From Dickeya fangzhongdai (GTDB lineage: Bacteria > Pseudomonadota > Gammaproteobacteria > Enterobacterales > Enterobacteriaceae): DNA of 64,000 nucleotides. This document shows positions 1 through 64,000 of this stretch, piece by piece (the stretch's first letter is position 1; every line of letters starts with the position of its first letter). Where the stretch lies: positions 4,960,001 to 5,024,000 of the forward strand of contig NZ_CP025003.1 of assembly GCF_002812485.1 (NCBI RefSeq), given 5' to 3'. The notes under the pieces were generated by a model. That model saw only the letters and a list, made by a program, of their open reading frames with translations. It did no database searches and was not told where the DNA came from. The position numbers and the translations under genes are program-made.

Positions 1-1
1 G

Positions 2-1156
2 CCCTTGCCCAAATCGCCCAAACTGGCGCGCCACCAGCGCGGCGAACTGGACGACGACGCGCTGGCGTTCGCCATTTTTACCCGGGACGGGCAAATGGTT
101 TTGAACGATGGCGAAAACGGCAGAGACTTTGTCTTTCACTATCAACAGAATGGTTTTACCGATTCCCGTTTGCGGGATGATGACGACAAATGGCGACTGA
201 TGTGGCTGGCTACCAAGGATAACCGCTATGTGGTGGTCGTGGGTCAAGAGTGGGATTACCGTCAGGATATGACGCTGGATATCGTGAAGACCAACCTGAT
301 TCCCTGGCTGGCGGTGCTTCCGATTATGTTGGTGTTGCTGTTCTGGTTACTCAGTTATGAACTGGCGCCACTGAAGCGAATCGCCGCCCGGTTGCATCAG
401 CGTAATCCGGATGACGGAACGCCGCTCGACATAGCCCAGGTGCCGCCGGAAGTTCAGCCGCTGGTTAGCGCGCTCAACCAGCTGTTCGTTCGCCATCAGG
501 ACACCCTATTGCGCGAACGTCGCTTCACCTCGGACGCCGCCCACGAATTACGCAGTCCGCTGGCGGCGCTGAAAGTGCAGGCTGAAGTGGCACAGCTGGC
601 GCAAGACGATGCCGCGGTACGCCAGCACGCGCTGACAAATCTGGGCGCCGGCATCGATCGCGCCTCCCGTCTGGTGGATCAATTGCTGACCCTCTCACGT
701 CTGGACGCTGCCTCCGCCGCCGGCGAACCGCCTCCCGTGCACTGGCAGCCATTGCTGCAGCAACTGGTAATCGAACACTACCCCGCCGCCCAAGCCGCTC
801 AGGTGGAGATTCGGCTGGAAGCGCCGGATTCCCCGGTCATCAGTCTGGGTAATCCATTGCTGCTGACCCTGCTGGTGCGCAATTTACTGGATAACGCCAT
901 TCGCTACAGTCAGACAGGCAGCGCCATCACGCTGACGCTAACCGCCTCCAGCCTTCAGATCGCCGACGACGGGCCGGGCGTGGATGAAACGATACTGGAA
1001 CGTCTTGGCGAGCGATTTTTCCGTCCTCCCGGCCAGGAAAAGTCCGGCAGCGGGCTGGGCTTGTCGATAGTCAATAATATCGCCCGTTTACATGGCATGC
1101 GCACCCGCTTTGCCAACCGGCCGGGAGGCGGTTTTGTTGCGACGCTGACCTGGTGA
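2..1156 (+). CDS. qseC: Sensor histidine kinase QseC, 3' part (5' end outside window)
   Basis: Inner-membrane sensor kinase that autophosphorylates on histidine and passes the phosphate to its response regulator (QseB in relatives). About 384 residues are visible. They run from the end of the periplasmic sensor region through a transmembrane segment (about residues 96-118 of the visible part), a HAMP-like linker, the H-box HELRSP near residue 180, the N-box NLLDNAIRYS, the G1 motif DDGPGV and the G2 motif GSGLGLSIV. Compared with E. coli QseC (about 449 residues), roughly the first 65 residues, including the first membrane helix, lie outside the window, so the true start cannot be seen. The gene converges on kup, with a hairpin between them. 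Confidence 0.9.
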   Translation, partial: PLPKSPKLARHQRGELDDDALAFAIFTRDGQMVLNDGENGRDFVFHYQQNGFTDSRLRDDDDKWRLMWLATKDNRYVVVVGQEWDYRQDMTLDIVKTNLIPWLAVLPIMLVLLFWLLSYELAPLKRIAARLHQRNPDDGTPLDIAQVPPEVQPLVSALNQLFVRHQDTLLRERRFTSDAAHELRSPLAALKVQAEVAQLAQDDAAVRQHALTNLGAGIDRASRLVDQLLTLSRLDAASAAGEPPPVHWQPLLQQLVIEHYPAAQAAQVEIRLEAPDSPVISLGNPLLLTLLVRNLLDNAIRYSQTGSAITLTLTASSLQIADDGPGVDETILERLGERFFRPPGQEKSGSGLGLSIVNNIARLHGMRTRFANRPGGGFVATLTW

Positions 1157-1223
1157 AGAAACTCATCCGGTGAAAGGGAAACAGAGACTGGTGCAGACGA
1201 CGAGACTGCGGTGACGAACGCGA

Positions 1224-1257
1224 AAGCGGGTGAGTTCTTACCGAATCTCACCCGCTT
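1224..1257. terminator. Hairpin between convergent qseC and kup
   Basis: Perfect 11-bp stem AAGCGGGTGAG / CTCACCCGCTT with a 12-nt loop, lying between the ends of two convergent genes. There is no clear U-run, so it may terminate weakly or stabilise the 3' ends. Confidence 0.6.
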
Positions 1258-1278
1258 AACCTGCCGCGAAGTCAGGCG

Positions 1279-3147
1279 TCAGATTTCTACCTGAATGCCG
1301 AGTTCGATCAGCCGGTTCGGTGGGATTTCGAACTGGTCCGCCGCACGCAGCGCATTGCGACTCAACATCATGAACAGTTTGCCGCGAACTCGCAGATACC
1401 AGGGTCGATTCCCCATCATCAGCGATTCGTTCGACAGGAAGAAGGTAGTCTCCATCATCTGACAGGTTAAGCCATCCTGCCAGCAACGGTGGAAAACCTC
1501 TTCCACATTGGGGGTTTCACGCCAGCCATAGCTGGCGACAACGCGCCAGAAGGTCGGGGAAAGCTGTTCCACCGAAACACGCCGGGCGTTATGCACATAA
1601 GGCGCGTCTTCCGTTCTCATGGTCAGCAGCACCACGCGCTCATGCAATACCTTGTTGTGCTTGAGATTGTGCAGCAGCGCAAACGGAATCACGTGGGTGG
1701 CGCGCGAAAGATAAACCGCAGTACCGGTCACTCGCACCGGCGGGTTCTTTTCCAGCGAAGCAATCATCGCATCCAGCGAATTGCCATGCTCGTGGATACG
1801 GCGCAGCAGCCGGAAGCGTTCGCTTTTCCAGGTGGTCATGATGATAAACATCACCATCCCCAGCGCCAGCGGCAACCAGCCGCCGGAAATAATCTTCACC
1901 ACGTTAGCCAGGAACATCGGCAGGTCGATAGCCAGCAGCGCCACCAGCAGCAACCAGACCAGATAGCGATACCAGTGCCAGTTTTTCAGCGCCACCGTAC
2001 AGGACAGGATACTGGTCAGCACCATGGTGCCGGTCACCGCAATACCGTAGGCGGCGGCCAGATTGCTGGAGTGTTCAAAGCTGACAATAACGATCACGAC
2101 CGCCACGTACAGCAGCCAGTTGATAAACGGAATATAAATCTGCCCGGATTCCATATCCGACGTATGCACGATGCGCATCGGCGGCAGATACCCCAGACGC
2201 ACCGCCTGTCGGGTCAGTGAAAACACGCCGGAAATCACCGCCTGAGAGGCGATGATGGTAGCCAGCGTCGCCAGCACCAGCAGCGGAATCAGCGCCCAGT
2301 CAGGCGCCAGCAGAAAGAACGGGTTTTTAATCGCCTCCGGATTTTTCAGCAGCAACGCGCCCTGACCGAAGTAGTTGAGCACCAGCGACGGTAACACCGC
2401 GGAAAACCAGGCGATACGAATAGGCAGTTTGCCGAAATGCCCCATGTCGGCGTACAGCGCTTCCACCCCGGTGATCGCCAGCACCACCGCCCCCAGCGCA
2501 AAGAAGGATACCGCTTTGTACTGAATAAAGAAGTTGATGGCCCATTTGGGATTCAGCGCCTGCAGCACCTCAGGATTGGCGATGATACTGCGCGCGCCTA
2601 GCACCCCGAGCGACAGAAACCACAGCATCATGATCGGTGCAAACAGGCTGCCCACCCGGCCGGTGCCGTGCTTCTGAATCATGAACAGCAGCGTCAGCAC
2701 CACAATCGAAATCGGGACGATGTAGGTATCCAGCGACGGCGCGACGATATCCAGCCCTTCAATCGCCGACATCACCGAGATCGCCGGGGTGATCACCACC
2801 TCGCCATAGAAAAAGCTGCCGCCGATGAGCCCCATGATCACCACCATGGCGGTCACCTTATCGGAGGTGTTGCGCCCGGCCAGCGACATCAGCGTCAGAA
2901 TGCCGCCTTCGCCGGCGTTATCGGCGCGCATAACGTAGCTCAGATACTTAAGGGATACCACCAGCACCAGCAGCCAGAATATCAGGGAGAGAAAGCCAAA
3001 AACGGAATCGGGCTCAACCCCAAAACCAAACTGTCCGGAAAGACACTCCCTGAGCGTATAAAGCGGGCTGGTGCCGATATCGCCATACACTACCCCGATG
3101 GCAGCCAGCGTGATCGCCGGAAGTGAACGTTTATGTTCTGAATTCAT
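1279..3147 (-). CDS. kup: Low-affinity potassium transporter Kup
   Basis: Constitutive K+/H+ symporter of the KUP/HAK/KT family in the inner membrane. The 622-residue length equals that of E. coli Kup. The N-terminus carries the family signature [15 protein letters not shown] near residues 18-32, followed by about twelve hydrophobic helices (to about residue 455) and a cytoplasmic C-terminal domain ending in GIQVEI. The start ATG at 3147 matches the family N-terminus ([14 protein letters not shown]). It is transcribed divergently from ravA, with 273 bp between them, the same neighbour relation as in E. coli. Confidence 0.97.
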
Positions 3148-3420
3148 AAACCCTGTCTTCTGTTATCAATTCATTAACAAATCGGGCCTTATTCTGGTTG
3201 GACTAGCCCGAAAACGCACAGTATGCACAAATCACGTTAAAAGCCCATTTTTAATATTACCTTCGTTCTGATTCAGGACAGGTGCCTTGGTTGATTAACA
3301 CCGGTAATGGTGACAATAATTAATGTATGGCTAATGAAGAAAACGTAATCTTCCCAAGGTTCCTGGATAACTGTTTTTTCACGCTTCCCGACGGCGATTC
3401 ACAGCAATGACGGATCTATT

Positions 3421-4917
3421 ATGATACAACCCACAGCGCTGGCCGACCGTATCTCTCGTCTGAGCCATGCTCTCGAACACGGTCTTTACGAACGGCAACA
3501 CGCCATCCGACTCTGCCTGCTGGCGGCGCTTAGCGGTGAGAGCGTCTTTCTGCTTGGTCCGCCGGGGATAGCCAAAAGCCTGATTGCCCGTCGCCTGAAA
3601 TACGCCTTCCGACATGCACGCGCCTTTGAATACCTGATGACGCGCTTTTCAACGCCGGAAGAAGTATTCGGTCCGTTATCCATTCAGGCGCTGAAAGACG
3701 AAGGGCGTTATCAACGCCTGACGACCGGCTACCTGCCGGAAGCAGAAATCGTATTTCTGGATGAAATCTGGAAAGCCGGCCCCGCTATCCTCAACACCCT
3801 GCTGACCGCCATTAACGAGCGACGTTTTCGCAACGGCAACAGTGAAGAACCGATCCCGATGCGGCTGCTGGTCACTGCGTCCAACGAACTGCCGGAAGCC
3901 GACAGCAGTCTGGAAGCCTTGTACGACCGTATGCTGATCCGCATCTGGCTGGACCGGGTGCAGGACAAACACAATTTTCGCGCTATGCTCACCGCCTCAC
4001 CTGGCGAACAGGACAATCTGGTCAGCCCGGCGTTGAGCGTCAGCGACGAAGAATACCAACAGTGGCAGTCTCATATCGATCATATACCGTTGCCGGAAAA
4101 TTGCTTCGAACTGATTTATCAGTTGCGCCAGCGTCTGGACTCGCAGGACGGTTCGCCATACGTTTCCGACCGCCGCTGGAAAAAAGCCATCCGCCTGTTG
4201 CAGGCCTGCGCTTTCTTCAGCGGGCGTGAAACCATTACCCCGGTTGACCTGATCCTGCTCAAGGATTGCCTGTGGCATGACCTTGGCACCCACGATCTGG
4301 TGGAGCAGCAATTACAGCAGTTGATGAGCGAGCAGGCCTATCAGCAACGGACATTGCTGTACCGGTTGCAGCAACTGAATGTGAAACGTCAGCAATACCA
4401 GCAACAGCAGAGTGAGCAGCAAGCCTTCCGGGTTGAACGTCAGGTCAACTTTTTCGGCCGCAAACCGCATCACACGCTGCCGGAAAGCCTGACATCCACC
4501 GAACTGACGCTGATGCTGCAAAAACCGCTGCTGCTCAACGATTACACCGTAACCCACGTGGTGATCGACCGGGAAGCGCTGGCGGGCTGGCTGCAAAAAG
4601 GCGGCGAAATACGCGGCAAGCTCAACGGCGTTGGTTTTAGCCAGCGTCTGGATATGGAAGTGGATGAGCGCCAGCATCTGATCATCCGCGATATCAGTTT
4701 GCAAAGCGCCGCATTGTCTTTGCCGGGCGTAATAAAAGGCGAACTGCCGGAAGAGATGCTTCAGGAATATGAAACGCTGAAAATTCAGTTACGTGAGCAA
4801 CGCCGATTGTTTGAACGTCATCAGCCTTGTCTGTTTGTGCCTAAAGAATGGCTTGCCAGGATTGAAGAAAGCCTGCAGCAGGTCGATGAACAAATAGAGC
4901 AGTCACAACGGGAGTAA
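3421..4917 (+). CDS. ravA: MoxR-family AAA+ ATPase RavA
   Basis: AAA+ ATPase that works with the VWA protein ViaA; in E. coli the pair is linked to inducible lysine decarboxylase and to respiratory Fe-S complexes. The 498 residues equal the E. coli length. Walker A GPPGIAKS is at residues 46-53, Walker [11 protein letters not shown] at about 110-119, and sensor 1 is TASNE near 157. The C-terminal part holds the triple-helix and LARA-type regions, with a glutamine-rich stretch around residues 310-345. viaA begins 5 bp after the stop, so the two genes form one operon. Confidence 0.96.
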
Positions 4918-4922
4918 CGATC

Positions 4923-6398
4923 ATGCTGACGCTGGAATCCCTGGAGATGCTGTTGTCCATCGATGAAAACGATCTGCTGGATGACGTGATTATCACCCTG
5001 ATGGCAACGCCTCAGCTGGTGATGTTCTTCGACAAATACCCGCGTCTGAAAAACGCCGTCATGCGTGATTTGCCGGAGTGGAAAGAAAATCTCCGGCAAC
5101 GGCTGCGTAATACCCAGGCGCCGCCCGAACTGGAGAAAGAGTTCACCTGCTATCAACAGACCCAACTGGTCAGCGATAACACCTTTCAGTCCAACCTGCC
5201 GGACATCATGTCCACCTTGCATCATGTTGATTCCCCCTTCCTGAGTCAGGCAGAAAAGCTGGTTAATTCCGCGTCGCATGCGTCGGAACTCCGTATCAGC
5301 AGCAGCCAGCACAGCCTGTTTATGCAGCGCTGGCGCATCAGCCTGACGCTGCAGACCCTGAATCTGCACCAGCAAATCATGGAGCAGGAACGGGATCAAT
5401 TGCTGGACGAGATCCAAAAACGTCTGACCATCAGCGGCGCGCTTGAGCCTGTTCTGGCCGACAACGATACCGCCGCCGGGAGACTGTGGGATCTCAGCGC
5501 CAGCAAACGTATGAAGCAGCCATTTAATGCGTTGCTGGAAGTTGGCGCCTTTCTGCGGCAACAGCCGGAACTGCAACGTCTGGCGGAACGTCTCGGCCGT
5601 AGTCGGGAGACTAAATCGGTCCTCAGCCAGGATGCCCCAAAAGAAGCCTTTCAGATCATGGTGCGTGAACCGGCTTTTGCGCCGGAGCAGGTCAGCGGCA
5701 TCCACCAGAGCGACGATATTCTGCGCCTGCTGCCTACCGAGCTTTCCACCCTCGGCATCAGTGAGCTGGAGTTCGAGTTTTACCGTCGTCTGTCGGAACA
5801 TCGGTTACTGACTTACCGATTGCAGGGGGAGAACTGGCGGGAAAAAACGCTGGAGCGGCCGGTCGTCCATCAGCATAACGAGCAGCAGCCGCGCGGGCCG
5901 TTTATCGTTTGTGTGGATACCTCCGGCTCGATGGGCGGGTTTAACGAACGCTGCGCCAAAGCCTTTTGCCTGGCGCTGATGCGAATTGCGCTGGCGGACA
6001 ACCGCCGCTGTTACATCATGCTGTTTTCCACCGGCATCGTCAGTTACGACCTGACGTCGGAAAGCGGGCTGGAGGAAGCGATTCGTTTTCTCAGTCAGAC
6101 CTTTCGGGGCGGCACTGACCTGGCCAGTTGCCTGTCAGCATTGCTGGAAAAAATGGACAGTCAGTCCTGGCAGGATGCCGATGCCGTGATTATTTCGGAC
6201 TTTATCGCCCAGCGTCTGCCGGACGATCTGGTCAATGAAGTCAAACGCCGCCAGCATCGGCTGCAACACCGTTTCCATGCGGTCGCCATGTCAGCGCACG
6301 GCAAGCCCGGCATTCTGCGCATCTTCGATCATATCTGGCGCTTTGACACCGGGCTGAAAAGCCGTCTGCTGCGTCGCTTTCAGCACGAAAAAGTCTGA
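4923..6398 (+). CDS. viaA: VWA-domain protein ViaA, RavA partner
   Basis: Stimulates the ATPase activity of RavA. It has 491 residues against about 483 in E. coli. The C-terminal third is a von Willebrand factor A domain with the metal-binding MIDAS motif DTSGSMGG (coded near 5915-5940), a downstream threonine in FRGGTDLAS, and the conserved end [11 protein letters not shown]. The N-terminal two thirds are helical and family-specific. The start codon lies 5 bp after ravA, so translation is probably coupled. Confidence 0.95.
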
Positions 6399-6532
6399 TA
6401 ACTCAAACCATCTATTCTTCTTATATAGCGCTTTTTATATATAGCTTTCCCGAATACCCCGCCGGTTTGGTCGTTGATTCATTCGGCAATAATCAGTAAA
6501 ACGCTTCAGATAGTTCTTCACGGAGCAGCACC

Positions 6533-6997
6533 ATGGCAGCAGACACCTACACAATGGACGAACTCGATCGCGGCATCCTCAATGCGCTGATGGAGAATGC
6601 CCGCACGCCTTACGCCGAACTGGCCAAACAGTTCTCCGTCAGCCCAGGCACCATCCATGTCCGGGTGGAAAAGATGAAACAGGCCGGCATCATCGTGGGA
6701 ACGCGGCTGGACGTGAATCCCAAACAGCTGGGATATGACGTCTGTTGCTTCATCGGCATCATTCTGAAAAGCGCCAAGGACTATCCGTCCGCGGTGGAGA
6801 AGCTCAGTAATCTGGAAGAAGTGGTGGAGGCGTATTACACCACCGGGCATTACAGCATCTTCATCAAGGTGATGTGCCGTTCCATTGATGCGCTGCAACA
6901 TGTACTTATCAACAAGATTCAGACAATTGATGAAATTCAGTCCACCGAAACCCTGATCTCCCTGCAAAACCCGATCATGCGTACCATCGTGCCTTAA
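6533..6997 (+). CDS. asnC: Asparagine-responsive transcription factor AsnC
   Basis: Lrp/AsnC-family regulator which in E. coli activates asnA in response to asparagine. It has 154 residues. An N-terminal helix-turn-helix (about 8-55, with LDRGILNALMENART and SVSPGTIHVRVEKMK) is followed by a RAM ligand-binding domain. The C-terminus (QTIDEIQSTETLISLQNP) is almost identical to the E. coli protein. The start at 6533 is preceded by CGGAG at good spacing. The gene lies next to mioC and oriC, as in all close relatives. Confidence 0.95.
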   Translation: MAADTYTMDELDRGILNALMENARTPYAELAKQFSVSPGTIHVRVEKMKQAGIIVGTRLDVNPKQLGYDVCCFIGIILKSAKDYPSAVEKLSNLEEVVEAYYTTGHYSIFIKVMCRSIDALQHVLINKIQTIDEIQSTETLISLQNPIMRTIVP

Positions 6998-7088
6998 GGC
7001 TTTTTTACTATCCCCCTATTATCCACAGGTAGATCCCACCAAGATCACAGCGTACAATGTGCCGTCGTTCAATCAGGCGGGATCGCGT

Positions 7089-7532
7089 ATGGCAGACATT
7101 ACCCTCATCAGCGGCAGCACCCTCGGCAGCGCCGAGTACGTTTCCGAGCACCTGGAATCGCTGCTGCAACAAAACGATTTCACAACCACGCTGCTGCATG
7201 GTCCGGAACTGGATGAGGTCACGCCTGAAAATCTGTGGCTGGTGGTGACATCCACCCACGGCGCAGGCGATCTGCCGGACAACCTGCAGCCGTTTTATGA
7301 CGATCTGCAAACGAAACGCCCCGATTTGTCCGCGGTCCGCTATGGCGCGATCGGGATCGGCAGCAGCGAGTACGACACTTTCTGCGGCGCGATCGTCAAA
7401 GTGGATCAATTGCTGCAGGAGCTGGGCGCTCGTCGGATCGGCGAAATGCTGAAGATCGACATTACCCAACACGACATTCCGGAAGATCCCGCGGAAGCCT
7501 GGCTGGGATCATGGGTAAATTTACTCAAATAA
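7089..7532 (+). CDS. mioC: Flavodoxin-like protein MioC
   Basis: FMN-binding flavodoxin-type electron carrier encoded beside oriC. It has 147 residues. The FMN phosphate loop is SGSTLGSAEYV near the N-terminus and a second flavin loop is SSTHGAGD-like (TSTHGAGDLPDN). The C-terminal DIPEDPAEAWLGSWVNLLK matches E. coli MioC. An in-frame ATG at 7059 would add ten residues absent from the family, so 7089 (MADITLISG) is chosen. In E. coli, transcription from mioC enters oriC. Confidence 0.95.
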   Translation: MADITLISGSTLGSAEYVSEHLESLLQQNDFTTTLLHGPELDEVTPENLWLVVTSTHGAGDLPDNLQPFYDDLQTKRPDLSAVRYGAIGIGSSEYDTFCGAIVKVDQLLQELGARRIGEMLKIDITQHDIPEDPAEAWLGSWVNLLK

Positions 7533-7554
7533 TCTTATTTTTTAGATCTGCATC

Positions 7555-7563
7555 TGTGGATAA
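7555..7563 (-). promoter_or_regulatory. DnaA box, R4-like, perfect consensus
   Basis: TGTGGATAA on the plus strand, which is TTATCCACA on the minus strand. It is the box farthest from the unwinding element, the position of E. coli R4. Confidence 0.9.
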
Positions 7564-7593
7564 ATAACTTTAAATGCCGGGGAAAACCCGTAG

Positions 7594-7602
7594 TTATCCA
7601 GA
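7594..7602 (+). promoter_or_regulatory. DnaA box, R3-like (TTATCCAGA)
   Basis: TTATCCAGA differs from TTATCCACA by one base. It lies at the position expected for the weak R3 box, and a second GATAAC half follows immediately. Confidence 0.65.
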
Positions 7603-7628
7603 TAACAACGTCAGATGCTTTTTTGAGC

Positions 7629-7637
7629 TGTGCATAA
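7629..7637 (-). promoter_or_regulatory. DnaA box, R2-like (TTATGCACA)
   Basis: TGTGCATAA on the plus strand reads TTATGCACA on the minus strand, one base off the strong consensus. It sits between the R3-like and R1-like boxes. Confidence 0.75.
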
Positions 7638-7734
7638 TTACCCTTTCAGATCCCAGCTAATACAGACTGGGATCACCGATCATTCACAGCTAGTGATCGG
7701 CAATAACCCATTGATCTTCTTTTTGGATCCCGCC

Positions 7735-7743
7735 TTATCCACA
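7735..7743 (+). promoter_or_regulatory. DnaA box R1, perfect consensus
   Basis: TTATCCACA lies 22 bp from the first 13-mer, the place of the high-affinity R1 box that nucleates loading toward the unwinding element. Confidence 0.92.
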
Positions 7744-7765
7744 ACCAACCGGGATCCTAATAAGA

Positions 7766-7808
7766 GATCTAATAAAGAGATCTTTAAATAAAAAAGATCT
7801 TTCTTTAA
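7766..7808 (+). repeat. DNA unwinding element: three AT-rich 13-mers
   Basis: Three 13-bp units start with GATCT: GATCTAATAAAGA (7766-7778), GATCTTTAAATAA (7779-7791, directly abutting) and GATCTTTCTTTAA (7796-7808). They correspond to the L, M and R 13-mers of E. coli oriC, on the mnmG side. Confidence 0.9.
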
Positions 7809-7911
7809 CTACCCGACGATCCAACACACTTGGTCGACGGCACAAACTTAAGTAGAATCCCCCACCCCAGGGCAAGTAACGATCGTTCGCAACCAGGCGA
7901 GGTGTAGCACC

Positions 7912-9801
7912 ATGTTTTATCCGGATCCTTTTGACGTCATCGTGATCGGTGGCGGTCATGCGGGCACTGAAGCCGCTATGGCCTCAGCCCGAATGGGACG
8001 TCAAACCCTTTTACTGACGCACAACATAGATACGCTGGGCCAGATGTCCTGCAACCCGGCGATCGGCGGTATCGGGAAAGGTCATCTGGTAAAAGAGATC
8101 GATGCCATGGGCGGCCTGATGGCGCGCGCGATCGATCGCGCCGGTATTCAGTTTAGGATACTAAACTCCAGCAAAGGCCCGGCGGTACGCGCCACCCGCG
8201 CTCAGGCAGACCGGGTATTGTACCGTCAGGCGGTACGCACCGCGCTGGAGAACCAACCCAACTTGACGCTCTTCCAGCAGGCGGTGGAAGATCTGATTGT
8301 GGAAAACGATCGTGTCGTCGGCGCGGTTACCCAAATGGGGCTTAAATTCCGCGCCAAAGCCGTGGTGCTGACGGTTGGCACCTTCCTGGACGGCAAGATC
8401 CATATTGGCCTGGACAACTACAGCGGCGGGCGCGCCGGCGATCCGCCTTCCATTTCTCTGTCGCACCGTCTGCGCGAGTTGCCGTTACGCGTCGGCCGTC
8501 TGAAAACCGGTACGCCGCCGCGTATCGACGCTCGTACCATCGATTTCAGCGTTCTGACGCCGCAGCATGGCGACGATCCGATGCCGGTCTTCTCGTTTCT
8601 GGGCAAAGCCAGCGAACATCCGGCGCAGATGCCGTGCTACATCACCCACACCAATGAACGTACCCACGACGTGATCCGCAGCAATCTGGATCGCAGTCCG
8701 ATGTATGCCGGGGTGATCGAAGGGATCGGCCCTCGCTATTGCCCGTCGATCGAAGACAAGGTGATGCGGTTTGCCGATCGTAATGCGCACCAGATTTTCC
8801 TGGAGCCGGAAGGGCTGACCAGTAACGAAATTTACCCGAACGGCATCTCCACCAGCCTGCCGTTCGATGTGCAGTGGCAAATCGTTCGCTCTATGGACGG
8901 CATGGAGAACGCGCGTATCGTTCGACCGGGTTACGCCATTGAGTATGATTATTTTGACCCGCGTGACCTGAAACCGACGCTGGAAAGCAAATTTATCCAC
9001 AATCTGTTTTTCGCCGGGCAGATCAACGGCACTACCGGTTACGAAGAAGCCGCGGCGCAGGGGATGCTGGCGGGGTTGAACGCCGCTCGCCTGGCGTTTG
9101 ATCAGGAAGGCTGGACGCCGCGCCGCGATCAGGCCTACATCGGTGTACTGGTGGATGATCTCTGTACACTGGGGACGAAAGAACCTTATCGCATGTTTAC
9201 CTCCCGCGCCGAATACCGCCTGATGCTGCGCGAAGATAATGCCGATCTGCGCCTGACCGCGATGGGTCGCGAGCTGGGCATGGTGGATGACGAACGCTGG
9301 GCGCGTTTCAATGAGAAGCTGGAAAATATCGAGAAAGAACGCCAGCGTCTGCGCGATGTGCTGGTCCACCCGCAGTCTGAAGGCGTAGAGCAGATCAACA
9401 GCCTGCTGAAATCGCCGTTATCGCGCGAGGCCAATGGCGAAGAGCTGTTAAGACGCCCGGAAATGGATTACGCGCAACTGACCGGGTTACCGATGTTCGC
9501 GCCGGCGTTGTGTGATGCCGAGGCAGCCGAGCAGGTGGAGATTCAGGTCAAATACGAAGGCTATATCGCCCGCCAGCAGGATGAGATCGAAAAGCAGCTG
9601 CGCAACGAAAACACCTTGCTGCCGGCAGATCTGGATTATCGTCAGGTGACCGGCTTGTCAAACGAGGTGATCGCCAAACTTAACGATCACAAACCGGGAT
9701 CGATTGGTCAGGCATCGCGTATTTCCGGCGTCACGCCCGCCGCCATCTCGATTCTGCTGGTCTGGCTGAAAAAACAGGGTATGCTGCGCCGCAGCGCCTG
9801 A
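7912..9801 (+). CDS. mnmG: tRNA uridine-5-carboxymethylaminomethyl modification enzyme MnmG (GidA)
   Basis: FAD-dependent partner of MnmE; together they install the (carboxymethyl)aminomethyl group on U34 of certain tRNAs. The 629 residues match the E. coli length. The N-terminal dinucleotide-binding motif is [14 protein letters not shown], followed by [13 protein letters not shown]. Further family blocks are [20 protein letters not shown] and [14 protein letters not shown]. The C-terminal helical domain is the MnmE-binding part. The start at 7912 follows an AGGCGAGG-type ribosome site. It is the first gene downstream of oriC, and its partner mnmE lies at the far end of this window. Confidence 0.98.
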
Positions 9802-9826
9802 GAAACGCTACCGCTTACGTTGACGC

Positions 9827-9847
9827 ATGGCCGCTTTTCGCGGCCAT
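9827..9847. terminator. Hairpin between mnmG and rsmG
   Basis: ATGGCCGC-TTTTC-GCGGCCAT is a perfect 8-bp stem with a 5-nt loop in the 76-bp gap. No U-run follows, so it is more likely a processing or attenuation hairpin than a full terminator. Confidence 0.45.
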
Positions 9848-9877
9848 GTTGCATTAACCGACAATCAGGATTCATTC

Positions 9878-10498
9878 GTGCTCGATACACTCAACAGCCT
9901 GCTGCAGCGCGCCGGAATGGCGCTGACCGACCGGCAGAAAGACCAGTTGCTTCAGTATGTAGCGTTACTCCACAAATGGAACAAGGCTTATAACCTGACA
10001 TCGGTACGTGAACCGGAGCAGATGCTGATCCGCCATATCATGGACAGCCTGGTGGTTGAGCCGCATCTGGTCGGAAACCGTTTCATCGACGTCGGCACCG
10101 GCCCCGGCCTGCCCGGCGTGCCGCTGGCTATCGCCCGCCCGGATGCGCATTTTGTCCTGCTGGATAGCCTGGGAAAACGGGTTCGTTTCCTGCGTCAGGT
10201 TCAGCATGAGCTGAATCTGGGCAATATCGAACCCGTGCAGAGCCGGGTGGAGGATTTTCCGGCAGAACCGCCGTTTGACGGCGTTATTAGCCGGGCCTTC
10301 GCGTCGCTGCAGGATATGGTGAATTGGTGTCATCATTTGCCGTCGCGTCCGCAGGGGCGTTTTTATGCTCTGAAAGGCATTGTTCCGCATGAAGAGATGG
10401 GATTGCTGCCGCAGGGCGTGACGGTCGAGAACGTGTTTCCTCTGTCGGTTCCCGAACTGGAAGGGGAACGACATCTGGTGGTGCTTAAGCCCAACTGA
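9878..10498 (+). CDS. rsmG: 16S rRNA (guanine527-N7)-methyltransferase RsmG (GidB)
   Basis: Methylates N7 of G527 in 16S rRNA using S-adenosylmethionine. It has 206 residues against 207 in E. coli. The SAM-binding loop is [15 protein letters not shown], preceded by [14 protein letters not shown] and followed by [15 protein letters not shown]; all are signature blocks. The chosen GTG start ([10 protein letters not shown]) follows CAGGA with 7-nt spacing and aligns with the family N-terminus. A longer reading from 9827 would run through the intergenic hairpin and is rejected. It is probably cotranscribed with mnmG. Confidence 0.95.
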
Positions 10499-10872
10499 TT
10501 TTGTCATTTATCAAAAAAATCATGAATAGTTGTAAGATTCTCAGGCTGATAGCTAAAAATGAAATAATGACCTGAGTAATCTTCCGCATTCACTGAAATT
10601 TTACAACTCTGCTGTATAACCTTCTATCGCGGGGAAAGAAAATCGATCTGGCGGCAGAATGCTTTCATGTTTCTAAAGGGATTTGATGGCAAAACTGTGT
10701 TAAAAACATGAGAAAAAAATATCCTGCTTGTCAATAGATGGTTTTGAGGCTGTATTCGTGCTGTTTTGTGAATGTTCTTTTTTAAATTATTGAAATTAAA
10801 AAAGATAAATGGCTTTTTTTGCTAAAGACAAAAAAAAATCAATTCAGATATAAAAGCACTAGTTCAATTTTA

Positions 10873-10888
10873 TGTGAGAAATATCACA
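10873..10888. promoter_or_regulatory. CRP-type binding site upstream of atp operon
   Basis: TGTGA-GAAATA-TCACA matches both halves of the CRP core consensus TGTGA-N6-TCACA perfectly. It lies about 114 bp upstream of the predicted -35 of atpI. Function is inferred from the motif only. Confidence 0.55.
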
Positions 10889-11001
10889 TATTGTCGGCGT
10901 CGGATGCGCCGGGTCTCCAAAATGGACTTCGGGGATAGTTGGTGAAAATAAGGCTTCGGAAATAAATTTAAATAATCGTTCACCTTTTTGCTACTTATCG
11001 A

Positions 11002-11029
11002 TTGAATTCGCATGGATGACCCGTATAAT
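11002..11029 (+). promoter_or_regulatory. Sigma70-type promoter for atpI
   Basis: -35 TTGAAT (11002-11007), 16-bp spacer, perfect -10 TATAAT (11024-11029), placed 90 bp upstream of the atpI start codon. Confidence 0.65.
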
Positions 11030-11118
11030 TTGCTCGTTTTTCGCTGCTTGACTCGGTACTGCAAAGGCAGTTTTATACGGTCATTCAGCATACCTCTGAA
11101 AAGGTACGGAGAATCGTC

Positions 11119-12316
<1,198 letters not shown>

Positions 12317-12346
12317 TTTTTCACAACACTACAACGTTTTAACTGA

Positions 12347-12624
<278 letters not shown>

Positions 12625-12669
12625 TAAAAAGACATCGACTCATTTAACTCATGAAAGAGGCATTGTGCT

Positions 12670-13140
12670 GTGAATCTTAACGCAACAATCCTCGGCCAGG
12701 CCATTGCGTTCGTCCTGTTTGTCTGGTTCTGCATGAAGTATGTATGGCCGCCGATTATGGCTGCCATTGAAAAGCGTCAGAAAGAAATTGCTGACGGTCT
12801 TGCTTCTGCCGAACGTGCCAAAAAAGATCTGAACTTAGCGCAGGCCAATGCGACCGACCAACTGAAGAAAGCCAAAGCGGAAGCTCAGGTGATCATCGAG
12901 CAGGCAAGCAAACAGCGTGCTCAGATTCTGGACGAAGCCAAAGCGGAAGCGGAAGCGGAACGCAACAAAATCGTGGCGCAGGCGCAGGCTGAAATCGAAG
13001 CCGAACGCAAACGTGCCCGTGAAGAGTTGCGTAAGCAGGTTGCCATTCTGGCGATTGCCGGTGCCGAGAAAATTATTGAACGTTCCGTGGATGAAGCTGC
13101 CAACAGCGACATCGTTGATAAACTGGTCGCTGAACTGTAA
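12670..13140 (+). CDS. atpF: ATP synthase Fo subunit b
   Basis: Peripheral-stalk subunit with one N-terminal membrane helix (about residues 5-25) and a long charged coiled coil that reaches the top of F1. It has 156 residues, identical in length to E. coli. The GTG start at 12670 gives the family N-terminus (M)[13 protein letters not shown], and E. coli atpF also starts with GTG. The C-terminus [20 protein letters not shown] is nearly invariant. Confidence 0.97.
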
Positions 13141-13154
13141 GGAGGGAGGGGCCG

Positions 13155-13688
13155 ATGTCTGAATTTGTCACGGTAGCTCGCCCCTACGCCAAAGCAGCTT
13201 TTGACTTTGCCGTTGAGAACCAGGCGCTTGATCGCTGGCAGCAGATGCTGGCATTTGCCGCCGAGGTTGCGCGTAATGAACATATTGCCGGGATGCTTGC
13301 CGGGGCCATCGCTCCCCAGACCATGGCGCAAACGTTCATTACCGTGTGTGGTGATCAACTGGATGAAGCGGGCCAGAACCTGATCCGGGTTATGGCTGAA
13401 AACGGACGTTTGCCGGTGCTGCCTGAAGTGCTGGAACAGTTTGTTCAATTGCGCGCGGAGCTGGAATCGACCGTGGATGTCGAGGTGATTTCCGCCGCCA
13501 CGTTGAGCGAGCAGCAGTTATCCGGGATAACCGCTGCGATGGAACAACGTCTGTCACGTAAAGTGAAGCTGAATTGCAAAATTGATAAGTCTGTTATGGC
13601 CGGCGTGGTGATCCGCGCGGGCGATATGGTGATAGACGGCAGTATTCGCGGTCGTCTGGAACGTCTGGCAGACGTCTTGCAGTCTTAA
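13155..13688 (+). CDS. atpH: ATP synthase F1 subunit delta
   Basis: Links the b-subunit stalk to the alpha subunits. It has 177 residues as in E. coli. N-terminal helical domain with [14 protein letters not shown]-terminal signature [19 protein letters not shown]. It starts 14 bp after atpF behind a strong AAGGAGGGAGG ribosome-binding stretch. Confidence 0.97.
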
Positions 13689-13700
13689 GGGGACTGGAGC

Positions 13701-15242
13701 ATGCAACTGAATTCCACCGAAATCAGTGAACTGATCAAGCAGCGGATTGCTCAGTTCAACGTCGTGAGCGAAGCTCACAACGAAGGTACGATTGTTTCCG
13801 TCAGTGACGGGATCATTCGCGTACACGGCCTGGCCGATGTTATGCAGGGTGAAATGATTTCCCTGCCGGGCAACCGTTACGCGATCGCACTGAACCTGGA
13901 GCGCGACTCCGTCGGTGCGGTAGTTATGGGTCCGTACGCGGATCTGGCCGAAGGCATGAAAGTAAAATGCACCGGCCGTATTCTGGAAGTGCCGGTTGGC
14001 CGTGGCCTGCTGGGTCGCGTAGTGAACACGCTGGGTGCGCCGATCGACGGTAAAGGTCCGCTGGAACACGACGGATTTTCTCCTGTAGAAACCATCGCGC
14101 CGGGCGTTATCGACCGTCAGTCCGTTGATCAGCCGGTTCAAACTGGTTACAAGTCCGTTGACGCCATGATTCCGATCGGCCGTGGTCAGCGTGAACTGGT
14201 CATCGGCGACCGTCAGACCGGTAAAACCGCACTGGCGATTGACGCCATCATCAACCAGCGCGATTCCGGCATTAAATGTATTTACGTCGCTATCGGCCAG
14301 AAAGCCTCCACGATTTCCAACGTGGTGCGTAAACTGGAAGAGCACGGCGCGCTGTCCAACACCATCGTGGTGGTGGCAACAGCCTCCGAGTCTGCTGCGC
14401 TGCAATACCTGGCGCCGTATGCCGGTTGCGCTATGGGCGAATACTTCCGCGATCGCGGTGAAGACGCGCTGATCATTTATGATGATCTGTCCAAGCAGGC
14501 TGTCGCTTATCGTCAGATTTCCCTGCTGCTGCGTCGTCCGCCGGGTCGTGAAGCTTATCCGGGCGACGTTTTCTACCTGCACTCCCGTCTGCTGGAGCGT
14601 GCCGCGCGTGTTAACGCCGAGTACGTGGAAGCCTTTACCAAAGGGGAAGTGAAAGGGAAAACCGGTTCTCTGACCGCGCTGCCGATCATCGAAACGCAGG
14701 CTGGCGACGTTTCCGCGTTCGTTCCGACCAACGTTATCTCGATTACCGACGGTCAGATCTTCCTGGAATCCAACCTGTTCAACTCCGGTATCCGTCCGGC
14801 GGTTAACCCCGGGATCTCCGTATCCCGTGTGGGCGGCGCCGCGCAGACCAAGATCATGAAGAAACTGTCCGGTGGTATTCGTACCGCGCTGGCGCAGTAC
14901 CGCGAACTGGCGGCTTTCTCCCAGTTTGCTTCCGATCTGGACGACGCGACCCGTAAACAGCTGAGCCACGGTCAGAAAGTGACCGAGCTGCTGAAACAGA
15001 AACAGTATGCGCCGATGTCCGTTGCGCAGCAGTCTCTGGTGCTGTTCGCAGCTGAACGCGGTTATCTGGAAGACGTTGAACTGGCGAAAGTCGGCAGTTT
15101 CGAAGCCGCGCTGCTGGCCTATGCCAGCCGTGAGCACGGCGAGCTTCTGCAGCAGATCGACCAGACTGGCGCTTATAACGATGAGATCGAGGGTAAATTC
15201 AAAAGCATCCTCGATACCTTTAAGGCAACCCAGTCCTGGTAA
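13701..15242 (+). CDS. atpA: ATP synthase F1 subunit alpha
   Basis: Non-catalytic nucleotide-binding subunit of F1. It has 513 residues, the E. coli length. Walker [10 protein letters not shown] is near 169-177, Walker B LIIYDDLS, and the arginine finger lies in the [17 protein letters not shown] block. The start at 13701 gives [20 protein letters not shown] long minus-strand frame opposite it is only a codon-bias shadow. Confidence 0.98.
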
Positions 15243-15250
15243 CGCCCCGT

Positions 15251-15271
15251 GGCCTGCCTTAACGGCAGGCC
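15251..15271. terminator. Intercistronic hairpin atpA-atpG
   Basis: GGCCTGCC-TTAAC-GGCAGGCC is an 8-bp perfect stem in the 53-bp gap. It probably tunes the expression ratio or mRNA stability within the operon rather than ending it. Confidence 0.5.
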
Positions 15272-15295
15272 GCTAGGCATTGAGGAGAAGCTAAG

Positions 15296-16159
15296 ATGGC
15301 CGGCGCAAAAGAGATACGTAGTAAGATCGGAAGCGTCCAGAACACGCAGAAGATCACCAAAGCGATGGAAATGGTCGCCGCTTCCAAAATGCGTAAATCG
15401 CAGGATCGTATGGCGGCCAGCCGTCCTTATGCGGAAACCATACGCAAAGTGATTGGTCACCTTGCGTTAGGGAATCTGGAATATAAACACCCGTACCTGG
15501 AAGAGCGTGACGTCAAGCGCGTCGGGTATCTGGTGGTGTCTACCGACCGTGGCCTGTGTGGCGGCCTGAACATCAACCTGTTCAAGAAGCTGCTGGGCGA
15601 AATGAAAGCCTGGAATGAAAAAGGCGCCGAGATCGATTTGGCGATGATTGGTTCCAAAGGCGTCTCTTTCTTCGGTTCAGTAGGCGCAAACATTGTTGCT
15701 CAGGTTACCGGCATGGGGGATAACCCTTCGCTGTCCGAATTGATCGGGCCGGTGAAAGTCATGCTGCAGGCCTACGACGAAGGTCGTCTGGACAAACTGT
15801 ACGTGGTGAGCAACAAGTTCATCAATACCATGTCTCAGGTTCCACAAGTTGTTCAGCTGCTGCCGCTGCCTCCGGCGGAAGAGGGCGAGCTGACGAAAAA
15901 ATCCTGGGATTACCTGTATGAACCCGATCCTAAGTCGCTACTGGATACCCTGTTGCGCCGCTATGTGGAGTCTCAGGTTTATCAGGGCGTCGTAGAAAAC
16001 CTGGCCAGTGAACAGGCCGCGCGAATGGTAGCGATGAAGGCCGCAACGGATAACGGCGGCAACCTGATCAAAGAGCTGCAGTTGGTTTACAACAAGGCTC
16101 GTCAGGCAAGCATCACTCAGGAACTCACCGAAATCGTATCGGGAGCCTCCGCGGTTTAA
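15296..16159 (+). CDS. atpG: ATP synthase F1 subunit gamma
   Basis: Central rotating shaft of F1. It has 287 residues as in E. coli. The N-terminal helix ([20 protein letters not shown], then [13 protein letters not shown]) and C-terminal helix ([19 protein letters not shown]) that form the coiled-coil shaft are both present, with the Rossmann-like core ([15 protein letters not shown]) between them. It follows TGAGGAG. Confidence 0.97.
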
Positions 16160-17590
<1,431 letters not shown>

Positions 17591-17610
17591 CGCCTTGATA
17601 GGAGGGTGAT

Positions 17611-18033
17611 ATGGCTGCTATGACTTACCATCTGGATGTCGTTAGTGCGGAACAGGCAATGTTTTCCGGTCTGGTGCAGAAGATCCAGGTGACCGGTAGC
17701 GAAGGCGAACTGGGAATCTATCCTGGCCACGCCCCCCTGCTCACGGCCATTAAGCCTGGTATGGTGCGCATTGTTAAACAGCACGGCGAAGAAGAGTATA
17801 TCTACCTGTCCGGCGGTATCCTTGAGGTACAGCCGAACATGGTGACCGTGCTGTCCGATACCGCCATTCGTGGGCAGGATCTTGATGAAGCGCGTGCGCT
17901 GGAAGCGAAACGCAGAGCGGAAGAGCATATCCGCAATTCACACGGTGATGTGGATTATGCTCAGGCTTCTGCCGATCTGGCAAAAGCCATTGCCAAGCTG
18001 CGCGTCATTGAGCTGACCAAAAAAGCGATGTAA
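17611..18033 (+). CDS. atpC: ATP synthase F1 subunit epsilon
   Basis: Central-stalk subunit that couples gamma to the c-ring and inhibits ATP hydrolysis. It has 140 residues: an N-terminal beta-sandwich ([36 protein letters not shown]) and a C-terminal two-helix region ([20 protein letters not shown]). It is the last gene of the operon, followed by a strong terminator. Confidence 0.97.
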
Positions 18034-18063
18034 CAGATGCAGATGTAACCATCATGCAGATGT

Positions 18064-18096
18064 AAAAAAGCCAGCTGAATCAGCTGGCTTTTTTTA
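18064..18096 (+). terminator. Rho-independent terminator of the atp operon
   Basis: The stem AGCCAGCTG / CAGCTGGCT is flanked by an A-run and followed by at least seven T. A second GC-rich hairpin, GCCCGACG-CGC-CGTCGGGC, follows at 18098-18116. The A-run also allows activity for the convergent pelX transcript. Confidence 0.93.
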
Positions 18097-18161
18097 TGCC
18101 CGACGCGCCGTCGGGCTGGTGTTGACGGGCACCGCTTTTGGCGCCCTCAGATTTATGCCGG

Positions 18162-20366
18162 TTATTTCTTCTTCAGAAAATCACCCAATTGCAGATTGCC
18201 TTTTTCATCGCGACTGAAGACCGCCGGCACCGCGACGGATTTGTAATTCGCCGTGGTGATCTCCTTGCCCTGACTGTTGAGCGCACGGTTATTCTTGATG
18301 AAATAGTTGCTGGCATCCACTCGGCCCACCACCGCATCGTCATACTTACCGGGTTGAGTACGCAGCGAAACGTTGTTTTTGAAAATCCCTTGTTTTTCCG
18401 GGCCATAGTAAGGGCTTGGGCGGAAGATAAAGTTGAAGCGAACGTTATCCAGCGCGATGTTGTTGGTGACTTGCAGCGCGCCTGGGTTGAAGTTGTCGCT
18501 GAACCCGTCCATGTGGTTGCCGATAGCGATGCTATTTTTCACCTGATGAGCCACTGGCTGGCCTTCGCCCCCCAGTTTAAAGCCGTTGCTGGTGTTGTTG
18601 ACCGAAATGGAATTCTCGATCACCACAACCCCGTTCGGGCCGTCTTCAATTTTGTTGAACAGGTCGAAGCCGTCATCAACATTGTCATGGGAGAATGCGC
18701 CGCGAATCACGTTACCCTCGCCGACGCGCATTTTCACGGCGAAGCCGTCCGCATCTTTTTTGCTGGGATCCTGATTGCTGTGCGATTCCGAGTTCAGAAT
18801 CAGGTTATGGCTGGCCCACAGCGGACGACCCACGCTGTCGCTGGAGGAAACCTGAATACCGGTGTTGTCGCAGTGGTGCGCCAGCACGCGTTCAATCTGG
18901 TTGTAGCTGCCCTCAATACGGAAGCTTTTTTCCGTGATTTCAACGCCTTTGACTTTCCAGTAGCTGGCGTTGAGCTGTAGCCCGTGGAATACCGCTTTTT
19001 TGCCGGCCGGCATCAACGTTTTAATTCCGTTGGCGTTGCCGCTGGCGCTGACCGGAATCACGGTGGCGCTGTAATCGCCGTCCATCAACCACAGCGTGCC
19101 GCCGGCCTGCAGGGCGTTAATGGCCGTTTTGATATCCAGCGGCGCGTTCTTGCTGCCGTTGTTGTCGGCTTTGCCTTCCGGAGAAACATACAGATTTTTG
19201 GCATCGGCCAGCTTGATTTTTTCCACGCTGAACGAGGTTTCTTTCGCCGTTTTGTCTTCGCCTTCACCCGGCAGGTAAACCAGTTTGAAATCGGATTTAG
19301 GCTGCGTCAGCTTCGCGGTAAGAGAGAAATAATCGCCGGCGCGAATTTTTTGCGGTTTGCCGAGCGATTTGCCGTTCTGGAACACTTCAATAGTGCCGTT
19401 GTAATTGACCCGCGCCTGTACCGGGTAGGTCTCGCTGGCGGAGAGCGGGGAAGATGCAACCTGCAACAACGGCGCATTGACTTCTGCTTTGAATGGGGCG
19501 GAAGGTTTGGTGTTGGCCGGGCTGGTGGTCAGACTGGCATTGCTGATGGTGATCTTCGCGTTACGGGAGGCGAAGAACCCCACATAGTAGTGATTCTTGT
19601 CCTGATGAGTGACTAAATCCGCGCCTTTTACCGTCTTGCTGACCCACTGGTCGCTGCCCTTGGGCGCATAAGAGGTGATGAAGCCGTCATCCGTGCGTTC
19701 CAGTTTCAGGCGGAACGTTGGCGTTTGTTCCAGATTGATTTTTTCCTGATAGCTGGCGCGGGTGATTTGTGCGTTGGTATTACCCCAGGGCTGCGTAACG
19801 CCATCGCGGCTGATGAGCTGCATCTTCACTTCGGTTTTCGATTTTTTATCCTGCGTCATGATGGCGTTCATCACCATGTTCGATGCCGCCGGAAACTCTT
19901 CGTATCCCTCTTTCAACGGCTCCTGACGCGGTACGCCGAGAATATCGCGCACCAGCAGGCCGGCGCCTTCCTGAGCGTTGGGTTTGGCGTCGCTTTCCGG
20001 GCCGAACTGATCGACCGTCACATCGGATTGCAGCGTGAAATTCACGTTGGCGGGCAACTGCGTGTAGAAGAAGGTCAAGCCGTCATGCGTATTGGCGATT
20101 TTTCCTCCCCGGCTTTCGATAGTGATCGGCGCGGACAGGTCGACCTTGTCATTTACTGTCAGCTTTTTGCCGTTGATGGTGACGTCGTTGACGCCCACCT
20201 TGTCCGGCAGGACGTTGGTCGCGAAATTCACATCCGTGGACTGGCCGAACGCGATGCTATGCCAGACTGGCGCGGTATCCTGAGTGGCGGCAACGGCGGT
20301 ATTGGAACCCAGAAGCAAAAAAGAATTTAGGGCGACAGAGAGAAGCCCCGAAGCAGCGTATTTCAT
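18162..20366 (-). CDS. pelX: Family 9 pectate lyase, PelX-type exopolygalacturonate lyase
   Basis: Polysaccharide lyase family 9 enzyme that cleaves polygalacturonate by beta-elimination. The large PelX type of Dickeya is known as a periplasmic exo-enzyme acting on oligogalacturonides from secreted pectinases. The protein has 734 residues. A signal peptide (MKYAASGLLSVALNSFLLL, then AVAA) is cut near residue 27. The N-terminal 350 residues form beta-rich accessory domains, and the C-terminal 350 residues a parallel beta-helix with repeats such as HHCDNTGIQVSSS, DNVDDGFDLFNK and NHMDGFSDNFNPG. The start at 20366 follows GGGGA; a frame extending 40 codons upstream lacks secretion logic. A KdgR-type box lies about 50 bp upstream. 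This gene is the main reason for assigning the window to Dickeya. Confidence 0.85.
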   Translation of the reverse strand: MKYAASGLLSVALNSFLLLGSNTAVAATQDTAPVWHSIAFGQSTDVNFATNVLPDKVGVNDVTINGKKLTVNDKVDLSAPITIESRGGKIANTHDGLTFFYTQLPANVNFTLQSDVTVDQFGPESDAKPNAQEGAGLLVRDILGVPRQEPLKEGYEEFPAASNMVMNAIMTQDKKSKTEVKMQLISRDGVTQPWGNTNAQITRASYQEKINLEQTPTFRLKLERTDDGFITSYAPKGSDQWVSKTVKGADLVTHQDKNHYYVGFFASRNAKITISNASLTTSPANTKPSAPFKAEVNAPLLQVASSPLSASETYPVQARVNYNGTIEVFQNGKSLGKPQKIRAGDYFSLTAKLTQPKSDFKLVYLPGEGEDKTAKETSFSVEKIKLADAKNLYVSPEGKADNNGSKNAPLDIKTAINALQAGGTLWLMDGDYSATVIPVSASGNANGIKTLMPAGKKAVFHGLQLNASYWKVKGVEITEKSFRIEGSYNQIERVLAHHCDNTGIQVSSSDSVGRPLWASHNLILNSESHSNQDPSKKDADGFAVKMRVGEGNVIRGAFSHDNVDDGFDLFNKIEDGPNGVVVIENSISVNNTSNGFKLGGEGQPVAHQVKNSIAIGNHMDGFSDNFNPGALQVTNNIALDNVRFNFIFRPSPYYGPEKQGIFKNNVSLRTQPGKYDDAVVGRVDASNYFIKNNRALNSQGKEITTANYKSVAVPAVFSRDEKGNLQLGDFLKKK

Positions 20367-20412
20367 GTTTTCCCCATCATTATTTGTTATTGATCGGCGC
20401 ATTATGTCAAAA

Positions 20413-20431
20413 AATGAAACACTGTTTCTTT
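20413..20431. promoter_or_regulatory. KdgR-box-like operator upstream of pelX
   Basis: AATGAAACA-C-TGTTTCTTT closely fits the KdgR operator pattern (TGAAAC-N3-GTTTCA), with one mismatch in the outer half. It is centred 56 bp upstream of the pelX start. KdgR represses pectinolysis genes until 2-keto-3-deoxygluconate accumulates. Confidence 0.7.
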
Positions 20432-20468
20432 TGGCTGCTTCACAAACTGAACGGCAGAATTCACCTGA

Positions 20469-20485
20469 TGAAACAATTAGTTTCA
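20469..20485. promoter_or_regulatory. Second TGAAAC/GTTTCA palindrome upstream of pelX
   Basis: TGAAAC-AATTA-GTTTCA has perfect half-sites but 5 bp between them rather than the usual 3. It may be a weak or auxiliary KdgR site. Confidence 0.4.
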
Positions 20486-20660
20486 TTTTGTTATCCCGGT
20501 CTCGATTTTATGAAACAGCGGTTTGTATTCCTCGCGTGTTTTATGTCTGAGCACGGTCGGAGAAAACCGGCGGCGAGCGCGTTTCGCATTACCCAAATCC
20601 TGCCGGGTTGGGTAAACTCTGATGACTGTATTTTTTCAGCCCCGGATTGGCTCTGAGACG

Positions 20661-20679
20661 TATTTTTCGCTGAAAAATA
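20661..20679. promoter_or_regulatory. Inverted repeat in the glmU leader, NagC-like
   Basis: TATTTTTC-GCT-GAAAAATA is a perfect 8-bp inverted repeat 84 bp upstream of the glmU start. NagC controls glmUS in E. coli and binds AT-rich palindromes of this kind. The assignment rests on location and symmetry only. Confidence 0.35.
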
Positions 20680-20762
20680 TGTAGTAATCCGGCGCGATAA
20701 CGGGTTTACTTTCGTTCGTCCGCCTTCAGCGGGACACCATTCAGTTTTTAGTCAGGATGCCT

Positions 20763-22133
20763 ATGTCAAACAGTGCAATGAGTGTGGTTATCCTCGCCGC
20801 CGGCAAGGGAACCCGCATGTATTCCGATCTTCCCAAAGTCCTCCACCCTCTGGCGGGTAAACCCATTGTTCAGCATGTAATTGATGCCGCGATGGACGTT
20901 GGCGCCCGGCGCATTCACCTGGTTTACGGGCATGGCGCGGATCTGATCCGGGAAACGCTGACGGAAACGTCGCTTAACTGGGTATTGCAGGCCGAGCAGT
21001 TGGGAACCGGTCATGCGGTGCAGCAGGCGGCCGACGGTTTTGACGATAACGAAGACATCCTGATTCTGTACGGCGATGTGCCGCTTATCTCCCCTGAAAC
21101 GCTGCAACGTCTGGTGGCGGCCAAGCCGCAAGGCGGGATTGGCCTGCTGACCGTCAATCTGGCCGACCCCAGCGGTTACGGCCGTATTGTGCGGGACAAC
21201 GGCGAAGTGGTGGGGATCGTTGAGCACAAAGACGCCACCGAGCAGCAGCGTGCGATCAATGAAATCAATACCGGCATTCTGGTGGCGGGCGGCCGTGATT
21301 TGAAGCGTTGGTTAAGCCAGCTCAATAATCACAATGTGCAGGGCGAATATTATCTTACCGATATCATCGCCATGGCGGCGCAGGAAGGCCAGCGCGTGGT
21401 GGCGGTGCAGCCATCGCGGTTGAGCGAAGTGGAAGGCATCAACAACCGCCTGCAACTGGCGACGCTGGAGCGCACTTATCAGCGCGAGCAAGCCGAGCAG
21501 TTGTTGCTGGCTGGCGTCATGCTGCTAGATCCGGCCCGTTTCGATCTGCGTGGCGAACTGGAACACGGGCGTGATGTGACGATCGATGCCAATGTCATTC
21601 TGGAAGGCCGGGTGACGCTGGGTCATCGGGTTAAAATCGGCGCGGGCTGCGTGATCAAAAATAGCGTGATCGGCGACGATTGCGAACTCAGCCCTTACAC
21701 CGTGGTGGAAAACGCAGTGTTGGAAGCGCGTTGTACTATCGGCCCGTTCGCCCGCCTGCGCCCCGGCGCGGTGCTGGAAGAGGACGCGCACGTAGGCAAC
21801 TTTGTCGAATTGAAGAAAGCGCGTCTCGGCAAAGGGTCGAAGGCCGGTCATCTGACCTACCTCGGCGACGCTGATATCGGCGCGGGCGTGAACATCGGCG
21901 CGGGCGTCATTACCTGTAACTACGATGGCGCCAACAAGCACCAGACGGTTATCGGCGACGACGTGTTCGTCGGTTCGGATAGCCAGTTGATAGCGCCGGT
22001 CAAGGTGGCCAACGGCGCAACCATCGCGGCGGGCACTACGGTAACCCGTAATGTGGGTGAAAATGAACTGGTCATCAGCCGCGTCAAACAGACCCATATC
22101 ACGGGCTGGAAACGTCCGGTGAAGAAAAAATAG
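20763..22133 (+). CDS. glmU: Bifunctional UDP-GlcNAc pyrophosphorylase / glucosamine-1-P acetyltransferase GlmU
   Basis: Catalyses the last two steps of UDP-N-acetylglucosamine synthesis, feeding peptidoglycan and lipopolysaccharide. It has 456 residues as in E. coli. The N-terminal nucleotidyltransferase carries [20 protein letters not shown] and LYGDVPLI. The C-terminal left-handed beta-helix acetyltransferase has hexapeptide repeats and [12 protein letters not shown] and [17 protein letters not shown] at 20763 is preferred over the ATG two codons upstream because AGGA lies 5 nt before it and the length then equals the family. Confidence 0.97.
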
Positions 22134-22200
22134 TCTTACCCCCCTCGGATGCTGCGATCTTCGCTGACGCGTGGAAGAAAAAGGATCCGAGGGCGGAATG

Positions 22201-22256
22201 CGTCTTGAGATAAGACGGTTTTGGCCTGCGTTGCGCTGGCGAGCGCAGGCCAAAAC
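22201..22256 (+). promoter_or_regulatory. Two adjacent hairpins in the glmU-glmS intercistronic region
   Basis: A small hairpin CGTCTT-GAGAT-AAGACG (22201-22217) is followed at once by a perfect 13-bp stem GTTTTGGCCTGCG / CGCAGGCCAAAAC (22218-22256). The region lies about 110 bp upstream of glmS. In E. coli the glmUS mRNA is cleaved here and glmS is controlled by the sRNAs GlmZ and GlmY. Whether these hairpins serve that role is inference. Confidence 0.5.
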
Positions 22257-22367
22257 ATAATAATTCCCCATTCTCTACAAGGCTCGGGGAACCCGGAATA
22301 AACCGGAACAATCAGGTCTAAAGACATCGTGGTGACACAATATGTCACTTTTACAGGAATACAACCG

Positions 22368-24203
22368 ATGTGTGGAATTGTAGGCGCTGTTGCGCAACGA
22401 GATATTGCTGAGATCCTGCTGGAGGGGCTACGCCGCCTCGAGTACCGTGGTTATGACTCTGCCGGTCTGGCGGTGGTGAATGGCGAAGGACAGGTGTCCC
22501 GCCTGCGCCGTCTGGGCAAGGTGCAGGTGCTGGCGCAGGCGGCGGAAGAACAGCCGCTGGTCGGCGGAACCGGTATCGCTCACACCCGCTGGGCGACTCA
22601 CGGCGAGCCGTCCGAACAAAATGCTCACCCGCATGTGTCGGAGCACATTATCGTGGTGCACAACGGGATTATCGAAAACCATGAGCCGCTGCGCGAGCTG
22701 ATGGTATCCCGTGGTTATCGTTTTGTCTCCGAAACCGATACCGAAGTGGTGGCGCATCTGGTGCACTGGGAACAGCAGCAGAACGGCGGTTCGCTGCTGG
22801 ACATCGTGCAGCGCGTTATCCCGCAACTGCGCGGCGCGTACGGCATGGTGCTGCTGGATAGCCGCGACCCCAACGTGCTGGTTGCCGCGCGCTCCGGTAG
22901 CCCGCTGGTGATTGGCCGCGGCGTGGGCGAAAACTTCATTGCCTCCGACCAACTGGCGCTGCTGCCGGTAACCCGCCGTTTCATCTTTCTGGAAGAAGGC
23001 GATATCGCTGAAGTCACTCGTCGTACGGTACGTATCGTTAACCGTCAGGGGCAGGACGTTAATCGCGAAGAGATTGAATCAAAAGTACAGTACGACGCTG
23101 GCGACAAAGGCGCGTACCGTCACTACATGCAGAAAGAGATCTACGAACAGCCGATGGCGATCAAAAACACCCTGGAAGGGCGTTTTAGCCACGGCGAAAT
23201 CAACCTGTCCGAGCTTGGCCCGCAAGCCGATGCGCTGCTGGCAAAAGTCCAGCATATCCAGATTATCGCCTGCGGCACGTCTTACAACTCCGGCATGGTG
23301 TCGCGCTACTGGTTCGAGTCGCTGGCGGGGATTCCGTGCGACGTGGAAATCGCGTCTGAATTCCGTTACCGCAAACCGGCGGTGCGCGCCAACAGCCTGA
23401 TGATTACCCTGTCCCAGTCCGGCGAAACCGCCGACACGCTGGCGGCATTACGTTTGTCGAAAGAGCTGGGATATCTGGGCTCGTTGGCGATTTGCAACGT
23501 AGCGGGTTCATCGCTGGTGCGCGAGTCGGATCTGGCGTTGATGACCCGTGCCGGCACTGAAATCGGCGTGGCGTCCACCAAGGCGTTCACTACTCAGTTG
23601 ACGGTGTTGCTGATGCTGGTGGCGCGTATCGGTCGTCTGCGCGGTATGGATGCCCGTATCGAACACGATATCGTGCATGCTCTGCAGGCGTTGCCGGCGC
23701 GTATCGAACAGATGTTGTCGCAGGACAAGCTGATCGAATCGCTGGCGGAAGGTTTCTCCGACAAACACCACGCCTTGTTCCTGGGGCGCGGCGACCAGTA
23801 CCCGATTGCGATGGAAGGGGCGCTCAAACTCAAGGAGATCTCCTATATCCATGCGGAAGCCTATGCGGCGGGTGAATTGAAGCACGGCCCGCTGGCGCTG
23901 ATCGACGCGGATATGCCGGTGGTGGTGGTCGCACCCAACAACGACCTGCTGGAAAAACTGAAATCCAACATCGAAGAAGTCCGCGCCCGCGGCGGCGAAC
24001 TCTACGTGTTTGCCGACGAACAGGCCGGTTTCACCTCCGACAGCGACATGATGAAGATCATTCAGTTGCCGCACGTGGAAGAGGTGATTGCGCCAATCTT
24101 CTACACTGTGCCGTTGCAACTGCTGTCTTACCATGTGGCGCTGATCAAAGGCACCGACGTGGACCAGCCGCGTAACCTGGCGAAATCGGTGACGGTGGAG
24201 TAA
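22368..24203 (+). CDS. glmS: Glutamine-fructose-6-phosphate aminotransferase GlmS
   Basis: Makes glucosamine-6-phosphate from fructose-6-phosphate and glutamine, the entry step to amino-sugar synthesis. It has 611 residues (609 in E. coli). The start at 22368 puts the catalytic cysteine at position 2 (MCGIVGA), required for the Ntn glutaminase; an upstream frame start at 22329 would bury it and is rejected. The glutaminase domain shows EYRGYDSAG and [11 protein letters not shown]. Two SIS isomerase domains follow ([20 protein letters not shown]), ending [11 protein letters not shown]. The 3' end is the conserved attTn7 recognition region. Confidence 0.98.
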
Positions 24204-24230
24204 GAAGGTTTTCCGTCTAAACGACGAAAT
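24150..24230 (+). other. attTn7 target region (3' end of glmS and adjacent DNA)
   Basis: The final glmS codons ([17 protein letters not shown]) are the segment bound by TnsD/TnsE-type targeting proteins in relatives, and insertion falls about 25 bp past the stop (near 24228). No Tn7 end sequence is visible, but about 6.3 kb of accessory genes separate glmS from pstS, which are neighbours in E. coli. Confidence 0.5.
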
Positions 24231-24266
24231 CGATATTTTTCAATATCAACCTGAAAAACGAGTAAT

Positions 24267-24297
24267 AAAAGCCCTGGGGTTTATCTCAGGGCTTTTT
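24267..24297 (+). terminator. Rho-independent terminator of glmUS
   Basis: AAAAGCCCTG / CAGGGCTTTT stem with a 10-nt loop and a terminal T-run, 64 bp after the glmS stop. Confidence 0.92.
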
Positions 24298-24340
24298 GGT
24301 CACCCTATCTAAGAATGACAGGACGATTAGGTAATAAATA

Positions 24341-24562
24341 TCATTTTATTTTATTCGACAGTTCATTGAGTTTCTTTTTTATATCTTCGACTTCTCTGGT
24401 CAATTTCTCATTCTGATCTTCCAGCTTTTCTATTTTTTTCTGTAATTCATTGAAATCACGGATTTGAATTTCTGAGCGATAAATATCCCTACCGAACGTA
24501 TCAGTCACCACTATGTATTGATAGTCTCTATCTGAAGTTTCAAGATCAATAGCACTGACCAT
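24341..24562 (-). CDS. Small coiled-coil protein, possibly a frameshifted exported protein
   Basis: Not recognised. The in-frame ATG gives 73 residues: an N-terminal part (AIDLETSDRDYQYIVVTD) and a C-terminal charged coiled coil (about residues 38-73, with KKIEKLEDQNEKLTREV). Reading upstream in the same frame gives KKILIVDLFLSTSFMVSA, a good signal peptide, but it has no start codon. Two ATGs at 24615 and 24611, behind a strong AAAGGAG (24620-24626), run into the wrong frame at a run of seven A (24598-24604). One base more or less in the run would join them. It could be a pseudogene, a slippage-controlled gene or a sequence error. Confidence 0.45.
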   Translation of the reverse strand: MVSAIDLETSDRDYQYIVVTDTFGRDIYRSEIQIRDFNELQKKIEKLEDQNEKLTREVEDIKKKLNELSNKIK

Positions 24563-24696
24563 AAACGATGTGGATAAAAACAGATCGACTATGAGTATTT
24601 TTTTGCTGCATGCATGTAACTCCTTTGGGTATTAGCTCTGTTTCACTTTATACCTGTAATTAACACTTAGCTAATCAGAGAAATCTGTCTCTATTG

Positions 24697-27012
24697 TTAC
24701 TTCCATACCACCCGATTACGGCCGGCGTTTTTGGCTTCGTACAGCGCGTCGTCGGCCCGCTTCATATCGCTCTCGAAGCTGTCTTTCAGATTCTGAACAT
24801 TACGGTGTTTGATAAACGTTGCGCCGATGCTGACGGTAAAATGGAAGGAATAGCCGTCAACCGTGAACAGGGTGTTTTCCACTTCGGTGCGAATCCCGTT
24901 CATGATGGCATCGACATTATCGAGATTGGCGTTGTGGACGATCAAACCGAACTCTTCGCCGCCCAGGCGGGCGACGAAGTCGTCGGTACGCAGTTTGCCG
25001 GTAATGATCTCCGCCAGACGACAAATCGCCACGTCGCCGACGTGATGGCCGTACTGGTCATTGACCTTTTTGAAGAAGTCGATATCGATGATCGCCAGTG
25101 CGGTGTTTTTCTCATGGTTGCGGTAGCACTTTTCCGTTTCCAGAATATAGGCGCGCCGGTTATGGATGCCGGTCAGGGCGTCGGTATTGGCCATTTCCAG
25201 CAGTTTTTCTTCCAGCTCTTCTCGGGCTCGCTGGGTTTCCAGCGCGTAGAACAGCGAGCCTAACGTGTCGACGAACGGGTTGAGAAAGCGCAACTGCCGC
25301 TCGTTGTAGCCGTCGAAGCGGTTACCGAGTCCGATCATCCCCACCACCTCGTTACGGAAATAGATGGGCAACCCCATGAATTGTCGCAGGATTGGGTGGC
25401 CTGACGGCACGCCGCGCGAGGCGGAGTGGGAACGCGGCGAGTTGGTGATGACCGGTTTGCCGGTGATCACCACATGCCCGAACAGGTTGTCCAGGCTGGT
25501 GAACTGCAGTTTGTTTTGCAGAAAAGTATCGTAAGAGTTCTTGCTGTCGCCGTTCCAGCTGACGTTGGAAATGGCGACGATGTGCAGCACTTTCTTCCCA
25601 TCGTGTTCTCTGACCTGGCCGATAAAACCGAACTCCGATTCAGAGATGGAAAGCAGGTCGTCAAAGATGGACATGCAGGCTTCCTGGATGTCGGTTTTTT
25701 CCAGAAAGATCTTTTGGGCCCGGTTAATCAGCTCCAGCAGGCGTTTATCCGCTTCTTCCTGTAATTCCTTGTTTTTCTTCTCGGTAATATCCCGATGGGT
25801 GCCGGCGACCCGAATGGGTTTGCCTTTTTCGTTGTATTCCACCACCTTGCCGTAGGTTTCAATCCACACCCAGTGGCCTTTATTGTGGCGCATCCGGTAT
25901 TGCTCGTTGATCAAGGTTGCCTGACCGGTGATGCAGGATTCCGCCGCCTGCACCATTCTTTCCCGATCCAGCGGGTGCATCAGCTGTTGCCAGTAATCCA
26001 TTGAGGAGTCGAATTGGTCCTGCGTGACGCCCATCATTTCGCACCACTGTTTATTGACGCGAATGTTATGCCGCCCCAGATCCCAGTCCCAGGTGCCGAG
26101 ACTGGACGACTCCAGTACCAGCCGCATTTGGTTGTTGGTATCCACCAGCAGTTTTTGCAGGTATTTCTGGTGGGAGTTATCGATCAGCAGCGCCTGCACG
26201 TGGCTGAGTCTGCCGTTGTGATGGTAATTGGCGATGGAAAGCTGGCGAATCCACAGCGTTTTTCCCCTGGGCGACAAAAAGCGGTATTCGCATTCCAGAT
26301 TCGCCACGCCTTTTTTATGGTTATCCAGTGCAAACAGCAGGTTCTCGTAGTCGTCCGGATGGATATAGTTTTCTATCGCCGCAGTGTTATGTCTGATGTC
26401 TTCTTCGGTAATGCCCAGAACATGATGCGCATTAGGGGACATGTAGGAAATGTGCAGCATGTTGTCTTGCTGCCAGTTGATCAGCACCACGGAGGAGTTA
26501 TTCAGCAGCCGGATTTCCTGTTCCCGATGCAACTGGTCACTGTGCAATTTGAACAGGGCTTCGGTAGTGCTGGCGACGAAGGCGGCGGTTTCTCGCGTCG
26601 TGTCATCCAGTGCCCGCGGTTGATAGTCGATGGCGGCCAGGGTGCCGACCACGATCTTGTCGAGCACCAAAGGTATGCCAAAGTAACTACGGATATGCGG
26701 AGCGCCGGTAACCAGCGGGTGCTCGCAAAACTGACTGTCTGTTAGCGTATCGGGAATCGATAAGGTCGTCTCGGTGGCAATCACCGAATTGCAAAATGCC
26801 AGTTCCCGGGTAGTACATTCAATATCGATACCTTCGCTGAAAATCAGCCATTGCTTGTCCAGATCGATAATCGAGATAAACGCCGCCGGAAAATTCAGTA
26901 TCCGTGCAAATAATCTGACCTGGTTTTGAAAGGATTGCTGTAAGTGTAAGTCGAGCAAATGATATTCATTGATTTTTGCGACGCGCTGCTCATCGGTATT
27001 ATGTTTTTTCAT
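24697..27012 (-). CDS. Diguanylate cyclase with GAF-PAS-PAS-GAF-GGDEF architecture
   Basis: Predicted to make cyclic di-GMP from two GTP. It has 771 residues and no clear membrane segment, so it is a cytosolic sensor. Order: an N-terminal GAF domain (about 15-155), two PAS domains (about 165-290 and 300-420, the second ending in the PAC block IRVAGTHRDITEKK), a second GAF domain (about 430-590) and a C-terminal GGDEF domain. The active-site motif is GGEEF at about 684-688, and the inhibitory I-site R-x-x-D (RTDD) lies five residues before it, so both catalysis and product inhibition look intact. The start at 27012 follows AGGGA by 9 nt; an ATG two codons earlier (27018) is possible. Confidence 0.9.
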   Translation of the reverse strand: MKKHNTDEQRVAKINEYHLLDLHLQQSFQNQVRLFARILNFPAAFISIIDLDKQWLIFSEGIDIECTTRELAFCNSVIATETTLSIPDTLTDSQFCEHPLVTGAPHIRSYFGIPLVLDKIVVGTLAAIDYQPRALDDTTRETAAFVASTTEALFKLHSDQLHREQEIRLLNNSSVVLINWQQDNMLHISYMSPNAHHVLGITEEDIRHNTAAIENYIHPDDYENLLFALDNHKKGVANLECEYRFLSPRGKTLWIRQLSIANYHHNGRLSHVQALLIDNSHQKYLQKLLVDTNNQMRLVLESSSLGTWDWDLGRHNIRVNKQWCEMMGVTQDQFDSSMDYWQQLMHPLDRERMVQAAESCITGQATLINEQYRMRHNKGHWVWIETYGKVVEYNEKGKPIRVAGTHRDITEKKNKELQEEADKRLLELINRAQKIFLEKTDIQEACMSIFDDLLSISESEFGFIGQVREHDGKKVLHIVAISNVSWNGDSKNSYDTFLQNKLQFTSLDNLFGHVVITGKPVITNSPRSHSASRGVPSGHPILRQFMGLPIYFRNEVVGMIGLGNRFDGYNERQLRFLNPFVDTLGSLFYALETQRAREELEEKLLEMANTDALTGIHNRRAYILETEKCYRNHEKNTALAIIDIDFFKKVNDQYGHHVGDVAICRLAEIITGKLRTDDFVARLGGEEFGLIVHNANLDNVDAIMNGIRTEVENTLFTVDGYSFHFTVSIGATFIKHRNVQNLKDSFESDMKRADDALYEAKNAGRNRVVWK

Positions 27013-27329
27013 TGTCATCTTTCCCTTAAAAAACAAATAAAATCAGTGTATTGCACTCCTGGTAACAAAACAGAAAAATGCGTCTGCTAGGCTCGGTTAT
27101 AAAAAGTGGAAACATCCTGTAGGGGAGTTGGGTCCTGACGTGAGAGCGCTGTTTTTTCAGCGACATATCTGAGTATAGAACAGGTTTTTTTATCGCTGGG
27201 CTATATAAGTAATTTAGTGTTTTAGTGCTTTTTGTTATTCATATTGGTTTTCTTGCAGGAATTAAATAAAAAAACCTCCCTGCTTCTTAAGGCATGGGGA
27301 GGTTTTTTTATAAACGCTATACTATTAGG
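27013..27329. other. Gap upstream of the cyclase gene and downstream of the ATPase cassette
   Basis: 317 bp, AT-rich, with no ORF worth calling. It should contain the promoter of the cyclase gene, but none stands out clearly. At its right end is the terminator of the cassette (27268-27309). Confidence 0.6.
27268..27309 (-). terminator. Rho-independent terminator of the three-gene ATPase cassette
   Basis: AACCTCCC-TGC ... GCA-T-GGGGAGGTT forms a GC-rich stem with A-runs on the left and T-runs on the right, so it is symmetrical. It ends about 20 bp from the cassette stop codon and can act on the minus strand. Confidence 0.88.
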
Positions 27330-28766
27330 TCAGGACTTTTGTGGTTTTACCCCACCTTTTCTGCCTAACCCAAAGCCAACACGATAGAGATCGGGCATAT
27401 CAATACGCTCGCTGTTACGTTCTTCAAACACGCCTATTCTTAACAAATCCAGTTTTAGGCCCGGCCAGCCTTTCTGGGCATGCTGAGGAGGTAACTTGTT
27501 TGGATTTTCCGGCAGTCCTTGAGAAAACTCCTCATTCCAACGCTGTTGTATTACGCTGAAATCAATGGGTACGTTGAGCCCGTTCAAGGGAGTTAAGAAC
27601 TCGTTTACCCACGGATAGTCTTCAGTCAGTTCGCTGACCCTGATTTCCGATGCCTTTTGAACCCCACGTTTAATACTTTCATAGTGCAACGAGTAGGTAT
27701 AGTCCGGGTACCGCTCCATTGAGTCTTCGGCTGCTTGCCGTATAGCAGCTAAAAATGAGCGAGGAGACGTTCGCCCTTTTCCGTCTGCCAGATGACTAAC
27801 GGCCCAGACATAAGGGACACCACGACGGCGATCCTTGCCCATCCACGGCCCGGCTAGCGCTTCAAATAATTCTCTTTGTGATGGCGTTTCACGCTTTACA
27901 TCATCATGCGGCACAAAACGGGAATCGGAATGCTCAGGTGGTTTATTCAAGGTTCGGTTATAGCACTCGCGCAGCACATCACCATGTGATGTTTCACCAT
28001 TAATCAGGTATTGCCATAGCAGGCCATGCAAGTCATGCCTTGCCCAGGATAGTTCAGCTTTGGTGGCAAGCAACTTGGAGGCATCAGGAAAATCGGTAAC
28101 AGTTCTTTCCAGTTGGTCTTCGCGTAAAAAGACTTTGGCGGTAAGACGGCTGTATGGTTTTAGCCACAAGACAACCCGTAATAGACCACGCACGATATTA
28201 TCCATTACCGACCAATCAGTACTGAGTCTGTCGAGCGCGTCAAACAAAATCAGGGCGTAGCGACCATTTCCCTCTAACGATTGATTGGCCTGAGACATGG
28301 CTGCTGCAATATTTTCCGGATTTTGCTGTACCCAAGATATTTTTTCTGACCACTTTGCCTGTTGAGCCAACAGTGGCTGCTGGGTTAGTTTGCCGATGCC
28401 TGATATGACAATCGTGCGCCAGATATCATAGGCATCAAAGCTCTCTACCAATTGAGAAAATGTATCTGAGTCTGGATACGCGTCATTCTGTGGCCGCTCT
28501 GAAAATCCGATATGAATGTCTGTAATATCCAATTGTGGAATTGATGAACCTAGCACTTTACGCAAAGCAGGATCGCCAAGCGCTGCCGTCCAAACAGATT
28601 TCCCGACTCCACGTGTGCCCACCACCAGTAAACTTTCCGGCCTTAGTGCTTTTAAATGCGCAGGCGGAATGTAGAGGTGTTTTAATGGCGGCGCAGACCC
28701 GCTGTATGAGGTATCCGCAGGTAAGGTTTCATAAATGGCTCGACGGATATCTTCTGCGCTACTCAT
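27330..28766 (-). CDS. P-loop ATPase of unknown function (cassette gene 3)
   Basis: Not assigned to a named family. It has 478 residues. Walker A is GTRGVGKS at about residues 50-57, and a Walker B-like strand YALILFDALDRL lies near 170-181. The rest is mainly helical with no membrane segment. A STAND- or KAP-like regulatory ATPase is possible, but the C-terminal part is not recognised. ATG at 28766 sits 6 nt after GGAG; the preceding ATG (28769) is closer than usual. The start overlaps the end of the ParA-like gene by several bases, so the two are translationally coupled. Base composition looks lower in GC than the core genes. Confidence 0.75.
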   Translation of the reverse strand: MSSAEDIRRAIYETLPADTSYSGSAPPLKHLYIPPAHLKALRPESLLVVGTRGVGKSVWTAALGDPALRKVLGSSIPQLDITDIHIGFSERPQNDAYPDSDTFSQLVESFDAYDIWRTIVISGIGKLTQQPLLAQQAKWSEKISWVQQNPENIAAAMSQANQSLEGNGRYALILFDALDRLSTDWSVMDNIVRGLLRVVLWLKPYSRLTAKVFLREDQLERTVTDFPDASKLLATKAELSWARHDLHGLLWQYLINGETSHGDVLRECYNRTLNKPPEHSDSRFVPHDDVKRETPSQRELFEALAGPWMGKDRRRGVPYVWAVSHLADGKGRTSPRSFLAAIRQAAEDSMERYPDYTYSLHYESIKRGVQKASEIRVSELTEDYPWVNEFLTPLNGLNVPIDFSVIQQRWNEEFSQGLPENPNKLPPQHAQKGWPGLKLDLLRIGVFEERNSERIDMPDLYRVGFGLGRKGGVKPQKS

Positions 28767-30072
28767 CATGCTCTCCGGGATGATTGGTTAAACCTTGAAT
28801 ACCCTCAATTAACGTGCCGAAAATTGACTGAACTTCGGCGGAGTCTATCGTGTTTTGCGCAAATCGGGAATGTAGCGACGTTAGCGCGGAGAATCCTCTG
28901 TTCCAGCGAATCGCCCACGGATAGTGTGGTGCTGCTTCGTCGTTCATCTCGAAGCTGAACAGATTCTCCACTGTTTCACCCGGTGGTACTTCGTCATAAA
29001 GTGTGGAGGAAAACAGTTCGTAAGCGTTTTCACACAACCCGGAAAAGTAGCTCTCGCGTCGTTCGTCATCAGGAATCATGGCACCGATAAGTTGCAAACG
29101 CTCACGGATATCAGCGGCTTTGCCTGATCGGTTCCAGTATTCAAATAACACCCGATATCCTGACCAGGTTTGCTCGCCATCCAGTGTAAACAGTAACACG
29201 GTATTGGCGCCGATATCGGTAACGCAACTGGATGCGACTTCATCTATTCCAGAGCGTGAGTCGATCAAAATCACATCAGGCTTAATCGTTTCTTCTAACT
29301 GGTCAATCAGGCGATTGAGTCGGTGAGACCAGCTTTCCCGGTTTCCGTTACTGTCTATTTTGGGCATCCAGACTCTGCCCAGCTTGGCGATATATTCTCC
29401 CGGATTTTTGCCATGTGCCGGTATCACGTAAATGTCGCCGTCATGGGATAGCGTACTGGTGGCGATCATGTCATCAAGCAGGCTGTTGCCATTATCGACC
29501 AGATCTTCCACCAGCCAGTCGGCGATGCCATAAGTTGGGCGACGGTCTTCCGGTAGCAAGGCGGTAGATAAGCCAGGAGACTCAAGATCCAAATCAAGAA
29601 CCATGACTTTTTTACCGGCTTGCGCCAGCGCCCATGCGCAAGCGGCCATCGCGGTTGAGCGGCCAACGCCGCCTTTGATAGAAAAAAAGACAATGCGACT
29701 GGCGCCTTCAGACTCTGGTGTGATCATATCCCAGCGGCTTTCCGTCGCTAATCTGTCAACCACATAGACGCCGGGAATATCGGCAAGCGCAAAATGGGCT
29801 GCGCGTTGATAAACCGATTCGACATTGGGTTCATATAAGACGGTGTTATCTGGAGCAAAGCTGTGAGGCGACAGTTCAGTTGAAAATTGTGCGGCAATCG
29901 TGTCAATCGCAGCCTGATGTTCGGGATTGTTCTGAATCGATTCGGAAGCGATTAACCTGACTTTACCGTTCAGATCTCGGTTGATTGCCACGGGTTCAAT
30001 CTGACTGATAAGATCAGTGTGAGGTTTAAGAATGCCTTCAATAGTAGGCAAAAGCTGGTCGAAGGTTTTCAT
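28759..30072 (-). CDS. ParA/MinD-like ATPase with variant KGGVGRS P-loop (cassette gene 2)
   Basis: Member of the SIMIBI (ParA/MinD) ATPase class. It has 437 residues. About 125 N-terminal residues of unknown fold precede the ATPase core. The deviant Walker A is KGGVGRST at residues 133-140: the signature lysine is kept, but the usual P-loop lysine before S/T is arginine. Further motifs are VLDLDLESPGLS (158-169) and DVILIDSRSGIDE (about 255-267). It resembles a group that I recall being labelled the KGGVGR-motif variant AAA ATPases. It overlaps the upstream gene by ATGA and the downstream gene by about 8 bp. The chromosome's own partition genes would not lie here, so a non-partition role is likely. 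Confidence 0.8.
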   Translation of the reverse strand: MKTFDQLLPTIEGILKPHTDLISQIEPVAINRDLNGKVRLIASESIQNNPEHQAAIDTIAAQFSTELSPHSFAPDNTVLYEPNVESVYQRAAHFALADIPGVYVVDRLATESRWDMITPESEGASRIVFFSIKGGVGRSTAMAACAWALAQAGKKVMVLDLDLESPGLSTALLPEDRRPTYGIADWLVEDLVDNGNSLLDDMIATSTLSHDGDIYVIPAHGKNPGEYIAKLGRVWMPKIDSNGNRESWSHRLNRLIDQLEETIKPDVILIDSRSGIDEVASSCVTDIGANTVLLFTLDGEQTWSGYRVLFEYWNRSGKAADIRERLQLIGAMIPDDERRESYFSGLCENAYELFSSTLYDEVPPGETVENLFSFEMNDEAAPHYPWAIRWNRGFSALTSLHSRFAQNTIDSAEVQSIFGTLIEGIQGLTNHPGEHDE

Positions 30073-30485
30073 ATCGCGCCGTCCGTTTTAGCTTGTTTAA
30101 GTATATTTTGGACTTGTTTGGCTCCGTTGCGATGTTTTTCTGCCTCAATTTGTGTGAACTGTTGTTGGTTGCTGTAACGTTGTGACGCTTTCCAGTTATC
30201 GAAAGGATTTAGTGAAGATAAAAGATACTCAGCTCCGGGGTAGCGGCCACTACGGTATGCATCGTAACGTGACCAAATAGCATCAATATGCTTTTGGTCG
30301 TGGCGTTCACTGGGCATGTCCCTATTCGTGTCAAAGGGCATACCAAACTCCTGCATCAACTTTTTTAACCCGCTCTCTGCCGAGAAGCCATAAAGATGAT
30401 CGGCATTGGCCCAGCGTCCCAGATGAAACAGGATTTCTGCATCTCTCCAGTGGCGATGACAGGCGTCTTCAAAGTCGGTTGCCAT
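30069..30485 (-). CDS. Small HEPN-like protein (cassette gene 1)
   Basis: 138 residues, not assigned to a named family. The N-terminal helices (HWRDAEILFHLGRWANADHL, then FSAESGLKKLMQEFG) look like the first half of a HEPN four-helix bundle. R61 and H66 in SERHDQKHIDAIW form an R-x4-H motif, the catalytic signature of HEPN ribonucleases. The C-terminal half contains SSLNPFDNWKASQRYSN. It is the first gene of the cassette and ends in ATGA overlap with the ParA-like gene. A strong AAAGGAG lies 12 nt before the ATG, longer than optimal. The HEPN call is inference from pattern. Confidence 0.65.
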   Translation of the reverse strand: MATDFEDACHRHWRDAEILFHLGRWANADHLYGFSAESGLKKLMQEFGMPFDTNRDMPSERHDQKHIDAIWSRYDAYRSGRYPGAEYLLSSLNPFDNWKASQRYSNQQQFTQIEAEKHRNGAKQVQNILKQAKTDGAI

Positions 30486-30789
30486 GACTGTGCTTCACTC
30501 CTTTGGTCAGAGACGGACATATTCAAGGTCTAAATAGCATGTGTGACAAGCGATTTTACCGGAACTGGGGATTCATAGAAGTATATCGTTGAAAGTATTG
30601 TATAGATTGTTAAATAAATGCTTGCCTCTGCCAGGCAGGCATACCCAGTTCTGACTCGACTGTCACACAACTGTCATATTGCGTACATTTTACTGTCACC
30701 GAATTGACCTATTTTCTCCACCAGCAAACTACACTCTGATTAAACAATAGCTCCGGGTCTACACGTCTAAGTATCCCACAGGAGGGATT
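30486..30789. other. Divergent control region between the cassette and pstS
   Basis: 304 bp. The right half holds the Pho boxes and promoter of pstS. The left half should hold the promoter of the minus-strand cassette, but no strong hexamers are obvious. No ORF is supported. Confidence 0.7.
30660..30703 (+). promoter_or_regulatory. Tandem Pho boxes (four 11-bp PhoB units) of pstS
   Basis: Four consecutive 11-bp units: CTGTCACACAA, CTGTCATATTG, CGTACATTTTA and CTGTCACCGAA. Units 1 and 2 form a perfect 18-bp Pho box (CTGTCA-N5-CTGTCAT), and the third degenerate unit matches the E. coli pstS layout. A -10-like TATTTT at 30710-30715 follows, as expected for PhoB-activated promoters without a -35. 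Confidence 0.95.
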
Positions 30790-31830
30790 ATGAAACTCAT
30801 GCGTACCACTGTTGCCAGTATCGTTGCTGCAAGTTTTTCTCTGACGGCGGTTTCTGCTTTTGCCGCGGCAAACCTCACTGGCGCAGGTGCGACGTTCCCC
30901 GCTCCGGTTTATGCAAAGTGGGCTGATTCTTACGAAAAAGAAACCGGCAACAAAGTTAACTATCAGGGCATCGGTTCTTCGGGCGGCGTGAAACAGATTA
31001 CCGCCAAAACCGTGGATTTTGGTGCGTCTGATGCGCCGTTGGCGGATGACAAACTGGCTCAGGACGGTCTGTTCCAGTTCCCGACCGTGATCGGCGGTAT
31101 CGTACTGGCTGTCAACGTGCCGGGCGTGAAAGCCGGCGAGCTGACGCTGGACGGCAAAACGCTGGGTGACATCTACCTGGGCAAAATCAAGAAATGGAAC
31201 GACGAAGCCATCGCCAAACTGAACCCGGGCGTGAAACTGCCGGATCAGGACATCGCTGTGGTGCGTCGTGCCGACGGTTCCGGCACCTCCTACGTGTTCA
31301 CCAGCTACCTGGCTAAAGTGAACAGCGAGTGGAAAGAGAAGATTGGCGCGGGCAACACCGTAAACTGGCCGACCGGTCTGGGCGGTAAAGGCAACGACGG
31401 CATCGCGGCGTTCGTGCAGCGTCTGCCGGGGTCGATCGGTTACGTTGAATACGCGTACGCCAAGCAGAATAACCTGGTTTACACCAAGCTGATTTCTGCC
31501 GACGGCAAAGCAGTCAGCCCGACGGAAGGGTCTTTCAGCAATGCCGCCAAAGGCGTTGACTGGAGCAAGTCCTTCGCACAGGACCTGACCAACCAGAAAG
31601 GCGCCGATGTATGGCCGATCACCTCTACCACTTTCATTCTGATTCACAAAGAACAGAGCAAGCCTGAGCAGGGCAAAGAAGTGCTGAAGTTCTTTGACTG
31701 GGCTTACACCAAAGGCGGCGATCAGGCCAAAGCGCTGGATTATTCTACCCTGCCGAAAGAAGTGATTGCTCAGGTACGCGCAGCATGGAAAACCCAGATC
31801 AAAGACAGCAGCGGTAAAGCGCTGTATTGA
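30790..31830 (+). CDS. pstS: Phosphate-binding periplasmic protein PstS
   Basis: Captures inorganic phosphate for the PstSCAB importer. It has 346 residues. The signal peptide ([20 protein letters not shown] ending SAFA) is cut near residue 25, leaving [19 protein letters not shown]. Phosphate-binding blocks include [20 protein letters not shown] and [12 protein letters not shown]. The ribosome site CAGGAGGG is strong. It is the first gene of the Pho-regulated operon. Confidence 0.97.
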
Positions 31831-31863
31831 TTGCGGTTAGCAGGATCGGTTGTGTGAGTACCG

Positions 31864-31926
31864 AGAGGTGGATAAACCGGAAACGGGGTATCCACCTCTG
31901 ACATTCATTGGGGTTTCCTCCAATGA
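31864..31926 (+). terminator. Two hairpins between pstS and pstC
   Basis: AGAGGTGGATA / TATCCACCTCT (31864-31899, 11-bp stem) is followed by TCATTGG / CCAATGA (31905-31926). No long U-run follows, so they probably act as partial attenuators or stability elements that keep pstS mRNA above the rest of the operon. Confidence 0.6.
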
Positions 31927-31982
31927 CCTGATTAAAGACGCAGTTATCTGAAAAACGCAGTTATCTGAAAGAAGAGAGACGT

Positions 31983-32942
31983 ATGGCTGAACACAAGCCA
32001 ACCATTACACCTCCGGGAAAACAGGGCGACATTCTCTTCGGGGCGCTGGTCAGACTGGCGGCCCTATTGACGTTGCTGTTGCTGGGCGGAATTATCGTTT
32101 CCCTGATTTTCGCCTCCTGGCCGAGTATCAAAACGTTTGGTTTCTCCTTCCTGTGGACCAAAGAATGGGATGCGCCCGCCGGGCAATTCGGCGCGCTGGT
32201 ACCGATTTACGGCACCATCGTGACCTCGCTGATCGCGCTGATCATCGCCATTCCGATTAGTTTCGGTATCGCGCTGTTCCTGACGGAACTGGCGCCGAGC
32301 TGGCTGAAACGTCCGCTGGGCGTGGCGATTGAGCTGCTGGCCGCGATCCCGAGTATCGTCTATGGCATGTGGGGGCTGTTTGTGTTCGCCCCGTTGTTCG
32401 CCAAGTATTTCCAACAACCGGTAGGCAACGTGCTTTCCAGCATCCCATTGGTCGGCACCCTGTTCTCCGGGCCGGCGTTCGGCATCGGTATTCTGGCGGC
32501 CGGCGTGATTCTGGCCATCATGATCATCCCCTACATCGCCGCGGTAATGCGCGATGTGTTCGAACAGACGCCGGTGATGATGAAAGAATCGGCCTACGGT
32601 ATCGGCTGCACCACCTGGGAAGTTATCTGGCACATCGTGCTGCCGTTCACCAAAAATGGGGTGATTGGCGGCGTCATGCTGGGGCTGGGACGTGCGCTGG
32701 GCGAGACGATGGCGGTGACGTTTATCATCGGCAACACCTACCAGCTCGACAGCGTCTCGCTCTATATGCCGGGCAACAGCATCACCTCCGCGCTGGCTAA
32801 CGAATTTGCCGAAGCCGACACCGGGCTGCATACCGCCGCGCTGATGGAGCTGGGCCTGATCCTGTTTGTGATTACCTTTATCGTGCTGGCCTGTTCGAAG
32901 CTGATGATCATGCGTCTGGCTAAAAACGAAGGAGCGCGCTGA
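31983..32942 (+). CDS. pstC: Phosphate ABC transporter permease PstC
   Basis: Inner-membrane permease of the Pst importer. It has 319 residues (E. coli 319), about six membrane helices, and the coupling motif [21 protein letters not shown]. The stop overlaps the pstA start (TGATG). Confidence 0.97.
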
Positions 32943-33829
32943 TGGCGAGCATTGGCATTGAAAACCGTTCTGACTCGCTGGAAACCCGTCGCAAGATGCA
33001 GGCCTGGCGCCGTCAGAAAAACCGCATCGCGCTGTGTATGTCGATGCTGACGATGGCGTTCGGTCTGTTCTGGCTGGTATGGATTCTGATGTCCACCGTG
33101 ACCAAGGGCATCGACGGCATGTCGCTGTCGCTGTTTACCGAAATGACGCCGCCGCCCAATACGGCTGGCGGCGGTCTGGCTAACGCGATCGTCGGCAGCG
33201 GCCTGCTGATCCTGTGGGCGACGCTGTTTGGCACGCCGCTGGGGATCCTGGCCGGCGTCTATCTGGCGGAATACGGCCGTAAATCGCTGATCGCCGAAGT
33301 GATTCGCTTTATTAACGACATTCTGCTGTCGGCGCCGTCGATTGTGGTGGGGCTGTTCGTTTACACGCTGGTGGTGGCTAAAATGGAGCACTTTTCCGGC
33401 TGGGCGGGGGTGATTGCGCTGGCGCTGTTGCAGGTGCCGATCGTAATTCGCACCACCGAGAACATGCTGAAACTGGTGCCGGACAGCCTGCGTGAAGCGG
33501 CCTACGCGCTGGGGACGCCGAAATGGAAGATGATTTCGGCCATCACCCTGAAGGCGTCGGTTTCCGGCATCATCACCGGGGTGTTGCTGGCGGTGGCGCG
33601 TATCGCCGGGGAGACGGCGCCGCTGCTGTTTACCTCGCTGTCGAACCAGTTCTGGAGCACGGACCTGATGCATCCGATCGCCAACCTGCCGGTCACCATC
33701 TTCAAGTTCGCCATGAGTCCGTTCAAAGAGTGGCAGGGGCTGGCGTGGGCAGGGGTACTGCTGATCACTCTATGCGTGCTGCTGCTGAATATTGTGGCGC
33801 GCGTGCTGTTTGCCAAGAAGACGCATTAG
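32942..33829 (+). CDS. pstA: Phosphate ABC transporter permease PstA
   Basis: Second permease, pairing with PstC. It has 295 residues with six helices and the coupling block [20 protein letters not shown]. The ATG overlaps the pstC stop by one base, giving translational coupling. A 94-bp gap then leads to pstB. Confidence 0.97.
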
Positions 33830-33866
33830 TCAGCAACATTAAAAAAATTACCAGCAACATTAATGA

Positions 33867-34700
<834 letters not shown>

Positions 34701-34713
34701 TTACGGGAGTATC

Positions 34714-35445
34714 ATGGAAAATCTCAATCTGAACAAACATATTTCCGGTCAGTTTAATGCCGAGCTGGAAAGCATCCGCACCCAGGTGATGACCATGGGC
34801 GGGCTGGTGGAACAGCAACTGACCGACGCCATCACCGCCATGCATAACCAGGACGCGGAACTGGCGCAGCGCGTGATCGAAGGCGACGCTAAAGTAAACA
34901 TGATGGAAGTGAGCATTGACGAGGCGTGCGTGCGCATCATCGCCAAACGCCAGCCTACCGCCAGCGACCTGCGTCTGGTGATGGCGATCATCAAGACCAT
35001 TTCCGAGCTGGAGCGTATCGGCGATGTGGCGGACAAAATCTGCCGCACCGCGCTGGAGAAATTCTCCCATCAGCATCAGCCGTTGCTGGTTAGCCTGGAG
35101 TCGCTGGGCAACCACACCGTACAGATGCTGCACGATGTACTGGACGCGTTCGCCCGTATGGATCTGGATGAAGCCAAGCGCATCTACATGGAAGACAAGA
35201 AGGTGGATAAAGAGTACGAAGGCATTGTGCGTCAGCTAATGACCCACATGATGGAAGACTCCCGCACCATTCCCAGCGTGCTGACCGCGCTGTTCTGCGC
35301 CCGTTCCATCGAACGTATCGGTGACCGTTGCCAGAACATCTGCGAGTTTATTTTCTACTTCGTCAAAGGCCAGGACTTCCGTCATCTGGGCGGCGACGCG
35401 CTGGAAAAAATGCTGGCGCAGAAAGACGCCGAAAAACCGGAATAA
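34714..35445 (+). CDS. phoU: Phosphate signalling regulator PhoU
   Basis: Negative regulator linking the Pst transporter to the PhoR sensor kinase. It has 243 residues: two three-helix bundles with the paired metal-site motifs ([14 protein letters not shown] and [13 protein letters not shown]). The start at 34714 ([15 protein letters not shown]) matches E. coli, 13 bp after pstB behind GGGAG. A longer frame back to 34618 overlaps pstB and is rejected. Confidence 0.97.
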
Positions 35446-35471
35446 GTCTGGCCTGCTGCCGACGATGCTCT

Positions 35472-35497
35472 CAACGCCCCGCCTGTGCGGGGCGTTG
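35472..35497 (+). terminator. Hairpin after phoU
   Basis: Perfect 11-bp stem CAACGCCCCGC / GCGGGGCGTTG with a 4-nt loop, 27 bp after the stop. There is only a weak T-run, so termination is likely but not certain. Confidence 0.7.
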
Positions 35498-35684
35498 TCA
35501 TTGGTAACGTCGCATCTGTATCTCTGTATCGCCGCCCTGTCACCCGTGGTTGCCACCAGCCGGATATAACATAAGTTCATATTATGGGAGTTTATGTTAT
35601 TTCCGGTGCGACAGAGCCGCTGTTAGCCTGCATTCATTGAGTTAACAATCGTTTATGAACAGCGGCTTATAGGCGGATAATAAG

Positions 35685-36521
35685 ATGAAAAAATCTCTTT
35701 TGGCATTTTCTCTCCTGGCAGGACTGGTTTCTCTCTCTGGCAACGCGCAGGCCGACAAGCTGGATGACATCCAGAAAGCGGGCGTGGTGAAAGTGGCGGT
35801 GTTCGACAGCAATCCGCCGTTTGGTTATGTCGATCCGCAAAGCAAAAAGTTGGTGGGCTACGATGTGGATGTAGCTGAAGCCATCGGCAAGGCGCTGGGC
35901 GTCAAAGTAGAACTGCGCGCCACCAACCCGGCCAACCGCATTCCGCTGCTGAGCTCGAAAAAAGTGGATCTGATTTCAGCCAACTTCACCATTACCGACG
36001 AGCGCGCCAAACAGGTCAATTTCAGCGTGCCCTATTTCGCCACCGGCCAGAAGTTCATCGCCCGCAAAGGCGTGCTGAAAACGCCGGACGATATCAAAAA
36101 TCTGCGTATCGGCGCCGACAAGGGCACCGTGCAGGAAATCACCCTGCGGGAACACTACCCGACCGCCAAAGTGATTTCCTACGACGATACCCCGCTGGCG
36201 TTCACCGCGCTGCGTAACGGCAACGTGCAGGCCATCACGCAGGACGACGCCAAGCTGGTCGGGCTGCTGGGCAACCTGCCGGCGGCGCAGAAAGCCGACT
36301 TTGAAATTTCTCCGTTCAGCATCACCAAAGAGTATCAGGGCATCGGTATTCCGAAGGGTGAAGATCGCCTGACGCAGAAAGTGAATGACATCCTGCTGAA
36401 TCTGGAAAAACAGGGTGAGGCGGTGAAGATTTATAACCGCTGGTTTGGGCCGGAAACGCCGTCTGCCCAGCCGCGCGGCGATTTCAAAATCGCGCCGCTG
36501 GATCAGCAACCCAAGGTTTGA
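35685..36521 (+). CDS. Amino-acid ABC transporter substrate-binding protein (family 3)
   Basis: Periplasmic solute-binding protein of the polar amino acid type (SBP_bac_3). It has 278 residues. The signal peptide MKKSLLAFSLLAGLVSLSGN-AQA is cut near residue 23. Typical blocks are GVVKVAVFDSNPPFGYVDP, VGYDVDVAEAIGKALG, DLISANFTITDERAKQV and GADKGTVQE. The natural substrate cannot be read from the sequence. It heads an operon with two permease genes downstream, separated by a hairpin. Confidence 0.9.
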   Translation: MKKSLLAFSLLAGLVSLSGNAQADKLDDIQKAGVVKVAVFDSNPPFGYVDPQSKKLVGYDVDVAEAIGKALGVKVELRATNPANRIPLLSSKKVDLISANFTITDERAKQVNFSVPYFATGQKFIARKGVLKTPDDIKNLRIGADKGTVQEITLREHYPTAKVISYDDTPLAFTALRNGNVQAITQDDAKLVGLLGNLPAAQKADFEISPFSITKEYQGIGIPKGEDRLTQKVNDILLNLEKQGEAVKIYNRWFGPETPSAQPRGDFKIAPLDQQPKV

Positions 36522-36588
36522 GTACGTTGCTATAGCATTCTCCATCCGATAGTTGTTACCGTAGTTTCTTACTTGATGGTTGTGATTT

Positions 36589-36611
36589 GCCCCCGGACCC
36601 ATCCCGGGGGC
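36589..36611 (+). terminator. Attenuator-type hairpin between binding protein and permease genes
   Basis: GCCCCCGG-ACCCATC-CCGGGGGC is a perfect, very GC-rich 8-bp stem ending 10 bp before the permease ATG, followed by CTTCTTGTTT. It would lower permease expression relative to the binding protein. Confidence 0.65.
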
Positions 36612-36621
36612 CTTCTTGTTT

Positions 36622-37368
36622 ATGATGATTGATGAATCTACCCGACAATGGCTGACCGACTGGCTGCTGGCGCCGCAGTATCTGCAATGGCTGTGGCAAG
36701 GCTTTCAGGTCACGCTCGGTATAGCCGCCGCCACCGTGGTGTTGGCGACCGCGCTGGGGCTGGTGCTGGCGGCCGGCCGCGATAGCCGTACGCCGCTGCT
36801 GCGCTGGCTGGCGATCGCCTATTGCTCCCTGTTTCGCAACACCCCGCTGCTGGTGCAGTTGTTCTTCTGGTACTTCGGCGCGGCGCAGTTGTTGCCCGCC
36901 GGGTTGATGCAGTGGCTCAACAACCCGCACGTGATTCCGCTACTCGGGCTAAACGGGCCGTCGTTTGAGTTTCTGGCCGGGTTGTTTGGCCTGACGCTCT
37001 ATTCCGCCGCCTTTATCGCTGAAGAGATTCGCGCCGGCATCGCCGGCGTGGCGCACGGCCAGAAATACGCCGCCTGCGCGCTGGGGCTGACCGGCTGGCA
37101 GGCGATGCGCTATGTCGTATTGCCGCAGGCGCTGCGCATCGCGCTGCCGCCGTTGCTCGGCCAGTATATGAATGTGATTAAAAACTCATCGCTGACGATG
37201 GCGATCGGTGTGGCGGAGCTGTCTTATGCTTCCCGCCAGGTGGAAACCGAAACCCTGCGCACGTTTCAGGCGTTCGGGGTGGCGACGGTATTTTATATCG
37301 CGGTGATCGCCCTGCTGGAAGGCTGGGGACAGTGGCGTCAGCACCGGCAACCGCTAAAGGGGCACTGA
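36622..37368 (+). CDS. Amino-acid ABC transporter permease (HisM/GlnP family), first
   Basis: Inner-membrane permease of a polar amino acid importer, about 248 residues and five or six helices. Characteristic blocks are FRNTPLLVQLFFWYFG and the EAA loop EEIRAGIAGVAHGQKYAAC followed by LPQALRIALPPLL. ATG at 36622 or 36625 is possible, and the GC-rich hairpin directly before it obscures a ribosome site. The next permease begins one base after the stop. Confidence 0.88.
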   Translation: MMIDESTRQWLTDWLLAPQYLQWLWQGFQVTLGIAAATVVLATALGLVLAAGRDSRTPLLRWLAIAYCSLFRNTPLLVQLFFWYFGAAQLLPAGLMQWLNNPHVIPLLGLNGPSFEFLAGLFGLTLYSAAFIAEEIRAGIAGVAHGQKYAACALGLTGWQAMRYVVLPQALRIALPPLLGQYMNVIKNSSLTMAIGVAELSYASRQVETETLRTFQAFGVATVFYIAVIALLEGWGQWRQHRQPLKGH

Positions 37369-37369
37369 G

Positions 37370-38128
37370 ATGGATTTTGCGATCATCCGCGACAATTTTA
37401 GCTACCTGATGTGGGGCACCTTTCCGGATGGTCCGCTGGGCGGCGCGGCGCTGACGCTGGCGCTCAGTTTGATGGCCGGGATCGCATCGGCGGTGTTGGG
37501 CACAGGGCTGGGGGTGGCGCTGGCGATGTGTCGCGGCTGGGCTGGCGGGCTGCTGGCGATGGTACTGGGCTTTTTCCGCGCGATTCCGGTAATCATGCTG
37601 ATTTTCTGGACCTACTTCCTGCTGCCGATCCTGTTTGGCGTCGATATCCCCGAAATCACCACTGTGGTGTGTGCGCTGGCGTTAATCGCTTCCGCCTACC
37701 TGGCGCACGGCGTGAAAGCCGGCATCGTAGCGATAGGGCGCGGCCAGTGGCAGGCGGGGATGTCGCTGGGGCTGGGGCGTTGGCAGACGCTGTGGCACAT
37801 CGCGTTGCCGCAAGCGCTGCGCATGATGGTGCCGTCGTTCATCAACCAGTGGATCTCCCTGATTAAAGACACCTCGCTGGCTTACATTGTCGGCGTTGGC
37901 GAGCTGACTTTTCTGGCGACTCAGGTCAACAACCGCAGTATGGTCTACCCGACCGAAGTGTTCCTGTTTATCGCGTTGGTCTATTTTATCTTTTGCCTGT
38001 TGCTGGACCTGCTGGCGCAGGGCGTCAGCAGGCGTTTTCGCGCCGGGCCGAAACCCGCCCGGCGCCGGCTATTCGGCGGACGCAAACCGGCAAGCACGCC
38101 GGAATCGCTGTTGCACGAATCCGCCTGA
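37370..38128 (+). CDS. Amino-acid ABC transporter permease (HisM/GlnP family), second
   Basis: Partner permease with 252 residues and blocks FFRAIPVIMLIFWTYFLLP and AHGVKAGIVAIGRGQWQAGM. The C-terminal tail after about residue 222 is rich in Arg, Pro and Ala. It starts one base after the first permease gene. No ATPase gene follows; the next gene is on the opposite strand, so the transporter must borrow an ATPase encoded elsewhere. Confidence 0.88.
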   Translation: MDFAIIRDNFSYLMWGTFPDGPLGGAALTLALSLMAGIASAVLGTGLGVALAMCRGWAGGLLAMVLGFFRAIPVIMLIFWTYFLLPILFGVDIPEITTVVCALALIASAYLAHGVKAGIVAIGRGQWQAGMSLGLGRWQTLWHIALPQALRMMVPSFINQWISLIKDTSLAYIVGVGELTFLATQVNNRSMVYPTEVFLFIALVYFIFCLLLDLLAQGVSRRFRAGPKPARRRLFGGRKPASTPESLLHESA

Positions 38129-38132
38129 GCCG

Positions 38133-38801
38133 TCAGGCGGCGGTCAGCGTCCAGCCGCGTGCCTGCCACAGCGCCGGTAACTGCGCCATGTCGTGGAACA
38201 TCGTCACCAATGGGTGATGGATCGGCGCGTTATGTTCGTCGGCGCAGTAGTAGAACACCGGTATGCCGGCGGCAATGCCGGCCTGCGTGCCGGAGACCGA
38301 ATCTTCCACCAGAATGCAGTTTTCCACCGTTACCCCCATCTGCTGCGCGGCGTGATGCAGCAACGCCGGGTCCGGTTTCCATTTGCCGATGTCGTAGCCG
38401 CTGTACAGGTGCTCGCCAAAGAACGGCAGCAGGCCGGTCAGCCCCAGCGAATGCTGCATTTTGCTGACCGGGCCGTTGGACACCACCGCGGTGGGCGTTT
38501 GCAGCGCCGCCAGTACGTCCCGCACTCCCGAAATCGGCTGCAGCGAGAGATCGAACAGTCGCGCGACTTCCTGGCGGAAATGGCGTTCCATCTGCTCGGT
38601 TGAAACCGTCAGGCCGAAACGCTCGCTGATGCGATCGATGATGTCGTAGAGCTTCATGCCTTTGAAGTTTTTGATCACTTCATCCAGCGGCAACTGCACA
38701 CCGTAAGGAATAAAGATATTGATGTAGGCCTGGCAGCAAATGACTTCGCTGTCCACCAGCGTGCCGTCGCAGTCGAAAAATACGCATTCAATCCGGGACA
38801 T
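38133..38801 (-). CDS. yieH: HAD-family phosphatase YieH (6-phosphogluconate phosphatase)
   Basis: Haloacid dehalogenase-type sugar phosphatase; the E. coli homologue acts on 6-phosphogluconate. It has 222 residues. Motif I FFDCDGTLVDSE carries the nucleophile Asp, motif II is VVSNGP, motif III lysine is in GKWKPDP and motif IV in VEDSVSG. The start at 38801 (MSRIECVF) lies 6 nt after AAGGA; the frame continues 36 codons upstream without homology. It is divergent from adeP, as in E. coli. Confidence 0.93.
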   Translation of the reverse strand: MSRIECVFFDCDGTLVDSEVICCQAYINIFIPYGVQLPLDEVIKNFKGMKLYDIIDRISERFGLTVSTEQMERHFRQEVARLFDLSLQPISGVRDVLAALQTPTAVVSNGPVSKMQHSLGLTGLLPFFGEHLYSGYDIGKWKPDPALLHHAAQQMGVTVENCILVEDSVSGTQAGIAAGIPVFYYCADEHNAPIHHPLVTMFHDMAQLPALWQARGWTLTAA

Positions 38802-38903
38802 GGGCATTCCTTGTTGAAGGACGAAAATCCCCACTTTACCTGACTGACAGGATAATGCGATGTTTGTGGAAATACGGGACTTGCTGACGCTTATCTCTGT
38901 AGC

Positions 38904-38919
38904 GGACAAACGTTTTCCC
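38904..38919. promoter_or_regulatory. PurR-box-like palindrome between yieH and adeP
   Basis: The core CAAACGTTTTC, with a perfect 8-bp AAACGTTT centre, resembles the PurR operator (consensus ACGCAAACGTTTGCGT), although the outer bases diverge. E. coli adeP is under PurR control, which supports the reading. Confidence 0.4.
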
Positions 38920-39074
38920 GTCGGGAAGTGAGGCGAAACCGCTGCGAACAGGCTGGAGATATAGAAAATTGTTATCGTCGGGAAAAAAAAGCCCGCCGGC
39001 GCGTTAACTGCTCCGCATTTTGGTATAGGATACCGGGCGATTATCTTTCCTTTCTTCTCTTTGGGTCATTTATC

Positions 39075-40412
39075 ATGGATAAATCTCAGTCTGGTTCCGC
39101 TGCTGAGCAGGGGCTGCTGGATCGCGTGTTCAAACTGAAGCAGCACGGCACCACCGCTCGTACCGAGACCATTGCCGGGTTCACCACCTTCCTGACGATG
39201 GTGTATATCGTTTTCGTCAACCCGCAGATTCTGGGTGCCGCCGGGATGGACACCAAAGCGGTGTTTGTCACCACCTGTCTGATCGCCGCCTTTGGTAGTA
39301 TTTTCATGGGCCTGCTGGCTAACCTGCCGGTGGCGCTGGCGCCGGCGATGGGCCTGAACGCCTTTTTCGCCTTTGTCGTGGTCGGCACGATGGGTCTGCC
39401 GTGGCAGGTCGCGATGGGCGCTATCTTCTGGGGCTCGGTGGGTTTCCTGCTGTTGACGATATTTCAGGTTCGCTACTGGATGATCGCCAATATTCCGCTC
39501 AGTTTGCGGCTGGGCATCGCCAGCGGCATCGGTTTGTTTATTGCCATGATCGGGCTGAAAAACGCCGGGATTATCGTACCGAATCCGGAAACGCTGGTGT
39601 CGGTCGGCAAGCTGACCTCGCATAGCGTGCTGCTGGGCGCGCTGGGCTTTTTCATTATCGTGGTGCTGGCGTCCCGCAACATCCATGCGGCGGTGCTGAT
39701 TTCCATCGCGGTGACCACGCTGCTGGGCGCCCTGCTGGGCGATGTGAAATTCTCCGGCGTGTTCTCCATGCCGCCGAGCGTCAGCAATGTGGTCGGTCAG
39801 GTGGATCTGGCCGGGTCGCTGAATCTGGGCCTGTCCGGGGTGATTTTCTCTTTCATGCTGGTGAACCTGTTTGATTCCTCCGGCACCCTGATTGGCGTGA
39901 CCGACAAGGCCGGTCTGGTGGATGCCCGCGGCAAATTCCCGCAGATGAAGCAGGCGCTGTATGTGGACAGCATCAGCTCGGTGGCCGGCTCGTTCATCGG
40001 CACGTCGTCCGTGACCGCCTATATCGAAAGCTCTTCCGGCGTATCCATCGGCGGTCGTACTGGTTTGACGGCGGTAGTCGTGGGGATTCTGTTCCTGCTG
40101 GTGATGTTCCTGTCTCCGCTGGCGGGCATGGTGCCGGCGTATGCGGCGGCGGGCGCGCTGATTTATGTCGGCGTGCTGATGACCGCCAGCCTGGCGCGCG
40201 TTAACTGGGATGACCTGACCGAATCCGTACCGGCGTTCGTGACCGCCGTGATGATGCCGTTCACCTTCTCTATTACCGAAGGCATCGCGTTGGGCTTCAT
40301 TTCCTATGCGGTAATGAAAGCCGCGACCGGCCGCTGGCGCGACATCAGCCCGTGCGTCATCGCCGTGGCGGTGCTGTTCCTGCTGAAAATCGTGTTTATC
40401 GACGCCCATTAA
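39075..40412 (+). CDS. adeP: Adenine permease AdeP (YieG), NCS2/AzgA family
   Basis: High-affinity adenine:H+ symporter in the inner membrane. It has 445 residues, the E. coli length. Family blocks are RTETIAGFTTFLTMVYIVFV and GLNAFFAF near the N-terminus and FIGTSSVTAYIESSSGVSIG in the middle, with about 12-14 hydrophobic helices. The start at 39075 (MDKSQSGSAAEQG) fits the family; an in-frame extension back to 38928 is non-homologous. The huge minus-strand frame opposite is a shadow. Confidence 0.94.
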   Translation: MDKSQSGSAAEQGLLDRVFKLKQHGTTARTETIAGFTTFLTMVYIVFVNPQILGAAGMDTKAVFVTTCLIAAFGSIFMGLLANLPVALAPAMGLNAFFAFVVVGTMGLPWQVAMGAIFWGSVGFLLLTIFQVRYWMIANIPLSLRLGIASGIGLFIAMIGLKNAGIIVPNPETLVSVGKLTSHSVLLGALGFFIIVVLASRNIHAAVLISIAVTTLLGALLGDVKFSGVFSMPPSVSNVVGQVDLAGSLNLGLSGVIFSFMLVNLFDSSGTLIGVTDKAGLVDARGKFPQMKQALYVDSISSVAGSFIGTSSVTAYIESSSGVSIGGRTGLTAVVVGILFLLVMFLSPLAGMVPAYAAAGALIYVGVLMTASLARVNWDDLTESVPAFVTAVMMPFTFSITEGIALGFISYAVMKAATGRWRDISPCVIAVAVLFLLKIVFIDAH

Positions 40413-40474
40413 TCACTGGCGAGCCGGGATTGCCCCGGCTCGCTTGTTGGCGTCCTTTTCCGTTCTCCTGCCGG

Positions 40475-41215
40475 CTACATCGCGTACTGCGGCGGGGCGT
40501 TTTCCGTCGCGTGGCTGCTCAGTTTGATATAGCGCCGCGACTGACGCTGCTGCTGGACGATTTCGCCGGATTTCCGCATGCCGTAGGCCGAGGTGTAGTT
40601 CCACATCACCAGCCGGTCGAGGCGAGGCGTATGGGCGCAGGCCCAGGCCAGATAGTCATCAATATCACTGATCACTTCCACATCCGGAATATGCCGCGAC
40701 CGCAGGCGACCTGAGGCCGGATGCAATTTCAGCGATTCCGGACCGCCGGTATTGAAACCGGGAATTTTCAGTACCGACTGACGAATAGTGCATAACTGGG
40801 TGGCGGCTTCCAGCGGATCAAGCTGGGCGTCGATCCAGGCTTTTTCCGCGTGGGTCTGCGTTTGCAGATGCGACGGCGTTTCACGACTCCAGACGCGGAC
40901 AATTTCCACGTCCATGCCCACTTTCCCTTCCTCGCTGAGCAGGATTGCGATGGTGTTTCCTGCGTAGCCGAGGCTGAAATCAGGCAGATGCGGATCAACA
41001 AAACAAGGTCTGCCATTCGGCGAAACCATTAGTGGCGGAAGAACCGGATAACCGAAGAAATAAAACATCATCTCTGCCAGCAGCGCGCGGCTTTTCAGAT
41101 AGCGCTCGCGGCGCTTCACTGAAAAGCTGTGCGTGGATGAAATCAGGTCATCCGATAACCGCTGCAGATCGGGTAACGCTTCCGTGCTTGCCCACCTGAC
41201 GAAATGACAGGTCAT
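40475..41215 (-). CDS. Phosphopantetheinyl transferase-like protein, probably degenerate
   Basis: Resembles the 4'-phosphopantetheinyl transferase (Sfp/AcpT) superfamily. It has 246 residues. The block NGRPCFVDPHLPDFSLGYAG, followed by GKVGMDVEIVR, matches the family's GRP...SLSH...VGxDxE region, keeping the metal ligands Asp and Glu. The usual W-x-x-K-E motif reads TIRQSVLKIPG, so the Lys-Glu pair is Arg-Gln. Activity is therefore doubtful. ATG at 41215 follows GGAG by 5 nt, and a GTG two codons upstream overlaps that ribosome site. No polyketide or peptide synthetase gene is nearby. Confidence 0.6.
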   Translation of the reverse strand: MTCHFVRWASTEALPDLQRLSDDLISSTHSFSVKRRERYLKSRALLAEMMFYFFGYPVLPPLMVSPNGRPCFVDPHLPDFSLGYAGNTIAILLSEEGKVGMDVEIVRVWSRETPSHLQTQTHAEKAWIDAQLDPLEAATQLCTIRQSVLKIPGFNTGGPESLKLHPASGRLRSRHIPDVEVISDIDDYLAWACAHTPRLDRLVMWNYTSAYGMRKSGEIVQQQRQSRRYIKLSSHATENAPPQYAM

Positions 41216-41516
41216 ATTCACTCCATGATGCCAACGAAAAAAACCTGATAATTTTTAGTAGAATGACTGCTCTGTGAAGTTCATTTCCGACGCAAATGGT
41301 CAGACAAATATCTGTGCCAAAGAGAAACTGGCGGATAAATCGGCGATAATTATCTATGTCCGAGCAGAATACGTCAAAAAGCACATTTTATTAAAACTGA
41401 TTTTATTTTATTTGAAACCAAAATCGGGCTTACATCACATCATGTCAATAGGGCGCGGCGACACGGCCTGCGCCGCTTGCCCGTGAACGCATCCTGGCAT
41501 CACGGGCAAAAAGGCA

Positions 41517-44147
<2,631 letters not shown>

Positions 44148-44525
44148 CAATGCGGGGTGTCTGTTGCGATTACAGGCTGCGTTACGCCGGAGCTGCCGGC
44201 CGGGCAGGCAAAAGGTGACGAAACCAGCCTGAGCGGGTCACTTAGAAAGTGATTCTGGAAGGGGCCTGGTACCTGTCTCGTCAGGAGAAAAAATAACGAT
44301 CCCCTCAGTTATTGGGGTTTATCCTAGCGACTCGGGTCGGCATGAATCTTGATATAGAACAGATAATGTGGGGTAAAAATAACCAAAATTTTTCATGCAG
44401 TTATCAAAAAAGATAAAAATGCAGCCAGATATAGCAATACATGGTGAAAATTTTATTAATCGAAAAAGGATCGTGAGAATCTTTATGTTTTTTCAGGATA
44501 TTTAATTTAGTTTTGGATGTGAAAT

Positions 44526-44621
44526 ATGTGGTTACTTATCTTAACGTTAAGCATAATGGTTCCCGCCGTTGGCTGGATGCTGGCGTTATCAGGCATCTAC
44601 CTCATTCATGGGAAACGCTGA
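44526..44621 (+). CDS. Possible 31-residue membrane protein
   Basis: Not recognised. The ORF codes for 31 residues, MWLLILTLSIMVPAVGWMLA continuing to the end IHGKR. It forms one hydrophobic helix (about residues 2-27) with a positively charged C-terminus, like many small inner-membrane proteins. It ends 35 bp before the CsgG-like gene in the same direction. The ribosome site is weak (GGA, 8 nt upstream). Confidence 0.35.
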   Translation: MWLLILTLSIMVPAVGWMLALSGIYLIHGKR

Positions 44622-44656
44622 CCGGTATAACAATAAATTGAATAAGGGATTGGTCT

Positions 44657-45328
44657 ATGAATAAAAAGGTCGTTTTTTGTTCTATGGTCATTACCGCCAC
44701 CCTGCTGGGCGGATGTGCCACAGAATCTTCACGTACCGTGGAAACTCCTAAAGTTGTGTCCTACAGCACGCCTTATCAAGGCGTCCGCAGCCCTATTTCG
44801 GTTGGGAAATTTGAAAACCGCTCCAACTATATGAACGGCATTTTCTCCGATGGCGTAGACCGTCTGGGGAATCAGGCTAAAACCATTCTTGTCAGCCATT
44901 TACAACAAACCGGCCGCTTTAATGTGTTGGATCGCACCAACATGGACGAGCTGAAAACGGAAGCTGGTATTAAAGGCCAGGCGCAGACATTAAAAGGCGC
45001 CAATTACGTTGTGACAGGGGATGTAACTGAGTTTGGTCGCAAGGAAGTCGGCGATCAGCAACTGTGGGGAATTCTGGGTAGAGGCAAATCACAGATCGCC
45101 TATGCCAAGACCACACTGAATATCGTGAATGTTCAGACATCCGAGGTGGTGTATTCCGTTCAGGGTGCCGGTGAATATGCGCTATCAAATCGTGAGATTG
45201 TCGGGTTCGGTGGCACCGCCAGTTATGATTCGACGCTGAATGGCAAAGTACTGGATTTGGCGATTCGTGAAGCGGTTAACAACCTGGTTGCAGGCATTGA
45301 AAGCGGCGCATGGCGTCCATCGAATTAA
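44657..45328 (+). CDS. CsgG-family lipoprotein
   Basis: 223 residues. The lipoprotein signal peptide ends at lipobox LGGC (Cys19), with Ala at the following position. The CsgG/HfaB-type domain shows VGKFENRSNYMNGIFSDGVD, RLGNQAKTILVSHLQQTGRF and NVLDRTNMDEL. CsgG itself is the outer-membrane curli secretion pore; this shorter homologue need not be a pore. It is the first of three lipoprotein genes spaced 18 and 3 bp apart, an arrangement also seen in other Proteobacteria. Confidence 0.85.
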   Translation: MNKKVVFCSMVITATLLGGCATESSRTVETPKVVSYSTPYQGVRSPISVGKFENRSNYMNGIFSDGVDRLGNQAKTILVSHLQQTGRFNVLDRTNMDELKTEAGIKGQAQTLKGANYVVTGDVTEFGRKEVGDQQLWGILGRGKSQIAYAKTTLNIVNVQTSEVVYSVQGAGEYALSNREIVGFGGTASYDSTLNGKVLDLAIREAVNNLVAGIESGAWRPSN

Positions 45329-45346
45329 AGGAATGGGAAAATAATA

Positions 45347-45700
45347 ATGTTATTCAATAAAAAGACAGCGCTGTTGTTGGCCGTAACTTTACTGGCAGGG
45401 TGTGCTTCAGCACCGAAGACCATCTATAGCTGGGATAATTATCAGACTACACTTTATCAATATTATCAGCAGGATAAAAACAGCCCTGAAGAGCAGATTG
45501 CTTCTTTGCAGAAGTCAGTAGAAGTTGCTAAATCACAAAACAAACCGGTGCCCCCAGGATTGCATGCTCAATTAGGTCTGCTGTATGCCAAAACAGGCCG
45601 CGGTGTGGATGCTCGTCAGCAGTTCGAGACGGAAAAATCATTATTCCCCGAATCCGCCCCTTTCATGGACTTTCTGTTGAGCAAGAACAAAGGAAAATAA
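45347..45700 (+). CDS. DUF4810 family lipoprotein
   Basis: 117 residues with a lipoprotein signal (lipobox LAGC, Cys19). The short mature part reads TIYSWDNYQTTLYQYYQQ and then a TPR-like helical pair (LHAQLGLLYAKTGRGVDARQ, FETEKSLFPES). The DUF4810 assignment is from memory of this neighbourhood type. It is the middle gene of the trio. Confidence 0.8.
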   Translation: MLFNKKTALLLAVTLLAGCASAPKTIYSWDNYQTTLYQYYQQDKNSPEEQIASLQKSVEVAKSQNKPVPPGLHAQLGLLYAKTGRGVDARQQFETEKSLFPESAPFMDFLLSKNKGK

Positions 45701-45703
45701 GCA

Positions 45704-46363
45704 ATGAACCGTTTTTTAGCATTAATCAGTCTGATGGGTGTGCTGGTTCTTACTGGCTGTGCCAAGCCACAACCTTATGATTATACTGCTTTCAAGCAGA
45801 GCAAACCGAGAACTATTCTGGTATTGCCGCCGCTGAACCACTCTCCGGATGTGAAAGCTGGGACCAGCTTTCTTAGCCAGGTGACGTACCCGTTAGCAGA
45901 ATCAGGGTACTACGTGTTGCCTGTTGCCGTGACTGACGAAACCTTTAAACAGAATGGTCTGACAACTGCTCAGGATATTCATGCAGTTAGCGTAGCGAAG
46001 CTGCACCAGATTTTCGGAGCAGATGCGGCTCTGTATCTTGATATCACTGACTATGGCTCAAAATACATGGTCATAAATAGTGAAACCCGTGTTACAGCTA
46101 GTGCGCGCTTGGTGGATTTGCGCAATGGTAAGGAGCTATGGAAAGGCAGTGCGACCGCCTCCACCAGTGAACAGCAGTCGAATTCTAACAACGGCATTGT
46201 CGGTCTGCTGGTTCAGGCTGCCGTTGCACAGATTGCCAATACCATTACCGATAAAGGCCATGATATTGCGGGTATCACCAGTGTACGTCTGTTGACGGCC
46301 GGTGGTCCTTCTTCCCTGCTATATGGCCCGCGTTCACCGATGTACGGGAAAGAAGCTAAGTAA
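45704..46363 (+). CDS. DUF799 (GNA1162-like) lipoprotein
   Basis: 219 residues with lipobox LTGC (Cys19). The mature part has RTILVLPPLNHSPDVKAG and VTYPLAESGYYVLPVAVTDE, with a TolB/CsgG-like alpha-beta fold similar to GNA1162 of Neisseria. It starts three bases after the DUF4810 gene and closes the operon before a terminator. It likely forms an envelope complex with the other two lipoproteins. Confidence 0.82.
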   Translation: MNRFLALISLMGVLVLTGCAKPQPYDYTAFKQSKPRTILVLPPLNHSPDVKAGTSFLSQVTYPLAESGYYVLPVAVTDETFKQNGLTTAQDIHAVSVAKLHQIFGADAALYLDITDYGSKYMVINSETRVTASARLVDLRNGKELWKGSATASTSEQQSNSNNGIVGLLVQAAVAQIANTITDKGHDIAGITSVRLLTAGGPSSLLYGPRSPMYGKEAK

Positions 46364-46393
46364 TTATATTATTTTCCCGAACTGATAACTGAG

Positions 46394-46426
46394 AAAACCG
46401 TCCATGGCAGCATGGGCGGTTTTTTT
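46394..46426 (+). terminator. Rho-independent terminator of the lipoprotein operon
   Basis: AAAACCGTCCATG / CATGGGCGGTTTT stem (one G-T pair) with a short loop and a seven-T tail, 30 bp after the stop. Confidence 0.9.
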
Positions 46427-46707
46427 ACTTTTTATGCATAACGTTTCCTCTCTTAATTGTACCCCTAAATGACCAGCAACCCTGTTGCCATATCAGAAAA
46501 CCTTACTATGCTTTGTTGATGATAATTAAAGAATATGAGAGAAAAGTGGGATGGACGGCGAGCTAGCGGTGGACGAAAAAGCGCTGTTATATCCGCGCAC
46601 TATTTCATAGCAAGATAAGTAGTTTTTATGAATAAGATTTATTTCCGCATTGATAATTTTTAATAATATTGCAAGAAATCGTAATTCTTTTGTTGTTTTG
46701 ATGTCAG

Positions 46708-46723
46708 TGTGATTCTCGTCACG
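46708..46723. promoter_or_regulatory. CRP-like site in the arn control region
   Basis: TGTGA-TTCTCG-TCACG matches nine of ten core positions of the CRP consensus. It overlaps the left arm of the adjacent inverted repeat. Confidence 0.4.
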
Positions 46724-46744
46724 AAAAAGATCTTATTTTTCGTG
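46720..46744. repeat. Inverted repeat CACGAAAAA / TTTTTCGTG
   Basis: Perfect 9-bp arms around GATCTTA. It directly abuts the PhoP-box-like site and could be an operator or, if transcribed, a hairpin. Confidence 0.6.
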
Positions 46745-46761
46745 TGTTTATATACGGTTGA
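46745..46761 (+). promoter_or_regulatory. PhoP-box-like direct repeat upstream of arn
   Basis: TGTTTA-TATAC-GGTTGA fits the PhoP direct repeat (T/G)GTTTA-N5-(T/G)GTTTA in 11 of 12 positions. PhoP controls arn directly in Yersinia, so the location makes sense, but no good -10 follows at the canonical distance. Confidence 0.45.
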
Positions 46762-46771
46762 GGATGGATGA

Positions 46772-46879
46772 ATGTTTGCAGTTGAACACCATTTTATTGA
46801 TGATGGGTTTAAACATAGCTTGCTACTCTTCTCGCGGATTGAACATCAGCTAAAAAGAAGCGTCTTAATATTCAGCTAA
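46772..46879 (+). CDS. Possible 35-residue leader or small protein upstream of arn
   Basis: Not recognised. ATG at 46772 is preceded by GAGGA with ideal 7-nt spacing. The product has 35 residues (MFAVEHHFIDDGFKHSLLLF continuing to VLIFS) and ends TAA. It has no clear membrane helix. It could be a leader peptide of the arn transcript or a free-standing small protein. If transcription starts just after the PhoP-like box, the ribosome site would be cut off, so the two readings compete. Confidence 0.3.
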   Translation: MFAVEHHFIDDGFKHSLLLFSRIEHQLKRSVLIFS

Positions 46880-47054
46880 GAAATCTTCGTTATGCTCGTC
46901 TGCCAATGGTCGGATGAACAACATTATTGATGGTCATATTACTGTCATTAATTGCTTTTCTACTTATCCTTCGCAAGGACTAAGGAGCGGTTTTCCCTGA
47001 CGTACTTATCCCCAGATCCGATTCCGATGGCGGGACGGCGATGTTACCAGAGTG

Positions 47055-47256
47055 TATATACCCAAAATAATTCGAGTTGCAGCAAGGCGGCAATCGGATG
47101 AATCTTCAGGAGCTTACATGAGTAAGTGACTGGTGCGAGTGGCAACGCCGCCGGGAGCAGAGTTGAGCGCGGTTTGCCGCGGCTCCGCTGGGCGAGGCCC
47201 ATGATGGGCTGCGTAATGAAGCCAACGCATCTGCGACTTGAAGGATGACGGGTATG
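47055..47256 (+). repeat. ERIC element with an internal insertion
   Basis: Starts TATACCCAAAATAATTCGAG, contains the core AGGAGCTTACATGAGTAAGT followed by GACTGG, and ends GCCAACGCATCTGCGACTTG then AAGGATGACGGGTAT. These are the ends and core of the enterobacterial repetitive intergenic consensus, normally about 127 bp. Here a GC-rich block of about 75 bp (about 47143-47219) separates the core from the right end, giving about 200 bp. It lies 57 bp upstream of arnB and would be part of its leader RNA. Confidence 0.9.
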
Positions 47257-47312
47257 AAGATTTATCTCGCCACACCAATAATCATCGATTTAACCTGAGA
47301 GTGAATTTTTAC

Positions 47313-48455
47313 ATGGCTGATTTTCTACCTTTCTCACGCCCCGCGTTAGGTGAGGAAGAACTTGCCGCGGTCGGGCAGGTTCTTCGTTCCGGATGGATTA
47401 CCACTGGCCCCAAAAATCATGAACTGGAGCAACAGTTTGCCGTGCTGACGGGCGCGAAGCACGCCATTGCGGTCAGCTCTGCGACCGGTGGTATGCACGT
47501 CACCCTGATGGCGCTGGGAATTGGCGCAGGCGATGAAGTGATCACGCCGTCGCTCACCTGGGTTTCCACCCTGAATATGATTGTGCTGCTGGGCGCCGAG
47601 CCCGTGATGGTGGATGTGGACCGCGATAATCTGATGGTGACGCCGGAAGCGATAGAAGCGGCCATTACTCCCCGCACCAAAGCCATTATTCCGGTTCACT
47701 ACGCCGGCGCGCCGGCAGATATCGACGCTATTCGTGACATCGGCCGCCGTCACGGCATTCCAGTGATTGAGGATGCCGCTCACGCCGCTGGCACCTACTA
47801 CCGCGGTCGCCACGTCGGCGGCGAGGGCACGGCGATTTTCTCCTTCCACGCCATCAAAAACATGACCTGCGCTGAAGGCGGTCTGGTGGTGACGGACGAC
47901 GACGAGCTGGCCAACCGCATTCGCAGTCTGAAATTCCACGGTCTGGCGGTAGACGCGTTCGACCGCATGGTGCAGGGGCGCGCGCCGCAGGCGGAAGTGG
48001 TTTCGCCGGGCTTCAAGTACAACCTGCCGGACATTAGCGCCGCCATTGCGCTGGTGCAACTGGAAAAACTGGCCGCCAACAATGCGCGCCGCGAAGCGCT
48101 GGCGCAGCGTTATCTGCAAAAACTGGCCGCTTTGCCGTTCCAGCCGCTGACGCTGCCGTCATGGCCGCACCAGCACGCCTGGCACCTGTTTATCATCCGG
48201 GTGGATGAAGCGCGTTGCGGCATCGATCGCGATGGTCTGATGCAGGCGTTAAAAGAACGCAACATCGGCACCGGTCTGCATTTCCGCGCCGCCCATACCC
48301 AGAAATACTATCGTGAACGTTTCACCAACCTGCACCTGCCGAATACCGACTGGAACTCGGCCCGAATCTGCTCTCTACCGTTGTTCCCGGATATGCGCGA
48401 CGAGGATGTGGACAGAGTGGTGGATGCGTTAACTGAGCTGGCGGGGAAACGCTGA
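47313..48455 (+). CDS. arnB: UDP-L-Ara4O C-4'' transaminase ArnB
   Basis: PLP enzyme of the DegT/DnrJ/EryC1 family that aminates UDP-4-ketopentose to UDP-L-Ara4N for lipid A modification and polymyxin resistance. It has 380 residues. The PLP lysine is in [15 protein letters not shown]; other blocks are [14 protein letters not shown] and [11 protein letters not shown]. The start at 47313 ([13 protein letters not shown]) matches E. coli; an upstream in-frame ATG at 47238 lies inside the ERIC element and is rejected. It is the first gene of the seven-gene arn operon. Confidence 0.97.
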
Positions 48456-49438
48456 TGTCGGACATGGAAGCAATCAATAAAGTCTCGGTGGTGATTCCGG
48501 TTTTCAACGAGCAGGAGAGCCTGCCGGAGCTGATTCGTCGTACCACCGCCGCCTGTGATCAAATGAACCGTGATTATGAAATTCTGCTGGTGGACGACGG
48601 CAGCAGCGACAACTCGGCCGCGTTGCTGACCGAGGCGGCGCAGGCGCCGGGCAGCCATGTGGTAGCGGTGATTCTTAACCGCAATTACGGGCAGCATTCG
48701 GCGATCATGGCCGGGTTCAGCCATGTGTCCGGCGATCTGATCATCACGCTGGATGCCGACCTGCAAAACCCGCCGGAAGAAATTCCCCGGCTGGTGGACA
48801 CGGCGGATCAAGGGTATGACGTGGTGGGCACCATCCGCGAAAATCGTCAGGACAGTGTGTTTCGTAAAACCGCTTCGCGCATGATCAACCACCTGATTCA
48901 GCGCACCACCGGCAAGGCCATGAACGATTACGGCTGTATGCTGCGCGCCTATCGCCGCCATATCATCGACGCCATGCTGCACTGCCACGAGCGCAGCACT
49001 TTTATCCCGATCCTCGCCAATACGTTTGCCCGCCGCACCACTGAAATTATGGTGCGCCACTCCGAGCGCGAGTTTGGCGATTCCAAATACAGCTTCATGA
49101 AGCTTATTAACCTGATGTACGACCTGGTGACCTGCCTGACCACTACGCCGCTGCGTTTGCTGAGCGTGGTGGGCAGCGTGATTGCGCTCTCCGGTTTCAC
49201 GCTGGCGCTGTTGCTGATCCTGCTGCGTCTGTTTTTCGGCGCGGCCTGGGCGGCGGACGGGGTGTTTACGCTGTTCGCCGTGTTGTTCTCTTTTATCGGC
49301 GCCCAGTTCGTCGGTATGGGGCTATTGGGGGAATATATCGGACGAATCTACAACGATGTCCGCGCCCGTCCCCGTTATTTTATTCAACGTATTGTTGGCA
49401 ATGATCCACGATTTTCTGAACAGGACAATGAAGAATGA
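48455..49438 (+). CDS. arnC: Undecaprenyl-phosphate Ara4FN transferase ArnC
   Basis: GT2-family transferase that loads formylated Ara4N onto undecaprenyl phosphate at the inner membrane. It has 327 residues. The glycosyltransferase core shows [25 protein letters not shown] and [12 protein letters not shown], followed by two C-terminal membrane helices (about 235-260 and 270-295). It overlaps the arnB stop by one base (TGATG). Confidence 0.97.
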
Positions 49439-51426
49439 AAGCTGTTGTTTTTGCCTATCATGATTTCGGTTGCGTGGGACTCCGCGCGTTGGTGGCAGCA
49501 GGCTATACCGTGGAAGCGGTGTTTACCCACGCGGATAACCCGGCGGAAAATCAGTTCTTTGGATCGGTAGCCCGCACCGCGGCGGAGCTGGGCATCCCGG
49601 TATTCGCGCCGGAAGACGTTAACCACCCGCTGTGGGTGGAACGCATCGCCGCCATGTCGCCGGACGTCATTTTCTCCTTCTACTACCGTCACCTGCTGAG
49701 CGACGCCATTCTGCAGAGCGCGGCGCACGGCGCCTACAACCTGCATGGTTCGCTGCTGCCGCGCTATCGCGGCCGGGCGCCGCTGAACTGGGCGCTGGTC
49801 AACGGCGAAACCGAAACCGGCGTGACCCTGCACCGCATGGTGGCGCGCGCCGATGCCGGCAACATCGTGGCGCAGCAGCGTGTGGCGATCGACGAGAGCG
49901 ATACCGCGCTGAGCCTGCACCGCAAGCTGCGTGATGTCGCCGAGCTGTTGCTGAAAGACAACCTGCCCGCTATCGCTGCCGGTAAAGCGAATGATATTCC
50001 GCAGGATGAGAGCCAGGCCACTTACGTGGGTCGTCGTACCCCGGAAGACGGGCGTATCGAATGGCAGAAGCCGGCGCGTACCCTGTATAACCTGGTGCGT
50101 GCGGTGACCGAGCCGTGGCCGGGCGCGTTCAGCTTTGTCGGCACGACGAAGTTCATTATCTGGCAGGCGAAGGTGCGTACTGATTTCGCCGCCGCCAGAC
50201 CGGGCACCGTGCTGAGCACCTCGCCGCTGGTGGTTGCCTGCGGCAGCGACGCGCTGGAGATCGTCACCGGCCAGGGCGACAACGGTATTTATCTGCAAGG
50301 CGCACAACTGGCCCAGAGCCTGGGTCTGGTGACCGGCGCTATCCTCAACAACTCGCCGGTGGTGAGTGTGAAGCGTCGTACCCGTGTGCTGATCCTCGGG
50401 GTGAACGGTTTTATCGGCAACCACCTGACCGAGCGCCTGCTGCAGGAAGACAACTACGAAGTGTTCGGTCTGGATATCAGTTCCGATGCTATCGAACGTT
50501 TCCTCGGCAACCCGCGTTTCCACTTTGTGGAAGGGGACATCAGTATTCATTCCGAGTGGATCGAGTACCACATCAAGAAATGCGACGTGGTGCTGCCGCT
50601 GGTGGCGATCGCCACCCCGATCGAGTACACCCGTAACCCGCTGCGCGTATTCGAGCTGGATTTCGAAGAAAACCTGAAAACCATCCGCGACTGCGTGAAG
50701 TACAAAAAACGCATCATTTTCCCGTCCACCTCCGAGGTGTACGGCATGTGTACCGACCCGGTGTTCGACGAAGACAACTCCAACCTGATCGTTGGGCCGA
50801 TCAACAAACAGCGCTGGATTTACTCGGTATCCAAACAGCTGCTGGACCGCGTGATCTGGGCTTACGGCGAAAAAGAAGGGCTGCGTTTCACTCTGTTCCG
50901 TCCGTTCAACTGGATGGGGCCGCGTCTGGATAACCTGAACGCCGCGCGTATCGGCAGCTCCCGCGCCATCACCCAGCTGATTCTGAACCTGGTGGAAGGC
51001 TCGCCGATCAAGCTGGTTGACGGCGGTCGTCAGAAACGTTGCTTTACCGACATCAAAGACGGTATCGAAGCGCTGTTCCGCATCATCGAGAATAAAGACG
51101 GCGTGTGCGACGGCCAGATCATCAACATCGGCAACCCGGACAACGAAGCCAGCATTCGTCAACTGGCGGAACAGCTGCTGGAGAGCTTTGAGAAGCATCC
51201 GCTGCGTAATCAGTTCCCGCCGTTCGCCGGTTTCCGCGAAGTGGAAAGCAGCAGCTACTACGGCAAAGGCTATCAGGATGTGGAGCACCGTAAGCCCAGC
51301 ATCCGCAACGCCAAACGCCTGTTGCACTGGCAGCCGACCATCGAGATGGAAAAAACCGTGGCGGAAACGCTGGACTTCTTCCTCCAGACCGTTGAAACCG
51401 GCCGATTCAGTCAGGACAGCGAATGA
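49435..51426 (+). CDS. arnA: Bifunctional UDP-Ara4N formyltransferase / UDP-GlcA decarboxylase ArnA
   Basis: 663 residues (E. coli 660). The N-terminal formyltransferase domain (about 1-304) has the [15 protein letters not shown] active-site region. The C-terminal SDR decarboxylase (about 315-663) has the NAD motif [15 protein letters not shown], the catalytic region [11 protein letters not shown] and YSVSK. The fusion is normal for this family. The start overlaps the arnC end by four bases (ATGA). The 647-codon minus-strand frame opposite is an artefact. Confidence 0.98.
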
Positions 51427-52322
51427 GAAAAGTAGGGTTACGGATCGACGTTGATACCTGGCGCGGCACGCGGGTGGGGGTGCCCCGCCTGCTGGAGTTG
51501 CTGGACGTCTATGGCGTCCGGGCCAGCTTTTTCTTCAGCGTCGGGCCCGACAACATGGGGCGCCATTTGTGGCGCCTGATTCGACCGGTGTTTTTGTGGA
51601 AGATGCTGCGCTCGCGCGCAGCATCGCTGTATGGCTGGGACATCCTGCTGGCGGGCACCGCCTGGCCGGGCCGGGTGATCGGCCGCGGCTTGCCGGAGCC
51701 GATCCGCGCGGCGTCCCGGCAGCACGAAGTCGGGCTGCACGCCTGGGATCACTTCGCCTGGCAAACCTGGGCCGGGGTGTGGGATCAGGCCAAAATGGAA
51801 CAACAGATCCGGCTGGCCTACGAGGCGTTGCAGTCGATTACCGGCGAGCCGGTAGCGTGTTCGGCGGTAGCGGGCTGGCGCGCGGATCAAACCGCGGTGG
51901 AAGCCAAACAGCAGTTTGGCTTTCGCTACAACAGCGACTGCCGCGGCACCGCGCCGTTCCGCCCGCTGCTCAACGACGGCAGCACCGGTACGGTACAGAT
52001 CCCGGTCACGTTGCCCACCTGGGATGAAGCCGTCGGCCGGGAAACCAGCGCCGCCGATTTCAATCGCTATATTTTGGATAAAATCCGTCAGGATCAGGGT
52101 ACGCCGGTCTATACCATTCATGCCGAAGTGGAAGGCATTGTGATGAGCGATCAGTTCGGCGAACTACTGGCGCTGGCGGAGCAGGAAGGCATTCGCTTTT
52201 GTCCGCTGAGCGAATTGCTGCCGGACGATCCGGATACATTGCCGGTCGGGCGCGTGGTGCGGGGTTCCCTCGCCGGACGCGATGGCTGGTTGGGATGTCA
52301 GCAGACCGTGGAGGCGGCCTGA
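51423..52322 (+). CDS. arnD: 4-deoxy-4-formamido-L-arabinose-phosphoundecaprenol deformylase ArnD
   Basis: Polysaccharide-deacetylase (NodB) fold enzyme that removes the formyl group after transfer to the lipid carrier. It has 299 residues. The metal-site motif [20 protein letters not shown] is at the N-terminus, followed by [11 protein letters not shown] and AGWRADQ. It overlaps arnA by four bases and arnT by one. Confidence 0.96.
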
Positions 52323-53980
52323 TGAAATACGCACGTCAGACAACGCTGTGGCTGGTGTTGTTGCTACTCTACTATTTTATTCCTCTCAATGGCCGCCTGT
52401 TATGGCAACCGGACGAAACCCGCTACGCGGAAATCAGCCGGGAAATGCTGGCGGGCGGCAACTGGATTACCCCGCATTTTCTGGGGATTCGCTATTTTGA
52501 AAAGCCGATCGCCGGTTACTGGGTGAATAACATCGGCCAGTGGCTGCTGGGCGACAACAACGCCGGCGTGCGCGCCGGTTCGGTGTTCTCCATTTTGCTG
52601 ACGGCGGCGCTGATTTACTGGCTGACGCAGCGGTTGTGGCAACAACGGCGTACTTCGCTGCTGGCGGCGGCCATCTATCTGAGTTGCCTGCTGGTGTACG
52701 GTATCGGCACCTATGCGGTGCTCGATCCTATCGTCACCCTGTGGCTGGCGGCGGCGATGTGCAGCTTCTGGGGAGCGGCGCAGGCCACCACCCGCAGCAG
52801 TAAAATCGGCGGCTATTTGCTGCTGGGCGTGGTGTGCGGCATGGGCTTCATGACCAAGGGCTTTCTGGCGCTGGCGGTGCCGGTGATTGCGGTGCTGCCG
52901 TGGGTCACGCTGGAGCGGCGCTGGAAAGAGGTGCTGCTGTACGGCCCGCTGGCGATTGTCAGCGCGGTGGCGGTGTCGTTGCCGTGGGCGCTGGCGGTGG
53001 CGCGTCAGGAGCCGGATTTCTGGCACTATTTCTTCTGGGTCGAACATATTCAACGCTTCGCCGATTCCGCGAATGCTCAGCACAAAGCGCCGTTCTGGTA
53101 CTACCTGCCGGTGTTGATCGCCGGGGTGCTGCCGTGGCTGGCGTTGCTGCCGTCGTCACTGCTACAGAGCTGGCGTGAGCGACGTCAGGAGAACGGCGCG
53201 TTCTACCTGCTGGGCTGGGTGGTGATGCCGTTCCTGTTTTTCAGCATCGCCAAAGGCAAGTTGCCTACTTACATTCTGCCCTGTTTCGCGCCGTTGGCGA
53301 TCCTGATGGCCAGACGCGCCACTACCTTGCTGAGCCCGCGTTTGCTGACCCTCAACGGCTGGATCAACCTGGCGTTTGGCCTGCTGTGCGCGCTGATCGT
53401 GGTGTTGGTGCTGGCGCCGTGGGGGCTGTCGCATCGCCCACTCTATCAGCCGCAGGAAACCGTCAAAGTGGCGCTGGGCGTCGTGGCGTTCCTGTTCTGG
53501 GGACTGGTCGGATGGTGGACGTTGCGTCATTCGGCGGCTCGCTGGCACTGGGCGGCGGTCTGTCCGCTGGGCATCGCCCTGTTGATTGGCATGGCGATTC
53601 CGCAACGGGTGATGGAGAGCAAGCATCCGCAGTGGTTCCTGCGCACGACCGAGGTTGAATCCCACCTGTCGCAGAGCCGTTACATTCTGGCGAACAGCGT
53701 TGGTGTAGCCTCTGCGGTTGCCTGGGAACAAAAACGCGGCGATATTCTGATGTACGATAATCAGGGTGAGCTGGAGTACGGCTTGTCGTACCCGGACAGC
53801 GCCAGTCGCATGGTACCTGCCAGCGAGTTTGCCGACTGGCTGGCGGCGCATCGCCGTGAAGGCAATGTCTCGCTGGTGCTGATATTCTCTTCGGCGACTG
53901 ATCCGATCACCGGCGTGCCGCCGGCGGATTACACTGACCGGCGAGGGCGAGTCGCCTTATTGTGGTATCGTCAGCAATGA
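52322..53980 (+). CDS. arnT: Lipid A 4-amino-4-deoxy-L-arabinosyltransferase ArnT
   Basis: GT83-family integral membrane enzyme that moves Ara4N from undecaprenyl phosphate to lipid A on the periplasmic face. It has 552 residues (E. coli 550) and about 12-13 membrane helices. The first periplasmic loop carries WQPDETRYAEISREML, and the flexible-loop block LGIRYFEKPIAGYWVNNIGQ follows. ATG at 52322 overlaps the arnD stop; a start 123 bp upstream inside arnD is rejected. Confidence 0.97.
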   Translation: MKYARQTTLWLVLLLLYYFIPLNGRLLWQPDETRYAEISREMLAGGNWITPHFLGIRYFEKPIAGYWVNNIGQWLLGDNNAGVRAGSVFSILLTAALIYWLTQRLWQQRRTSLLAAAIYLSCLLVYGIGTYAVLDPIVTLWLAAAMCSFWGAAQATTRSSKIGGYLLLGVVCGMGFMTKGFLALAVPVIAVLPWVTLERRWKEVLLYGPLAIVSAVAVSLPWALAVARQEPDFWHYFFWVEHIQRFADSANAQHKAPFWYYLPVLIAGVLPWLALLPSSLLQSWRERRQENGAFYLLGWVVMPFLFFSIAKGKLPTYILPCFAPLAILMARRATTLLSPRLLTLNGWINLAFGLLCALIVVLVLAPWGLSHRPLYQPQETVKVALGVVAFLFWGLVGWWTLRHSAARWHWAAVCPLGIALLIGMAIPQRVMESKHPQWFLRTTEVESHLSQSRYILANSVGVASAVAWEQKRGDILMYDNQGELEYGLSYPDSASRMVPASEFADWLAAHRREGNVSLVLIFSSATDPITGVPPADYTDRRGRVALLWYRQQ

Positions 53981-54318
53981 CCAATTATCTGCTGATTCTG
54001 CTGGTCAGTTTGTTGACCTGCGCCGGTCAGCTTAGTCAGAAACAGGCCGCCAGCTGGCAGAGCGGCGGCCGTTCACATCGCGCCCATATTCTGTTGTGGA
54101 TGGGAATAAGCCTGTTGTTGCTGGGGCTGGCGATGGTGCTATGGCTGGCGGTGTTGCAGCGGGTGGCGGTGAGCGTGGCGTATCCGATGCTGAGCCTGAA
54201 TTTTATTCTGGTGGCGTTGGCGGCGCGCTGGCTGTGGCGGGAGGCCATTAGTCTGCGTCAGTCGGTGGGTATTGTGCTGATTGTTGTCGGTGTAATCTTG
54301 ATGGGAGGGATCGCGTGA
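53977..54318 (+). CDS. arnE: Ara4N-phosphoundecaprenol flippase subunit ArnE
   Basis: Small multidrug-resistance-like protein that with ArnF flips the Ara4N-lipid carrier across the inner membrane. It has 113 residues and about four helices. Blocks are LTCAGQLSQKQAASW and VAYPMLSLNFILVALAARW. ATG at 53977 overlaps the arnT stop by ATGA. Confidence 0.93.
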   Translation: MTNYLLILLVSLLTCAGQLSQKQAASWQSGGRSHRAHILLWMGISLLLLGLAMVLWLAVLQRVAVSVAYPMLSLNFILVALAARWLWREAISLRQSVGIVLIVVGVILMGGIA

Positions 54319-54713
54319 AAGGCTATGGATGGGCGCTGCTGAGTGTGTTGCTGGTCAGCGCAGCACAATTGTCGATGAAATGGGGGATGTCCCAACTGCC
54401 CTCGCTGACGGAACCGCTGCCGTTTATGTTCGCCATGCTGGTGTTGCCGGTCGCCGCCGCCGCGGTACTGGTCGGGCTGGCGGCGTATGCTTTCTCAATG
54501 CTGAGCTGGTTTAACGCCCTGCGTTTTTTGCCGTTAAGCCGGGCTTACCCACTGCTGAGCCTCAGTTACGTGCTGGTGTGGGGGCTGGCGGTGGCGCTGC
54601 CGATTTTTCCCGATACCTTCAGCACCGGCAAACTGCTGGCGATCGCGCTGATTATTGCCGGCGTATGGCTGGTGTGCAGCCGACAGGCTTCGCATCTGGA
54701 CGAAGAGTCCTGA
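54315..54713 (+). CDS. arnF: Ara4N-phosphoundecaprenol flippase subunit ArnF
   Basis: Partner of ArnE. It has 132 residues and four hydrophobic helices, with VSAAQLSMKWGMSQLP and LPLSRAYPLLSLSYVLVWGL. The GTG start at 54315 overlaps the arnE stop (GTGA) and follows GGGAGGGA. It is the last gene of the operon and converges on a lysR-type gene. Confidence 0.93.
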   Translation: MKGYGWALLSVLLVSAAQLSMKWGMSQLPSLTEPLPFMFAMLVLPVAAAAVLVGLAAYAFSMLSWFNALRFLPLSRAYPLLSLSYVLVWGLAVALPIFPDTFSTGKLLAIALIIAGVWLVCSRQASHLDEES

Positions 54714-54755
54714 TATTCGCGTCGCCCTTCTTGTGACGCGCACGTTACCTGCAAA

Positions 54756-55694
54756 TTACGCCGACGCGGCTGGCCGGGAAAGCGGCGCCAGCTGCTTAAT
54801 CTGCGCCGCCAGCCAGCGATCGGCCGCTCGCCGCTGATGGCGCTGGTGGTAATAGATTTTGACGCGGTAAGGCGGCACCGGGAACGGTAGTTCATGGAGC
54901 GCGCAGTCGGTGAGCGCGGCAAGGTGGCCGGCGGCAAAGCGCGGCAGCGTCATCAGCAGGTTGCTTTGCCCGATAATAGCAGGCGCTGCCAGCAACGACG
55001 GCATCCGCAGCGCGATGGTGCGCTGTTTGCCCAGTTTATCCAGTTCGTAGTCGATGGCGCCGCGCATTTCATTCCAGGGCGTAATCACCAGATGACGGGC
55101 GTTCAGGTACTCTTCCAGCGATAGCGGCGTCAGATTGTCTCTAAACCGGGTTGCCGTGATCGCCACGTAATCATCCTCCATCCAGTCAATGTCATGAATG
55201 TCTTCATGCATGTGGTCAGCGAATTCGGTAAAACCGAGGGCGAAATCGACGCGGCCGGCCAGCAGTTCCTCAAAGGCGACTTTCTGATCGCTGTGAATCA
55301 ATTGAAATTGCAGGTGGGGCGCCAGCGACTGGAGCGCGGCGGTTAATGCTGGAAAAACGCAAAACGCCGTATAGTCGGTGACCGAAAACGTAAAGGATTC
55401 ATGGCTGCTGGCAGGGTCAAAACCGGGGCGCAGGCTGAATCCCTGTTCCAGCAAACGCAGCCCGTCGCCAATGGTGGCGGCCAGCTTTTGCGCGAAGACC
55501 GTCGGCCGCATTTCCTGACCGGAACGGTAAAACAGTTCGTCATTCAGCGTCTTGCGTAGCCGGCTCAGTGCATGGCTTAACGCCGAGTTGCTCATGGCGA
55601 GCTCAGCGGCGGCGCGGGTGACCGACTGATGCCGGAAGATGGCGTCAAAAACCAGCAACAGATTGAGGTCGAGGCGCCGTAACTGAGGATGCAT
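54756..55694 (-). CDS. LysR-family transcriptional regulator
   Basis: 312 residues. The N-terminal winged helix-turn-helix reads RRLDLNLLLVFDAIFRHQSV and then TRAAAELAMSNSALSHALSRLR (about residues 4-63), followed by a substrate-binding effector domain. The start at 55694 (MHPQLRRLD) is the usual LysR spacing; ATG at 55706 would add four residues, and no strong ribosome site decides. Divergent from the GNAT gene, so that gene is the likely target. The effector is unknown. Confidence 0.88.
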   Translation of the reverse strand: MHPQLRRLDLNLLLVFDAIFRHQSVTRAAAELAMSNSALSHALSRLRKTLNDELFYRSGQEMRPTVFAQKLAATIGDGLRLLEQGFSLRPGFDPASSHESFTFSVTDYTAFCVFPALTAALQSLAPHLQFQLIHSDQKVAFEELLAGRVDFALGFTEFADHMHEDIHDIDWMEDDYVAITATRFRDNLTPLSLEEYLNARHLVITPWNEMRGAIDYELDKLGKQRTIALRMPSLLAAPAIIGQSNLLMTLPRFAAGHLAALTDCALHELPFPVPPYRVKIYYHQRHQRRAADRWLAAQIKQLAPLSRPAASA

Positions 55695-55787
55695 AATATT
55701 CACCATGAATTGATAATATTGCACTTCATGCATTATAACCTGGCGATTAAGCTGGCAGCCTGACGAATCAATCACAGAGATCTTCTT

Positions 55788-56267
55788 ATGACCTTACATA
55801 TCCGTTGGGCGACGCGGCAGGACTCCGCCACCATCCTGAATTTCATTCGTGAACTGGCTGAGTACGAGAAAGCGTTGCACGAGGTGAAGACCAACCAGCA
55901 GGAAATCGAGCAAACGCTGTTCGGCGAAGGCGCATCCACCGAAGCGCTGATTTGCGAATGGAACGGCGAGCCGATCGGGTTTGCGGTGTTCTTCACCAGC
56001 TACTCCACCTGGCTGGGACGCGACGGCATTTATCTGGAAGATCTGTACGTATCGCCGCATTATCGCGGTCAGGGCGCCGGTAAGGCGCTGCTGAAATACA
56101 TCGCTCGTCTGGCGGTTGAACGCGGTTGCGGAAGGCTGGAGTGGAGCGTGCTGGACTGGAACCAGCCTGCTATCGATTTCTACGACAGCCTGGGCGCCGC
56201 GCCGCAAAACGAGTGGATCCGTTACCGACTGGAAGGTGACAGCCTGCGACAGGCGGCGCAGGAATAG
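55788..56267 (+). CDS. GNAT-family N-acetyltransferase, diamine acetyltransferase-like
   Basis: 159 residues. The acetyl-CoA motif A is EDLYVSPHYRGQGAGKALL (R-x-x-G-x-G/A pattern RGQGAG), with the C-terminal WSVLDWNQPAIDFYDSLGA motif B. The overall pattern (ATILNFIRELAEYEKALHEV at the N-terminus) resembles the spermidine/thialysine acetyltransferase (SAT) subgroup. The substrate is not proven. It is divergent from the LysR gene, with 93 bp between them. Confidence 0.88.
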   Translation: MTLHIRWATRQDSATILNFIRELAEYEKALHEVKTNQQEIEQTLFGEGASTEALICEWNGEPIGFAVFFTSYSTWLGRDGIYLEDLYVSPHYRGQGAGKALLKYIARLAVERGCGRLEWSVLDWNQPAIDFYDSLGAAPQNEWIRYRLEGDSLRQAAQE

Positions 56268-56329
56268 ACCGGGTTATTTGTGACGGTAGAAAAACAGGCG
56301 GCGGTAAAAGAACACGTTGCGATAAAAGA

Positions 56330-56354
56330 CAGGCTGCGGAAAACCCGCAGCCTG
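56330..56354. terminator. Hairpin between convergent GNAT and oxidoreductase genes
   Basis: CAGGCTGCGG-AAAAC-CCGCAGCCTG is a perfect 10-bp stem with a 5-nt loop between two converging genes. No U-run. Confidence 0.6.
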
Positions 56355-56415
56355 CAGAGGGAAAAGGGATAAAGCCTGGACACAGGAAACCAATCCCCGT
56401 CACATCGGGTGTGAC

Positions 56416-57027
56416 TCAGTAGCCAACGGTGAAACGCTGGCGAATGTGCTGCGGTTTTTCTACTTCATCCACCAGCGCAATGGCGTAATCCGCAAACGAG
56501 ATACTGCTGCCTTGCTCATTGGTCAGCAGATCGTCTTGGCCGAGGCGGAATGTGCCGGTACGTTCACCGGGAACGAACATCATGGACGGCGACAGGAAGG
56601 TCCAGTCCAGATCGGTGACGGTTTTCAGCAGGTCGAGAAAATCGGCGCCCTTGGTGGCTTCTGCCTTGTAAGCCTCCGGGAAGCCCGGCTGATCCACCAG
56701 ACGCTGGCCCGGCGCGACTAACAGGCTGCCCGCCCCGCCGACCACCAGATAGCGTTTCACACCCGCGGCGCGCACGGCGTCGATCAGAATCTGCGGATCG
56801 CTGCTGGTAAAATGAACGGAGCTGATGACCGCATCGTGGCCTGCCAGCAGCGCCGTCAGTCCTGCCGCATCAAACACATCCCCTTGTCTGGCGGTGACGC
56901 CGGGCAGCGCGGCGATTTTTTCCGGATGACGGGCAATCGCGGTTATCTGATGACCGCGTTCAGACAGCTCTTTTAGAATCTGTGAACCCGCGTTGCCGGA
57001 CGCGCCGATAAGTGCAATATGAGCCAT
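56416..57027 (-). CDS. NAD(P)-binding oxidoreductase (atypical SDR, NmrA-like)
   Basis: 203 residues. The Rossmann motif IALIGASGNAGSQILKEL is at the N-terminus, then AIARHPEKI, GDVFDAAGL and LVVGGAGSLL, with a C-terminal SISFADYAIALVDEVEKPQH typical of COG2910-type reductases. The start at 57027 follows AAGGA by 7 nt. It is divergent from an HxlR regulator with a palindromic operator between them; this pairing is typical of quinone or electrophile stress genes. The substrate is unknown. Confidence 0.88.
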   Translation of the reverse strand: MAHIALIGASGNAGSQILKELSERGHQITAIARHPEKIAALPGVTARQGDVFDAAGLTALLAGHDAVISSVHFTSSDPQILIDAVRAAGVKRYLVVGGAGSLLVAPGQRLVDQPGFPEAYKAEATKGADFLDLLKTVTDLDWTFLSPSMMFVPGERTGTFRLGQDDLLTNEQGSSISFADYAIALVDEVEKPQHIRQRFTVGY

Positions 57028-57059
57028 GTTCCATTCCTTATAGTCTTCATTAAGGGAAA

Positions 57060-57076
57060 GGTCTAATATGTAGACC
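57060..57076. promoter_or_regulatory. Palindromic operator between oxidoreductase and HxlR genes
   Basis: GGTCTA-ATATG-TAGACC is a perfect palindrome with 6-bp arms, 33 bp upstream of the oxidoreductase start. It is the likely binding site of the divergent HxlR regulator. Confidence 0.65.
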
Positions 57077-57168
57077 ATTGGAAGGATTATGCGCAAAGCC
57101 CGATCGCCGCGCAAGAAGTCACCCGTTTGTTATCTGGTCACTGCAAGCTGACCATTGTGGAGTGTGCG

Positions 57169-57549
57169 ATGCCGAAAACCGTTGCTGAAAAAGATGTTTT
57201 TGTTTTTGAACAGGCTTGTCCGATACGCGATGTGCTGGATCGCATTGGCGATCAGTGGAGCCTGTTGGTGCTGGAAACCCTGAGTGATGGCACGTTGCGT
57301 TTTAATGAACTGATGCGTCGTATTGGCGATATTTCCAAGCAAATGCTCTCCAAAACATTGAAATTACTGGAGAAGGACGGATTTGTCCGGCGTACGCTTT
57401 ATGCCGAGGTGCCGCCGCGGGTGGAATACCAGCTCACCGAGCTTGGGCGCTCTTTTCTGCAGCCGATGAAGACGCTGGTGCAGTGGGCGGATGCGCATCA
57501 CCGTACCATTTGCGAGGCGCGCAAAACCTATGAGCAAAAAAATGGGTAA
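57169..57549 (+). CDS. HxlR-family transcriptional regulator
   Basis: 126 residues with a winged helix domain. The conserved cysteine stretch FEQACPIRDVLDRIGDQWSL is followed by RFNELMRRIGDISKQMLSKT and LKLLEKDGFVRR. The single N-terminal Cys is the redox- or aldehyde-sensing residue in relatives such as HypR/YodB. The start at 57169 (MPKTVAEKD) follows GGAG by 7 nt. Confidence 0.9.
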   Translation: MPKTVAEKDVFVFEQACPIRDVLDRIGDQWSLLVLETLSDGTLRFNELMRRIGDISKQMLSKTLKLLEKDGFVRRTLYAEVPPRVEYQLTELGRSFLQPMKTLVQWADAHHRTICEARKTYEQKNG

Positions 57550-57614
57550 TCACCTGAAGTTAACTCATGACTAGGTGTCAGCCTCGGTAATGCCGTCTGC
57601 ATTCAATCGGTGAA

Positions 57615-57638
57615 ACGGCCTTGTCCACACAAGGCCGT
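57615..57638. terminator. Hairpin between HxlR gene and hpd
   Basis: ACGGCCTTGT-CCAC-ACAAGGCCGT is a perfect 10-bp stem with a tetraloop between convergent genes. Confidence 0.7.
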
Positions 57639-57649
57639 GCCGATAAGCG

Positions 57650-58735
57650 CTATGCGGCCCCTGTGGCCTTGATTTCCCCGCGCGCCAGCTGATCGCGCTC
57701 CATGGATTCAAACAGCGCCTTGAAGTTGCCTTCGCCAAAACCGTCGTCGCCATCCCGTTCGATAAATTCAAAAAACAGTGGGCCGATCAGGGTTTCCGAG
57801 AAAATTTGCAGCAGCAGTTTTTTCTGCCCGTTACGGGTATTGCCGTCGATCAGAATGCCGCGCGTCTGCAGGGCGGCGATATCACGGCCGTGGCCGGGCA
57901 GGCGCTCTTCCACCATCTGGTAGTAGGTCTCGGACGGTGCGGTCATCAGCGGTAAACCCGCCTGACGCAACCGATCGAGCGTGGTCAGAATATCGTCGGT
58001 TTGCATCGCAATATGCTGGATCCCTTCGCCATTAAAGCGGCGCAGGAATTCCTGAATCTGTCCGTTGCTGCCTTCCGCCTCTTCGTTCAGCGGAATACGG
58101 ATTTTACCGTCCGGCGCCATCATGGCTTTGGAGTGCAATCCGGTATATTCGCCGGCAATGTCAAAATAACGAATTTGCTGAAAATTAAATATTCGGCTAT
58201 AGAATTCAGACCAGTAATTCATTCTGCCCTGATAGACATTATTGGTTAGGTGATCAAGGGTATGCAGCCCGAATCCTTTCGGCTTTCTTTCCACGCCGTG
58301 AATAAACGTAAAATCGATATCGAAAATATCTATGTCCGTGTGATATTTCTCGATGAAGTAGATTTTCGAACCGCCAATACCTTCGATCGCCGGCACCATG
58401 ATTTCCCCCGGACTGGCGGGCAAGTCTGCCGGTCTGGCGCCGGACAGGATTGCCTGCTCATAAGCCTGAGCGGCATCCCTGACGTAAAACCCGATACCGC
58501 AGGCGCCTGCGCCGTGTTCCTGCAGAAAAGTTTGCGGAAAACCGGTAGCGGTATTATTAAGAAGAAAATTGATGTCGTTCTGTCGAAAGAGTGAAATATC
58601 GCGGTGGCGATGGTGCGCTACACGTGTAAATCCTAAAGAAATAAATAACGCCGAGAGTGTTTCCGGAGCGTCGGTAACAAATTCGATAAAAGCGAATCCA
58701 TTCAATTCTAGCGGGTTGGTTAATAACTCATTCAT
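57650..58735 (-). CDS. hpd: 4-hydroxyphenylpyruvate dioxygenase
   Basis: Fe(II) enzyme converting 4-hydroxyphenylpyruvate to homogentisate in tyrosine breakdown, also the route to pyomelanin. It has 361 residues and two VOC domains. The iron ligands are His in LDHLTNNV, His in GIQHIAMQTDD and Glu in the C-terminal LFFEFIERDGDDGFGEGNF block, all present. The start at 58735 (MNELLTNPLELNGFAFIEF) lies 6 nt after AAAGGA. No homogentisate dioxygenase gene is near it. Confidence 0.93.
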   Translation of the reverse strand: MNELLTNPLELNGFAFIEFVTDAPETLSALFISLGFTRVAHHRHRDISLFRQNDINFLLNNTATGFPQTFLQEHGAGACGIGFYVRDAAQAYEQAILSGARPADLPASPGEIMVPAIEGIGGSKIYFIEKYHTDIDIFDIDFTFIHGVERKPKGFGLHTLDHLTNNVYQGRMNYWSEFYSRIFNFQQIRYFDIAGEYTGLHSKAMMAPDGKIRIPLNEEAEGSNGQIQEFLRRFNGEGIQHIAMQTDDILTTLDRLRQAGLPLMTAPSETYYQMVEERLPGHGRDIAALQTRGILIDGNTRNGQKKLLLQIFSETLIGPLFFEFIERDGDDGFGEGNFKALFESMERDQLARGEIKATGAA

Positions 58736-59050
58736 ATTAGTTCCTTTGTCCTTAAAGGAGATGAATAAAATAAACCGATGGCGGGTTTTCAATAATGAAT
58801 ATAGCGTGATCGTTCATTTTAGGATAACAAGTTTTTCTTATTATAAATTTAATAGATAAATATAAAGTAATTCCGTTTATTAATATTTATTGATGGCGAT
58901 ATTGGCTGGTCGCCGGCGAACTGCGGTTCGTTGAAGGCGCAATTTGGCCCGAATGTATCGATAAATGACCTTCGGGCCGCTGCCGGGCGTATGGTTTTCC
59001 GAGCACAATGACGGCCATCCGCAATATGCTTAAGACCAGGGAACATCATC
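58736..59050. other. Gap between hpd and the hydrolase gene
   Basis: 315 bp. The left half is very AT-rich and should hold the hpd promoter on the minus strand. A hairpin GGCCCGAA / TTCGGGCC (58946-58978, 17-nt loop) lies in the right half. No gene is supported. Confidence 0.6.
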
Positions 59051-59824
59051 ATGAATATTACCCAGATCAGAAACGCCACGCTGAAAATCAGCTTTGCCGG
59101 TAAAATTTTTCTCATCGACCCGATGCTGGCCGAAAAAGGCGCCTATCCCGGTTTCGAAGGCACGCTGAACAGCCACTTGCGTAACCCGTTGGTGGACCTG
59201 CCGGTCACGCTGGAGAACCTGTTTGCCGGTGTGGATGCGGTGATTGTCACCCACACCCATCTCGATCACTGGGATGATGCGGCTAAAATCCACCTGCCCA
59301 AATCATTACCGATATTTGTCCAGCACGCGCAAGACCGGGAAATGATCCGGGCCGCCGGGTTCGGCGATGTTCGCCTGTTGACCGAACAGAGCGCATTTGG
59401 CGATATCACGCTGATCAAAACGCCGGGTCAGCATGGCAGCGACGCGATTATGGACGCGTTGCACGACAGGCTGGGCGACGTGTGCGGCGTGGTGTTCCGT
59501 CACCCGCAGGAAAAAACGCTGTATCTGGCAGGCGATACGGTCTGGAATGCAGATGTGGCTGAAAACCTGCGTCGTTATGCGCCGGAGGTCATTGTTCTCA
59601 ATTGCGGCGATGCGCAAATCGTCGGGCTGGGGTCGATCATCATGAACCAGCAGGATGTGCTGGCTGTGGCGCAACACGCGCCTAATGCGACTCTCATCGC
59701 CAGCCACATGGAAGCGGTTAATCATTCGGCGCTAAGCCGTGCGGCCTTACGTGAATTTCTGCAGCAAAACGGCGTGGCGCCTCAGGTGTTGATCCCGGCG
59801 GATGGCGAGTCCTGTATGCTGTAA
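59051..59824 (+). CDS. Metallo-beta-lactamase-fold hydrolase (UlaG-like)
   Basis: 257 residues. The metal-binding motif is THTHLDHWDD near residue 73 (H-x-H-x-D-H), with later ligands in GQHGSD, AGDTVW and SHMEAVNHS. The N-terminus NITQIRNATLKISFAGKIFL is of the UlaG/YfhB-type. The substrate is not known. The GlxA-like regulator gene follows 43 bp later in the same direction and may control it. Confidence 0.85.
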   Translation: MNITQIRNATLKISFAGKIFLIDPMLAEKGAYPGFEGTLNSHLRNPLVDLPVTLENLFAGVDAVIVTHTHLDHWDDAAKIHLPKSLPIFVQHAQDREMIRAAGFGDVRLLTEQSAFGDITLIKTPGQHGSDAIMDALHDRLGDVCGVVFRHPQEKTLYLAGDTVWNADVAENLRRYAPEVIVLNCGDAQIVGLGSIIMNQQDVLAVAQHAPNATLIASHMEAVNHSALSRAALREFLQQNGVAPQVLIPADGESCML

Positions 59825-59867
59825 CGGGTATCTGGAACGGGTGATGACGAAGCAGGAGGAACAAGAC

Positions 59868-60824
59868 GTGAGCATGCATATTCCGTCGGTCGCGGTGGTG
59901 GCCTGCAATCAGTTCAGCCCTTTTCATTTATCGGTGCCCTGCATGATTTTCGGCGATGTGCTGCCGGGGCAGCCGCTGTTCAGGCTGCGAATTTGCGCCG
60001 GCGAAGAGGGCGTGCTGCGTTCCGCACAGGGGTTGCAGGTTGATACCCCGTTCGGGCTGGACGCGCTGGCGGAGGCCGATATCGTCGTGGTGCCCTACTG
60101 GCGTAACCCGCAGGAGATGCCGAATCCGGCGCTGCTGGCGGCGTTGGCGGCGGCCTATGCGCGCGGCAGCCTGCTGGTCGGATTGTGCCTGGGCACCTAT
60201 GTGCTGGCGTGGGCCGGGCTGCTCACGCAGCGCAAGGCGGCGACGCACTGGGAACTCGCGCAGGATTTTCAGCAGCGTTTTCCCGATGTCCATCTGGATA
60301 CTCACGCGCTGTACGTGGAGGACGAGCGGCTGATTACCTCGGCGGGCACGGCAGCCGGGCTGGATTGTTGCCTGCATCTAGTCAGGAAGTACCACGGCAG
60401 CGCGATCGCCAACAAAGTCGCCAGAAGAATAGTGATCCCCCCGCATCGGGAAGGCGGCCAGGCACAGTTCATCGAGCGGCCGGTGCCGGTATCCACGCAG
60501 GATGCCAGAATCAACGCGCTGCTGGACTACCTGAGAAGCCGCCTCGACCAGCCCCATCACCTTGATGAACTGGCGCGTCGGACGCTAATGAGCCGCCGCA
60601 CGTTCACCCGACAGTTTCACAAGGCCACCGGCATGTCAGTCGGCGAGTGGCTGATGGCGGAGCGCCTGCAACAAAGCCAGACGTTGCTGGAGTCCACTAC
60701 GCTGTCGATCGACGCCATTGCAGAGCAGGTCGGCTTCGGTACCGCCACATCCTTGCGCCAGCACTTCCGCCGTCAGTTCAACGTGACGCCCGGCGAGTGG
60801 CGCCGGACGTTTCTGGGGGGATGA
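59868..60824 (+). CDS. GlxA-type AraC-family transcriptional regulator
   Basis: 318 residues. The N-terminal DJ-1/PfpI-like domain (about 5-180) contains VGLCLGTYVLAWAGLL, in which the nucleophile-elbow cysteine is kept. The C-terminal AraC/XylS domain (about 215-318) contains LDELARRTLMSRRTFTRQFH and AIAEQVGFGTATSLRQHFRR. The GTG start at 59868 follows the perfect AGGAGG by 8 nt; an ATG two codons later and an ATG at 59844 are worse placed. It probably regulates the upstream hydrolase. Confidence 0.9.
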   Translation: MSMHIPSVAVVACNQFSPFHLSVPCMIFGDVLPGQPLFRLRICAGEEGVLRSAQGLQVDTPFGLDALAEADIVVVPYWRNPQEMPNPALLAALAAAYARGSLLVGLCLGTYVLAWAGLLTQRKAATHWELAQDFQQRFPDVHLDTHALYVEDERLITSAGTAAGLDCCLHLVRKYHGSAIANKVARRIVIPPHREGGQAQFIERPVPVSTQDARINALLDYLRSRLDQPHHLDELARRTLMSRRTFTRQFHKATGMSVGEWLMAERLQQSQTLLESTTLSIDAIAEQVGFGTATSLRQHFRRQFNVTPGEWRRTFLGG

Positions 60825-60980
60825 TACGGCATCAGGTTTTCGGTAGCCTTCGATTGGTTGTGGGGTTATTTTCCAATATAGAAAATGAAATTTCTTTATA
60901 AAACAATGAAATTATTGTTCTTTGAGGCGGGGAGAGGAAGGATTTATTATGGCGTTTACCTCATATTGCCCATATCCTTA

Positions 60981-61084
60981 TTACACGCTACAGCAGGTAA
61001 TTATACGATTAACGCCTATAGCGTGTAATCATTGTTTTACCTGCTAAAGCGTGTAATATTTATCCTACCGCCTACAGCCGGTAG
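60981..61084. repeat. Array of four 20-bp operators upstream of hipBA
   Basis: Four palindrome-like sites: TTACACGCTACAGCAGGTAA (60981-61000), TTAACGCCTATAGCGTGTAA (61009-61028), TTACCTGCTAAAGCGTGTAA (61037-61056) and CTACCGCCTACAGCCGGTAG (61065-61084). All share TA near each end and the centre CTA-N-AGC, and their starts are exactly 28 bp apart. They are the likely HipB operators, although their sequence differs from the E. coli TATCC-N8-GGATA motif. Confidence 0.85.
61032..61059 (+). promoter_or_regulatory. Promoter of hipBA inside operator 3
   Basis: -35 TTGTTT (61032-61037), 16-bp spacer, -10 TAATAT (61054-61059). Operator 3 fills the spacer and operator 4 lies over the expected start point, so bound HipB would block RNA polymerase. 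Confidence 0.55.
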
Positions 61085-61093
61085 GATAAAATG

Positions 61094-61363
61094 ATGAAGG
61101 TCACCAACAGCAAACAGCTTAGCAGCTATCTGAAAGATGTTCGTATCACGCAGAAGCTTTCACAAGGAAAAGTAGCCAGTAAAGTGGGTATTCGCCAGGA
61201 CACGGTATCCAGCTTCGAACAACACCCTGATTCCACCAAGCTGGAAACATTCTTTAAAATCCTGTCGGCATTGAATTTAGAACTTACGATTACTCCCAGA
61301 AACGCAAATGCCGCCAATAACGAGGCTTCTGCTGCAACATCATCCTGGAAGGAAGAATGGTAA
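61094..61363 (+). CDS. hipB: Antitoxin HipB
   Basis: DNA-binding antitoxin that neutralises HipA and represses the operon. It has 89 residues: an HTH_3/Xre domain (LSQGKVASKVGIRQDTVSSF), then FFKILSALNLELTITPRN, and a disordered tail ending EEW. E. coli HipB also ends in Glu-Trp, the terminal Trp controlling its degradation. ATG at 61094 is 7 nt after AGGA; ATG at 61091 is possible. The stop overlaps the hipA start (TAATG). Confidence 0.92.
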   Translation: MKVTNSKQLSSYLKDVRITQKLSQGKVASKVGIRQDTVSSFEQHPDSTKLETFFKILSALNLELTITPRNANAANNEASAATSSWKEEW

Positions 61364-62682
61364 TGGCTGCGCTCGATGTTTACATGAACGGCTATCGAGT
61401 GGGGACGTTGACCAAAACGGGTAGCGGCGCTCATCATTTTTCCTATGATGAGAACTGGCTTGTGTTGCCGGGGAGCCGCCCCATCTCGCTCTCGATGCCG
61501 CTACGCCATCAGCCCTATCAAGGTAATGAAGTTTATAATTTCTTCGACAATTTATTGCCGGATAACCCGGATATCAGAAGACGGATTGTCGCCAGACATA
61601 ACGCAGATTCTACCCAACCGTTTGACCTGCTGGCTAAAGTGGGGCAGGACAGTGTCGGGGCGTTGCAATTGGTGCCGCAGGGTACACCTGTTGGCGATAT
61701 AAAACAGATCGAATACAAAACTTTATCCGAACAACAGCTTGAAAACATACTGGCGGGATACCTGGCCGATGCGCCACTGGGGATGATTGATGCAGAAGAT
61801 GATTTTCGTATCTCTATTGCTGGTGCACAGGAAAAGACGGCGCTGCTCTATCTGGGGGATCACTGGTGTTTGCCCTTCAATACCACACCAACTACCCACA
61901 TCATCAAGCTACCGATTGGTAAAATCGAGAGTCATTCTTACTCAATTGATATGTCTGACAGCGTTGAGAATGAGTATCTGTGCATGCTCGTGGCCAAGGC
62001 GTTTGGGCTGCAGGTACCGCACTGTTTTATGATCACAGCAGGCAAGATAAAAGCGCTGGCGGTAGAACGTTTTGATCGTAAATACGCTTCGGATGGTCGT
62101 TGGATTATGCGGTTGCCGCAGGAGGATTTTTGCCAGGTATTAAACGTTCCTTCCGCACGGAAATACGAAAATCACGGTGGGCCGGGTATTTCCGCCATTA
62201 TGTCGTATCTATTGGGTGCGGTTGATCCAGAAAAGGATCGTTATAGCTTCATGAAGACTCAGGTGCTGTTTTGGCTATTAGCCGCAACAGATGGGCATGC
62301 GAAAAATTTTTCCCTGTTTATTGAATCTGAGGGACGATATCGTCTCACGCCTTTCTATGACATTCTCTCGATGTACCCGGCGATGGGCGGGCGGGGAATT
62401 GACCGTAGAGAGGCCAAACTGGCGATGGGATTGACTGGCTCAAGAGGCAAGAAATATGCGATTGAGCAGATCTTCCCACGCCACTTTTTCCAAACGGCGC
62501 AGGCAGTTGGATTTGCCAGAGAATCGATGGAGAGTATTCTGACGGAGTTTGCGCAATCGATGGATGCTGTTGTGGTGAACGTCAGAAATCAGCTGCCTGC
62601 GGATTTTCCTGCACCTATTCGTGATGCGATTCTCGAAGGTATGCAGGCCAGGGCAAGGCGATTAATGACCGGGTGGGAATAG
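61363..62682 (+). CDS. hipA: Serine/threonine kinase toxin HipA
   Basis: Kinase toxin; E. coli HipA phosphorylates glutamyl-tRNA synthetase and causes persistence. It has 439 residues (E. coli 440). The autophosphorylated P-loop serine corresponds to Ser151 in DFRISIAGAQEKTALL. The catalytic Asp310 is in DGHAKNFS and the metal-binding Asp333 in FYDILS. Other blocks are NFFDNLLPDNP and THIIKLPIG. All key residues are intact, so it should be active. ATG at 61363 overlaps the hipB stop by one base and is 7-8 nt after AAGGAAG. Confidence 0.95.
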   Translation: MAALDVYMNGYRVGTLTKTGSGAHHFSYDENWLVLPGSRPISLSMPLRHQPYQGNEVYNFFDNLLPDNPDIRRRIVARHNADSTQPFDLLAKVGQDSVGALQLVPQGTPVGDIKQIEYKTLSEQQLENILAGYLADAPLGMIDAEDDFRISIAGAQEKTALLYLGDHWCLPFNTTPTTHIIKLPIGKIESHSYSIDMSDSVENEYLCMLVAKAFGLQVPHCFMITAGKIKALAVERFDRKYASDGRWIMRLPQEDFCQVLNVPSARKYENHGGPGISAIMSYLLGAVDPEKDRYSFMKTQVLFWLLAATDGHAKNFSLFIESEGRYRLTPFYDILSMYPAMGGRGIDRREAKLAMGLTGSRGKKYAIEQIFPRHFFQTAQAVGFARESMESILTEFAQSMDAVVVNVRNQLPADFPAPIRDAILEGMQARARRLMTGWE

Positions 62683-62691
62683 GCACCCGGT
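62668..62691. terminator. Hairpin at the end of hipA
   Basis: ACCGGGTG-GGAATAGG-CACCCGGT is a perfect 8-bp stem that includes the hipA stop codon. It lies between convergent hipA and mnmE. No strong U-run. Confidence 0.5.
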
Positions 62692-62716
62692 GGGTTTCTC
62701 TCTACGTGTGGGGCTG

Positions 62717-64000
62717 CTATTTCCCAATACAAAAACTGGAAAAAATCCGTCCCAGCAGGTCATCGGAGGTGAATTCGCCGGTGATTTCGCTCAACGCCTG
62801 CTGGGCCAGCCGCAGTTCTTCGGCCAGTAGTTCGCCGGCGTAGGCGCCGACCAATTGTTCATGCCCTTGTTGCAGATGCTGCGCCGCTTGCTCCAGTGCC
62901 TGTAAGTGGCGGCGGCGGGCCAGAAAGCCCCCTTCGGTGTTGCTGGTAAAACCCATGCTTTGCTTAAGATGGTCGCGCAACAGGTCTACGCCATTGCCGG
63001 TGCGGGCGGAGAGGCGGATAAGTGAGTAAGTATTCACATCTTCAATGCTCAGCGGTTCGCCGGTGACATCCGCTTTGTTGCGCACCACGGTAATGGGCAA
63101 TGTTTTCGGTAATCTCGCCATAAATTCCGGCCAGATAGCCGCCGGTTCCACCGCGTCGGTGGTGGTGCCGTCCACCATGAACAACACCCGGTCCGCCTGT
63201 TCGATTTCCTGCCAGGCGCGCTCGATGCCGATGCGTTCCACCTCATCGCTGGCGTCGCGCAGCCCGGCGGTGTCGATGATATGCAGCGGCATGCCGTCGA
63301 TGTGAATATGTTCGCGCAGCACATCGCGGGTGGTGCCGGCGATATCGGTGACGATGGCGGCGTCGCGCCCGGCCAGTGCATTCAGCAGGCTGGATTTACC
63401 GGCATTCGGCCGGCCGGCTATCACCACTTTCATGCCTTCGCGCAGCAGGCTGCCCTGACGCGCTTCGGCGCGTACCGCGCCAAGATCGCCGATCACGTCG
63501 TTGAGCATGGCTTCGATTTTGCCGTCGGAGAGGAAGTCGATTTCTTCATCGGGAAAATCAATTGCGGCTTCCACATAGATTCGCAGGTGAGTAAGTGCTT
63601 CCACTAATTGGTGGATGCGGGTGGAAAACACGCCCTGCAGCGAGTTGACGGCGGAACGGGCCGCCTGCTCGGAGCTGGCGTCGATCAGGTCGGCAATTGC
63701 CTCGGCCTGCGCCAGATCCAGTTTGTCATTCAGAAACGCCCGTTCGGAGAACTCGCCGGGACGGGCGATGCGCACGTCAGGCAGCGCCACTACTCGTCTG
63801 AGCAGCAGATCGAGAATCACCGGGCCGCCGTGCCCCTGCAGCTCCAGCACGTCTTCGCCGGTAAAGGAGTTCGGACCGGGAAACCACAGGGCAATCCCCT
63901 GGTCGAGCACGCTACCGTCGGCGTCATGGAAAGGCAGATAATCGGCGTAACGCGGTTTGGGCAGCTTGCCCAGCACCGCCTGTGCGACTGCCGAGGCTTG
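62717..64000 (-). CDS. mnmE: tRNA modification GTPase MnmE, 3' part (5' end outside window)
   Basis: GTPase partner of MnmG in U34 modification of tRNA. About 427 of roughly 454 residues are visible, and the missing part is the N-terminal tip of the tetrahydrofolate-binding domain. The G1 motif is GRPNAGKSS, followed by [14 protein letters not shown] (G3) and NKAD (G4). It ends with the invariant FCIGK, whose Cys is catalytically important. The frame is open to the window edge, so no start is assigned. Confidence 0.97.

Follow-up and report, generated by a model that had tools for sequence, protein, structure and literature searches.

Is the compact operon of three overlapping genes beside pstS in Dickeya fangzhongdai a phage defence module, and if so, what do its three proteins look like? 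The operon was noticed in a 64,000-nucleotide stretch of DNA (the window), and the original prediction described it as a compact defence or abortive-infection module. We consider it fairly probable that the trio is a horizontally moving, three-gene immune module of the abortive-infection type, in which protein A would act as an RNase effector and proteins B and C would provide ATP-driven control and sensing.

The operon and its site in Dickeya

The features of the locus are as follows.

30069..30485, minus strand: gene A, open reading frame for a 138-aa predicted HEPN protein (PDC-M28A)
28759..30072, minus strand: gene B, open reading frame for a 437-aa SIMIBI ATPase with a KGGVGRS P-loop (PDC-M28B, NF047398)
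27330..28769, minus strand: gene C, open reading frame for a 479-aa predicted ORC/BrxC-like AAA+ ATPase (PDC-M28C)
27266..27311, minus strand: intrinsic terminator of operon A-B-C, from fold energy against shuffles
27197..30649, no strand: segment missing in three other Dickeya genomes, from genome comparison
30486..30789, no strand: intergenic region between gene A and the divergent pstS

The layout first described for these genes held up. They overlap by 4 bp between A and B and, between B and C, by 11 bp if C starts at its first ATG (479 aa) or by 8 bp if it starts at its second (478 aa); the second start reproduces the overlap and length given originally. The operon does have its own terminator, a stem at 27266-27311 with T runs on its flanks (-22.7 kcal/mol; z -4.8 against 200 shuffles), which is absent from the list of a simple consensus scan with a loop limit of 8. 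The placement between a diguanylate cyclase gene and pst was also recovered, with names assigned by eye: a GGDEF-type gene lies downstream on the same strand, and pstS lies upstream in divergent orientation. Within the intergenic region, the plus strand carries a repeat at 30660-30680 that we take to be Pho-box-like. No structured RNA reached the Rfam gathering score between 24000 and 31000. No tRNA gene was found in the window, and tRNA integration was rejected as the origin of the trio. Regulation by LexA was rejected as well; allowing at most one mismatch, the window holds 16 LexA-like sites where 17.2 are expected, and none lies in 30486-30789, upstream of A.

A housekeeping locus shared by all relatives, the counter-case raised with the original prediction, was rejected after comparison of nine Dickeya genomes. 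Three of them, including the window genome, carry the trio, in every case at the same site, and three others have an empty site (G002, G003, and G005), where pstS comes next after the GGDEF gene and approximately 170–290 bp replace 27197-30649. G001 and G006 lack the GGDEF gene as well as the trio segment, and in G004 glmS and pstS are not neighbours. The glmS–pstS interval varies from approximately 0.9 to 21.8 kb in the eight Dickeya genomes other than that of the window. By eye, this interval contains a fatty-acid-synthase-like biosynthetic cluster in G003, G005, and G007; at loci L122, L123, L125, and L126, from three Dickeya genomes, such a cluster of approximately 15 kb lies between glmS and the GGDEF gene and is not found in the window. 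One Dickeya copy of the trio (L127, genome G008) has approximately 120 extra bases by the B/C junction, near 4760-4880.

A catalogued candidate conserved as a unit

The original prediction did not recognise the trio as a named system. It is not unlisted, however, because A, B, and C match PDC-M28A, PDC-M28B, and PDC-M28C of PADLOC-DB 2.0.0 (E-values of 1.4e-54, 8.1e-185, and 5.1e-210) over nearly the full length of all three proteins. We judged membership by adjacent genes matching the three profiles, as they do here; PADLOC's own system rule may differ. The composition is that of the PDC-M28 phage defence candidate, with no difference noted, and on these profile matches the trio is a member of a catalogued candidate and so is not new as a system. 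A blastn search of E. coli gave no match among 20,395 records.

No function of PDC-M28 is reported in the literature searched, and searches by that name and on KGGVGR found no paper. For the trio, no print record was found of an alternative HEPN site, of any ORC/BrxC likeness in C, or of embedding in another locus, in a search that stopped short of the Payne 2024 preprint, which reportedly introduced embedded candidates. That preprint is cited in the accessible part of PMC13356809. The terms ParA, KGGVGR, and SIMIBI do not occur in the available portion of PMC13092281, nor do SIMIBI, MinD, or KGG in the text of PMC12839542. Listing is not proof of defence, since two other PADLOC candidates, PDC-M63AB and PDC-S04, were without defence activity when assayed in their host, according to excerpts of PMC12409345. 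Most PDCs in the core set still await validation (excerpts of PMC12988326), and some PDCs are already published systems (excerpts of PMC11811056).

The three genes are conserved as the unit that had been proposed. B alone served to collect the loci (80 of the 145 found in bacterial genomes, plus four in viral contigs). Of the 87 that were tabulated, 86 have A on the upstream side and 86 have C on the downstream side, with both misses at contig ends. The match to A is shorter than 100 aa in 8 of the 86, so some copies of A are fragmentary, and at one locus (L031) it contains stops. A deeper set of 19 loci, including the window, has A in 18 and C in all 19; at L146, which lacks an A call, a short frame lies upstream and carries a W...RY like that of A. 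Recurrence of the A-B-C unit across phyla exceeds chance. Pairwise distances correlate among 68 loci (r of 0.50 for A and B, 0.78 for B and C, and 0.49 for A and C), with 0 of 2000 permutations as high, as would be expected under joint inheritance; shared host descent can also produce such correlations. In a quick tree of B (80 rows, three of them in no group), 11 phylum-level groups show 16 label changes against a minimum of 10, which fits some transfer without proving it. Presence is patchy: at E<=1e-40, matches occur in 18 of 398 genomes of Pseudomonadota (in 13 of the 338 of good quality) and, at E<=1e-100, in 5 of 369 Gammaproteobacteria genomes, the window genome included in each case. 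The putative effector A was not swapped for another in the loci examined, which we count against the defence reading.

Two unusual arrangements were seen along the way. B and C form one 915-aa frame at L135:85-2832, which suggests that the two act together. A second, divergent trio (L097:8268-11430) lies a few kilobases from the first in the opposite orientation.

Such a unit might instead be a toxin–antitoxin-like or addiction module, with A as the toxin and B, together with C, as the antitoxin, maintaining itself or its island and contributing to phage defence secondarily. We regard this as unlikely, although there is precedent in the MAE_18760 dyads, predicted toxin–antitoxin modules in which, as in the trio, a HEPN gene shares an operon with a SIMIBI ATPase gene; in these, the HEPN protein was proposed to be the toxin and the ParA/Soj-like ATPase was presumed to be its antitoxin (excerpts of PMC3710099). 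A conjugative Enterobacter plasmid carries a distant A-B-C trio next to an integrase gene (L180:4366-7696), which would also suit an addiction module. However, three conserved genes with two ATPases are heavy for a simple toxin–antitoxin pair, and A is conserved about as well as B and C (median identities of 0.54, 0.55, and 0.55 across 68 loci). The trio also departs from the HEPN–ParA dyad itself: the MAE_18760 family keeps Rx4-6H and is described, in the same excerpts, as a dyad, whereas here that motif is missing and the third, AAA+ gene is constant. An immune module is still the account we prefer, and the three proteins can be considered in its light.

Predicted anatomy of the three proteins

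The predicted structure of A has the HEPN helical-bundle fold, as had been expected of the small protein. Foldseek support is weak by E-value (best 0.046), which counts against the defence reading, and a search of the PDB by sequence returned one weak match and no HEPN protein. Against the Pfam family HEPN_AbiV (PF18728), A scores 16.4 bits, below the curated cut-off of 27.1, and 18 of 28 members of the A family match at E<=0.1 (best 1.2e-4). The R-x4-H pointed out in the original prediction is present (R61...H66), but only its histidine is conserved, H66 occurring in 75 of 75 sequences and R61 in 21. We rejected R-x4-H as the active site of A, and the lack of a conserved Rx4-6H HEPN motif is a further point against defence.

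Other polar residues are constant, with E37, K41, and R103 each present in 75/75. The predicted helices span 25-46 and 67-79, and H66 stands immediately ahead of helix 3. The alternative site of AbiV/AF0298 HEPN proteins, as defined in the accessible part of PMC3710099, consists of a histidine between helices 2 and 3, a basic residue, and Ex3[KR] in helix 2, all of which are found in A. The conserved polar set is thus a predicted alternative HEPN site, E37-x3-K41, H66, and R103-Y104, and not R-x4-H. With AbiV/AF0298-like HEPN-T proteins, A shares the fold, the histidine in the insert between helices 2 and 3, the basic residue, and Ex3K; it differs from AbiV in its sub-threshold Pfam score, and the AbiV row of the table in that source has no operon partner. 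In public records, gene A is labelled a SAM-dependent methyltransferase (P0002-P0006, P0020, P0021, and P0029). The label looks wrong because the model and the motifs say HEPN, and it is likely a misannotation that has spread.

The missing Rx4-6H motif and variable R61 could also mean that A is a non-catalytic HEPN protein, binding nucleic acid or nucleotide and serving as an adaptor for B and C while the ATPases carry out the active step. HEPN domains without conserved polar residues are indeed thought to be inactive (excerpts of PMC3710099). We find this reading rather improbable, because A keeps the same polar residues where the alternative site would lie, even over deep divergence. A putative RNase effector remains part of the immune module that we favour.

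Matches in Pfam, in NCBIfam, and, by sequence, in the PDB place protein B in the SIMIBI/ParA type, the PDB matches being to ParA/MinD/ArsA-type proteins over the P-loop region. B belongs to the NCBIfam family AAA_KGGVGR (NF047398; 201.3 bits against a cut-off of 90). The variant P-loop recognised at the outset was confirmed as KGGVGRS. This deviant Walker A motif keeps K133 and has R138 in place of the P-loop lysine in 84/84 loci listed, a count that is partly built in because the KGGVGRS motif was part of one of the two patterns by which the loci were collected. D160, D162, and D271, which lie outside the fetching patterns, are each found in 84/84 among the matches listed (B matches of at least 580 bits). 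With arginine in place of the P-loop lysine, B is likely to bind ATP and to work as a switch that is slow or runs one way. Inactive MinD/ParA-like domains are known in other conflict systems (excerpts of PMC7159879).

The assignment of the third protein as a P-loop ATPase stands and can be refined. The AlphaFold model of C (pLDDT of 94.1 with 63 sequences) has its best Foldseek matches in Aeropyrum ORC2 (9.8e-7) and BrxC of BREX (1.9e-6), followed by eukaryotic ORC and other AAA+ proteins, with low TM-scores (0.28–0.40 of query) for the ORC and BrxC matches. A PDB search by sequence gave weak matches only, and C is only related to the NCBIfam P-loop ATPase Sll1717 (NF047389; 63.1 bits against a cut-off of 75). 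Among C matches of at least 500 bits, the Walker A residues G51, R53, G54, G56, and K57 are present in 79/79 loci with a residue there, and each place of the FDALDR motif is kept in 77 to 80 of 80. On the predicted fold, C is an ORC/BrxC-like AAA+ protein, and it probably ends in a winged-helix DNA-binding part, as judged from secondary structure only.

Genomic context and proposed function

A survey for defence genes next to the trio, as suggested at the outset, bore out the proposal in part. Among the matches listed, 11 of 84 loci have the trio flanked by a DUF1156 methylase on one side and a PLD helicase on the other (NCBIfam names obtained for L037 and L101), an arrangement that fits the description of Type-2 BR systems, within the BREX-related, DUF499-centred group, in the accessible part of PMC12839542. 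One of the flanking genes is incomplete or split in six of these 11 (L025, L043, L053, L061, L074, and L099), in several cases at a contig end. DUF1156 is also upstream in two of four further Gammaproteobacteria loci, one starting inside B. While C resembles BrxC in fold, the trio differs from BREX and BR systems in that it is also free-standing. DUF1156 was upstream in 0/18 deeper loci (L131-L148, flanks of 1.5 kb), and a homologue of the methylase was found in 0/9 Dickeya genomes, so the Dickeya trio does not sit in a Type-2 BR system; both results count against the defence reading. So does the fact that upstream genes are often housekeeping genes and that no defence island is visible around most loci.

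Counting families rather than genes, neighbours of the trio matched 152 PADLOC families at E<=1e-10 (120 genes, 31 loci), compared with 16 in 31 regions of the same contigs (124 genes). This excess comes from few loci, because no listed neighbour family has more than three members, and this narrow base too is weighed against defence. At many other loci the trio has the look of a single insertion next to housekeeping genes. In Serratia (L055), the trio lies between dedD and cvpA-purF (names by eye). It is beside or near glmS at L072 and L073 (near-identical), L082, L101, and in the window (22329-24203). The vicinity of glmS is the attTn7 neighbourhood.

Among 44 same-strand upstream genes, eight fall into seven families of DNA repair or processing that were picked post hoc (xseA, yifB, uvrA twice, umuC, uvrD, recR, and mfd, directly upstream of A at L026, L027, L032, L044, L049, L052, L057, and L066), compared with one among the 441 control genes. 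A cellular stress or DNA-damage regulator, co-transcribed with housekeeping genes and having no part in immunity, would account for these neighbours but is very improbable given that they were not replicated in further loci (0 of about 12, names by eye), that the trio is patchy in its presence and embedded in a defence locus, and that A has no LexA-like site upstream.

The original proposal of a defence or abortive-infection module is partly supported, by the predicted HEPN fold, the conservation of the unit, its patchy presence, and the embedded loci, and it is tempered by the many loci outside visible islands. Under this proposal, we infer an order of action in which C would be the sensing part and foreign or perturbed DNA the trigger. 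B, with its P-loop arginine, would couple C to A, and A would then be released or assembled, cut RNA through its predicted alternative site, and halt the infected cell. A more specific version, which we offer tentatively, is that PDC-M28 is a portable guard in which the C sensor and B switch hold a non-canonical HEPN RNase, standing alone in hosts such as Dickeya and serving as a fallback inside Type-2 BR.

If this is true, the guard trio within DUF1156/HKD-helicase (Type-2 BR) systems would fire when the host system is blocked or bypassed. A catalogued but uncharacterised candidate gains a testable anatomy, comprising an alternative HEPN site, a constant lysine-to-arginine change in a P-loop, and an ORC/BrxC-like partner. 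The trio would also put to the test a suggestion made in 2013, that RNA can still be cut by HEPN proteins lacking Rx4-6H, and it raises the question of why one unit occurs both by itself and within a BREX-related locus.
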